From: Miltoncostaea sp. | Lineage (GTDB): Bacteria; Actinomycetota; Thermoleophilia; Miltoncostaeales; Miltoncostaeaceae | DNA length: 34,364 bases | Direction: 5' to 3' | NCBI GenBank assembly: GCA_029288175.1 | Contig: JARFPS010000260.1 | Location: 1-34,364, forward strand | Part shown: positions 1-34,364 of the stretch, piece by piece | Position numbering within the stretch: the stretch's first letter is position 1 | Layout: every line of letters begins with the position of its first letter | Made by a program: the position numbers and the translations under genes | The notes under the pieces: model-generated | Seen by the model: the letters and a program-made list of their open reading frames with translations, nothing else | What the model was told of the DNA's origin: nothing | Database searches by the model: none

Positions 1-89
1 CCCCCCCCCCCCCCCACCACCCCCCCCCCCCCCCCCACCCCCCCACGTCACGGTGTTCGTCGGCAGCGTCAGATGTGTATAAGAGACAG
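1..89. other. Sequencing artefact: poly-C run plus Nextera adapter
   Basis: Bases 1-44 are almost pure C. Bases 57-70 read TCGTCGGCAGCGTC and 71-89 read AGATGTGTATAAGAGACAG, which together are the Illumina Nextera read-1 adapter with the transposase mosaic end. Poly-C fits the reverse complement of the poly-G that two-colour sequencers emit after reading through an adapter; the bases between may be index sequence. This stretch is not part of the genome, which starts at about base 90. Any reading frame ending here carries the adapter peptide LSLIHI and should be discarded. Confidence 0.97.
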
Positions 90-152
90 GCGGGAGGCCA
101 TCGACAGATCGTCGTCGGCGCCCGACCGTGACCAGAAAGACCCGCGCATGAC

Positions 153-170
153 GTGAGGCATCGACCTCAC
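153..170 (-). terminator. Possible hairpin terminator after the HD-GYP gene
   Basis: GTGAGG (153-158) and CCTCAC (165-170) form a perfect 6-base-pair stem with a 6-base loop, 29 bases beyond the stop codon at 199. There is no T-run, so it is at best a weak terminator. The rest of 90-198 shows no gene. Confidence 0.3.
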
Positions 171-198
171 CCCGCCGCCGGCTTGAGGCCCCGTCGGA

Positions 199-2028
199 TC
201 AACTCTCCCCGGAGGCGTCCACCTCGTCGTCCGGCGGGTCCTCATCGAGCGCGGCGGCCAGGAGCTCGGCCACGTGGGAGCCTGTGTGGGCTTCGGTCGG
301 CGAGTAGCCGAGCTCGGCGTAGAAGGCGGGGGCGATCCTGAGGAACGCCTCCGCCACCACAGGGTCGAAATGCGAACCGGCGCTCCTCTGGATCTCGGCC
401 ATCGCCGCCTCGAGCGTCCATCCGTCCTTGTAGGGCCGCGGACTGCAGAGGGCGTCGAACACGTCGCAGACCGCGCAGATCCTCCCGGGCAGGGGGATGT
501 CCTCGCCCGAGATGCCGTCGGGGTAGCCGCTTCCGTCGAACTTCTCGTGGTGGGTGCGGGCGATCTGCTCGGCCATCTGCACCAGCTCGCTCTTGGAGTC
601 GGCCAGGATGCCGCTGCCCACCTTCGGATGGGTTCGGATGATCGCCCAACCGTCGTCGTCGAGGGGTCCGTCGTGCAGCAGCACACGGTCGGGAACCCCG
701 ATCTTGCCCAGGTCGTGCAGCGCGCTCGCCAGGCGGACGGTCTCGGCTTCGTCCGGGCTGAGCCCCAGCTCGAGCGACAGCGCCTCGCACAGACGGCCCA
801 CACGGACCACGTGCTGCCCGGTCTGCTCCTCGCGCCACTCGGCGGCGCGACCCAGTCGCTCGACGATCTCGCGCTGAGCCTCGCGCAGCTCGGCGGTGCG
901 CTCGCGCACCGCCGCCGCGAGCTCCTCGGACCGGCGCTCCTGGCGGCGGCGCAGGCGCGATTCCACCATCGCCCCGCCCACGAGTGTCCCGGTCGCCGCG
1001 ACCAGCAACGAGGCAAGCGGCACCGCGACGGCGAGCACCACGCCCTGCCCGAACAGCAGCCAGGCGACGCCCACGTAGGCCACCGCGGCGGCCACCGTCA
1101 CGGCGAGGAGCACCAGGAACCGGCGCGAGAGTCCCGCCACCGCCGGGATGATCGACAGAAGCGCCACCGCGAGCCCGGTGACCCACCAGGGCGGGCTCTG
1201 CAGCGGCAGGCCGCGCAGCGCCGTCCAGATCGCGTTCGCCTGGACCTCCGGTCCCGCCATCGGCGTGCTGTCGCTGGTCGGGGTGGGGTGGATGTCCTGG
1301 AGTGCCGGGGCGGTCGCGCCGATCACGACGACCTTGTCACGCACCGCCGCGTCGGGCACACGGCCCTCGATCAGGTCGACGAACGAGTGGGTGGGGACGG
1401 TCCGGGGTGGCCCCCGGTAGTCGATCCATGCTCCATCCGGGGGGAAGTCCGAGGGACTCAGCACCACGCCACCGGCGCGCTCGGCCGTCACCACGGCCAG
1501 CGACCGCAGGCCCCCCACCTCGTAGGGAAACCGCCGGATGACCTCGCCCGAGTCGCTGACGAGGTTGCTCGCTCCGGCCACCGCGCCCGCCGCGGCCAGG
1601 TTCTCGTCGCCGCCCAGCACGTTGGTGCTGCCGCCCGCGCCGATCTCGCTCGTTGCGAGGACCACCCCGTCGGCCGCGGCGATTGCGTCATAGAGGGCCA
1701 GATCCTCCTCCGGCTCGGTGGCCTCGGTGAACTGGACGTCATAGACGATCGTGCGCGCCCCGGCGGCGGCGAGACGATCGACGGCCTCGGCGTGCAGCGA
1801 GCGCGGGAACGGCCACTGGAGGCCGGTGCGCGAGAAGGTGATGTCGTCGATCGCGACCACGGCGACGTCGCTGGGCACGTCCGGCGATCGCAGCTGGAAG
1901 CGCGCGTCCACGGTCGCGTTCTCGGCCCGGTCGAGAACGCCGGTCGCCGAGAGGACGCCCCCGACGAGCATCGCCATCAGGGCCACCAGGCCCGCCCACG
2001 CGAGCGGCGAGTTCCGGAGCCGCGTCAT
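199..2028 (-). CDS. CHASE2 sensor with HD-GYP domain, predicted cyclic-di-GMP phosphodiesterase
   Basis: 609 residues from ATG 2028. Residues 9-30 are a membrane helix, about 35-275 an extracellular CHASE2 sensor domain, and about 281-353 two or three membrane helices. A basic coiled-coil linker (354-395) leads to an HD-GYP domain (400-575). The domain keeps its signature residues: H438-D439 followed by GK (441-442), HHE (493-495) and DGSGYP (498-503). HD-GYP proteins bind two or three metal ions and hydrolyse cyclic-di-GMP to pGpG or GMP, so this is probably a receptor that lowers cyclic-di-GMP on an unknown external signal. No GGDEF or EAL domain is present. The reading frame stays open far upstream, but that part lies over the ureohydrolase gene; the helix beginning at residue 9 supports ATG 2028. 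I see no clear ribosome-binding site. It follows the ureohydrolase by 140 bases on the same strand. Confidence 0.88.
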   Translation of the reverse strand: MTRLRNSPLAWAGLVALMAMLVGGVLSATGVLDRAENATVDARFQLRSPDVPSDVAVVAIDDITFSRTGLQWPFPRSLHAEAVDRLAAAGARTIVYDVQFTEATEPEEDLALYDAIAAADGVVLATSEIGAGGSTNVLGGDENLAAAGAVAGASNLVSDSGEVIRRFPYEVGGLRSLAVVTAERAGGVVLSPSDFPPDGAWIDYRGPPRTVPTHSFVDLIEGRVPDAAVRDKVVVIGATAPALQDIHPTPTSDSTPMAGPEVQANAIWTALRGLPLQSPPWWVTGLAVALLSIIPAVAGLSRRFLVLLAVTVAAAVAYVGVAWLLFGQGVVLAVAVPLASLLVAATGTLVGGAMVESRLRRRQERRSEELAAAVRERTAELREAQREIVERLGRAAEWREEQTGQHVVRVGRLCEALSLELGLSPDEAETVRLASALHDLGKIGVPDRVLLHDGPLDDDGWAIIRTHPKVGSGILADSKSELVQMAEQIARTHHEKFDGSGYPDGISGEDIPLPGRICAVCDVFDALCSPRPYKDGWTLEAAMAEIQRSAGSHFDPVVAEAFLRIAPAFYAELGYSPTEAHTGSHVAELLAAALDEDPPDDEVDASGES

Positions 2029-2168
2029 CGGCGTCGTGCCGTCTCGATCGCGGTGCTGTGGCGGCGTGAGCGCACGAAAACACCATCGATCGCGCGGGCG
2101 CGAAAGTTGAGGCGTCCAACGCTTGGCCGGCGGGGGGCCGCGGGAGGGGTGGGGCCGCCGTGCGGCCC

Positions 2169-3083
2169 TCAGCCGTTCAGCATGAGCTCGAGGATGTGGA
2201 AGGCCGCGGCCGACCCGGCCAGCGAGGTGATCTGCCCCGGCCCGTCGAAGGGTGGCGATACCTCCACCACATCTCCACCAACGATGCGCAGCCCCGCGAG
2301 GCCGAGGAGGATCCGCCGGGCCTCGGCCGTGGTGGGTCCGCCCGCCACGGGGGTTCCGGTGCCGGGCGCGTAGGCCGGATCGAGGAAGTCCACGTCGAAG
2401 GTGATGTAGGCCGGCCGCTCGCCCACGGTCTCCCGCACGACGGTGATCGCCGCGTCGACCCCCTCGCGGTCGATCGCGTCGGCGTCGACGACGCGATAGC
2501 CCTTCTTCTCGCCGATACCCGCCGCCCGGATGCCCAACTGCACCGAGCGGGCCGGATCGAGCAAGCCCTCGTCGACGGCCGATTCGAAGATCGATCCGTG
2601 CCACGGGCCGTCGAAGATGTCGTAGGTGTCGGTGTGGCTGTCGAAGTGGATCATCGAGAGGGTCCCGTGCGCGCGGGCGTGGGCCCGCAGGAGGGGGAGC
2701 GAGATCGTGTGGTCGCCGCCGAGCGTGAGCAGTCGAGCCCCGGCGTCGAGGATCGTCGACGCGTCGTTCTCGATGGCCCGCAGCGACTGATCCATGTCGC
2801 CCGGCAGGAGAAGGCTGTCGCCGTAGTCGACGACCCGGCGACCCTCGAACCAGCCCAGCGGGCAGACCTGGCCGAACTGGTAGACCGACATCTCGCGCAG
2901 GGCGCGGGGGCCGAAGCGGGTTCCGCTGCGGTTCGAGACGCCGAGGTCGAGCGGCGCGCCGAGCACCGCGGCGGCGGCGCCGTCGAGGTCGCGCGTGAAG
3001 GGCCGGCGCATGAAGCCGAGCGGACCAGCGTACGGCAGATGGCCGCCCTGGGCCGCGAAGCCATCGATATCGAAGTCGGTCAT
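2169..3083 (-). CDS. Agmatinase-family ureohydrolase
   Basis: 304 residues from ATG 3083, preceded by a good ribosome-binding site (GGAGGTG). Arginase/agmatinase enzymes use two Mn ions to release urea from guanidino compounds. The metal-binding motifs are present: GGDH (122-125), DSHTD (148-152, where most agmatinases have DAHTD), WHGS (161-164) and DVDFLDP (230-236), followed by GTGTP. The length is normal for agmatinase or guanidinobutyrase (about 300-320). The closest fit is agmatinase (SpeB, putrescine synthesis), but guanidinobutyrase or guanidinopropionase cannot be excluded from sequence alone, and there is no polyamine gene beside it to decide. It is divergent from the membrane protein at 3348 across a 264-base gap. 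Confidence 0.88.
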   Translation of the reverse strand: MTDFDIDGFAAQGGHLPYAGPLGFMRRPFTRDLDGAAAAVLGAPLDLGVSNRSGTRFGPRALREMSVYQFGQVCPLGWFEGRRVVDYGDSLLLPGDMDQSLRAIENDASTILDAGARLLTLGGDHTISLPLLRAHARAHGTLSMIHFDSHTDTYDIFDGPWHGSIFESAVDEGLLDPARSVQLGIRAAGIGEKKGYRVVDADAIDREGVDAAITVVRETVGERPAYITFDVDFLDPAYAPGTGTPVAGGPTTAEARRILLGLAGLRIVGGDVVEVSPPFDGPGQITSLAGSAAAFHILELMLNG

Positions 3084-3290
3084 GGCCGCCCACCTCCGTG
3101 TACGTCGCTGCGCGGGTCCCACGCTACCGAGGACCCCGCGAGCGTGAGCCGATCCGGTCGCCTGCGACGGGCGAGCGGCCGCCGCCCGGGCAGGTACGCG
3201 CGGACTCGTTGCCCCATTCCGCGCACCACCACCGATCGAGGCCCGGGCGTGGGCAGCCATGTCTCGGAGCGCCTCGCTGTGGGAGGGTGG

Positions 3291-3333
3291 AGCCCACGCC
3301 GGGAGGCGCCTCCCGTTTCGGCAGCCCACGCCG
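3291..3333 (+). promoter_or_regulatory. 16-base palindrome between 11-base direct repeats, candidate operator
   Basis: CGGGAGGCGCCTCCCG (3300-3315) is a perfect palindrome. AGCCCACGCCG occurs at 3291-3301 and again at 3323-3333. The site lies 32 bases before GTG 3348 and between two divergent genes. It could bind a dimeric repressor, or it may be a hairpin in the leader RNA. The rest of the gap 3084-3290 shows nothing recognisable. Confidence 0.4.
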
Positions 3334-3347
3334 AGAGAGGTCTGTCC

Positions 3348-4058
3348 GTGAGCACATCGCCAGGTTCGTCCCATCTGGCTCGCTGGCGCGCCCGACTGGT
3401 GTCGGTCGAGGCGGCGGCCCTCTCGGGAGTCCTGTTCGCCGTGCTCTACCTCGGCTCGCTGCTGCTCGGCCGGGAGGGGGTCGCCGGGTTCGACGAGGAC
3501 CCCTCCCAGGTCGCCGACCGGATCGCCGCGGGCGAGGGGCGGGACGAGCTGCTCACCGGGTACGTGCTGGCACCCTTCGCGGCGATCGCGTTCGTCTGGT
3601 TCGTCGCGGTGGTGCGGCGTCGGATTCCCGCCGATGAGCGCTTCGTCACGACGGTCTTCATCGGAGGCAGCACGATCTTCGTCGCCCTCTACCTCACCGC
3701 GATGTCGGTGGTGGCCGGGCCGCACTACGTCGAGTCCCAGCAGGATGTCTCGTTCCTTGAGCCCCAGACACTGCTTTCCCTCCAAGCGGTGACCTACGGG
3801 CTGTTGTTCGTCGTCGCGCCCCGGATACAGGTCCTCGTGATCCTTGCGGCGACGGCCACCGGGCGCCGGCACGGGGTCATCCCAGGGTGGCTCGTCGTGG
3901 TCAGCTACCTGATCGCGGGGATCCAGCTGATCAACTTCACCCTTTTCGAGCCGCTGTTGTTCCTGTTCCCGCTGTGGGTCGCGACCGTCGGTCTGGTGCT
4001 GGTCCGCCACCGCCGGCTGGAGCCCAGGTCACCGGCGGTCGGCCTCGACGCGACGTGA
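3348..4058 (+). CDS. Integral membrane protein, unknown function
   Basis: 236 residues from GTG 3348, with AGAGAGG about 8 bases upstream as ribosome-binding site. I count five or six membrane helices: about 20-42 (AALSGVLFAVLYLGSLLLG), 66-85, 98-125, 140-165, 176-195 and 197-215. A charged loop carrying DEDPSQVADRI lies between helices 1 and 2. I cannot assign a family. It has the look of actinobacterial DUF-type membrane proteins with a conserved acidic first loop, but no motif shows an activity. It stands alone on the plus strand; the sequence beyond its stop belongs to the tRNA-bounded region. Confidence 0.75.
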   Translation: MSTSPGSSHLARWRARLVSVEAAALSGVLFAVLYLGSLLLGREGVAGFDEDPSQVADRIAAGEGRDELLTGYVLAPFAAIAFVWFVAVVRRRIPADERFVTTVFIGGSTIFVALYLTAMSVVAGPHYVESQQDVSFLEPQTLLSLQAVTYGLLFVVAPRIQVLVILAATATGRRHGVIPGWLVVVSYLIAGIQLINFTLFEPLLFLFPLWVATVGLVLVRHRRLEPRSPAVGLDAT

Positions 4059-4421
4059 GACGCGCGAGCTGCCCGCGGAAGCCCCCGGCACAGAGATCGG
4101 CAGCTCCATGACGCCGACCCATTCCCAGAGCCCCGGCCTGCTGACCCGCGTGCGACGCCTGCGAACTCAGGCAGTCCGAGAACCCTCACGGGCCCATGCA
4201 GGGATCGAACCTGTGACCGTGGGACACGGAGTCGCTTCGGACGGTTCCCGCGGGTGTCCGCTGGTGGCCCGGAACCGCTTCAACAGGGCGATCTCGTAGG
4301 TCCTTAGGGGGATGTGGTTCCCACCGGATTCCGGGGGTCCCGTTGACCTCGGCCTGTGGCCGACAGAGAGCGCACGATGCGTGCTCGTGGGCTCCCTCAG
4401 GAGGGCGCCGGGCTCTCTCGG
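4059..4421. other. 363 bases without a gene, holding a tRNA-like fragment
   Basis: No convincing reading frame on either strand. The only recognisable content is the tRNA-3'-half-like segment around 4189-4235, described separately. The sequence between 4236 and 4421 looks like degenerated DNA: short frames only, with no family resemblance. Confidence 0.6.
4199..4224 (-). repeat. Copy of the tRNA-Lys 3' half, possible att-site remnant or tRNA relic
   Basis: The 26 bases match tRNA-Lys positions 6024-6049 at 25 of 26 sites, in the same orientation. They cover the end of the anticodon stem, the variable loop and almost the whole T-arm. Similarity continues weakly to about 4235 (GAGTC shared at the same offset). 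The acceptor end does not match (ATGGGCC against ACGGCCC), and no D-arm or 5' half lies beside it, so it is not a working tRNA. The segment can be read as an attachment-site duplicate or as the relic of another tRNA; its anticodon position would read CCG (Arg). Confidence 0.6.
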
Positions 4422-5912
4422 CTAGCAGGGTACGCCGATAGGGGCCGCCTCCAAGGTGGCCAACAACGAGGCCCGGACTCCATCGGCCCCGTCGACCCAG
4501 GGGGGCACGAACACCTGGATCTCGTGGGTCGCGCTGTTGAGGAATCCCGGCACCCCCGCCGGGATGCCGCAGAAGCGTCGCCGATCCGAATGCTCCCGGA
4601 GATAGGTCAGGTCGACTCCCGCCTCCGCCGGCACCTCCAGGCCGGCCTCGGGGGGGCTCTCGTACCGGCACGTGAACGTCCCGCTGGTGTTCGGATCGGT
4701 GCGGAAAGGGTTGACGAGTCTGTGCTCCACCAGCTTCACCGCAACGTCACCGATCTTCAGGCCCGTCGGGCAGAGTGCCGAGGAGACGTTCCCCAGCGGG
4801 GTCTCAGGCGGCGTGGGAGCCGGGGTCGGGATGGACGGCTGGTCGGCAAGACAGTTGCGGACACGTTTGGCGATTTGTCGGCCGGTGCCTGCCAGCGTGC
4901 TGAATCTCTTGAGCGCCCTCTTCTTCGCGGTGCGCCCGCGCTCGCCCCGCTTGACGGCGGCAATCAGCGTCCGGGTCGTGGCCGCGCGCTTGAGCGCGTT
5001 GTTGGCGTGTTCGAGGAGCTCGGCGCTGCAGGGGCGGCCCGCCGCCTCGGCCTCCTCGGCACGGCGCTTGATCTGCAGCGCATCGTCGCGATAGACGACC
5101 ACGAGCTCCTCCAAGAACACCAGCCGGCTTCGGCGCTCGCTCGGCCGAATCCGCCGGCCAAGCGGCTTCTGGGCGCGGCGCATCGCGCCCGTGATCGTCG
5201 GAAGGCGCCGCGAGTAGGTGGTCCAGAGCTCCGACGGCTCACCCCCGGCCGGATACGTGCTGGGCAGTGTGCCGATGACCTTCTTCGCGGCGCTGTCGGC
5301 GGCCCGGGAGCGCTTCCGGTCCCGCTTCACGCGCGGGGTCTGGGGCGCGGTGGCCGGAAGCGGCCGCCGCGGCTGGCGCACCTGTTGAAGGTCCTTCGCC
5401 AGCTGCCATTTCGCGCGCTGCGCGAGCCGCTTCGCGAGCGCCCTGTGCGCTCCGAGTCCATTGAGAACAGACGCCTTGGCCTTTGGGCGATCCCAGCGAC
5501 GGCTGGCTGCCTCCTTCGAGAGACCTTGGAGGCTGTCAGCCGCGTTCCTGATGGTGATCAAGGCGACGGCGCGCTGACGCACCGCTTCAAGCCAGGCCGA
5601 GGCCGTGCGCGCCCCTCTGGCTCGGCGCTCCCACGTTCGGGCGCGCAGGTCTACGTCGTCCGCCACCTCAAGAAGCGCCCTGCTCGTCTTCGCGTAGTGG
5701 ACCCATTGGTAGCAGTCCACCTCGCTGCCGAAGTCCGTATCCCCCTCGCAATAGTGATCAACGCTCGGACTCTCCGGAAACGCCCCGAGGGTAATCTGCG
5801 GCAGCGCGAGGACAAGCGCGGCCGGCAGCGTGACGAGGAGCAGGGCGACGAGCCGTCTGCGCACGGGGCCGAGCATGCGGCCATTCTTCGACCGTCTGCG
5901 CGGGGGACGCAT
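4422..5912 (-). CDS. Orphan secreted or anchored basic helical protein, unknown function
   Basis: 496 residues from ATG 5912; ATG 5876 (residue 13) is an equally good start, and neither has a clear ribosome-binding site. Residues 14-43 look like a signal peptide or membrane anchor (three Arg, then LVALLLVTLPAALVLALP). About 60-345 is a long, Arg/Lys- and Ala-rich, mostly helical segment. A Pro/Thr linker (about 358-372: PSIPTPAPTPPETP) leads to a C-terminal domain of about 125 residues with at least four cysteines, possibly disulphide-bonded. I do not recognise a family. More Lys, Ser and Thr and slightly lower GC than its neighbours, together with its place between tRNA-Lys and the tRNA fragment, suggest acquired DNA. 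Confidence 0.65.
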   Translation of the reverse strand: MRPPRRRSKNGRMLGPVRRRLVALLLVTLPAALVLALPQITLGAFPESPSVDHYCEGDTDFGSEVDCYQWVHYAKTSRALLEVADDVDLRARTWERRARGARTASAWLEAVRQRAVALITIRNAADSLQGLSKEAASRRWDRPKAKASVLNGLGAHRALAKRLAQRAKWQLAKDLQQVRQPRRPLPATAPQTPRVKRDRKRSRAADSAAKKVIGTLPSTYPAGGEPSELWTTYSRRLPTITGAMRRAQKPLGRRIRPSERRSRLVFLEELVVVYRDDALQIKRRAEEAEAAGRPCSAELLEHANNALKRAATTRTLIAAVKRGERGRTAKKRALKRFSTLAGTGRQIAKRVRNCLADQPSIPTPAPTPPETPLGNVSSALCPTGLKIGDVAVKLVEHRLVNPFRTDPNTSGTFTCRYESPPEAGLEVPAEAGVDLTYLREHSDRRRFCGIPAGVPGFLNSATHEIQVFVPPWVDGADGVRASLLATLEAAPIGVPC

Positions 5913-6014
5913 CGGCGGTTGGGCGGTCGGGGGTGCGGCCCGCTACGCGCCCTCGCCGCGGAGACTCCGCACGCTCCCCGACATGCGAAGCGCCTGAGGC
6001 AGTCCCACCGCTCA

Positions 6015-6087
6015 TGGGCCGTACAGGGATCGAACCTGTGACCTTGGGATTAAGAGTCCCCTGCTCTACCAGCTGAGCTAACGGCCC
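6015..6087 (-). tRNA. tRNA-Lys (anticodon CTT)
   Basis: A 73-base cloverleaf read on the minus strand. The acceptor stem GGGCCGT pairs with ACGGCCC and the discriminator base is A. The D-arm is GCTC-AGCTGGTA-GAGC, the anticodon loop CTCTTAA gives CTT, and the T-arm ACAGG-TTCGATC-CCTGT pairs fully. The first anticodon-stem pair (G27 with A43) is a mismatch. CCA is not encoded. Confidence 0.96.
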
Positions 6088-6141
6088 GCGGGCACGTTAG
6101 CAAGGCCGGGTCGGCCGAAGAACTGGTCGAACGGGGGTCGT

Positions 6142-6723
6142 TCAGCCCCCGTCGGGAGCCGGCTCGGCACCGGCCGGGGGCCCGCCGCCGCCCGAGTCGA
6201 GCTGCTCGATGGCCTGGCGCACCGCCGGAGCGTCCGGCGAATCGGGCGAGAGTTGCAGGTAGCGCTGGTAGGACAACCGTGCGAGAGGGAACCGCCCGAC
6301 GTTCGCGGCCAGCTGCCCCAGCGTCAGAAAGGCGTCCGCGTCCTTGGGGTTGGCTCTGGTGTAGGTCTGCACGGCCTCGACCGCCGCGTCCGGATCGCCG
6401 GTCTGGATGTGGAATCCGACCAGCGTGGAGACCCGGTTGAAGTTCTTCGGATCGAGCTCGACGGCCATGCGCTCGGCCTCGATGGCGTCCTCGAAGTTCT
6501 GGCCGGCGGCGTGGGCGGAGGCCAGTTCCTCCCAGGCCTCGGGGTCCTGCGGGTTCTCGGCCACCAGCTCCTCGGCCGGCCCGATCAGGTCGTTCTGACC
6601 GCCGGTGCCGCCGCCGAAGATGATGAAGAAGAGGATGATCGGGAAGATCCCGACGAACGCGATCGAGGTGAGGATCGCGCCCACCTGAACCATGCGCTTG
6701 GTGCGCTTCTGGTCGAGGAGCAC
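6142..6723 (-). CDS. TPR-repeat protein with one N-terminal membrane helix
   Basis: 193 residues from GTG 6723, only 9 bases after the amidohydrolase stop, which suggests translational coupling. ATG 6693 is an alternative start that would still keep the helix. Residues about 12-38 are hydrophobic (VGAILTSIAFVGIFPIILFF), followed by a Gly-rich turn. Residues about 48-165 form three tetratricopeptide-type helical pairs (for example PQDPEAWEELASAHAAGQ and PKDADAFLTLGQLAANVG). The C-terminus is a Gly/Pro-rich tail. The likely form is a membrane-anchored scaffold for protein contacts, probably facing outward. No partner can be named from the sequence. It ends 54 bases before the tRNA-Lys gene. Confidence 0.82.
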   Translation of the reverse strand: MLLDQKRTKRMVQVGAILTSIAFVGIFPIILFFIIFGGGTGGQNDLIGPAEELVAENPQDPEAWEELASAHAAGQNFEDAIEAERMAVELDPKNFNRVSTLVGFHIQTGDPDAAVEAVQTYTRANPKDADAFLTLGQLAANVGRFPLARLSYQRYLQLSPDSPDAPAVRQAIEQLDSGGGGPPAGAEPAPDGG

Positions 6724-6732
6724 CCAGCGAAG

Positions 6733-8019
6733 CTAGCACAGCCGGCGACGAGCGCCCGCTGCGCGGGTGAGCGTCTTTTCCCGGTCCAGATGCAGGGTCT
6801 CGCCGCCCTCGGCAAGGGTCTCGCCGTCGACCATGACCAGGTCGACGCTGGCCGCCGCGGCCAGCACGGCGGCGACCGGATCCTCCGTTCCCTCGGGGGG
6901 TGCCACGGCAATCAGGTCGGCGCGCTTGCCGGGGGTGATGCTGCCGATGGACCCGTCGAGGCCGAGCGCCCGGGCCCCCTCGATGGTGGCCAGCGCGAGC
7001 AGGTCGCCGGGGTCGGTCTCAGCGCCGTGCATCGCCGCGGCCGCGCGCGCCTCGGCGCGCAGATCGTACGTGCCGCCCGACGCCGGGCTGTCCGATCCCA
7101 ACCCGACCGTCACGCCGCCCTCGCGCAGGGCGCGCAGCGGCATGCGCCCGCAGCCGAGACCGAGGTTCGACAGCGGGCAGTGGACCGCCGCCACGCCGGC
7201 TTTCGCCATCGCGGCGATCTCGGCGTCGCCGACCTCGACGCAGTGGGCGGCGAGCAGCCCCTGACGCAGGGCTCCGGCCGCGGCCAGGCGCGCCACCGTG
7301 CCGGCGGCGGGAGCCCCGTCCCACCGCGGCGGCACGAACCCCATCGGCTCGTAGGCCTCGAAGAGCGGGCCGTCGCCCTCGCGCATCAGGCGCAACTCGT
7401 CGGCGGATTCGGCCAGGTGGGTGGACCAGGGACGACCGGACAGGCCGGGTCGCGCGGCGAGCGCCGCCCAGTGGTCGGGCCCGACGGTGTAGGGGGCGTG
7501 AGGGGAGAGCCCCACCGTCACGCGGCGACCAGCCCGTTCGGCGAGCGCCTCCACCCGCCGCTCGAATGTCCGCGCGGCCTCGTCGGCCGCAGGACCCGCG
7601 GGCGCGCCGAACGTCTCGAGGTGGACCACCCCGCGCAGGCCCGCGGCCTCGAGCGCCGCGATGCCGGCCCCGGTCGGGCCGTTGTCGGCGACGGTCGTGG
7701 TTCCCGCCAGCGTCAGTGCCAGGGCGGCAAGTCCTGCCGCCAGTGCGTGGTCGTCCTCCTCCATGCGGGCGCGCCTCGGCAGGAAGTCGGACAGCCAGGC
7801 GCCGAACGACGAGGCCGGTCGGTCGAGTGGCAGCAGGGCCCACTCCGTGTGGCAATGGGCGTCGACGAGCCCCGGCAGGAGCGTCCGACCCGACAGGTCG
7901 CGCACGGGAAGGCCGGGGTGAGCGGCCTCGACGGTGGCCGACGGGCCGACGGCCACAATGGCACCGTCGCGGACGACCACCGCCCCGTCGTGCAGCGGCG
8001 GGCCCTCGACGGGCAGCAC
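6733..8019 (-). CDS. Amidohydrolase, candidate aminodeoxyfutalosine or nucleoside deaminase
   Basis: 428 residues. This is a metal-dependent deaminase of the amidohydrolase superfamily (TrzN/SAH-deaminase/MqnX type). The metal and catalytic residues are in order: HCH (55-57), SPHAPYT (172-178), HLAE (201-204), H259 in LAAHC, and D310 in GLGSDSPASGG. In bacteria with the futalosine route, members of this group deaminate 6-aminodeoxyfutalosine. mqnA and mqnC lie 3 kb away in this window, which makes that role plausible, but SAH or adenosine deamination is also possible. The start is uncertain: GTG 8019 is the first usual start, yet the frame is open upstream to 8058 and reads RILRATW just before it, resembling the usual first beta-strand of the family. 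The true start may therefore be a rare codon. It overlaps nothing; TatA ends 38 bases upstream. Confidence 0.85.
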   Translation of the reverse strand: MLPVEGPPLHDGAVVVRDGAIVAVGPSATVEAAHPGLPVRDLSGRTLLPGLVDAHCHTEWALLPLDRPASSFGAWLSDFLPRRARMEEDDHALAAGLAALALTLAGTTTVADNGPTGAGIAALEAAGLRGVVHLETFGAPAGPAADEAARTFERRVEALAERAGRRVTVGLSPHAPYTVGPDHWAALAARPGLSGRPWSTHLAESADELRLMREGDGPLFEAYEPMGFVPPRWDGAPAAGTVARLAAAGALRQGLLAAHCVEVGDAEIAAMAKAGVAAVHCPLSNLGLGCGRMPLRALREGGVTVGLGSDSPASGGTYDLRAEARAAAAMHGAETDPGDLLALATIEGARALGLDGSIGSITPGKRADLIAVAPPEGTEDPVAAVLAAAASVDLVMVDGETLAEGGETLHLDREKTLTRAAGARRRLC

Positions 8020-8057
8020 CCAGGTCGCGCGCAGGATGCGCGCGGACGAGCCGTCTT

Positions 8058-8267
8058 CTACTTCGAGTCCTCGTCGCTGCGAGACGAGGCCGACAGGGCC
8101 TCCGGCTCGCGCGGCTCGTCCTCGGGCTCACCGGTGATGCCGGCTTTGAACTCGCGGGCGCTCGATCCCAGGCTGCGACCGATCTCCGGCAGGCGCTTGG
8201 CGCCGAAGACGACCAGCAGGATGACGAGAACGAGGACCAGTTCGAGGGGGCCAACGCCGAACGGCAT
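8058..8267 (-). CDS. tatA: TatA/E, Sec-independent translocase pore subunit
   Basis: 69 residues from ATG 8267 with a strong ribosome-binding site (AAGGAGG, 5 bases upstream). The shape is classic for the family: a short N-terminus, one membrane helix (about 7-21, LELVLVLVILLVVF), the FGAKRLPEIGRSLG hinge and amphipathic helix (about 21-42), and an acidic, Ser-rich tail. TatA forms the pore through which folded proteins with twin-arginine signals cross the membrane. tatB and tatC are not next to it. It reads away from the membrane protein at 8331 and is followed by the amidohydrolase. Confidence 0.95.
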   Translation of the reverse strand: MPFGVGPLELVLVLVILLVVFGAKRLPEIGRSLGSSAREFKAGITGEPEDEPREPEALSASSRSDEDSK

Positions 8268-8318
8268 GAAGCCCTCCTTTTGGGCGTTGAGCGGGACGGT
8301 CGTTCGGAGCGATCACGT

Positions 8319-8324
8319 TAGCAT
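8319..8324 (+). promoter_or_regulatory. -10 box TAGCAT for a leaderless start at 8331
   Basis: TAGCAT lies 6 bases before GTG 8331. Transcription from such a box would begin at or within a base of the start codon. No -35 box is evident. Confidence 0.5.
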
Positions 8325-8330
8325 GGCCCG

Positions 8331-8762
8331 GTGGCACCGCCGTCCCGTGTCCGGTCGGGTGCACAGCGCCTCGATCTCATCGCCGCCTCGTGGGGCGGGC
8401 TGATCGGCTCCATCGGCCTGATGGTCGCCGGCGGCCGCGACTGGCCTCTGCGCCTCGGGGTCACGGCCGCCGCGTTCCTCATCGGGGGCATCGTCGCCAG
8501 CGCGCGGGTCGGGCGCGGCATCGTGCGCCACTCGATGGCCATGGTGGTCGCGGCCTACGTGATCCATGCCGCCTTCGTCGCCCTTGCGGCGATCATCGAT
8601 CGCTCCGGCGGCCCGGGCGCGCCGGAGCTCGTTCCGAACGGCGACGGGGGGGACTGGATCATCGTGCTGGGCTGGTCGCTGGGCTTCGCGCTGGCCGGGG
8701 GCGGCCTGGCCAAGCTGATGACCCGCCCGCGCCGCCCCGTCGGGCGCTTCGGATCGCGGTAG
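8331..8762 (+). CDS. Small membrane protein, unknown function
   Basis: 143 residues from GTG 8331. There are four likely membrane helices: about 17-34, 40-57, 70-90 and 105-128 (WIIVLGWSLGFALAGGGLAKL). A short Asp/Gly-rich outside loop (GGPGAPELVPNGDGGDW) lies before the last helix, and the C-terminus is basic. No ribosome-binding site is seen, and a TAGCAT box 6 bases upstream suggests a leaderless message. I do not recognise the family. It precedes lipA by 44 bases, but lipA seems to have its own promoter. Confidence 0.7.
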   Translation: MAPPSRVRSGAQRLDLIAASWGGLIGSIGLMVAGGRDWPLRLGVTAAAFLIGGIVASARVGRGIVRHSMAMVVAAYVIHAAFVALAAIIDRSGGPGAPELVPNGDGGDWIIVLGWSLGFALAGGGLAKLMTRPRRPVGRFGSR

Positions 8763-8793
8763 CCAAGCGGGGTCCCGACCGGCATCGGACCGC

Positions 8794-8799
8794 TACGAT
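8794..8799 (+). promoter_or_regulatory. -10 box TACGAT for leaderless lipA
   Basis: TACGAT ends 7 bases before ATG 8807. The box overlaps an upstream in-frame ATG (8798), which makes that codon an unlikely start. The segment 8794-8809 is very similar to 23420-23435 and 25092-25107. Confidence 0.55.
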
Positions 8800-8806
8800 G
8801 GGTCCG

Positions 8807-9877
8807 ATGCCTGAGAGAGCCTTCCAGGTCGACGCCGACGAGGAGCTGCACGGCGCGATCGCCGACGCGCAGCGTGAGGGGCGGCTGCCTCCGGTGCGGC
8901 TCGGCGATCGCCTGATCGGTGCCGGCACCGACGAAGGTCTGGACTTCGTCGAGGTCTCCGGTGACGAGCTTCGGCAGCTCGTCGCGGGTCGTCGCCTGCC
9001 TCGGTGGGTGGCCGCCAAGAACCCGCTGTCGGGAGGGTACGTCGAGACCCGCGCGCTGATGCGCGACCAGGAGCTGGTGACGGTGTGCGAGGAGGCCGCC
9101 TGCCCGAACATCGGCCAGTGCTGGGGCCGTGGAACCGCGACGTTCATGATCGGCGGAAGCCACTGCACGCGCGGGTGCGGCTTTTGCAATGTGATTACAG
9201 CTCGCCCGCTCGGACCGCCGGATCCCGACGAGCCCCGGCGCATCGCGGACGCCGCCGCCCACATGGGGCTGTCGTTCGTGGTGGTGACCGCGGTGGCGCG
9301 CGACGATCTGCCGGACGGTGGGGCGGAGCACTTCGCCGCCACGGTCGCCGCGCTTCGCGAGCGCCTTCCGGAAGCGCGCGTGGAGATCCTGGTCCCGGAC
9401 TTCCGGGGCTCGTGGGACGCGCTCGACATCGTCGTGGGCGCCGCGCCCGACGTGCTCAACCACAACACCGAGACGGTGCCGCGCCTGTACTCGACCGTGC
9501 GCCCGGGGGCGCGCTACGAGCGGACGCTGGAGCTGCTGGCCCGCGCGCGCGCGTCGGGCATGCGCACCAAGAGCGGCATCATGGTCGGGCTGGGCGAATC
9601 GCTCGACGAGATCAGGGCCGTCTTCGCCGATCTCGCCGCGGTGGGGTGCGAACTGGTCACCGTGGGGCAGTACCTGAGGCCGACCAATCACCACCTTCCC
9701 GTGGTGCGCTACTACGCGCCGGCCGAGTATCCCGCGCTGGCGGACATGGGGCGGGAGTGCGGCCTGGCCCACGTGGAGGCCGGTCCCCTGGTGCGCTCCT
9801 CGTTCGAGGCGGACCGCGTCGCCGACGCCGTCGGCGAGCCGTTCATCGGGGCCGCCGAAGCATCTCAAGTGGCCTAG
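8807..9877 (+). CDS. lipA: Lipoyl synthase (radical SAM)
   Basis: 356 residues from ATG 8807. LipA inserts two sulphur atoms into the octanoyl group on lipoyl-dependent enzymes. Both 4Fe-4S sites are present: the auxiliary cluster motif C94-x4-C99-x5-C105 and the radical SAM motif C120-x3-C124-x2-C127. The family stretch RDDLPDGGAEHF follows, and RSSF near the C-terminus stands where most LipA have RSSY. The protein is longer than usual (about 290-330): some 60 N-terminal residues, acidic and predicted helical, precede the usual LipA start near PRWVAAKNPLSGGY (residues 65-78). No lipB is adjacent. The start is chosen because the ATG at 8798 lies inside the predicted -10 box. Confidence 0.95.
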   Translation: MPERAFQVDADEELHGAIADAQREGRLPPVRLGDRLIGAGTDEGLDFVEVSGDELRQLVAGRRLPRWVAAKNPLSGGYVETRALMRDQELVTVCEEAACPNIGQCWGRGTATFMIGGSHCTRGCGFCNVITARPLGPPDPDEPRRIADAAAHMGLSFVVVTAVARDDLPDGGAEHFAATVAALRERLPEARVEILVPDFRGSWDALDIVVGAAPDVLNHNTETVPRLYSTVRPGARYERTLELLARARASGMRTKSGIMVGLGESLDEIRAVFADLAAVGCELVTVGQYLRPTNHHLPVVRYYAPAEYPALADMGRECGLAHVEAGPLVRSSFEADRVADAVGEPFIGAAEASQVA

Positions 9878-9897
9878 GGCCCGGCCGATACCACTGG

Positions 9898-9922
9898 CGA
9901 GTCGGGGGTCGGACCCCACTCG
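9898..9922 (+). other. GC-rich hairpin between lipA and the zinc-ribbon gene
   Basis: CGAGT, a bulged C, GGGG(G), a TCGGA loop, CCCC and ACTCG fold into a stem of 9 pairs with one bulge, 21 bases after the lipA stop and 33 before the next start. There is no T-run. It could be a terminator-like or processing hairpin, or a leader element of the next gene. Confidence 0.4.
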
Positions 9923-9954
9923 GTCACGGACGGCGGTCGACGGCAAGGATGGCC

Positions 9955-10392
9955 ATGAAGGGCTACCGCACCAAGCGCATTCCCCTGCCGGGAGGCAGGG
10001 TCATCGAGATCGTCCTCTTCGCCGACGAGGGCGAGGAGCACCCCCCGGAGGACGACCTGCTCGACGTCCTCGACATCGACCCGCCCCGAGGCACGACGGC
10101 ATATCCGATGAACCACTGTCCCGAGTGCCACAGCGACCTGGTCTATCCGGTCGCCTGGGAGGAGAGCGCCGAGGACTGCTGGCTCATCGAGCGCCGATGC
10201 CCGAACTGCGAGTGGCGCGAGACGGACGAGTTCCACCAGACCGAGGTCGAGGAGTTCGACGACGCGCTGAACGACGGCACGGAGGATCTGCTCGCCTCGC
10301 TGCGACAGTTCTCGCGCGCGAACATGGAGTCCGACGTCGAGAAGATGATCACCGCCCTCGACGGCGACCACATCCACCCGATGGATTTCTAG
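9955..10392 (+). CDS. Zinc-ribbon protein of unknown function
   Basis: 145 residues from ATG 9955, chosen because AAGGA (9945-9949) sits 5 bases upstream; ATG 9949 would overlap that site. Residues 1-51 are a basic then acidic N-terminus (GYRTKRIPLPGG, then EEHPPEDD). C55-P-E-C58 and C82-P-N-C85 make a four-cysteine zinc ribbon of about 35 residues, and an acidic helical tail (95-135) ends in HIHPMDF. Such small ribbon proteins often bind nucleic acid or join larger complexes, but I cannot name a function. It lies in one plus-strand series with lipA and the rhodanese. Confidence 0.8.
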   Translation: MKGYRTKRIPLPGGRVIEIVLFADEGEEHPPEDDLLDVLDIDPPRGTTAYPMNHCPECHSDLVYPVAWEESAEDCWLIERRCPNCEWRETDEFHQTEVEEFDDALNDGTEDLLASLRQFSRANMESDVEKMITALDGDHIHPMDF

Positions 10393-10420
10393 GCGGGCGT
10401 CGTCAGCCCAGGTTCGCTGG

Positions 10421-10426
10421 TAGCCT
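10421..10426 (+). promoter_or_regulatory. -10 box TAGCCT for a leaderless rhodanese gene
   Basis: TAGCCT lies 7 bases before GTG 10434, with no ribosome-binding site between them. Confidence 0.45.
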
Positions 10427-10433
10427 CAGCCGG

Positions 10434-10757
10434 GTGAGGGAGATCTCCGCCGGCGAGGCCCGGGACATACTGGCCGCGGGTGGTGCCACGCTCATCGACG
10501 TTCGCGAGGAGCGGGAGCACGCCGCCAACCGCGTCGCCGATTCCGTGCTCATCCCCATGAGCGAGTTCGTCGACCGCGTCGATGAGGTCCCCGGCGAGGG
10601 TGCCGTCATCCTGATCTGCCGCAGCGGCAGCCGCAGCGCCCGCGTGGGCGAGTGGCTCGAATCGAACGCCGACGTCGACGAGGTCATCAACCTCGAGGGC
10701 GGCATCATCGCGTGGGCGGCGCAGGGACTTCCCTACGAGGGCGACGCCCCGGGCTGA
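10434..10757 (+). CDS. Single-domain rhodanese
   Basis: 107 residues from GTG 10434, the full length of a single rhodanese domain (GlpE/PspE size). The domain shows LIDVREEREHA (about 20-30), the active-site loop C62-RSGSRS (62-68) and the closing GGIIAWAAQGLP (about 91-102). Rhodaneses carry a sulphur atom as a persulphide on the active cysteine and pass it to an acceptor such as cyanide, thioredoxin or a sulphur-using pathway. Placement after lipA might mean a role in sulphur supply, but this is only suggestive because the gene seems to have its own promoter. It converges on mqnC with a 45-base gap. Confidence 0.92.
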   Translation: MREISAGEARDILAAGGATLIDVREEREHAANRVADSVLIPMSEFVDRVDEVPGEGAVILICRSGSRSARVGEWLESNADVDEVINLEGGIIAWAAQGLPYEGDAPG

Positions 10758-10765
10758 TCCTCCGT

Positions 10766-10790
10766 GGCCGCGCCGCGCCCCGTGGCGGCC
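10766..10790. terminator. Possible two-way hairpin between convergent genes
   Basis: GGCCGC (10766-10771) and GCGGCC (10785-10790) can pair across a 13-base loop, in the 45-base gap between the rhodanese and mqnC stops. It has no T-run on either strand and a long loop, so the call rests mainly on position. Confidence 0.3.
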
Positions 10791-10802
10791 GTGCCCGGGC
10801 CT

Positions 10803-11894
10803 CTAGAAGCGCTTCACGACCCGATAGGCCGTGTCGCGCTGCACGGCGCGGCGCCCGGTCGCCTCGATGGCCGAAACCATCCGCTCGCTGTCCAGCCGGA
10901 AGGCGGTGCCCGCGGCGCGCACGACGTTCTCCTCGATCATGATCGAGCCCATGTCGTCGCAGCCGAACTCCAGGGCCAGCTGGCCGATGCGCAGCCCCTG
11001 CGTCACCCACGACGACTGGAAGTGCGGCACGTTGTCGAGGTAGAGCCGGCTGACGGCGAGCATCATCAGATAGTCGGCCGCGGTCGTATGCGCGTGGTCG
11101 TCGCCGCGCGCGCTTCCGCCGCCCGACTGATAGCTCCAGCAGACGAAGGCGCGGAAGCCGGCCGTCTCGTCCTGCACCTCGCGGAGGCGGCGCAGGTGCT
11201 CCACCCGGTCCTCCCAGGTGTCGACCGTGCCGTACATCATGGTGGCCGAGGCCGAGAGCCCGGCGAGGTGCGCCGTGCGCATCACGCCCAGCCACTCGTC
11301 GCTCATGATCTTCTTGGGCGCGATCTCGAGCCGCACCCGGTCGACCAGGATCTCCGCGCCGCCGCCCGGGATGGAGTCGAGTCCCGCCGCGGCCAGCCGG
11401 CGAAGCGTCTCCTCCAGATCGATGCGCGAGAAATGCGCGATGTGGAGGATCTCCGAGGGCGAGAGCGCGTGCAGGTGAATGGGGTACCGCGCCTTGATGT
11501 CGCGGAACAGGTCCTCGTACCACTCGATGCGGAGCCCGGGATGGTGCCCGCCCTGGAGCAGCAGGGCCGTGCCGCCGAGCGCGAGGGTCTCCTCGATCTT
11601 CCGGAAGATGACCCGCTTGGGGAGCACATAGCCCTCGGGGTCGCGCGGCAGCCGGTAGAAGGCGCAGAAGTCGCAGTCGGTGACGCAGAAGTTGGTGTAG
11701 TTGACGTTCCGGTCGATGATGAACGTGGCCTCGTCCGGATTGCTGTGACGGTCGCGAGCGCGCGCGGCCGCGGCGCCCACCGTGACCAGGTCCCGCGAGG
11801 CGAGCAGATCCAGCGCGTCGCGCTCGGACAACCGCTCGCCGGCGTCGGCGCGCTCGATGATCTCGTCGATGTCCGGAGGCGCGAGGGTCGTCAT
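10803..11894 (-). CDS. mqnC: Cyclic dehypoxanthinyl futalosine synthase (MqnC)
   Basis: 363 residues from ATG 11894, whose first bases overlap the mqnA stop (ATGA). MqnC is the radical SAM enzyme that cyclises dehypoxanthinyl futalosine in the futalosine route to menaquinone. The radical SAM motif is C70-VTD-C74-DF-C77, within the family stretch DRNVNYTNFCVTDCDFCAFY (61-80). HHPGL (about 119), the SIPGGGAEIL strand and the C-terminal IGQLALEFGCDDMGS stretch fit MqnC better than CofH or MqnE, and the length is typical. It is the last gene of the ubiX-menG-prenyl synthase-MqnC-like-mqnA-mqnC unit. Confidence 0.94.
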   Translation of the reverse strand: MTTLAPPDIDEIIERADAGERLSERDALDLLASRDLVTVGAAAARARDRHSNPDEATFIIDRNVNYTNFCVTDCDFCAFYRLPRDPEGYVLPKRVIFRKIEETLALGGTALLLQGGHHPGLRIEWYEDLFRDIKARYPIHLHALSPSEILHIAHFSRIDLEETLRRLAAAGLDSIPGGGAEILVDRVRLEIAPKKIMSDEWLGVMRTAHLAGLSASATMMYGTVDTWEDRVEHLRRLREVQDETAGFRAFVCWSYQSGGGSARGDDHAHTTAADYLMMLAVSRLYLDNVPHFQSSWVTQGLRIGQLALEFGCDDMGSIMIEENVVRAAGTAFRLDSERMVSAIEATGRRAVQRDTAYRVVKRF

Positions 11895-12706
11895 CGGACA
11901 AATCCTACGCGGTGTGGCTCGGCCGGAGACCTCAACAGGCCCGCGCCGGCCGCCGCCTCGAGAAAGCGCGCCAGCCCCTCTCGCTCGTCCGGGCCGAAGT
12001 CGTAGTGCAGTCGCGCCAGGTAGTCCCTCACGAACTCCGGCGTGAACCGGAAGCGGCGACTGGCCGCCTCCACGACGACGGCCGGCTCCGCCGAGTATCC
12101 GGTCCGCGCGCCCTGGATCAGCTCCGCGAGGGCGGACAGCTCGTGCGGGCGATCGCGGGCCACCTCGGCGCGAGCGGCCCACACCGCGAACACCATCGGC
12201 TGACCGGTCAGGGCGTGCCACCTCTCGGCCAGGTCCGTGTGGAAGAACCCCAGTCGCTCGCGGAGGCCGAACAGCGCCTCATCGCCGATGAGGAGCACAC
12301 CGTCATGGCTGCGCAGCGCCGTCCGGGGATCGGTCGTCAGCAGCTCGAAAGGGGGCCGGTCCGGGCCCAGCAGCAGGCGCAGCAGCGTCACCGACGTGGC
12401 GCTGTCCGGCGTGACGGCGATGGTCTCGACCTCGTCGAAGGGGACGTTGCTGAACAGCTGGATGCTGTCGACCGCACCCCGGGCGGTGACCGACGAGACC
12501 GGCAGGAGGGTGAGCAGGTCGGAGTTGCGGGCGTAGGCGATGCTCGAGACCGCCGACACATCGAGCTCGCCCGCCAGCAGCGCGTTGTTGAGGGTGGTCG
12601 GTGGACCGTCCAAGAACTCGATACCGTGCTGCGCGCGCTCGAGCCCGTGGTAGATGGGGTACATGTTCAGGGCCGCGATGCGCCCCACCCGCAGCGGCGC
12701 GCTCAC
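11891..12706 (-). CDS. mqnA: Chorismate dehydratase (MqnA)
   Basis: 271 residues from GTG 12706, overlapping the previous stop by 4 bases (GTGA) and overlapping mqnC at its end (ATGA). MqnA removes water from chorismate to give 3-enolpyruvylbenzoate, the entry step of the futalosine route. It has the periplasmic-binding-protein fold; visible family stretches are RVGRIAALNMYPIYHGL (about 6-22), LDVSAVSSIAYARN (about 48-61, the Ser-rich active-site strand), VTPDSATSVTLLRLLL and LLIGDEAL. The length matches the family (about 270-290). MqnE, which would use its product, is not in the window. Confidence 0.93.
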   Translation of the reverse strand: MSAPLRVGRIAALNMYPIYHGLERAQHGIEFLDGPPTTLNNALLAGELDVSAVSSIAYARNSDLLTLLPVSSVTARGAVDSIQLFSNVPFDEVETIAVTPDSATSVTLLRLLLGPDRPPFELLTTDPRTALRSHDGVLLIGDEALFGLRERLGFFHTDLAERWHALTGQPMVFAVWAARAEVARDRPHELSALAELIQGARTGYSAEPAVVVEAASRRFRFTPEFVRDYLARLHYDFGPDEREGLARFLEAAAGAGLLRSPAEPHRVGFVR

Positions 12707-13251
12707 CGCTCCACCGCCCGTGCTCCGACGGCCGTGGCCAGGTGGTTCGGGTCGCTGCGGTCATCGTCGGGCAGCTGCCACTCATCGGCGCCGAAGGCCA
12801 CCGCGACCTGGCAGGCGGCCGGACCCAGCCGACGCCAGTGTGGCCGCACCCGGACATCGCCGGGGAGGGCCGCTCGCGCGGCGCGGACCACCCCGAGATC
12901 CTCGACCCCCCAGGAGCCGGGGCGCCGGTCGTCGCCCTCGCCCGGCACGGGACACACCGCGCGGAGCAGCCCGGTCTCGCGAGCGAGCTCGCCGAGCGCC
13001 AGCAGCCGATCGACGACGAGCTCGGGGTCCGTGCCCGCCCCGTAGGCCAATGCGGCCTCGCTGCCCCTCCCGGATGCGTGCGCGGCCCGATGGTCCTCGA
13101 TCGAGCCCTCCTCGTCGCCGTCCCGCAACCGGTCGTCGGGGCTCGGCCCCCGGCCGTAGGCCACCACCGCGTCCGACACCCCGCCCAGGGCGGTGACGCC
13201 CTCGCCCCGGACCAGCGCGATCAGGACGTCCCGACCCGGCACGCCGCTCAC
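12703..13251 (-). CDS. Half-size MqnC/MqnE-like protein without the Fe-S region
   Basis: 182 residues from GTG 13251, which overlaps the prenyl synthase stop (GTGA); its own stop overlaps mqnA (GTGA). No named family was recognised, but it aligns with the C-terminal half of MqnC in this window. RAAHASGRGSEAALAYG (55-71) matches RTAHLAGLSASATMMYG. DPELVVDRLLALGELARETG (75-94) matches DTWEDRVEHLRRLREVQDET. RPHWRRLGPAACQVAVAFGA (136-155) matches the MqnC/MqnE stretch ending in GQLALEFGC. The region that should hold the CxxxCxxC motif is absent, and only two scattered cysteines remain (100, 147). It cannot be a radical SAM enzyme by itself. Its position suggests a helper of MqnA, MqnC or MqnE; this is inference. 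Confidence 0.8.
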   Translation of the reverse strand: MSGVPGRDVLIALVRGEGVTALGGVSDAVVAYGRGPSPDDRLRDGDEEGSIEDHRAAHASGRGSEAALAYGAGTDPELVVDRLLALGELARETGLLRAVCPVPGEGDDRRPGSWGVEDLGVVRAARAALPGDVRVRPHWRRLGPAACQVAVAFGADEWQLPDDDRSDPNHLATAVGARAVER

Positions 13252-14183
13252 GCGTACCGGTCCACGAGGCTGTCGGCGATCAGGCGCAGGGCGTCCCGGT
13301 CGGCCCCGCCCAACGGCCCCTCGAGCGCACGCCGCGCGTCGTCCACGAACCCCAGCGCCCGCTCCCGTGCCTGCGCCAGCCCCGCGTGGGCCGCGAGCCG
13401 GTCGCAGAGCGTCGCGACATCGTCCTCGGAGCGAGCCGCCGCCAGGAGCGGTCGGAGCGCGGGTTCCTCGCGAAGCGCGAGGATCACCGGCAGCGTCACG
13501 GTGCCGTCCATCAGATCCGTCCCGCGGCGCTTTCCGGTCACCTCCGGGGCGCCCGCCAGGTCGAGGATGTCGTCGAAGATCTGGAACGCCATCCCCACGT
13601 TCTGGCCGAACGCGCCCAGGCGCTCGGCGGCCTCGTCGGGTGAGCCCGCCACCAGGGCGCCCAGTCGGCACGCGCACGAGAAGAGCGCGGCGGTCTTTCG
13701 GCGGCACCGGTCGAGGTAGTCGCGCTCGGCGAGGTCCAGATCGTGAGCGGCCCGGTTCTGGTCCATCTCGCCCATCGAAAGGTCCAGCGCGGCGCCCGCA
13801 AGGGTCTGGACCGCGGCGGCGCTGCCGGTCCGGGTCAGCTCGGCGAACGCCCGCGCGAACAGGAAGTCGCCCGCTTGGACGGCCACCTCGGCCCCCTCGG
13901 CGGCCGCCACGGTGGGCCGGCCGCGCCGCATCGTCGCGCCGTCGATGAGATCGTCGTGCACCAGCGTGGCCATGTGCACCAGCTCGACCGAGGCCGCCGC
14001 CGACAGCACGGCCTCGCTCTCCACGCGGTCCTGGGGCGCCGAGCAGAACACCAGCAGCGGGCGCACGCGCTTGCCGCCGGCGGCCAGGGTGTCGGCCGCC
14101 GGTCGGGCCACCTCGGGCACGCTGCCGTCGACCGCCGACTCGAGGCGTTCCTCGCAGGCGGCGAGCAGTCGCGCCTGCGGCAG
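13248..14183 (-). CDS. All-trans polyprenyl diphosphate synthase, probably for the menaquinone tail
   Basis: About 311 residues if read from CTG 14183. The enzyme joins isopentenyl diphosphate units to make the C30-C45 menaquinone side chain. The hallmarks are AGGKRVRP (the IPP-binding region), the first aspartate motif HDDLID followed by GATMRRGRPT, the GDFLFARAF helix, and the second aspartate motif FDDILDL. The C-terminus RYA is near the usual length. The start is unclear: no ATG, GTG or TTG occurs in frame between the menG stop (14213) and GTG 14120, yet the first family helix (LPQARLLAACEERLE) begins near 14183. ATC 14198 is another rare candidate; GTG 14120 would drop the helix. Its end overlaps the next gene by GTGA. 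Confidence 0.92.
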   Translation of the reverse strand: MPQARLLAACEERLESAVDGSVPEVARPAADTLAAGGKRVRPLLVFCSAPQDRVESEAVLSAAASVELVHMATLVHDDLIDGATMRRGRPTVAAAEGAEVAVQAGDFLFARAFAELTRTGSAAAVQTLAGAALDLSMGEMDQNRAAHDLDLAERDYLDRCRRKTAALFSCACRLGALVAGSPDEAAERLGAFGQNVGMAFQIFDDILDLAGAPEVTGKRRGTDLMDGTVTLPVILALREEPALRPLLAAARSEDDVATLCDRLAAHAGLAQARERALGFVDDARRALEGPLGGADRDALRLIADSLVDRYA

Positions 14184-14212
14184 GGCGAGCTCCGCGATGC
14201 CGGCCGACTGTC

Positions 14213-14932
14213 CTACGGTCGCACCCGCCCGTGATGGAGGGCCACGATGCCCCCGGCGAAGGTGCGCCAGCGCACGTCGCCGAGGCCCGCTCCGGCGAGG
14301 CGGGCCGCCAGCTCCGGAGGGGCGGGAAAGCGCCGCACCGACGCCGGCAGGTAGCGATACGCGTCGGCGTCGCGTCCGAGAAGCGCGCCGAGGCGGGGTA
14401 CGAGGCGATCGAACCACACCCCGTAGAAGCGCTGCAGGTGGGCGGGCACGGTGATCTCGAGCACGACCACGCGACCCCCGGGGCGGACCACCCGGGCCAT
14501 CTCGTGAAGACCGCCGTCCAGGTCCACGACGTTGCGGATGCCGAACGCCACCGTGGCGGCGTCGAACGCATCGTCGGGATGGTCGAGGTTCATGACGTCC
14601 CCGACCTCGAAGCGCAGCCCGGGGCGATCGCCGGCCTTCTCGTCGGCCCGGGCGATCATCCTCTCCGAGAAATCGATCCCCACGACCTCGCCGCCCGGCG
14701 TGCGGTCGGCGAGGTCGAAGGCCAGGTCGCCCGTGCCGGTGCAGCAGTCGAGGGCGCGGTCGCCCGCCGCCAGGTCGGCGGCCGCCGCGGCCGCCCGGCG
14801 CCAGGCGCGATCGCGGCCGGCGGTCATCAGCCGGTTCATCAGGTCGTAGCGCGGTGCGATGCGGTCGAACATCGCTCTGACGTCCGCGGGTGCGAGGCGG
14901 CCCGAGGCGGCGTCGCTGACGGGCGCGCTCAT
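14213..14932 (-). CDS. menG: Demethylmenaquinone methyltransferase (MenG/UbiE)
   Basis: 239 residues from ATG 14932, overlapping the ubiX stop (ATGA). It methylates the quinone ring with S-adenosylmethionine, the last step of menaquinone synthesis. The UbiE signatures are APRYDLMNRLMTAGRDRAWR (about 26-45), the SAM-binding LDCCTGTGDLAFDLA, GIDFSERMIARADEK, and AFGIRNVVDLDGGLHEMARV followed by RPGG. The length is typical (about 230-250). With mqnA and mqnC in the same unit and no ubiquinone-specific gene seen, menaquinone is the expected substrate. Confidence 0.94.
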   Translation of the reverse strand: MSAPVSDAASGRLAPADVRAMFDRIAPRYDLMNRLMTAGRDRAWRRAAAAAADLAAGDRALDCCTGTGDLAFDLADRTPGGEVVGIDFSERMIARADEKAGDRPGLRFEVGDVMNLDHPDDAFDAATVAFGIRNVVDLDGGLHEMARVVRPGGRVVVLEITVPAHLQRFYGVWFDRLVPRLGALLGRDADAYRYLPASVRRFPAPPELAARLAGAGLGDVRWRTFAGGIVALHHGRVRP

Positions 14933-15555
14933 CGGGCGGCCGGTTCCACCGGCGCCTCGCCCCATCGCAGGAGCAGGCTGTGCGACACGCCGATGGCGTC
15001 GAGCGCCTTGCCCACGACGAAGTCGATCAGGTCGTCCATGCCTCCCGGAAGGCCATAGAAGCCGGGGCTCGCGGGCATCACCATGGCGCCGGCGCGGGTG
15101 ACCGAGGCCATGTTCTCGATGGCGATCAGCGACAGCGGCGTCTCGCGTGTCACCAGCACCAGGGGCCGTCGCTCCTTCAGGGCCACGTCGGCGGCGCGAT
15201 GGATCAGGTTGGCGGCGGTGCCGTGCGCGATCGCCCCGAGGCTCGACCCCGAGCACGGGAGCACCAGCACGCCACCCGCGCGAGCCGATCCCGATGCGAA
15301 CGGGCTGGTCATGTCGTGGAGGTCGAGCAGCGTGACCTGTCCCGGCGACCCGTGCGCCTCGACGAATCGCTCCACCACCTCGCCGGGGTCGCCCGGGCGC
15401 TCGGGCCCGCGCCCGAGCAGCTCGTGCGAGATGACGTGCGCCCCGCTGTGGGAGACACACAAGCCCACGTCGCACCCGGCCGCGCAGAGCGCCGACAGCG
15501 CCCGCGCCGCATAGGGGGCGCCGCTCGCGCCGGTGACCCCGAGAAAGACCCTCAT
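14929..15555 (-). CDS. ubiX: UbiX-type flavin prenyltransferase (MqnM-like)
   Basis: 208 residues from ATG 15555. UbiX attaches a dimethylallyl group to FMN to make prenylated FMN, the cofactor of UbiD-type decarboxylases. The family stretches are GVTGASGAPYAARAL (7-21), LPCSGSSLGAIAHGTAANLI (99-118) and a Pro-Leu-rich VTRETPLSLIAIENM. In the futalosine route the UbiX/UbiD-like pair (MqnM/MqnL) removes the carboxyl group of the prenylated naphthoate, and the partner UbiD lies at 18063-19514. The gene opens the second transcription unit, with a TACGAT box 6 bases before its ATG and no ribosome-binding site. Confidence 0.94.
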   Translation of the reverse strand: MRVFLGVTGASGAPYAARALSALCAAGCDVGLCVSHSGAHVISHELLGRGPERPGDPGEVVERFVEAHGSPGQVTLLDLHDMTSPFASGSARAGGVLVLPCSGSSLGAIAHGTAANLIHRAADVALKERRPLVLVTRETPLSLIAIENMASVTRAGAMVMPASPGFYGLPGGMDDLIDFVVGKALDAIGVSHSLLLRWGEAPVEPAAR

Positions 15556-15561
15556 GTGGCG

Positions 15562-15567
15562 ATCGTA
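15562..15567 (-). promoter_or_regulatory. -10 box TACGAT for leaderless ubiX
   Basis: On the minus strand TACGAT is followed by 6 bases and then ATG 15555. It makes the ubiX-to-mqnC genes a separate transcription unit from the cytochrome bc genes upstream. Confidence 0.55.
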
Positions 15568-15577
15568 GCGCCGGTCC

Positions 15578-15595
15578 GGGGGACGGGTGACCCCC
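15578..15595 (-). terminator. GC-rich hairpin after the cytochrome b/c gene
   Basis: GGGGG (15578-15582) pairs with CCCCC (15591-15595) around an 8-base loop. It lies 19-36 bases past the stop at 15614 and just before the ubiX promoter. No T-run follows. It would fit a terminator separating the two transcription units, but the support is mainly positional. Confidence 0.35.
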
Positions 15596-15613
15596 TGCGG
15601 CGGGCCGAGGGCG

Positions 15614-16360
15614 CTATCTGAACTCGGTGCCGAGCCCGTTCAGGAAGACCGCGAGCTCCTGGTACTCCTGGTCCGTGAAGTTCGGATAGGCCGGCATTGT
15701 CGATCCCGGCGTGGTCGACCGGGGATCGATCAGGTGGTCGATCTGCCACTGGATGGTCCGGCCCTTCTCGCCTTCGTTGGTGAGGTTGGGTCCGGGGCCC
15801 GGCGCTCCGACGTCCTTGATGGCGTGGCACGCCGTGCAGCCGTTGGCCAGATAGAGCTCGAGACCCGCTTCCGCCTCGGGGGTGAGGTTCTCCAGCTCGA
15901 TGCCGGTCTCGGCGCCCGGCGACTCGGCGCCGAGGTGCGTGAGGTAGCCGAGGAAGAAGATCACCATGACGCCCGAGGTGAGCGCGATCGGCCGGCGCCA
16001 GATGCGCCGCTCGGGCCCGCGGTCGATGAACGGGGTGATGAGCAGCAGCACCATCAGAACGTTCGGGACGATGAACGTCGCCATGATCACCGGGGTGAGC
16101 GCGTTCTCGTTCTTGAAGATCTTCAGCAGCTCGAAGAGGAAGAAGAAGTACCACTCGGGCCGCGGGACGAAGTCGGTGGTGGCGGGGTTGACCGGCTCGC
16201 CGACCGGGATCGGCGCCCAGATCGCCAGGAAGATGACGAAGCCGATGGCGAAGGTCGCCACGACGAGGTCCTTGTAGACCGCGTAGGGAAAGAACGGCTT
16301 CCCCTGCGCCTTGGCGAGCGCGTAATCGCGCTTGTATGCCTCTTGCTCGCCCTTGTTCAT
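15614..16360 (-). CDS. Cytochrome b C-terminal half fused to cytochrome c (QcrC-like)
   Basis: 248 residues from ATG 16360, overlapping the cytochrome b stop (ATGA). Residues about 30-142 hold three membrane helices corresponding to subunit IV of cytochrome b6f, with the quinol-site motif PEWY (68-71). Residues about 158-248 are a cytochrome c domain with the heme-binding motif C175-TA-CH179 and a likely axial ligand Met near 222 (STMPAYP). Such a b-c fusion is known from Bacillus-type menaquinol:cytochrome c reductases, where it passes electrons from the Rieske protein outward. It is the third and last gene of the bc complex here; it carries only one heme c site, unlike the two-heme QcrC of mycobacteria. 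Confidence 0.93.
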   Translation of the reverse strand: MNKGEQEAYKRDYALAKAQGKPFFPYAVYKDLVVATFAIGFVIFLAIWAPIPVGEPVNPATTDFVPRPEWYFFFLFELLKIFKNENALTPVIMATFIVPNVLMVLLLITPFIDRGPERRIWRRPIALTSGVMVIFFLGYLTHLGAESPGAETGIELENLTPEAEAGLELYLANGCTACHAIKDVGAPGPGPNLTNEGEKGRTIQWQIDHLIDPRSTTPGSTMPAYPNFTDQEYQELAVFLNGLGTEFR

Positions 16361-17250
16361 GACACGTCCTTGCTGGGCCAGGACTGCGGCGGCTCAAACG
16401 AGGGCGAGGCGGGCACCGGCTCGCGCCCGGCGGGCGTGCGGGCCCGCATGCGCTCGCGCTCGGCCTCCTCCTCGCGGGCGGCCCGGAAGCGGCGCTTGGC
16501 CCACGGGGGCTCCGCGATGCCGAGCTTGGTGATGAGGAGCAGGTGCAGCGCGATGAAGGTGGCGATGCCCCCGGGGATCACCAGCATGTGGATCGCGTAG
16601 AAACGGCTGAGCGTGTTGGGGCCGAACTCCGGTCCCGCGCGGAGGATGTCGGCGACGAAGGGGCCGAGCACCGGGGCGCTCGCGGTGATGTTCACCGCGA
16701 CGACCGTGGCCCAGTAGGCCTTCTGGTCCCAGACCAGCAGGTAGCCCGTCAGGCCCATGAACATGGTCATGAACATCAGGATGACGCCGGTCACCCAGGT
16801 CAGCTCCCGCGGGTACTTGTAGGCGCCCCAGAAGAACACGCGCGCCATGTGCAGGAACACCACGACGATCATGGCGCTGGCGCCCCAACGGTGCATGCCG
16901 CGCACCAGGGAGCCCCACGTCGCGTCGTTGGTGATGAACTGGATGCTCTGGAACGCCGTGTTCGGGTCGGGCTTGTAGTACATGGCCAGCACGATGCCGG
17001 TGATGGCCTGGAGCCCGAACAGCGCCATTGCCGTGAAGCCCAGCGTCTGGAACCAGCTCGTCTCGCCGGGGACGTTGCGGAACAGGAACCACTTGTGCCC
17101 GGTGACCAGACCGCTGCGCTCGTCGACGTAGTCGCCGGTCTTCTCGATGGCCCCCTTCATGGCGCCCTTGGGGGCGATGTCCTCCGCTCCGACCGCGGCG
17201 CCCTCGCCGTCGGGCGACGGCGTCTGGGTCTCGATGTCCTGTGTGCTCAT
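16357..17250 (-). CDS. qcrB: Cytochrome b6-type subunit of the menaquinol:cytochrome c reductase
   Basis: 297 residues from ATG 17250. It is the two-heme core of the bc complex and oxidises menaquinol. Four membrane helices carry the heme ligands: H120 and H134 (13 apart, within MHRWGASAMIVVVFLHM) and H221 and H236 (14 apart, within IHMLVIPGGIATFIALHLLL). The 14-residue spacing in the second pair is the b6-type pattern. It is shorter than actinobacterial QcrB of mycobacteria (about 540), because the C-terminal helices are in the next gene. The N-terminal 50 residues are a polar tail without homology. It starts 12 bases after the Rieske gene. Confidence 0.94.
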   Translation of the reverse strand: MSTQDIETQTPSPDGEGAAVGAEDIAPKGAMKGAIEKTGDYVDERSGLVTGHKWFLFRNVPGETSWFQTLGFTAMALFGLQAITGIVLAMYYKPDPNTAFQSIQFITNDATWGSLVRGMHRWGASAMIVVVFLHMARVFFWGAYKYPRELTWVTGVILMFMTMFMGLTGYLLVWDQKAYWATVVAVNITASAPVLGPFVADILRAGPEFGPNTLSRFYAIHMLVIPGGIATFIALHLLLITKLGIAEPPWAKRRFRAAREEEAERERMRARTPAGREPVPASPSFEPPQSWPSKDVS

Positions 17251-17262
17251 CCTGGGCCTCGC

Positions 17263-17955
17263 CTAGAACGGGTAGAGGTTGGAGAGCGCGCCAGTGACCG
17301 GCTCGCCGGGGCCGTGAAGTCGGTAGGGCTGGAGCTCGTCGTCGACCGAGAACGGCACGCCCACCATCAGGCGGTCCTCGTCGGACGCGTCGGCGAGCCC
17401 GGCGGGGTCGCTGCGACGGGCGACCTGCTGGCCGTCCGGCGTCACGACCATCCAGTCGAAACGGTCGAGCGGGCGGGCGGGCGGTCCGGCGGTGACGATG
17501 CCCTCGGAGTCGTAGGCGCCGCCGTGGCACGGGCACGCGTAGCCGTCGCTGCCCGAGTTGTAGGTCACCGGGCAGCCGAGGTGCGTGCAGCGGTTCCACA
17601 GCATCGCCAGCTCCTCGCCGCGCCGGCGGACGAAGACGCGCCGGTCGGACTCGGGTGCGGGGCCGGATACCGCGATGGAGCTCGTCTCCTCCTCGGGGAA
17701 CTGGCTCAACGGGCCGATGTCCACCCACTGGGCCGGCTCGTCCTTGAGGGAGTCGGCGACGGCGAAGCCCACCACGGGCACCAGGATGGCCCCGGTCATG
17801 ACCGCACCGGTCGCGATCGCCACGCCGCTGAGGAACTTGGTGCGGGTGATGAACGCGGGGTCGGCGTGCGGATCGTTCTCTTCGACGGGATCGTGAGCAC
17901 GTGGGCCGACATAGCGGCCGCCGTTCGTCCCGTCCGGATCCTGTTGGCTCGTCAC
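17263..17955 (-). CDS. qcrA: Rieske iron-sulphur protein of the bc complex
   Basis: 230 residues from GTG 17955 with an AGGGGGAG ribosome-binding site. It moves electrons from menaquinol to cytochrome c through a 2Fe-2S cluster held by C123-T-H125-L-G-C128 and C141-P-C143-H144. The single membrane anchor is about residues 41-68 ([25 protein letters not shown]). Rieske proteins are usually exported by the Tat system, but the expected twin-arginine reads TRTKFL (37-42), with Thr in place of the second Arg. A 107-base gap separates it from the ubiD-type gene, holding a repeat pair (17999-18029). Confidence 0.94.
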
Positions 17956-17998
17956 GCGCTCCCCCTACCGAGGGGCACCACGCCCCAGGGCTGCCGGG

Positions 17999-18029
17999 GA
18001 TTCAACCCGACGGCAGGCCTCGATTCAAC
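17999..18029 (-). promoter_or_regulatory. Two GATTCAAC repeats upstream of qcrA: operator or -35/-10 pair
   Basis: GATTCAAC occurs at 17999-18006 and 18022-18029, 23 bases apart (about two helix turns). On the minus strand they read TTGAAT, 17 bases, TTGAAT, the spacing of a -35/-10 pair with four of six consensus bases in each. A stem CTGCCG/CGGCAG (17991-17996, 18011-18016) overlaps the nearer copy. Either a promoter for qcrABC or a regulator site would fit. Confidence 0.35.
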
Positions 18030-18062
18030 GGCTGTGCGCAGGGCAAGTGTCCTTTGCGGCGC

Positions 18063-19514
18063 TCATTCGGAGCCCCCGCGCCCCGTCTCGATGCCGAATT
18101 CGTGCCATCGGCGATCGACCCGCGAGCGGATCTCCTCGCTCATGGTGATCTCTTGTGGCCACGGCCGCACGATGCCCTCTCCCGGCCACTTCCGCGTTGC
18201 GTCGAAGCCGACCTTGGCGCCCAGGGCGAAGTGGGGCGCGGCGTGGTCCAGCGCGTCCACCGGCCCCTCGGTGAGCAGCATGTCCCGTCCGGCGTCCACG
18301 TTCGAGAAGGCGCGGAAGGCCACATCGGACAGGTCGTGCACGTCCACGTCGGCGTCCACCACCACCACGCACCGGGTCAGGGACAACAGCCCCAGTCCCC
18401 AGATCGCGTTCATGAGCTTCTTGGCATGCCCCGGGTAGCGCTTCTCGACCGACACGATGGCGCAGTTGTGGAAGACCCCTTCGAGCGGGAGGTTCATGTC
18501 GACGAGGTCGGGCACGGTCGTCCTGATGAGCGGGAGGAAGATCCGCTCGGTGGCCTTGCCGAGGAAGAAGTCCTCCATGGGCGGCTTGCCGACGATCGTC
18601 GTGGCGTAGACGGCCTCCCGTCGCATGGACATGCCGGTCACGTGCAGGGTCGGGTAGTCGTCCACCGGGGTGTAGAAGCCCGTGTGGTCGCCGAAGGGTC
18701 CCTCGGGCCGCAGGTCGTGAGCGTCGACGTAGCCCTCGATGACGATCTCGCTCTCGGCGGGCACCTCCACGTCGACCGTGCGACAGGGGACCATCCGCAC
18801 GCTGCGCCCGCCGAGGAAGCCGGCGAACAGCATCTCGTCGATGCCCGGCGGAAGCGGGGCGCTGGCGCTGTAGGTCGTGGCCGGGGCGGTGCCGATGGCG
18901 ATCGCCACCTCGACCCGCCCTTGCGAGTCGCGCAGGTGGGCGGCCCCGTCCTTGTGGATCTGCCAGTGCATCATCGCCGTGCGCTCGTCGACCACCTGGA
19001 TGCGGTACATGCCGCAGTAGCGCACGCCGGTGGTGGGGTCCTGGCTGCAGACCAGCGGCAGGGTGATGAAGGGGCCGCCGTCGTCGGGCCAGCAGGTCAG
19101 CACCGGAAGGCGCGTCAGGTCGGGTGGGTCGACCCAGACCTCCTGGCACGGCGCCGAGGTGACGTTCTTGGGCGAGAACGAGGCGAGCTGGCGGAGCGTG
19201 CCCAGCGCGCGCACCTTGGCGGCGATGCCCTGTGGGGGCTGGAGCTCGAGCAGGTCCGTGATCCGACCCCCGACGGCGTCGAGGCTCTCGGTGTTCAGCG
19301 CCATGTTCATGCGCTTCTCGCTGCCGAACTGGTTGATCAGCACGGGAAGCTCGCTGCCGAGCACGTCGTGGAACAGCAGGGCGGGTCCGCCGGCCTTGCT
19401 GACGCGGTCGGTGATCTCGGTGATCTCGAGCTCCGGGTCGACCGGGGCCCGGACGTCCACCAGCTCACCCTCCTTGCGGAGGCGATCGATCCAGCTGCGC
19501 AGATCGGTGCTCAT
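18063..19514 (-). CDS. UbiD-family prenylated-FMN decarboxylase (MqnL-like)
   Basis: 483 residues from ATG 19514, overlapping the previous stop (ATGA). UbiD enzymes remove an aromatic carboxyl group with prenylated FMN made by UbiX. The family features are LINQFGSEKRMNMALN (about 59-74), PVLTCWPDDGGPFITLP, MYRIQVVDERTAMMHWQ and the active-site stretch GPFGDHTGFY. The length is typical (about 450-500). Since the route here is futalosine-based, the substrate is probably the 1,4-dihydroxy-6-naphthoate derivative after prenylation (MqnL role), not 4-hydroxybenzoate. It sits between the half-size prenyl-synthase relative and the bc genes. Confidence 0.92.
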   Translation of the reverse strand: MSTDLRSWIDRLRKEGELVDVRAPVDPELEITEITDRVSKAGGPALLFHDVLGSELPVLINQFGSEKRMNMALNTESLDAVGGRITDLLELQPPQGIAAKVRALGTLRQLASFSPKNVTSAPCQEVWVDPPDLTRLPVLTCWPDDGGPFITLPLVCSQDPTTGVRYCGMYRIQVVDERTAMMHWQIHKDGAAHLRDSQGRVEVAIAIGTAPATTYSASAPLPPGIDEMLFAGFLGGRSVRMVPCRTVDVEVPAESEIVIEGYVDAHDLRPEGPFGDHTGFYTPVDDYPTLHVTGMSMRREAVYATTIVGKPPMEDFFLGKATERIFLPLIRTTVPDLVDMNLPLEGVFHNCAIVSVEKRYPGHAKKLMNAIWGLGLLSLTRCVVVVDADVDVHDLSDVAFRAFSNVDAGRDMLLTEGPVDALDHAAPHFALGAKVGFDATRKWPGEGIVRPWPQEITMSEEIRSRVDRRWHEFGIETGRGGSE

Positions 19515-20026
19515 GCGGTCAGCGCCTCCTTGAGGCCGGGGGTCGGGCCGAGGGTCGCGGCCAGGGTCAGCAGCGGCTCGCCGTCCTCGCCCGCTCCGAG
19601 CCCCGCGGTGGCTGTCAGGAAGTCCTCGCGGCGCGCCCGCGCCCCGTTCGCGGAGCCGACGATGGCGGCCACGGTGGCCCTCCAGGCGGGCTCGAGCAGG
19701 TCGCGTCGCTCGCGCGCGACGAGCTCCGCGCTTACGGCGATCAGGGCCGACAGGGCCTCGATCACGAACAGATCGCCCGCGGCGGCTACCCGCACCAGGC
19801 CGGTGGCGTAGCAGTAGTCGCCCGCCAGGACGCGCTGCCCGGCGTCGTCGATGTCGAGATAGCGGGGCCGCCCGTGGTGCAGCAGGAATCCCTCGAGGAT
19901 CAGGTCCAAGCCCTCCGCTTCGATCGGCGACAGCGCGGCGTGGGCCAGCGGCGCCAGCAGGGGCTCGGGCGACGGGGCGCGCAGCGATCCGGACAGGCTC
20001 GGCTCGGCGAGCAGCGCGTCCCTCAC
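19511..20026 (-). CDS. Half-size relative of polyprenyl diphosphate synthase lacking the DDxxD motif
   Basis: 171 residues from GTG 20026, overlapping the hemL stop (GTGA) and the ubiD-type start (ATGA). No named family was recognised, but it aligns with the middle of the prenyl synthase in this window (13248-14183). LDLILEGFLLHHGRP (40-54) stands against HDDLIDGATMRRGRP, so the aspartate motif is lost. AGDYCYATGLVRVAAAGD (68-85) stands against AGDFLFARAFAELTRTGS. The protein is mostly helical and has no second aspartate motif, so it cannot make prenyl diphosphate alone. Two-part heptaprenyl and hexaprenyl synthases of Bacillus and Micrococcus use a small non-catalytic partner that sets chain length, and this gene could be such a subunit. 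That role is inference. Confidence 0.8.
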   Translation of the reverse strand: MRDALLAEPSLSGSLRAPSPEPLLAPLAHAALSPIEAEGLDLILEGFLLHHGRPRYLDIDDAGQRVLAGDYCYATGLVRVAAAGDLFVIEALSALIAVSAELVARERRDLLEPAWRATVAAIVGSANGARARREDFLTATAGLGAGEDGEPLLTLAATLGPTPGLKEALTA

Positions 20027-21279
20027 GCCAGGGCCTCCGCGGCCGCCGCCAGCGCGTCGCCCGTGGCGGCCAGGTCGGCCTCGTCGTGGGCGGCGCTGAC
20101 GAACCACGCTTCGTACTGGGACGGCGGTGGGTAGACCCCGGCATCGAGCAGAGCCCGCGCGAAGGCTCCGAATGCGTCGGTGTCGCTCCGCGTGGCCGAT
20201 GCGTAGTCGCTCACGGGGCCGTCCTGGAAGAAGGCCGTCATCATCGCCCCCACCCGGTTGATCACCACGGGGGCGCCGCTGGCCAGAACGGCGTCCTCCA
20301 GCGCCGCGGAGGTCTGCTCCAGGCGGTCGTAGAAGCCCGGCTCGGCCAGCGCGGCCAGCGTGGCCATGCCTGCCGCGGTGGCCAGCGGATTCCCCGAGAG
20401 CGTGCCGGCCTGGTAGCAGGGGCCCTCCGGCGCCAGGTGCTCCATCACGTCTCTCCGCCCCCCGAACGCACCCACGGGCAGTCCGCCGCCGATGATCTTT
20501 CCAAGGCACGTGATGTCGGCTCGCACCCCGTAGCGCTCCTGGGCGCCTCCGCGGGCGACGCGGAAGCCGGTCATGACCTCGTCGAAGATCAGCAGCGCCC
20601 CGGTGGCGTCGCAGGCGGCGCGAAGGCCCTCGAGGTACCCCGGGGCCGGCGGCACCACGCCCATGTTCCCCGCCACCGGCTCGACGATGATCGCGGCAGC
20701 TCCGCGGAGGGCCTCCTCGGCCGCGGCGACGTCGTTGTAGGGGACCAGACGGGTGGCCGCCGTCGCGCCCTCGGGGACCCCCGGGCTGGTGGGCACGCCG
20801 AGCGTGGTGGCGCCGCTGCCGGCTTCGGCCAGCATTCCGTCGATCGCGCCGTGGTAGCCGCCCTCGGTCTTCACGATCACCTCGCGGCCGGTGGCGGCCC
20901 GGGCGATGCGCAGCGCGCCGGCGACGGCCTCGCCCCCGGAGCTGGTCATGCGCAACAGCTCGATGGACGGCACCGCCTCCACCACCATCTCGGCGAAGAC
21001 CACCTCGGCCTCGGTCGGCGCGCCGAACGAGGTGCCCCCGGCGAGCGCCTCGCGCACGGCATCGAGCACCGCCGGGTGGGCGTGGCCGAGGATGGCCGGC
21101 CCCCAGGTGCCGAGGTAGTCGATGTAGCGGCGGCCGTCGGCGTCCCAGAGGTGGGCGCCCTCGGCGCGCGCGATGAACAGCGGATCCCGGCCGATGGAGC
21201 GCATGGCGCGGACCGGCGAGTTGACGCCGCCCACGAGCACCCGGCGCGCCCGGCCGTGCAGGTCGTCGCTGCGGCTCAC
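20023..21279 (-). CDS. hemL: Glutamate-1-semialdehyde 2,1-aminomutase
   Basis: 418 residues from GTG 21279, 13 bases after the previous stop. The PLP enzyme makes 5-aminolevulinate from glutamate semialdehyde (C5 route of tetrapyrrole synthesis). Family stretches are VGGVNSPVRAM (16-26), YIDYLGTWGPAILGH, the cofactor-contacting LIFDEVMTGFR, and the PLP lysine in LGKIIGGGLPVGAFGG. The C-terminal GVYPPPSQYEAWFVSAAH is characteristic. One oddity: the usual NSGTEA phosphate-binding loop reads SSGGEA (near residues 112-117). hemA is not in the window. It follows ahbAB in the same unit and its end overlaps the next gene. Confidence 0.95.
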   Translation of the reverse strand: MSRSDDLHGRARRVLVGGVNSPVRAMRSIGRDPLFIARAEGAHLWDADGRRYIDYLGTWGPAILGHAHPAVLDAVREALAGGTSFGAPTEAEVVFAEMVVEAVPSIELLRMTSSGGEAVAGALRIARAATGREVIVKTEGGYHGAIDGMLAEAGSGATTLGVPTSPGVPEGATAATRLVPYNDVAAAEEALRGAAAIIVEPVAGNMGVVPPAPGYLEGLRAACDATGALLIFDEVMTGFRVARGGAQERYGVRADITCLGKIIGGGLPVGAFGGRRDVMEHLAPEGPCYQAGTLSGNPLATAAGMATLAALAEPGFYDRLEQTSAALEDAVLASGAPVVINRVGAMMTAFFQDGPVSDYASATRSDTDAFGAFARALLDAGVYPPPSQYEAWFVSAAHDEADLAATGDALAAAAEALA

Positions 21280-21292
21280 CGAACCGCCGGGC

Positions 21293-22387
21293 TCACGCCC
21301 GCGTCCAGCGCGGCAGCTCCCCGCCCGACAGCGCGAACTCTTCCCACTCGCGGTACTCGGGGGTGTAGTAGACGAGCCGGATCTTCTTGAACTCCAGCGT
21401 GGAGTACAGGACGGCCCGCTGGTCGGGATCGTCCAGGCCGCTGTCGGCGGCGATGGCCTCGATGGTCTCCTCGCAGGCGTCCATGGACGTGGAGTGCACC
21501 ATCGTGAACAGGTTGTAGGGCCAGTCGGGGTAGGTGGGCCGCCGGTAGCAGTGCGACACGGCCTTGAAGGCGGCCATGCGCGGGCCCAGCTCCTCGAGTC
21601 GCTCCTCGGGCACCTTCCACACGGCCATCCCGTTGGCGCCGAAGCCGGCGCGCCGGTGGTTGAGCACCGCTGCGAAGCGCCGCATGTAGGTGCGCTCCGC
21701 GAAGGTCTCCGCCGCCCCCAGGATCTCGCCGACCGAGCGTCCGGACTCCTCGGCCCAGACGTCGAAGGGCGCGGAGGTGAGGGGCAGGTCGCGCTGCAGA
21801 ATCTGGATGAACTCCTTGTCGCGCTCGGTGGGCAGCGCTCCGTCGCCGCGCTGCGGCGCCTTGCGGGGCGCGTCCTCCTTGGCCGTGTTGTCCTGCGAGC
21901 CGGTCATGTCGAGCTGGACGTTGATCTTGTAGAGCTTCAGCGTGGGGAGCAGCCGCATCGACTCCGCCCCGCTCGCCTCCTGCAGCTTGTCCACCGTCGC
22001 CTCGAGCCCCAGTCGCGACTCGGGCTCCACGGCCACGGTGAACCAGAGGTTGAACGCGTGCGTGCGCCGGTAGTTGTGGCTCACGCCAGGGTGTCCGCCG
22101 ACGATCGCGGCGCCTTCGAACAGCTTGTCCTCGGGGTAGCGGGCCGCCACCAGCGAGCTCTCATACCCGAGCGCCCGCGTGTCGAAGATGGCGGACACCT
22201 GGCGCACGATGCCGCCCTCCTTCAGGCGGGTCATGCGCTCGAGCACCTCGTCCTCGCTCAGGCCGATGCGCTCGCCCACCTCGCGATAGGGGTGCGGCAC
22301 CAGGGCGATGCCGGCCTGCAGCGCGTTGAGCAGGTCGCGGTCGACCTCGTCGGGCTTGTGGCGGGGCGATGCGGGCGCGGTGGTCAC
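21293..22387 (-). CDS. ahbAB: Fused AhbA/AhbB-type siroheme decarboxylase (Lrp/AsnC family)
   Basis: 364 residues from GTG 22387, overlapping the hemB stop (GTGA). The protein is two Lrp/AsnC-like units in tandem, each a winged helix plus a ferredoxin-like domain: about 13-165 and 185-345, joined by a charged linker (165-185). Each unit carries the family's siroheme-decarboxylase motif: SHNYRRTHAFNLWFTV (103-118) and SHCYRRPTYPDWPYNLFTMV (278-297), with the tyrosine and arginine that handle the propionate side chains. AhbA and AhbB are normally separate proteins that make 12,18-didecarboxysiroheme in the siroheme-dependent heme route; here they are one chain. The winged helices may be structural only. 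Position between hemB and hemL supports the heme role. NirDL-type heme d1 enzymes are related and cannot be ruled out. Confidence 0.88.
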   Translation of the reverse strand: MTTAPASPRHKPDEVDRDLLNALQAGIALVPHPYREVGERIGLSEDEVLERMTRLKEGGIVRQVSAIFDTRALGYESSLVAARYPEDKLFEGAAIVGGHPGVSHNYRRTHAFNLWFTVAVEPESRLGLEATVDKLQEASGAESMRLLPTLKLYKINVQLDMTGSQDNTAKEDAPRKAPQRGDGALPTERDKEFIQILQRDLPLTSAPFDVWAEESGRSVGEILGAAETFAERTYMRRFAAVLNHRRAGFGANGMAVWKVPEERLEELGPRMAAFKAVSHCYRRPTYPDWPYNLFTMVHSTSMDACEETIEAIAADSGLDDPDQRAVLYSTLEFKKIRLVYYTPEYREWEEFALSGGELPRWTRA

Positions 22388-23400
22388 GGGGTCTCCTCCA
22401 GCCAGCGGACGACGTCCTCGGCGTGGTAGGTCACGATCACGTCGGCGCCGGCGCGGGCCATGGCGGTCAGGGTCTCCATCGCGGCCGCGCGCTCGTCGAG
22501 CCATCCGCGCTCCGCCGCCGCCTTGATCATCGAGTACTCCCCGCTCACGTGGTACGCCGCCACCGGCACGTCGACCGCCTCGCGACCGGCCCTGATCACG
22601 TCGAGATAGGTCGCCGCCGGCTTCACCATGACCATATCGGCGCCCTCGCCCACGTCGAGGGTCATCTCGCGCACCGCCTCGCGCGCGTTGGCCGGGTCCA
22701 TCTGGTAGCCGCGCCGATCCCCGAAGCCGGGCGCGGAGCCCGCCGCCTCGCGGAACGGGCCGTAGAAGGCCGAGGCGTATTTGGCCGCATAGCTCAGGAT
22801 CGCGGTCTGCGCGTGTCCCTCGGCGTCGAGCGCCGCGCGCAGGGCGGCCACGCGTCCGTCCATCATGTCGCTCGGCGCGACCACGTCGGCACCGGCCTGG
22901 GCGTGGCTGACCGCGGTCTGCGCCAGCAGCTCCAGCGAGAGGTCGTTGTGGACCTCGTCGTCGACGACCACGCCGCAGTGCCCGTGGTCCATGAACCCGC
23001 ACAGGCACACGTCCGTGATCACCACCAGCTCAGGAGCCGCTTCCTTGGCCGCGGCCACGGCGCGCTGCGTCGGCCCGTCGGAGGCGGAGGCCATCGAGGC
23101 CGCCGCGTCCTTGACGTCGGTCACGCCGAAGATCAGCACCGCCGGGATGCCGGCGTCGTGGGCGCGCCGCGCTCGCGCCGCCAGCAGATCGGGGCTCAGG
23201 CGGGAATGGCCGGGGAGAGCATCGATCGGCTCCTCGCGTCCCTCGCCGTCGATCCCGAACAGCGGCAGCACCAGCATGTCGGGCGACAGTCGGGTCTCGC
23301 GGGCCATGCGCCGCAGGCCGGCGGTCCGGCGCGCGCGTCGCGGGCGCACCGCCGGGAAGGCCCCCGTGGCCGCGGCCGTCTCGGTCGGGGTCTCGAACAC
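22384..23400 (-). CDS. hemB: Delta-aminolevulinic acid dehydratase (porphobilinogen synthase)
   Basis: 338 residues from GTG 23400. It joins two 5-aminolevulinate molecules to porphobilinogen. The zinc-type metal site is intact: C132-L-C134 and C142 within VCLCGFMDHGHCG. Schiff-base lysines are K207 (AAKYASAFYGPFR) and K260 (VMVKPA). The length is normal. It opens the long heme/menaquinone unit; a TATCAT box 6 bases before the GTG and no ribosome-binding site suggest a leaderless message, back to back with the SDR gene at 23433. Confidence 0.95.
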   Translation of the reverse strand: MFETPTETAAATGAFPAVRPRRARRTAGLRRMARETRLSPDMLVLPLFGIDGEGREEPIDALPGHSRLSPDLLAARARRAHDAGIPAVLIFGVTDVKDAAASMASASDGPTQRAVAAAKEAAPELVVITDVCLCGFMDHGHCGVVVDDEVHNDLSLELLAQTAVSHAQAGADVVAPSDMMDGRVAALRAALDAEGHAQTAILSYAAKYASAFYGPFREAAGSAPGFGDRRGYQMDPANAREAVREMTLDVGEGADMVMVKPAATYLDVIRAGREAVDVPVAAYHVSGEYSMIKAAAERGWLDERAAAMETLTAMARAGADVIVTYHAEDVVRWLEETP

Positions 23401-23406
23401 GAGTCC

Positions 23407-23412
23407 ATGATA
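23407..23412 (-). promoter_or_regulatory. -10 box TATCAT for leaderless hemB
   Basis: On the minus strand TATCAT is followed by 6 bases and GTG 23400. The divergent SDR start is only 32 bases away, so the two promoters share about 30 bases of DNA. Confidence 0.55.
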
Positions 23413-23419
23413 GTGCTGG

Positions 23420-23425
23420 CACCAT
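23420..23425 (+). promoter_or_regulatory. -10-like box CACCAT before the SDR start at 23433
   Basis: CACCAT ends 7 bases before ATG 23433. It departs from TANNNT at the first base, but the whole segment 23420-23435 resembles 8794-8809 (lipA) and 25092-25107 (aat). Confidence 0.35.
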
Positions 23426-23432
23426 GGGTCCC

Positions 23433-24149
23433 ATGAGCGAACCCAAGGTCGCCCTCGTGTTCGGCGCGCGCAACGTCGGCCGCGCCGTCGTGGCCGACCG
23501 CCTGGCGCGCGGCTGGCGGGTCGTGGCGGTCGCGAAGACGGAGGCGACGCTGGCGCGTCTCGCCGAGCTGCACCCCGAGGTCGCCACCATCGAGGGCGAC
23601 GCCTCGGACCCGGCGTCGGTCGCGGCGGCGCTCGATGTCGCCGCAGGGCTGGGTTCGGTCGAGCTGATCGTCAACGCCGTCACGGCGCCGCCGCGCGACG
23701 GCAGCTTCGGTGGCGGCCCCGTCGCCGAGGCCCCGCCGGAGCGCCTCGGCGCGTGGATGAACGGCTTCGTGCCCCACGCCTGGGAGGTGCTCCGTGCCGG
23801 GGGCGCCGCCCTCGCGGAGCGGGGGCGGGGCACGCTCGTGCAGGTGGCCGGCGGCTCGGCGCGCCGGGGTCTGCCCGGGCGCGGGTCGTGGGGGGCGGCC
23901 CAGGCGGCCGCGCGGGCCCTGACCCAGTCGATGTCGCAGGAGCTGCGGCCCGCCGGGGTCCACGTGGCGCTGCTGATCGCCGACGGCATGATCTGGACCG
24001 AGCGCAACCCCCTCGGGGACAAGGACGAGCGGCGGGGTCTCGCGCCCGAGGACGTCGCCGACGCCGTGGCCTATCTCGAGGCGCAGAGCCCCCGGGCCTG
24101 GACCCACGAGCTGGTGCTCACCCCCGCGGGCGACACCTACACCCCGTAG
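23433..24149 (+). CDS. SDR-fold protein with degenerate active site
   Basis: 238 residues from ATG 23433; ATG 23424 lies in the promoter-like box and is less likely. The short-chain dehydrogenase fold is visible: ALVFGARNVGRAV (an altered TGxxxGIG nucleotide loop), GDASDPASV, LIVNAV (for the usual NNAG), and a C-terminal strand-helix pair. The catalytic Tyr-x3-Lys is missing: the position after the GGSARRGLPG strand reads SWGAAQAAA, so Tyr is Trp and Lys is Gln. It is probably not a working SDR oxidoreductase, or it has a different chemistry or a binding role. The next gene, also an SDR, starts 8 bases after its stop. Confidence 0.85.
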   Translation: MSEPKVALVFGARNVGRAVVADRLARGWRVVAVAKTEATLARLAELHPEVATIEGDASDPASVAAALDVAAGLGSVELIVNAVTAPPRDGSFGGGPVAEAPPERLGAWMNGFVPHAWEVLRAGGAALAERGRGTLVQVAGGSARRGLPGRGSWGAAQAAARALTQSMSQELRPAGVHVALLIADGMIWTERNPLGDKDERRGLAPEDVADAVAYLEAQSPRAWTHELVLTPAGDTYTP

Positions 24150-24156
24150 CCGCTCG

Positions 24157-24960
24157 ATGACCACCGCCCCGTTTCACGGCAGGACGGCCCTGATCACCGG
24201 GGCGGGTGGCGACATCGGCCGGGCCGCCGCTGTGCGGCTCGCCGCGGGCGGAGCGGCGTTGATCCTCGCCGACCACGAGGAGGCGGCCGCCGGGGTCGAG
24301 CGCACGGCCGGACTCGTCGCAGAGCAGCCGTCGTCGACGGGCTCGTCGGTGCGGCTGTTCGACGTGACGTCCGCCGACCAGGTCCGGGGCGCGCTGGCCG
24401 CCGTGCCCGGTCCTTAGGACCTGCTGTTCAACAACGCCGGGGTGCAGGGGGCCTTCGCGCCGACCTTCGACGCCCCGATCGACGACGTGCGGGCGACGCT
24501 CGATGTGAACGTGATCGGCGTGCTGATGGTCCTGCAGGCCTTCGCGCGGGCGCTGATGGCGGAGGGGCGGCCGGGGGCCGTGGTGAACACGGCGTCGATG
24601 GCCGGCCTGGCCGGACCGCCCAACATGGTGGGGTACACGGCATCCAAGGCCGCTGTGATCGGCCTCACCCTCTCGGCGGCGAAGGACCTCGCGCCTCACG
24701 CCATCCGCGTCAACGCCGTCAGCCCGGCCTACATCGGGCCCGGCGCCATGTGGAGCAACCAGGTGGCCGAGCAGGCGCGGGTGCCGAGCCGGTACTACGG
24801 CGACGACACCGCCACCGTGGAGGCCCAGATGATCGAGCAGATCCCGATGCGCCGGTACGGAGGCCTCGACGAGGTCGCGAGCGCGGTCGCGTTCCTGCTC
24901 TCGGACGATGCGTCGTACCTCACGGGCGTGAACCTGGAGGTCGCCGGCGGCGTGCGGTGA
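24157..24960 (+). pseudogene. SDR-family oxidoreductase interrupted by one in-frame TAG
   Basis: From ATG 24157 the frame reads a full SDR of about 267 residues except for TAG at 24415-24417. Before it: ALITGAGGDIGRAAA (the TGxxxGIG nucleotide loop) and the LFDVTSADQV stretch. After it, in the same frame: DLLFNNAGVQGAF (NNAG motif), VNTASMAGL (catalytic Ser), GYTASKAAV (Tyr-x3-Lys) and the C-terminal LTGVNLEVAGG. Relatives have a Leu, Val or similar residue at the stop position (GPxDLLFNNAG), so one base change from TTG would give TAG. It is either a recent nonsense mutation, an assembly error, or a read-through codon. A restart at GTG 24439 would give a fragment without the cofactor loop. 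Confidence 0.85.
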
Positions 24961-25091
24961 GCCGCCCCCGGGCCGCCCTCAGCAGCTCCGGCGGATCTCG
25001 GCGCCGATGCGAGCGACCGCTCTCGCACCCGACGTCGGCCCCACCCCCCTCCCCGTCGATGCGACCCCGTCCGACTCGTCCGCCGCGCGTT

Positions 25092-25097
25092 CACAAT
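25092..25097 (+). promoter_or_regulatory. -10-like box CACAAT before aat
   Basis: CACAAT ends 7 bases before ATG 25105, with the same layout as lipA and the SDR at 23433. The rest of 24961-25091 holds nothing recognisable. Confidence 0.35.
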
Positions 25098-25104
25098 GGA
25101 GCCG

Positions 25105-25713
25105 ATGGATGGCCCGAGCCCCGAGGAGATGCTGCAGGCCTACCTGCTGGGCTACTTCCCGATGGACGAGCCCGGCGCGGCGGAGGTCGGCTACTACGAG
25201 TGCGACCCGCGGGCGGTGTTGCCCAGCCGGGACCTCCGCGTGCCGCGCTCGGTGGCCCGGGCGCTGAGGCGGGGCGAGTACGAGGTGCACGTCGACCGCG
25301 CCTTCGACCGGGTGCTGGCCGGCTGCGCCGCAGATCGCGACGACGGGGTGTGGCTCACTCCGCGACTGATGCGGGCATACGAGCGTCTGCACACCCTTGG
25401 CCACGCCCACAGCGTGGAGGCCTGGCGTGGGGGCGAGCTCGCGGGCGGGCTGTTCGGCGTGGCCCTGCGCGGCCTGTTCACCAGCGAGAGCATGTTCCAC
25501 CGCGCGCCCGACGCCGGCCATGCGGCGCTGGTCGGCGCGGGGCGCCTGGTGGCCGACCATGGCTTCGCGCTCTGGGACATCCAGATGGCCAGCGCCCACA
25601 CGCGCCGCTTCGGCGCCGAGGAGATCCCGCCCGAGGAGTACCGGGCCCGGCTCGACGTGGCCCTCGGTGCCTCGCCACGCCCGATCACGCCCGGGCGCCG
25701 CGACGTCGGCTAG
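25105..25713 (+). CDS. aat: Leucyl/phenylalanyl-tRNA-protein transferase
   Basis: 202 residues from ATG 25105; ATG 25096 (9 bases up) is the alternative. The enzyme adds Leu or Phe to proteins with N-terminal Arg or Lys, marking them for ClpS/ClpAP degradation. Family features are AYLLGYFPM (about 12-20), YYECDPRAVLP, the VWLTPRLMRAYERLHTLGHAHSVE stretch, GGLFGVALRGLFTSESMFHR, and LWDIQMASAHTRRFGAEEIP near the end. The length is slightly shorter than E. coli Aat (234). The stop TAG overlaps the ABC permease stop on the opposite strand: both lie within CTAG (25710-25713). Confidence 0.93.
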   Translation: MDGPSPEEMLQAYLLGYFPMDEPGAAEVGYYECDPRAVLPSRDLRVPRSVARALRRGEYEVHVDRAFDRVLAGCAADRDDGVWLTPRLMRAYERLHTLGHAHSVEAWRGGELAGGLFGVALRGLFTSESMFHRAPDAGHAALVGAGRLVADHGFALWDIQMASAHTRRFGAEEIPPEEYRARLDVALGASPRPITPGRRDVG

Positions 25714-27065
25714 CCCGCGGCCGGGTCGCGCAGCCTCAGCGCGATGACCGCGGCGGCGCCGAACGCCAGGGCAAGCCCGGCCAGGTGCGCCACGTCCCAG
25801 CCCAGGTCGCCCGACACCTGCGGATCGACCAGCAGCGTCTGGAATGCCTCGAAGGCGGGTCCGAAGGGCACGAAGGCCGCCGCGGTGCTCGCCACCGGCG
25901 AGTTCGGCACCAGCCCCACCGCCACCAGGGGCATGGCGATCATCACCGTGGCCAGCAGGGCCGTGCGCGCGTCGCGGGCCGCGGCGCCCACCAGCGCGCC
26001 GAAGCTTCCGAAGGCCGCTCCGGCGACCAGCAGCACGGGGAGCCACAGACCCCAGCGCCCGATGGTCAGCGCGGTGACCAGCGCGACAAGGACCAGCAGC
26101 AGGAGGCCGATGGCGAGGCAGGCCAGCGCCGTGAAGACGATCTTCTCGCCCACCAGGGCGGGGCCCGTCACCAGTCCCCGCCGCAGCCGGACGAGGGCGT
26201 TCTCCGCGCGCTCCGACGAAAGGGTCGTCGCGCCGATCAGCGCCCCCGCCAGCCCCAGGCTCGCGACCAGCGCGCCCGCGAAGCCGAACGAGCTGAGCGG
26301 ATTGCGGCCGGCGTCGCCCTCGATGACCTCGAGCTCGATGGGGGTGCTGATGGCGCTCGCGGCCGGACGGGCCAGATCGAGGTTGGCGGCGGCGCCGTCG
26401 ATGAAGGTGACGATGGGGTCGAGCCGGTCGGCGCGCGCCGCCTGGCCGTCGGCCCGCAGCTCCTCCTGGACGTCGACCACCAGATCGCGCGCCCGGCGGA
26501 GCCCGATGGCCTCCACGGAGCGCCCGAACACGCCCAGCTCGCCGCCGTTGACGACCAGGTCGACCAGCGCGAGCACGTTGGAGACATAGCCCTGCGCGAG
26601 GCCCTGGTTGAGCTGGAAGACCACCGATTCCACCCGGCGCTGAATGGCCTCCCCGGAGATCGGTTGGCGCGGGTCGGTCTCGAGGATGATCTTGGGGGGC
26701 CTCAGGCCCGAGCGGAGGTCCGCGATGAATCCGTCGGGCAGGGTGAGCACGGCCACGACCCTTCCCTCGTCCAGGGCCTTGCGGGCCGCCTCGGGGTCGA
26801 GCTCCAGCAGATCGACCTCCTCCTCCAGGCGGTCGGTGTAGTCCTCGATCGACAGGCGCTCGTCGCCCACCCGCACCGTGGCCTCGGTGTCCTCCAGGTT
26901 CACCAGCGCCACGGCCGGCCGGCGCTCGTCGGCCTGGAGAACCAACGCGACGAGGAGCGCGATGACCACCGGGTAGCCGACCAGCAGGGCGATGAGGGCC
27001 GGTGAACGCCACAGGACGCGGGCGTCCTTGCGACCCAGCAGCAGCGCGGCGCGCAGGGAGCTCAT
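25710..27065 (-). CDS. ABC exporter permease (ABC-2/NatB type)
   Basis: 451 residues from ATG 27065, overlapping the ATPase stop (ATGA). The shape is that of NatB/YhgE-like permeases: one N-terminal helix (about 22-43), a large outside domain of about 220 residues (46-265, with VVAVLTLPDGFIADLRSG and PIVTFIDGAAANLDLA), then five or six C-terminal helices starting near 270 (FAGALVASLGLAGALIGA). Such pairs export ions, drugs or lipids, and the substrate is not evident. It is cotranscribed with the ATPase and the AI-2E-family permease. Confidence 0.87.
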   Translation of the reverse strand: MSSLRAALLLGRKDARVLWRSPALIALLVGYPVVIALLVALVLQADERRPAVALVNLEDTEATVRVGDERLSIEDYTDRLEEEVDLLELDPEAARKALDEGRVVAVLTLPDGFIADLRSGLRPPKIILETDPRQPISGEAIQRRVESVVFQLNQGLAQGYVSNVLALVDLVVNGGELGVFGRSVEAIGLRRARDLVVDVQEELRADGQAARADRLDPIVTFIDGAAANLDLARPAASAISTPIELEVIEGDAGRNPLSSFGFAGALVASLGLAGALIGATTLSSERAENALVRLRRGLVTGPALVGEKIVFTALACLAIGLLLLVLVALVTALTIGRWGLWLPVLLVAGAAFGSFGALVGAAARDARTALLATVMIAMPLVAVGLVPNSPVASTAAAFVPFGPAFEAFQTLLVDPQVSGDLGWDVAHLAGLALAFGAAAVIALRLRDPAAG

Positions 27066-27778
27066 GCCGGCGCCCCGCCGTCGACCAGATCGAGGAAGGC
27101 CTGCTCGGCGGTCTCGGCGTCCCTCTCGGCGCCGGGGGCGAGCTCGGCCGGGGCACCCGAGAACGCGGCGCGTCCCCCCACCAGGACCATCAGCGAGGTG
27201 GCCTGGCGCCGAGCCTCGTCGACCGACTGCGTCGAGAACAGCAGAGCGACATCCAGCTCGTCCCGCAGGCCCTCCAGCCAGTCCCAGAGACGGATGCGCT
27301 GGTCGGCGCTGAGCGTGGAGGTGGGCTCGTCGAGCAGCAGCGCATCGGGTCGGCCCGCGAGAGCGACGCACAGGTTGAGCCGCTGAAGCGTGCCCGTCGA
27401 CAGCCGCGCCGCCCGGCGATCGGCGTACTCGCCGAGGTCGGCGTGCTCGATCAGCTCGTCGGCGCGGGCCGCGGGGTCGCCGGCGCCCTCGAGGTCGGCG
27501 AACAGCACCAGGTTCTCGCGGGTGGTCAGGCGGCTGTAGAGCGCCGGTCGATGGGGCACCCAGCCGACGCTGGCGCCGCCCCAGTCCAGGGTGCCCGACG
27601 TGGGCCGGTCGACGCCCGCGAGCATCGTGAGCAGGGTGGTCTTGCCCGCGCCGTTCGGGCCGAGCAGCGCCAGGGCGTCGCCGCGCGCCAGCGTCACGTC
27701 CACCCCGTCGAGTGCGTCGAACTCCCCGTAGCGACGGCCCAGGCCGGTCGCGGTGAGCAACGTGGCGCCGGACGTCAC
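27062..27778 (-). CDS. ABC transporter ATPase with an unusual H-loop
   Basis: 238 residues from GTG 27778, overlapping the permease upstream (GTGA). The Walker A motif is GPNGAGKT (40-47), the signature LSTGTLQR (126-133, with Thr for the second Gly of LSGGxxQR), and Walker B ALLLDEPT (146-153). The switch histidine position reads STQSVDEA (182-189), with Gln184 where ABC ATPases of this group usually have His. That residue activates the hydrolytic water, so turnover may be slow. The partner is the permease at 25710. Confidence 0.91.
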   Translation of the reverse strand: MTSGATLLTATGLGRRYGEFDALDGVDVTLARGDALALLGPNGAGKTTLLTMLAGVDRPTSGTLDWGGASVGWVPHRPALYSRLTTRENLVLFADLEGAGDPAARADELIEHADLGEYADRRAARLSTGTLQRLNLCVALAGRPDALLLDEPTSTLSADQRIRLWDWLEGLRDELDVALLFSTQSVDEARRQATSLMVLVGGRAAFSGAPAELAPGAERDAETAEQAFLDLVDGGAPA

Positions 27779-28929
27779 GGCGCCGGTTCGTTCGGCGGTT
27801 GCCTGGGCATCTCGGCGGTGGTCGCCGGGTCGGGCGTCGAGATCGTCTCGGCGGAAGCGGCGTCCTCCGCCTGGCGGCCGAGCCGCAGCTGCTGTGAGGC
27901 GAAGAGCACGGTCTCCTTCACCAGCACCACGGTGGGGATGGCGATGAGGATGCCGATCACGCCCGCGAGCTGCTGGCCGACGATGACCCCGAAGATCACC
28001 ACGAGCGGATGCACGCCCACGGCGCCTCCCATGACCTTCGGGATGATCAGGTTGCCCTGGATCTGCTGGATCGCGATGAAGGCGATGATGACCCACACCG
28101 CACCGAACGAGGTGGTGAACAGGGCCAGCAGGACCGGGGGGATGGCCCCGAGGAAGGCCCCCACGTAGGGGATGAACTCGGTCAGGAACACCCATGCCGC
28201 GAAGGCCACGGCGAAGGTCGCGCCGAGCGGGAAGAGGCCGGTGACCCCGTAGATCCACAGAACCACCCCGGCCATCACCGCGGCGACCATCGCCACGATG
28301 ATCTGGGCTTTCATGTACTCGGTCAGCGAGCGCTCGGCGCGGCGCACGAAGGCCACCGCGTCGGGCCCGCCCACTTGGTGCACGAAGCCCAGGATGCGCG
28401 GTGCGTCGATGATCATGTACACGGCGGCGACGATCACGATGATGACCACGACGAGGGCGCCCAGCACGTTGAGGCTGATCGACAGCGCGTTGTCGGCCGC
28501 CTCGTTGGCGCGCTCCTCGAGGCCGGTGACCAGGTCGTTGCCGGTCTCGCGCACGTTGACGTCGATGCCGCGGTCGTCGAAGAACGTCTGCACCGTGTCG
28601 ATCCGCCGCTCGGCCTGATCCGTGTAGACCGGCAGGTCGCGCTGGATCTCCTCGACCTGGGTGCGGATCGGGTCGACCAGGACGAAGACGATCGCCGCGA
28701 CGGTGATGATGAAGCCGGCGAAGACCACGATCACCGCGAGCCCGCGGGGCACCTTCAGCCGGGTGAGGCTGCGGACCACCGGGTTGAGCAACATCGCCAG
28801 CACGACGGCGACGATGAAGATGAGCAGGGCCTGGCCGACCGTCTGGCCGATGATCCAGAGGGCCACGAGCGCCGCGACCGCCAGGAGAACCTGAGCCCAC
28901 GGCGGGGGTGGGGCCGTGCGTGCGCTCAT
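27775..28929 (-). CDS. AI-2E family (PerM-like) membrane protein
   Basis: 384 residues from ATG 28929. The family has about eight helices: N-terminal helices at about 10-30 and 33-75 (IFIVAVVLAMLLNPVVRSL), a polar, helical outside region of about 95-155, and a C-terminal block (205-330) with the family stretch EFIPYVGAFLGAIPPVLLALF and IIPKVMGGAVGVHPLVVIFGVIVGQQLAG. Members have been linked to sodium/proton exchange and to autoinducer-2 export, so no substrate is assigned. The ABC ATPase start overlaps its stop (GTGA). A TAGGAT box lies 9 bases before the ATG. Confidence 0.93.
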   Translation of the reverse strand: MSARTAPPPPWAQVLLAVAALVALWIIGQTVGQALLIFIVAVVLAMLLNPVVRSLTRLKVPRGLAVIVVFAGFIITVAAIVFVLVDPIRTQVEEIQRDLPVYTDQAERRIDTVQTFFDDRGIDVNVRETGNDLVTGLEERANEAADNALSISLNVLGALVVVIIVIVAAVYMIIDAPRILGFVHQVGGPDAVAFVRRAERSLTEYMKAQIIVAMVAAVMAGVVLWIYGVTGLFPLGATFAVAFAAWVFLTEFIPYVGAFLGAIPPVLLALFTTSFGAVWVIIAFIAIQQIQGNLIIPKVMGGAVGVHPLVVIFGVIVGQQLAGVIGILIAIPTVVLVKETVLFASQQLRLGRQAEDAASAETISTPDPATTAEMPRQPPNEPAP

Positions 28930-28938
28930 CCGCCGACC

Positions 28939-28944
28939 ATCCTA
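28939..28944 (-). promoter_or_regulatory. -10 box TAGGAT upstream of the AI-2E gene
   Basis: TAGGAT on the minus strand, 9 bases before ATG 28929. The divergent M23-like gene begins 98 bases away, or 47 if its upstream ATG is used. Confidence 0.4.
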
Positions 28945-29027
28945 GACGCCGCCGCCCCGTCGCCCGTCCGCCGGGCATGACCGCGCGAATCGTCACCCGT
29001 GGTGATGCCGGTACCCTGACCGACGAG

Positions 29028-29765
29028 GTGGCGCAGGTTTCCCAGGAGCAGATCGCGGCGCGGCGCGCCATGCGCCGCCGGCGCCAGGCGGCCCGGCGCC
29101 GGCGGATCCTGATCACCGCGTCTCTTCCGCTCATCGCGGTGGGGCTCATCGCCGTGGCGGTCACCCTGCTGGGCTCCGACGAGTCGCCCGGCCTGGCATC
29201 GCCCGTCGCCTCTCCGGCGCTGGGCGGCGGCCAGCAGCCCCCCGAGCTGGTCATCGCCGAGTCCGAGGGAGTGGAGATCCACCTTCCGGTCGACCCCGAC
29301 AAGGTCACCGCCATCCTCTATCACCCGGTCAACAGCGCCGCCGGGATCCCCATCGAGCCCGCCGACGACGTGGACCACGAGCAGGCCGACCGGGCGGGGC
29401 GCATCGGGCCCGCCACCGCCGGCCTGGACGTGGGCGCTCCGGCCGGCACGACGGTCTTCGCCCCGGTCGACGGCGCCGTCGTGGGCGTGACCGACTACGT
29501 GGTGGCCGGCTCCCGGCAGGGCTTCGAGGTCATCATCGAGCCGGGATCGGCGACCGGTTCGGTGCTGCGCGTCAACCACCTCGAGGCGAGCGACGGTGTC
29601 GTCCGCCCCGTCGTCGGCGATCAGGTCGTGGCGGGCGAGACGGTCATCGGCCGGGTCAGGGACTTCTCGGCCGTGGTGGAGCAGGAGCTCGCGGGCTTCA
29701 CCCAGGATGCCGGCAACCATGTGCACATCGAGATGATCCGCCGCCCCGCGGATCTGCTGCCGTAG
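29028..29765 (+). CDS. M23/LytM-like protein missing the first zinc ligand
   Basis: 245 residues from GTG 29028; ATG 28977 would add 17 residues. The GTG is preferred because TACCCT (29012-29017) lies 10 bases before it, but this is not decisive. A basic N-terminus and one helix (LITASLPLIAVGLIAVAVTLL) anchor it outside the membrane. The C-terminal part, over 100 residues, is LytM-like: AGLDVGAPAGTTVFAPVDGAVVG, VNHLEASDG and NHVHIEM. The usual first zinc-binding HxxxD reads TAGLD, so that His is Thr, while HxH is kept. Such degenerate M23 proteins often act as amidase activators or binders, not peptidases. It is followed after 16 bases by the YmdB-type gene. Confidence 0.85.
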   Translation: MAQVSQEQIAARRAMRRRRQAARRRRILITASLPLIAVGLIAVAVTLLGSDESPGLASPVASPALGGGQQPPELVIAESEGVEIHLPVDPDKVTAILYHPVNSAAGIPIEPADDVDHEQADRAGRIGPATAGLDVGAPAGTTVFAPVDGAVVGVTDYVVAGSRQGFEVIIEPGSATGSVLRVNHLEASDGVVRPVVGDQVVAGETVIGRVRDFSAVVEQELAGFTQDAGNHVHIEMIRRPADLLP

Positions 29766-29781
29766 TGCCGGGCCTGGCCCG

Positions 29782-30573
29782 ATGAAGATCCTGACCGTCG
29801 GCGACGTCGTGGGCGGGGTCGGCCTCCGCGCCGTGGTCGACCGCCTTCCCGGGCTGCGCGAGCGCCACGGGGCGGACCTGGTCGTGGTGAACGCCGAGAA
29901 CGCGGCGCGCGGCGCGGGCACCTCGCCGCGCCAGGCGCGCGACCTGCTCGAGGCCGGCGCCGACGTCCTCACCGGCGGCAACCACACCCTGCGGCGTACT
30001 GAGCTGTATCCGTTGCTCAACACCGACCCGCGCGTGCTGCGCCCCGAGAACCTGACCGTGCGTGCGCCGGGCGGCGGCCTGGCCGTGGTCGAGACGCCGG
30101 CCGGCCCGGCGGCGGTCCTCAACGTCGTCGGCTCCGTGTTCATGGACTCGGCCAGGAGCCCCTTCGCCACCGCCGACGAGCTGCTGGGGCGGGTCGATGG
30201 CCGGGTCGGGGTCGTCGTGGTCGACATGCACGCTGAGGCGACGAGCGAGAAGGTCGCCTTGGGGCGCCATCTGGCCGGACGCGTCACGGCGGTGGTCGGC
30301 ACCCACACCCACGTGCAGACCGCCGATGCTCAGATCATCCCCCCGGGGACGGCCTACGTCACCGACCTGGGCATGAGCGGGCCTCACGACTCGGTGATCG
30401 GTGTGCGCACCGAGACCATCCTGACCCGGTTCCTGACCGGGGCGCCCGGCGGCTTCGAGCCGGCCGAGCGCGGCGTGAAGGTTCAGGGCGCGGTCATCGA
30501 GGCCGACGCCGACGGGCGCGCCACGGCCGTGAGCACCTTCTCGATCGACGCCGACGAGCCGCTCGCGGGCTGA
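29782..30573 (+). CDS. YmdB-type metallophosphoesterase (cyclic nucleotide phosphodiesterase family)
   Basis: 263 residues from ATG 29782. In Bacillus the YmdB family hydrolyses 2',3'-cAMP and affects motility and biofilm genes. The metal site is complete: GDVVGG (Asp8), VNAENAARGAG (Glu-Asn), GGNHT, VDMHAEATSEK and VVGTHTHVQTAD. The final signature is GTAYVTDLGMSGPHDSVIG. The length matches the family (about 260-265). The Trp-Asp that often follows GNHT is here Leu-Arg (GNHTLRRTEL). The stop is 5 bases from the M74 gene stop on the other strand. Confidence 0.93.
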   Translation: MKILTVGDVVGGVGLRAVVDRLPGLRERHGADLVVVNAENAARGAGTSPRQARDLLEAGADVLTGGNHTLRRTELYPLLNTDPRVLRPENLTVRAPGGGLAVVETPAGPAAVLNVVGSVFMDSARSPFATADELLGRVDGRVGVVVVDMHAEATSEKVALGRHLAGRVTAVVGTHTHVQTADAQIIPPGTAYVTDLGMSGPHDSVIGVRTETILTRFLTGAPGGFEPAERGVKVQGAVIEADADGRATAVSTFSIDADEPLAG

Positions 30574-30578
30574 GGCCG

Positions 30579-31253
30579 CTACGGGCCTCGCAGCGGGCCG
30601 AAGCGGGCGTGCAGGTGCCGGTCGTGGTGCGGGATGTACTGCACGCGCCCGGGCGGGCCCCTCAGGCCCGTCTCCCGGCTCACGAACACGACGGCCGCGC
30701 CGCGGGCCAGGAAGCGGTCGACCAGGTCTTGCGCCAGGGCGCGGTCGATCTGACCGACGTGGTCGGCCGCGCGCTCCCTCCCGTCCGCCCGGGGGTAGTA
30801 GACGTCCACGTCCAGCCCGTTCTGATGCGAGGCGTGACCCGGGGCCCCGAACCGCACTCCGAAGTCGCCGCCGTCGCGGCGGCTGAGGTCGCCCACCGTC
30901 ATGCGCGGAGCGCCGGGGTGGGCTCGGCGATGGGCCTCCGCGATCTCCAGCGTCGCCCGGATGGTGGTGTCGGTGGCCCAACGGCGGCCGGGCCGGTTGC
31001 CCACCGTCCGGAGCACCGGATCCCAGGTGATGTGGTGCTCGCCCTCCGCCGGCAGGCGCACCCCGGCTCGCAGCGCTCCGTCCCAGGGCACGCCCACGGC
31101 CTCGGAGTCGCGCCAGATCGGCGGCTCGCCCTCGCCCTCGGGCGCCGTGGCGGTGGGCGTCGCCGTCTCCCGCGCCCACTGCGCCACCGAGGCGCAGCCC
31201 GCGCCGACCAGGCAGAGCGCCGCGGCGGCGGCGAGGACCGTGAGGCGTCGCAC
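30579..31253 (-). CDS. Penicillin-insensitive murein endopeptidase-like (M74/MepA, LAS fold)
   Basis: 224 residues from GTG 31253. A signal peptide of about 20 residues ends in LVGAGC; the Gly at -3 makes it a poor lipobox, so lipidation is uncertain. The zinc-peptidase core has VGDLSRRDGGDFG, then SHQNGLDVDVYYPR (the LAS-type SHxxGxAxD-like first metal motif) and HHDRHLHARF (the final metal-binding HxH motif). M74 enzymes cut D-alanyl-meso-diaminopimelate cross-links in peptidoglycan. It is shorter than E. coli MepA (274). A TACCGT box lies 7 bases before the GTG and there is no ribosome-binding site. Confidence 0.88.
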   Translation of the reverse strand: MRRLTVLAAAAALCLVGAGCASVAQWARETATPTATAPEGEGEPPIWRDSEAVGVPWDGALRAGVRLPAEGEHHITWDPVLRTVGNRPGRRWATDTTIRATLEIAEAHRRAHPGAPRMTVGDLSRRDGGDFGVRFGAPGHASHQNGLDVDVYYPRADGRERAADHVGQIDRALAQDLVDRFLARGAAVVFVSRETGLRGPPGRVQYIPHHDRHLHARFGPLRGP

Positions 31254-31260
31254 GCATCTG

Positions 31261-31266
31261 ACGGTA
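31261..31266 (-). promoter_or_regulatory. -10 box TACCGT for the leaderless M74 gene
   Basis: TACCGT on the minus strand, 7 bases before GTG 31253. Confidence 0.45.
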
Positions 31267-31342
31267 GAACCGAGTCCGCTCGCGTCCACCCGCCGCGTTC
31301 GACCGCACCCGCGGATGGTCGCGGTGGAACCTCCGACCCGGG

Positions 31343-32629
31343 TCAGTCGGTCAGATAGCGGGCGGCCACCGCGCTGTCGGAGCGCGGCGGGCGGCCGGGC
31401 GGACGCCACCACAGCACGCGGCCCTCGGGGCGCGTGGCCACCGACGGGCGGGGCCAGAAGGCCGCGACGAGGCCGATGATCACGGCGTTGCGGAGTACCA
31501 GGATCCAGATCTGCGTGCTCTGGAGGGCGACCAGATCCCAATAGTCGGAGGGGAAATAGGCCTGGGTCAGGAGCATGGCGAGCACCGTTCCGCCCGCCGC
31601 CGTCCAGGCGAACCGACCGGCGATGAGGAAGCCGACGGGCAGCAGCCACACCAGGAACTGCGGTGACAGCACCTTGCCGCCCGCCATCAGTGCCGCCAGC
31701 GTCGCGGCCGACGCCGCCACCATCAGGCGGGCGTCGCCGGGCGGGCGGGTCCCCTTCAGGCCGCCGTGGTACGTCACGAGGAGGGCCACGACGGCCGCCA
31801 ACGCGGCGAGCGTGGTGGCGAGAGCCAGGGTGGACGCGGCGCTGCCGGGGATCCCCTGGCTGCCGAACGAGTTCTCGACGGCCACGGGGACGTCGGCGAG
31901 CGCATGGAGGCTCAGCAGGTAGGCCGAGGCCGTCGACTCGATCTGCGGCGGTCGGTCCAGGTGGTACTGCACCAGATCCCAGGTGCCCGACAGGGACAGC
32001 AGGGCGAAGGGCACCAGACCGGCCACGAACACCCCGGCCCCGATCGCGGCCCCGCGGATCGCCTCGGCGCCGCCCGACCGCCGGAGGTGCAGGATCAGCA
32101 GCGCGGGCACCAGCGCCAGGGGGAAGAGCTTGACCAGCGCCGCCCCCCCGAGCAGCCCCCAGGCGAGGCGATGGCGGCCGCTCGCCGCCGCCCAGAGCGC
32201 CCAGGCGACGAGGGCCGTGGGCACGAGGTCGAAGCGCGTCTCGACCAGGTTCCCCAGAAGCAGCGGGCTCAGGGCGATTGCGACGCCGGCCACCGCCTCG
32301 CGGTGGCGATCGAAGCCCAGCGCCCGCGCCGTGGCCATCGCGCCGAGCGCGGTGGCGATCAGCGCCAGCAGCATCAGCACCGAGAAGGCCTCGCCGTAGC
32401 CGACCGGGGCGAGCGCCGGCAGCAGGAACGGGATCAACGCACCGGGCGGATACTCGAGGTCGAAGTCCCGATAGGGCACCTGTCCGTCGAGCACGCTGTC
32501 GGCGACCTCGCGATAGACCGGGATGTCGGTGATCACCGTGTCCGCCCAGACGGGCGCGAGCTGGAGCGGCACCGCCCAGACGATGACGGCGAGCGCCACC
32601 ACGATCACCGTAAGCAGGCGCGAGCTCAC
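31343..32629 (-). CDS. GT-C membrane glycosyltransferase, GT87-like
   Basis: 428 residues from GTG 32629, overlapping the upstream gene's stop (GTGA). About ten or more membrane helices. The first outside loop carries ITDIPVYREVADSVLDGQVP and DFDLEYPPGALIPF, resembling the acidic catalytic loop of polyprenyl-phosphate-mannose-using GT87 enzymes of actinobacteria. A further loop has QYHLDRPPQIES. The C-terminus is a short basic cytoplasmic tail (RPPGRPPRSDSAVAARYLTD). It probably adds a sugar to a cell-wall or lipid-linked glycan at the outer face, but the substrate is not evident. It is paired with a second multi-helix protein of similar kind. Confidence 0.85.
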   Translation of the reverse strand: MSSRLLTVIVVALAVIVWAVPLQLAPVWADTVITDIPVYREVADSVLDGQVPYRDFDLEYPPGALIPFLLPALAPVGYGEAFSVLMLLALIATALGAMATARALGFDRHREAVAGVAIALSPLLLGNLVETRFDLVPTALVAWALWAAASGRHRLAWGLLGGAALVKLFPLALVPALLILHLRRSGGAEAIRGAAIGAGVFVAGLVPFALLSLSGTWDLVQYHLDRPPQIESTASAYLLSLHALADVPVAVENSFGSQGIPGSAASTLALATTLAALAAVVALLVTYHGGLKGTRPPGDARLMVAASAATLAALMAGGKVLSPQFLVWLLPVGFLIAGRFAWTAAGGTVLAMLLTQAYFPSDYWDLVALQSTQIWILVLRNAVIIGLVAAFWPRPSVATRPEGRVLWWRPPGRPPRSDSAVAARYLTD

Positions 32630-34364
32630 GGGGTCAGCACCTCCTCCCGCGACCGGGGGCGGCGCTCGGCGCGCGCATCCGCATCGCGCTCGGGCGGCCG
32701 TGCTCCGGCCGGAGCCCGCGGGCGGCCCCACTCGGGCACGAAGGCCAGCAGGGCGAAGGGCAGAAACCACGGGATGTAGAGGTAGAACCAGTGGGTCAGG
32801 GTCAGCTCGACTCCCACGATGAGTGCCCCGGACAGGGCGGTCATGCGCAGCAGGTCCAGCTCGCGCGGGTACCGGAACATGGCGAGCGCGGCCAGCGCGA
32901 CACCGGCCATGAGGGCCACCTGGAGCGGGCGGAGCTCGGGATACTGGCCCCAGATCGAGAAGGGCGAGTCGCGACCGCCCTGATAGCCGATGGTTCGGGA
33001 CCAGAAGGCGCGCACGCCGTCGTCGCCGTCCAGCAGCAGCACCCACCCGGTCAGGACCACGGCGGCACCGAGCCCACCGGCGTAGCGCAGCAGGCGCCGG
33101 GGTGGCCCGCCGCGCGGGAACGGGTGCCGGCTCCACAGTGGGATGAGGATGGCCGGGCCGAACTTGGCGGCCGTGGCGAGGCCCAGCGACAAGCCCCGGC
33201 CGGCCGGGTAGCGCGCCGCCACGAGACCCCAGACCAGCATGGCCGCGATCAGCGAGTCGTTGGAGTTCGTGGCCAGCGCGTAGCCCGAGAAGGGGAAGGC
33301 CGCCCAGGCCAGGCCGAGCGCCGCGCCGAGCCGCATGCCCGCGAGCGACCACCCCAGGGCGATCATCCCCGCGACGGTGATGACGTCGAAGGCCGTGGCC
33401 GCTCCGTGCGCGGCCGGCAGCGCGTCCCACTCGCCCACCCAGGGCTGAGCCGCCTCGAACGGCACGTAGAACATGTACGTCAGCGGTCCGTACGTGTCGC
33501 ACGAGCCGCAATCGGCCGGGAAGGTGCCGTAGGGCGTGATGCCGTTGGCGATCCGGTCGCCGCCGATGACGCCGGCGTAGCCCACGTCGATCACGTTCGA
33601 GTCGAAGGCGTTCAGCCCGTACCGCAGCGCCAGCACCACGCTCAGGGCGGTGAACAACACCCACGTCGGCGCCCACCCGGCATAGCGCGGGCGCGGCGCG
33701 CCGCGCGCCGGCGCCGGCTCTCCGTCTCCCCGTGCCGGCCTTCGCCGGCGATGAAGGCCGATCCACCCCAGCCGGACCGCCAGGTAGATGAGCGGCGGAT
33801 ACGCCAGCGGCACCGAGGTGAAGATCTCGCCGCGGTTGAACCAGATCAGCGAGATCGAGAAGCTCAGGAGCACCAGGAGGTCGAGCGTGCGCCACGACAG
33901 GACGTTGCGCGGCGCCAGAAGCGGCACGAGGAACATGACGCACAGGAAGATCCAGATCGTCTCCCGGTTGATCGCCCTCCCGAAGGCGCCGGGGTAGCCG
34001 CGGGCCATGGACCACGCGACCTGCGGCCCGGTGCGCACCTCGGCGATCGTCCCCGCGGGGTCCGACACCAGCACGACGGCCTCGACGGTCTCCTCTCCGT
34101 CGGCGTCCTCGGCGATGTAGGAGACGGTCCACCGGCCCTCGTCGGTCTCGAAGCGCGCCGCGGTGCGGGCGATGGGGTGATCGGCGATCCAGTCCTGGAG
34201 CCGGCCGCTGCCGTCGGCGATCGCGATGACGTCGTCCTGCGTCAGCGACGCCGTCGGCGCCGCGCTGCGGTCGAGCTCGCGTTGCAAGGCCAGGGCGTCC
34301 TGCGCCACGGCGTCGAGCTGCGCGCGCACGGCCTCCACGGCCGCCCGGGGAGTCGTGGCGGGGC
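32626..34364 (-). CDS. GT-C-like membrane protein, 5' end cut by the window
   Basis: At least 578 residues are visible; the frame stays open to the window edge, so the start lies beyond it (GTG 34338 is an internal candidate). The N-terminal 120 residues are a soluble PepSY-like segment (RWTVSYIAEDADGEETVEAV). About ten helices follow. A long outside loop has NVIDVGYAGVIGGDRIANGI and ADCGSCDTYGPLTYMFYVPF, with two Cys that may form a disulphide; the Asp near ID is the likely catalytic residue by analogy to GT-C enzymes. Function and donor are unknown, but coupling to the 31343 gene argues for one glycan pathway. Confidence 0.8.
   Translation of the reverse strand, partial: PATTPRAAVEAVRAQLDAVAQDALALQRELDRSAAPTASLTQDDVIAIADGSGRLQDWIADHPIARTAARFETDEGRWTVSYIAEDADGEETVEAVVLVSDPAGTIAEVRTGPQVAWSMARGYPGAFGRAINRETIWIFLCVMFLVPLLAPRNVLSWRTLDLLVLLSFSISLIWFNRGEIFTSVPLAYPPLIYLAVRLGWIGLHRRRRPARGDGEPAPARGAPRPRYAGWAPTWVLFTALSVVLALRYGLNAFDSNVIDVGYAGVIGGDRIANGITPYGTFPADCGSCDTYGPLTYMFYVPFEAAQPWVGEWDALPAAHGAATAFDVITVAGMIALGWSLAGMRLGAALGLAWAAFPFSGYALATNSNDSLIAAMLVWGLVAARYPAGRGLSLGLATAAKFGPAILIPLWSRHPFPRGGPPRRLLRYAGGLGAAVVLTGWVLLLDGDDGVRAFWSRTIGYQGGRDSPFSIWGQYPELRPLQVALMAGVALAALAMFRYPRELDLLRMTALSGALIVGVELTLTHWFYLYIPWFLPFALLAFVPEWGRPRAPAGARPPERDADARAERRPRSREEVLTP

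Follow-up and report, generated by a model that had tools for sequence, protein, structure and literature searches.

Paralogues that have lost catalysis and serve as activators are reported for S-adenosylmethionine decarboxylase (AdoMetDC) of trypanosomes, as the prozyme, and for deoxyhypusine synthase (PMC5201418, PMC3663545). The protein described here, X, appears by analogy to be built like such dead-paralogue pseudoenzymes, as these papers and a third (PMC5106787) describe them: as with AdoMetDC and deoxyhypusine synthase, a presumably inactive copy stands beside an active enzyme. X differs from those systems in that its reaction centre has gone entirely, within a loss of about 130 residues, and in having a partner that is putative. 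The enzyme to which X compares most closely is MqnE (TIGR03700), for which crystal structures 6xi9 and 6xig of the Pedobacter heparinus aminofutalosine synthase are available. To our knowledge, no radical SAM enzyme has been stripped of its whole cluster and SAM module, retained both ends of the fold and then become family-wide in its original slot, and the literature that we searched, with partial coverage, described no comparably reduced radical SAM enzyme.

Gene position and operon context

The window (the whole analysed stretch of 34,364 nucleotides, contig JARFPS010000260.1 of Miltoncostaea sp.) encodes X as a reading frame of 182 amino acids plus stop with a GTG start, within a minus-strand run of menaquinone genes (Table 1). 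GC content per codon position in X is 0.85/0.56/0.90, as in the neighbouring genes of this contig (72% GC), which is the pattern of a coding gene. The original prediction had proposed a real gene, joined by GTGA overlaps to prenyl synthase on one side and mqnA on the other and devoid of an iron-sulphur cluster, and each of these points held: both overlaps are present, CxxxCxxC is absent from the X frame in all X loci scanned (X of the window has two cysteines) and the Radical_SAM Pfam core domain gave no match to the window protein up to E 10. Upstream of this part of the operon, the window carries ubiE, ubiX and cytochrome bc-type genes.

A chance or over-called reading frame was ruled out by 34 intact homologues and purifying selection. 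In the window the X frame extends upstream without a stop (ORF to 14571), over a stretch that overlaps prenyl synthase, and it shuts soon upstream in other genomes, leaving, for example, frames of 188-205 amino acids; on these grounds we rejected X as part of a longer gene or of a frameshifted mqnE. No radical-SAM half and no frameshift join to a longer intact gene was found at the X-bearing loci examined, prenyl synthase directly preceding X. A split enzyme with its missing part encoded elsewhere was likewise rejected, as no lone radical-SAM half was found in the genomes searched with TIGR03700: short N-terminal matches to this profile were either paired with C-terminal matches or adjacent to a longer match on the same contig, and we take them to be CofG/CofH of the F420 pathway.

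Table 1. Features of the X locus in the window, with the evidence for each (aa, residues of X)
Feature	Position	Strand	Evidence
X, protein of 182 aa derived from MqnE, radical-SAM core absent	12703-13251	-	ORF, profiles, model, homologues
GTGA, prenyl synthase stop / X start	13248-13251	-	4-base overlap retained in most homologues
GTGA, X stop / mqnA start	12703-12706	-	sequence
mqnA (chorismate dehydratase)	11891-12706	-	Pfam VitK2_biosynth 3.6e-59
mqnC, intact radical SAM enzyme, motif NYTNFCVTDCDFC	10803-11894	-	Radical_SAM + CofH_C, motif
Polyprenyl synthase ORF; gene probably starts further in	13248-14417	-	Pfam polyprenyl_synt 4.4e-64
ubiE/menG methyltransferase, inside ORF from about 14932	14213-15475	-	Pfam Ubie_methyltran 5.6e-55
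ubiX-like flavoprotein	14929-15555	-	Pfam Flavoprotein 1.1e-36
N-terminal helices of X (aa 7-22)	13186-13233	-	DSSP of models; structural alignment from MqnE residue 29; weak sequence signal
X strand 1 (aa 29-34), predicted equivalent of MqnE strand 1 before CxxxCxxC loop	13150-13167	-	models
Core-loss region of X (aa 35-50)	13102-13149	-	model comparison, full-length structural alignment
MqnE C-terminal barrel part of X (aa 46-158)	12778-13116	-	hhalign, TIGR03700 match
Signature RPGSWGVED (aa 110-118), barrel mouth, replaces MqnE PGxTGxxDL stretch	12898-12924	-	mostly invariant or nearly so, 34 homologues
Signature RPxWxxLG (aa 136-143), replaces MqnE KAYWVMxG	12823-12846	-	R136, W139, G143 invariant
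Signature FGAxxWxxP (aa 153-161), replaces MqnE FGADDLDGT	12769-12795	-	F153, G154, A155, W158, P161 invariant

Distribution and gene order

Searching whole genomes with an X profile recovered X in 38 of 42 Miltoncostaeaceae genomes, each at 170 bits or more. The next matches (at most 79 bits) were full-length MqnE/MqnC-type genes; an 86-bit match in G031 came from a second X fragment located where a contig ends, and a seemingly truncated match in G282 also reflected a contig end. Among the 399 Thermoleophilia genomes sampled, none outside Miltoncostaeaceae carried X. Two of the four family genomes without X were incomplete (82% and 69%), and the other two belonged to genus g7.

In all 34 loci examined X lay between prenyl synthase (PPS) and mqnA, the family order being ubiX-ubiE-PPS-X-mqnA-mqnC. 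Sister families have a full-length mqnE there, in the order cytochrome b-ubiX-ubiE-PPS-mqnE-mqnA-mqnC (L060) or ubiE-PPS-mqnE-mqnA-mqnC (L077); loci L043-L045, L078 and L079 read ubiE-mqnE-mqnA-mqnC, with no PPS match between. The slot of X is that of mqnE in the sister families.

Relationship to MqnE and MqnC

X had been described as matching the last half of MqnC. The similarity to the C-terminal region of MqnC and MqnE stood up and is beyond chance, but X is homologous to MqnE, which proved the nearer relative for 34 of 34 homologues. Against NCBIfam, X of the window matched MqnE (TIGR03700, E 7e-5) ahead of the CofH family (2e-4), CofH and MqnC (0.087); the TIGR03700 match, of 21.8 bits, covered the C-terminal part only (profile positions 192-303) and did not reach the curated cut-off of 434.55 bits. 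Profile-profile comparison (hhalign) aligned X 46-158 with MqnE 201-317 at E 2.5e-18, and a second, weak alignment placed X 2-23 on MqnE 27-48 (shuffle p about 0.03-0.05); this N-terminal match, weak by sequence alone, is carried by the predicted structure. Pfam returned nothing of note for X, and the CofH/MqnC C-terminal domain PF19288 was silent even at E 10, although it represents the same part of the fold.

For every X protein, the profiles of sister operonic MqnE (mean 35.9 bits) and of other MqnE (36.1) outscored both the MqnC profiles (20.5 and 10.0 bits) and the family's own MqnE (24.1); no X protein matched MqnC better. Sister-operon MqnE thus came ahead of each genome's own MqnE. Trees of the short shared part drew X as one long branch with its neighbour not settled: topology tests rejected neither MqnC (p 0.32) nor the genome's own MqnE as sister, and the AU test rejected X joined to the operonic MqnE set, which by itself was likewise not one clade. 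The derivation of X from the operonic mqnE is therefore argued from synteny and profile scores, the trees adding nothing to it. An ancestry from the MqnE kind, together with an MqnE fold, is well supported.

X shares with MqnE the motifs HRxAH, VDxLLxLxEL, GxEDL, AxR, W, LG and AQVAxxFGA, the order of elements, the operon slot and the predicted fold over its whole length. Unlike MqnE (about 375 aa), it lacks CxxxCxxC, strands 2-4 and the full stretch after strand 8, which is shorter in X. MqnC (TIGR03699), encoded two genes downstream, belongs to the same superfamily and has a similar C-terminal region, but is intact here.

Predicted fold

An AlphaFold model of X built from 34 X sequences was confident (pLDDT 93.3, pTM 0.90), and its best Foldseek match in the PDB was MqnE 6xi9 (E 3e-8). 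Structural alignment placed all 182 residues on 6xi9 residues 29-367 (Z 15.8, 2.6 A), followed by biotin synthase and HydE at Z 12-13 (best 12.9). The PDB sequence search yielded no MqnC structure, so the fold alone does not separate MqnE from MqnC.

We mapped elements by comparing, by eye, DSSP lists for the models of X and of one operonic MqnE from a sister family; the map agreed with the end points of the structural alignment. At the N terminus, predicted X helices 7-14 and 19-22 correspond to MqnE 33-41 and 45-60, and strand 29-34 to MqnE 64-74. MqnE residues from about 75 to 205, comprising CxxxCxxC and strands 2-4 (about 130 central residues), have no counterpart in X. The remainder follows in order: helix 51-59 (MqnE 209-221), strand 64-70 (225-232), helix 76-93 (238-255), strand 96-103 (258-265), helix 116-128 (283-296), helices 139-142 and 144-151 (307-310 and 312-321), strand 157-160 (325-331), helix 168-174 (349-358) and strand 178-181 (362-366). 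From this map and the full-length alignment, X is therefore MqnE minus its radical-SAM core, and the models predict that it retains the N-terminal helices, strand 1, the C-terminal barrel part and the C terminus. What had been taken for a plain C-terminal half does lack the core, but its N terminus aligns structurally with that of MqnE. In genus g9 a further 29 or so residues are gone, including the HRxAH helix, and X is therefore still shrinking there.

Conserved residues and selection

In barrels of this kind, the C-terminal ends of the strands and the loops after them form the active face. Twenty residues are invariant across the 34 X proteins, and 12 of these lie at such strand ends and following loops (hypergeometric p 0.003, with the top-face residue set drawn after the X model was seen). 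ED, R126, W139, Q148 and FG also occur in MqnE; W114, P130, W158 and P161 are peculiar to X, and the lysine of MqnE KAYW is replaced by R136. In alignments, the MqnE-invariant YGH and VDH histidines, LDN and DxDGT are changed in X to YGx, DR, LPx and WxxP. Closer pairs of X gave dN/dS of 0.14-0.32, which together with the invariant residues shows that selection acts on the X protein. Across genera, identity to the window protein is about 54-68% for X and about 53-70% for MqnA (g9 aside).

Full-length MqnE and pathway complement

As the original prediction had supposed, MqnE is missing from the window and encoded elsewhere. Miltoncostaeaceae carry full-length MqnE at a separate locus with the characteristic motif intact (NPTNICVVGCGFCAF); in the assembly of the window it is G000:C240 (L041:2648-3781), on another contig. 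Family MqnE scores about 400 bits on TIGR03700, below the cut-off of 434.55, and is divergent, with a best identity of about 44-45% in the sampled phylum and no close relative; it may stem from transfer or from duplication. The G000:C240 protein and the other members of the group read KGHWVMLGEEITSEAL where other MqnE have KAYWVMxGxKxAQVAL.

Genomes with X also encode MqnA, MqnC, a second PF02621 gene, by inference MqnD, and a PNP-family hydrolase. X as the filler of a missing pathway step was considered and rejected, all searched steps (those of the Mqn enzymes and the hydrolase) being present.

Probable loss of X in genus g7

In g7 (L082, L083, L241, L242) prenyl synthase runs straight into mqnA, its stop sharing bases with the mqnA start (ATGA, GTGA), with no remnant of X at this clean junction; X is therefore dispensable in this genus. 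A tree of MqnA, MqnC and PPS, operon genes only, nested g7 within the family (96/99); loss of X is therefore likelier than its never having been present.

As a partner of X would be expected to show released constraint, we counted g7 changes at sites invariant in X-bearing family genomes. Changes were found in MqnC (9 of 186 sites), UbiX (7 of 61) and UbiE (1 of 45), and none in MqnE (0/180), MqnA (0/64) or PPS (0/75). Other two-genome genera showed 0-4 changes in MqnC. Four of the nine MqnC changes in g7 lie beside the cluster-binding loop, and most of the nine sites also vary in sister families. UbiX stands out too, which makes this comparison no more than a lead; its signal weakly favours MqnC over MqnE as a candidate partner.

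Possible role of X

By their defining tests, X is neither a radical SAM enzyme nor MqnE as an enzyme. It is an enzyme homologue without catalytic residues that is under selection, as pseudoenzymes are; this had been one of the options proposed for it and is plausible. A small version of MqnE in the mqnE slot, with its core removed and the rest of the fold preserved, points to a dead enzyme that has found new use as a helper. We consider it probable that X is a pseudoenzyme derived from the operon's own mqnE and selected as a non-catalytic accessory of the futalosine pathway, the helper role and the lack of any activity being what we infer. In the ancestor of Miltoncostaeaceae, mqnE between prenyl synthase and mqnA would have lost its central radical-SAM core, made up of strands 2-4 and the loop for [4Fe-4S] and SAM, and the aminofutalosine synthase reaction would be carried out by the other MqnE, encoded in full length at its separate locus. 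The remnant (N-terminal helices, strand 1, C-terminal barrel strands and C terminus) would fold as a compact domain, kept by purifying selection with invariant residues of its own at the barrel mouth. Produced alongside MqnA and MqnC, X most likely has no chemistry of its own and would serve the pathway as an accessory subunit or as a helper that binds a ligand. If true, the substrate part of a radical SAM enzyme can lead a life of its own, X offers a ready test for a non-catalytic component in the futalosine pathway, and an unnamed gene of the well-known menaquinone operon receives a name.

The invariant barrel-mouth residues would fit a new catalytic site equally well. X might then be a new small barrel-derived enzyme without radical SAM chemistry, with, for example, the product of MqnA or a derivative of futalosine as its substrate, and the gathering of Y70, S113, W114, E117, D118, R136, W139 and W158 on the usual active face speaks for this. 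We nevertheless hold it to be unlikely: the pathway steps searched already have enzymes in the same genomes, g7 does without X and without a visible substitute in the operon, and the ED pair, R126, W139 and Q148 occur in MqnE too, so that part of the invariant set is inherited.

For X as an accessory, MqnC is the better candidate partner by the g7 comparison and MqnA the other. Distinctly unlikely in our estimate, as so specific a form, is a subunit of a radical SAM enzyme in which MqnE minus its reaction centre docks on MqnC. We give the same low credence to a narrower form of the pseudoenzyme reading, in which X forms a heterodimer with full-length MqnE from the separate locus and, like the AdoMetDC prozyme, activates its partner. 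Shared ancestry and the activation by dead paralogues described in PMC5201418 and PMC3663545 are consistent with such a pair, but the unchanged MqnE sites in g7 give no sign of a lost partner, and the partnership with MqnE originally envisaged found no support.

Less credible again is an idle protein whose gene persists as a relic for translational coupling, carrying ribosomes from prenyl synthase to mqnA. The ancestral enzyme has been replaced at another locus, and 4-base overlaps flank X at both ends in the window, the one at the X start being conserved; however, the low dN/dS and the invariant residues indicate selection on the protein, and g7 retains an overlap simply by the absence of X. 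A derivation of X from a duplicated MqnC, of which it would be the C-terminal half, is very improbable, for although mqnC lies nearby and the trees do not reject this grouping, the MqnE profiles prevail throughout, the slot is that of mqnE and the structure of X spans both ends of the MqnE fold.

Other observations

Full-length MqnE of Acidobacteriota loci L114, L124, L125, L127, L130, L133, L149 and L163 has Cx5CxxC (NICVYTYNCKFCSF) in place of CxxxCxxC. A contig titled Bifidobacterium breve (L102) bears a Miltoncostaeaceae X gene, and the record name looks wrong. At 15614-16360 on the minus strand of the window, a single protein matches the C-terminal part of cytochrome b together with cytochrome c domains; its neighbours, on the upstream side of the menaquinone genes, are a Rieske protein and cytochrome b, an order conserved throughout the family.

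What the first reader, a model, noticed from the sequence alone, without database searches (positions are those of the whole stretch)
19511..20026. A DDxxD-less half-size prenyl synthase relative between hemL and the UbiD-type gene
The 171-residue protein aligns with the middle of the polyprenyl synthase 5 kb away: LDLILEGFLLHHGRP against HDDLIDGATMRRGRP, and AGDYCYATGL against AGDFLFARAF. Both aspartates that bind diphosphate are changed, and the second aspartate motif is absent. Its start and stop both overlap neighbours by 4 bases, which suggests a conserved, coordinated product. Heteromeric menaquinone-tail synthases (Bacillus HepS/HepT, Micrococcus hexaprenyl synthase) have a small non-catalytic partner; this could be an independent actinobacterial version encoded in a different operon. 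It could instead bind the prenyl tail for the UbiD-type enzyme.
Basis: partly seen in the sequence, partly recalled or inferred. Interest (0 to 1): 0.78.

Follow-up and report, generated by a model that had tools for sequence, protein, structure and literature searches.

The report
Hidden small subunit for menaquinone tails
A short unnamed gene, found throughout one large class of actinobacteria, very probably encodes the inactive helper half of the two-part enzyme that builds the long greasy tail of the respiratory quinone (vitamin K2).

Summary
The 171-aa protein is real and conserved: 180 of 200 near-complete genomes of its class carry it, usually just after hemL. It is a remote, shortened isoprenyl diphosphate synthase (IDS). 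Its profile finds only IDSs in the PDB, matches the neighbouring long-chain synthase far above shuffled and unrelated controls, and links through dead IDS paralogues in other actinobacterial classes (PF00348 significant, both Asp motifs gone). The AlphaFold model (pLDDT 97) is all-helical, and Foldseek's top hits are IDSs, though weakly scored. The most conserved helices include E and F, the IDS dimer interface; the DDxxD loop is deleted and the second Asp motif is absent.

Genome distribution separates the candidate partners. Family f4 keeps UbiD and MenG orthologues but lost both this gene and the HepT-like synthase. MenD-pathway lineages lack UbiD but keep both. So the gene follows the tail synthase, not UbiD.

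Best reading: the non-catalytic small subunit of a heteromeric long-chain (probably C35) prenyl diphosphate synthase, working like Bacillus HepS or Micrococcus HexA, in a family that Pfam and NCBIfam do not model. Binding and activity are inferred, not shown. Novelty: new variant of a known kind.

The parts
19511..20026 (-). 171-aa small-subunit gene ('FAM'): helix D 34-51, helix E 62-81, helix F 86-104, helix G 108-126 on the AlphaFold model; no DDxxD, no second Asp motif
   Evidence: translation; AF2 pLDDT 97; profile and fold searches; conserved in 180 of 200 class genomes
13248..14183 (-). HepT-like long-chain polyprenyl diphosphate synthase, proposed catalytic large subunit (start codon uncertain)
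   Evidence: PF00348 2.4e-64; best NCBIfam model TIGR02748 HepT, 229 bits, below its 457-bit cut-off; co-retained with FAM
20023..21279 (-). hemL, upstream neighbour, stop overlaps FAM start
   Evidence: TIGR00713 540 bits, over cut-off
18063..19514 (-). UbiD-type menaquinone (futalosine route) decarboxylase, start overlaps FAM stop
   Evidence: TIGR03701 604 bits, over cut-off
14213..14932 (-). menG/ubiE methyltransferase, directly before the large subunit
   Evidence: TIGR01934 218 bits, over cut-off
14929..15555 (-). ubiX flavin prenyltransferase
   Evidence: TIGR00421 166 bits, over cut-off
15614..17955 (-). quinol:cytochrome c reductase genes (cytochrome b C-terminal/cytochrome c, cytochrome b, Rieske)
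   Evidence: Pfam PF00032/PF00034, PF00033, PF00355

Best explanation
The 19511-20026 product is the non-catalytic small subunit of a heteromeric trans-long-chain prenyl diphosphate synthase whose catalytic subunit is the 13248-14183 product. It is a decayed IDS: helices D to G survive, the first Asp-rich loop is deleted and everything from the second Asp motif on is gone. It would pair through helices E and F with the HepT-like subunit in place of a second catalytic protomer, stabilise it, and help form the hydrophobic pocket that sets tail length (probably C35 for menaquinone-7). Shown here by computation: conservation, homology to IDSs, loss of catalytic motifs, fold, co-retention with the synthase independent of UbiD and of the head-group pathway. 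Inferred: physical heteromer, need for activity, chain-length role.
For: Family profile versus PDB: all 18 hits at E<=10 are IDSs, best E 0.005, including HepS 9kp1_A. Profile-profile match to the neighbouring synthase E 5e-6 to 2e-5, against 200 shuffles (maximum score 22 versus 41) and unrelated neighbouring families at E 0.05 or worse. The profile independently finds that synthase in the window's own genome at E 6.7e-4. Bridging paralogues in other actinobacterial classes match both FAM and IDS (hhalign 4e-21; PF00348 1.7e-10, over cut-off), have no Asp motifs, lie close to the HepT-like synthase, and fold as IDS with HepT 9kp1_B as top PDB hit, E 7e-8. AF2 model pLDDT 97 with IDSs in nearly all of the 50 Foldseek rows shown. 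[quoted passage not shown]). In 200 class genomes FAM and the synthase orthologue agree in 193 (175 both, 18 neither; Fisher 3e-19, not corrected for phylogeny). Family f4 lost both while keeping adjacent UbiD and MenG orthologues, and the prenyl synthase typed there is IdsA-like. In f6 the two genes lie on different contigs, e.g. G056 C3 versus C1, yet both are kept.
Against: No physical interaction or complex model could be tested. Foldseek matches of the 171-aa model are specific but weak (best E 0.044, TM 0.4-0.56) and neither HepS nor HexA appears in the 50 rows shown. Most homology significance comes from one segment (helices D to F). G409 has the synthase but no detectable FAM; G047, G479 and G483 have FAM but no detected synthase orthologue (assembly gaps not excluded). 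f4 loss is probably a single event, so the Fisher value overstates independence. The catalytic subunit's HepT score is below the equivalog cut-off.
Confidence: 0.82

Rival explanations
1. It is a partner of the UbiD-type decarboxylase, holding the prenyl tail of its substrate; the 4-base overlaps reflect that pairing.
For: In the window's family the gene is directly followed by ubiD with overlapping or near-overlapping codons.
Against: The f5 and f7 genomes tested and two of three f19 genomes have the gene but no UbiD orthologue, and have MenD instead; family f4 keeps UbiD without the gene.
Confidence: 0.04
2. It is a dead IDS homologue that binds prenyl diphosphate or prenyl quinone for another step (UbiA-type prenyltransferase, MenG, or the neighbouring bc complex), a carrier or regulator rather than a synthase subunit.
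For: It sits in a cluster of quinone and quinol-oxidase genes; a decayed IDS could keep prenyl binding.
Against: f4 keeps MenG without it; co-loss is with the HepT-like synthase; conservation is in interface helices; known small dead IDS partners act as synthase subunits. The UbiA-type prenyltransferase was not tested.
Confidence: 0.1
3. It is unrelated to IDSs and the LAGDY/GRP resemblance is convergence in an all-helical protein.
For: Single-sequence BLASTP is only E 0.010; no Pfam or NCBIfam hit.
Against: Profile controls, PDB specificity, bridging paralogues that are IDSs.
Confidence: 0.03

Closest known systems
HepS, small subunit of Bacillus heptaprenyl diphosphate synthase (PF07307; PDB 9kp1_A)
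   Same: Non-catalytic, IDS-derived, keeps the LAGDY helix after a short linker with no DDxxD loop, partner of a HepT-like subunit, menaquinone tail; profile match E 2-4e-4, and 1e-5 through the bridging paralogues.
   Different: PF07307 does not recognise the family; 171 aa instead of 251; encoded beside hemL and ubiD, kilobases from the large subunit.
HexA, small subunit of Micrococcus luteus B-P 26 hexaprenyl diphosphate synthase (with HexB, 3aqb)
   Same: Small subunit that may help set product length, beside a large subunit that holds the Asp-rich motifs (PMC7839719).
   Different: HexA was not among the PDB sequence hits or the Foldseek rows shown; relation to HexA not demonstrated.
Catalytic trans-IDS (PF00348), e.g. 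HepT, IspB, solanesyl diphosphate synthase
   Same: Helices D to G and the AGDxLxA motif; detectable homology.
   Different: Half length, first Asp-rich loop deleted, second absent, so no metal or diphosphate site.
Plant GPPS small subunit (SSU)
   Same: Lacks DDxxD and modulates a catalytic IDS (PMC7839719); mint GPPS chains among Foldseek hits.
   Different: From a different lineage and larger; analogue rather than a demonstrated relative.

Membership tests
Catalytic trans-isoprenyl diphosphate synthase (PF00348) | First Asp-rich motif DDxx(xx)D | tested here: not met
   No motif at the right place in 41 FAM members (3 stray matches outside the helix-D region); 27 of 27 neighbouring synthases have it
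Catalytic trans-isoprenyl diphosphate synthase (PF00348) | Second Asp-rich motif and C-terminal helices | tested here: not met
   Protein ends before that region in the alignment with the synthase
Catalytic trans-isoprenyl diphosphate synthase (PF00348) | Score over the Pfam cut-off | tested here: not met
   No PF00348 hit for the window protein or for any of 40 members
IDS superfamily by descent | Detectable homology above controls and matching fold | tested here: met
   Foldseek for FAM itself is specific but weak
HepS / HEPPP_synt_1 (PF07307) | Score over the Pfam cut-off (30 bits) | tested here: not met
   0 of 61 relatives at E<=1 with B. subtilis control positive; one of 40 members at E 0.34
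HepS / HEPPP_synt_1 (PF07307) | Profile-level homology to HepS | tested here: inconclusive
   FAM versus B. subtilis HepS E 2-4e-4, score 31 versus 17 at most in 100 shuffles, but only one HepS sequence was available
Heteromeric long-chain prenyl diphosphate synthase small subunit (functional class) | Genomic pairing with a HepT-like catalytic subunit | tested here: met
   193 of 200 genomes agree; adjacent or close by in other classes
Heteromeric long-chain prenyl diphosphate synthase small subunit (functional class) | Binds the catalytic subunit and is needed for activity | not testable with these tools
   Needs complex prediction or biochemistry

The most novel reading that the evidence does not exclude
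Deep-branching actinobacteria preserve a series from full-length dead IDS paralogues (283 aa, still PF00348) through 170-220 aa forms to about 144-aa minimal subunits, all paired with HepT-like synthases. HepS-type small subunits would then be one ancient lineage made by decay of a duplicated synthase and carried vertically, and quinone synthesis in this class would depend on an unannotated subunit that has moved into a haem-menaquinone cluster.
Probability: 0.35. Interest if true: 0.62.

Novelty: new variant of a known kind. Interest (0 to 1): 0.52.

Why it matters
A gene present in about 90% of near-complete genomes of a whole bacterial class, with no hit in Pfam or NCBIfam, gets a testable function in respiratory quinone synthesis. 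Anyone expressing the catalytic subunit alone might find it inactive or of the wrong chain length. The bridging paralogues also give a direct view of how a catalytic enzyme subunit decays into a helper subunit.

Tried and rejected
UbiD partnership: rejected by distribution in both directions. Single-sequence homology: too weak alone. PF07307 search in relatives: nothing. Foldseek on the 171-aa model: no E below 0.001, so not used as sole proof. The HexPS structure paper is not held. Literature searches found no paper describing this actinobacterial subunit; absence from an open-access library is weak evidence. G409 was checked for a missed gene: none upstream of its ubiD. Circularity noted: the bridging (BRI) and f19 (RUB) sequences were found with the FAM profile, so FAM-BRI and FAM-RUB scores are partly selected; BRI-IDS, BRI-HepS and FAM-IDS scores are not. 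The HepS query sequence was recalled and then verified as matching PDB 9kp1_A almost residue for residue.

Full report
WHAT IS THERE. The gene lies on the minus strand (20026 to 19511), starts with GTG inside the hemL stop and ends inside the ubiD start. It is one member of a co-directional run: hemB, a fused siroheme decarboxylase (AhbA+AhbB), hemL, this gene (FAM), ubiD, Rieske, cytochrome b, cytochrome b/c, ubiX, menG, polyprenyl synthase, then further futalosine-route genes including mqnC. The source is a 2.0-Mb, 81%-complete genome in 306 contigs; the only named relative found is a Thermoleophilia MAG.

IS IT REAL. A 171-aa query finds 86 of 101 relatives; the family profile finds 180 of 200 genomes in the class drawn at 90% completeness or more. 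The alignment has invariant E45, G46, L48, H50, R55, L67, G69, D70, G76 and W115. HemL upstream and UbiD or Rieske downstream recur across loci.

WHAT IT IS RELATED TO. No Pfam or NCBIfam model hits it. As a profile against all PDB chains, every one of 18 matches at E<=10 is an isoprenyl diphosphate synthase (IDS), including Bacillus HepS 9kp1_A. Profile-profile comparison with the neighbouring synthase gives E 5e-6 to 1.7e-5, score 41-46; 200 column shuffles reach 22 at most, and the ten unrelated neighbouring protein families reach 21 at most, E 0.05 or worse. The same profile run over the window's own genome finds, besides itself, that very synthase (E 6.7e-4). The alignment places GLDLILEGFLLH on AVELVHMATLVH (helix D) and deletes about ten residues that hold DDxxD, so the invariant His is followed mostly by Tyr or His instead of Asp.

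BRIDGING FORMS. In other families of the phylum the profile finds 168-288-aa proteins close to a HepT-like synthase, often adjacent. The longer ones (L088, L120, L121) are themselves degenerate IDSs: L088 matches PF00348 at 1.7e-10, over its cut-off, none of the nine has an Asp motif, and the group matches the synthase profile at 4e-21 and HepS at 1e-5. The L088 model (pLDDT 71, moderate) has HepT 9kp1_B as its best PDB match, E 7e-8. These connect FAM to IDSs without relying on FAM's own weak pairwise signal.

FOLD. The AlphaFold model of the window protein has pLDDT 97 and pTM 0.92, all helices. Foldseek against PDB returns IDSs in nearly all of the 50 rows shown, but with best E 0.044 and TM mostly 0.4-0.56 normalised to the query: specific, not strong. 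Mean conservation is highest in helices D (2.56 bits), E (2.53) and F (1.91). Helices E and F make up the bulk of the IDS dimer interface (PMC4356374; PMC7261888).

WHICH PARTNER. The class gives a natural experiment. Best synthase scores are mostly bimodal: orthologues E below 1e-40, paralogues around 1e-20 to 1e-35. Over 200 genomes: both 175, neither 18, gene only 5, synthase only 2 (Fisher 3e-19; not corrected for relatedness). Of the exceptions, G019's contig begins inside ubiD, just where the gene would be; G073's contig ends inside menG; G092 has a synthase fragment; G409, G047, G479 and G483 remain unexplained. Family f4 (14 of the 18) lacks both; in the f4 genomes checked, orthologues of UbiD and MenG are kept side by side, though UbiD is only fragmentary in G089. 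The one f4 prenyl synthase typed is IdsA-like (243 bits versus 104 for HepT). The f5 and f7 genomes tested, and two of three f19 genomes, have no UbiD orthologue and have MenD over its cut-off, while the UbiD genomes tested lack MenD; the gene and the synthase persist in both pathways. In f6 the two genes sit on different contigs (for example G056 C3 and C1) and both are kept. In f19 genomes without UbiD the order is hemL, gene, menG, synthase. So the gene follows the tail synthase, not UbiD, MenG or the head-group route.

HOW IT MOST LIKELY WORKS. Inference from known heteromers: in HexPPS, HexB holds both Asp-rich motifs and HexA may set product length through the hydrophobic cavity, and HepS/HepT make C35 heptaprenyl diphosphate (PMC7839719). 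Cultured relatives (Conexibacter, Solirubrobacter; assigned to Thermoleophilia from general knowledge) make MK-7(H4) (PMC3035278, PMC10722151), so a C35 product is expected. The gene product would replace one protomer of the IDS dimer through helices E/F, with the HepT-like subunit doing catalysis. Binding, requirement and chain-length control were not tested.

NAMING. It works like HepS/HexA. It is not a member of PF07307 by that model's threshold, and whether it descends from the same dead paralogue as HepS is open (FAM versus one HepS sequence, E 2-4e-4; bridging group versus HepS, 1e-5). I therefore class it as a new variant of a known kind.

Noticed in passing
window 21293-22387 (-): AhbA and AhbB siroheme decarboxylase subunits fused in one 364-aa protein between hemB and hemL; both halves are over their NCBIfam cut-offs. 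Suggests a siroheme-based haem route or regulator in this lineage.
   Followed up: no
relatives f1/f3/f4/f6 versus f5/f7, and f19: UbiD (futalosine route) and MenD (classical route) are mutually exclusive in the genomes searched for both, within one class and even within family f19.
   Followed up: partly
family f4, e.g. L127:5161-6345: These genomes keep menaquinone head-group genes but mostly show a single trans-prenyl synthase match, IdsA-like in the one typed. How they make the quinone tail, and its length, is unclear.
   Followed up: partly
window 12703-13197 (-): Reading frame directly after the polyprenyl synthase with no Pfam match; by eye it recalls a C-terminal piece of an MqnC/MqnE-like radical SAM protein.
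   Followed up: no
L128 (G409) 1-1172: A genome with the synthase but no detectable FAM; its ubiD is preceded by what looks by eye like a Phd/VapC-type toxin-antitoxin pair, suggesting an insertion or rearrangement there.
   Followed up: partly
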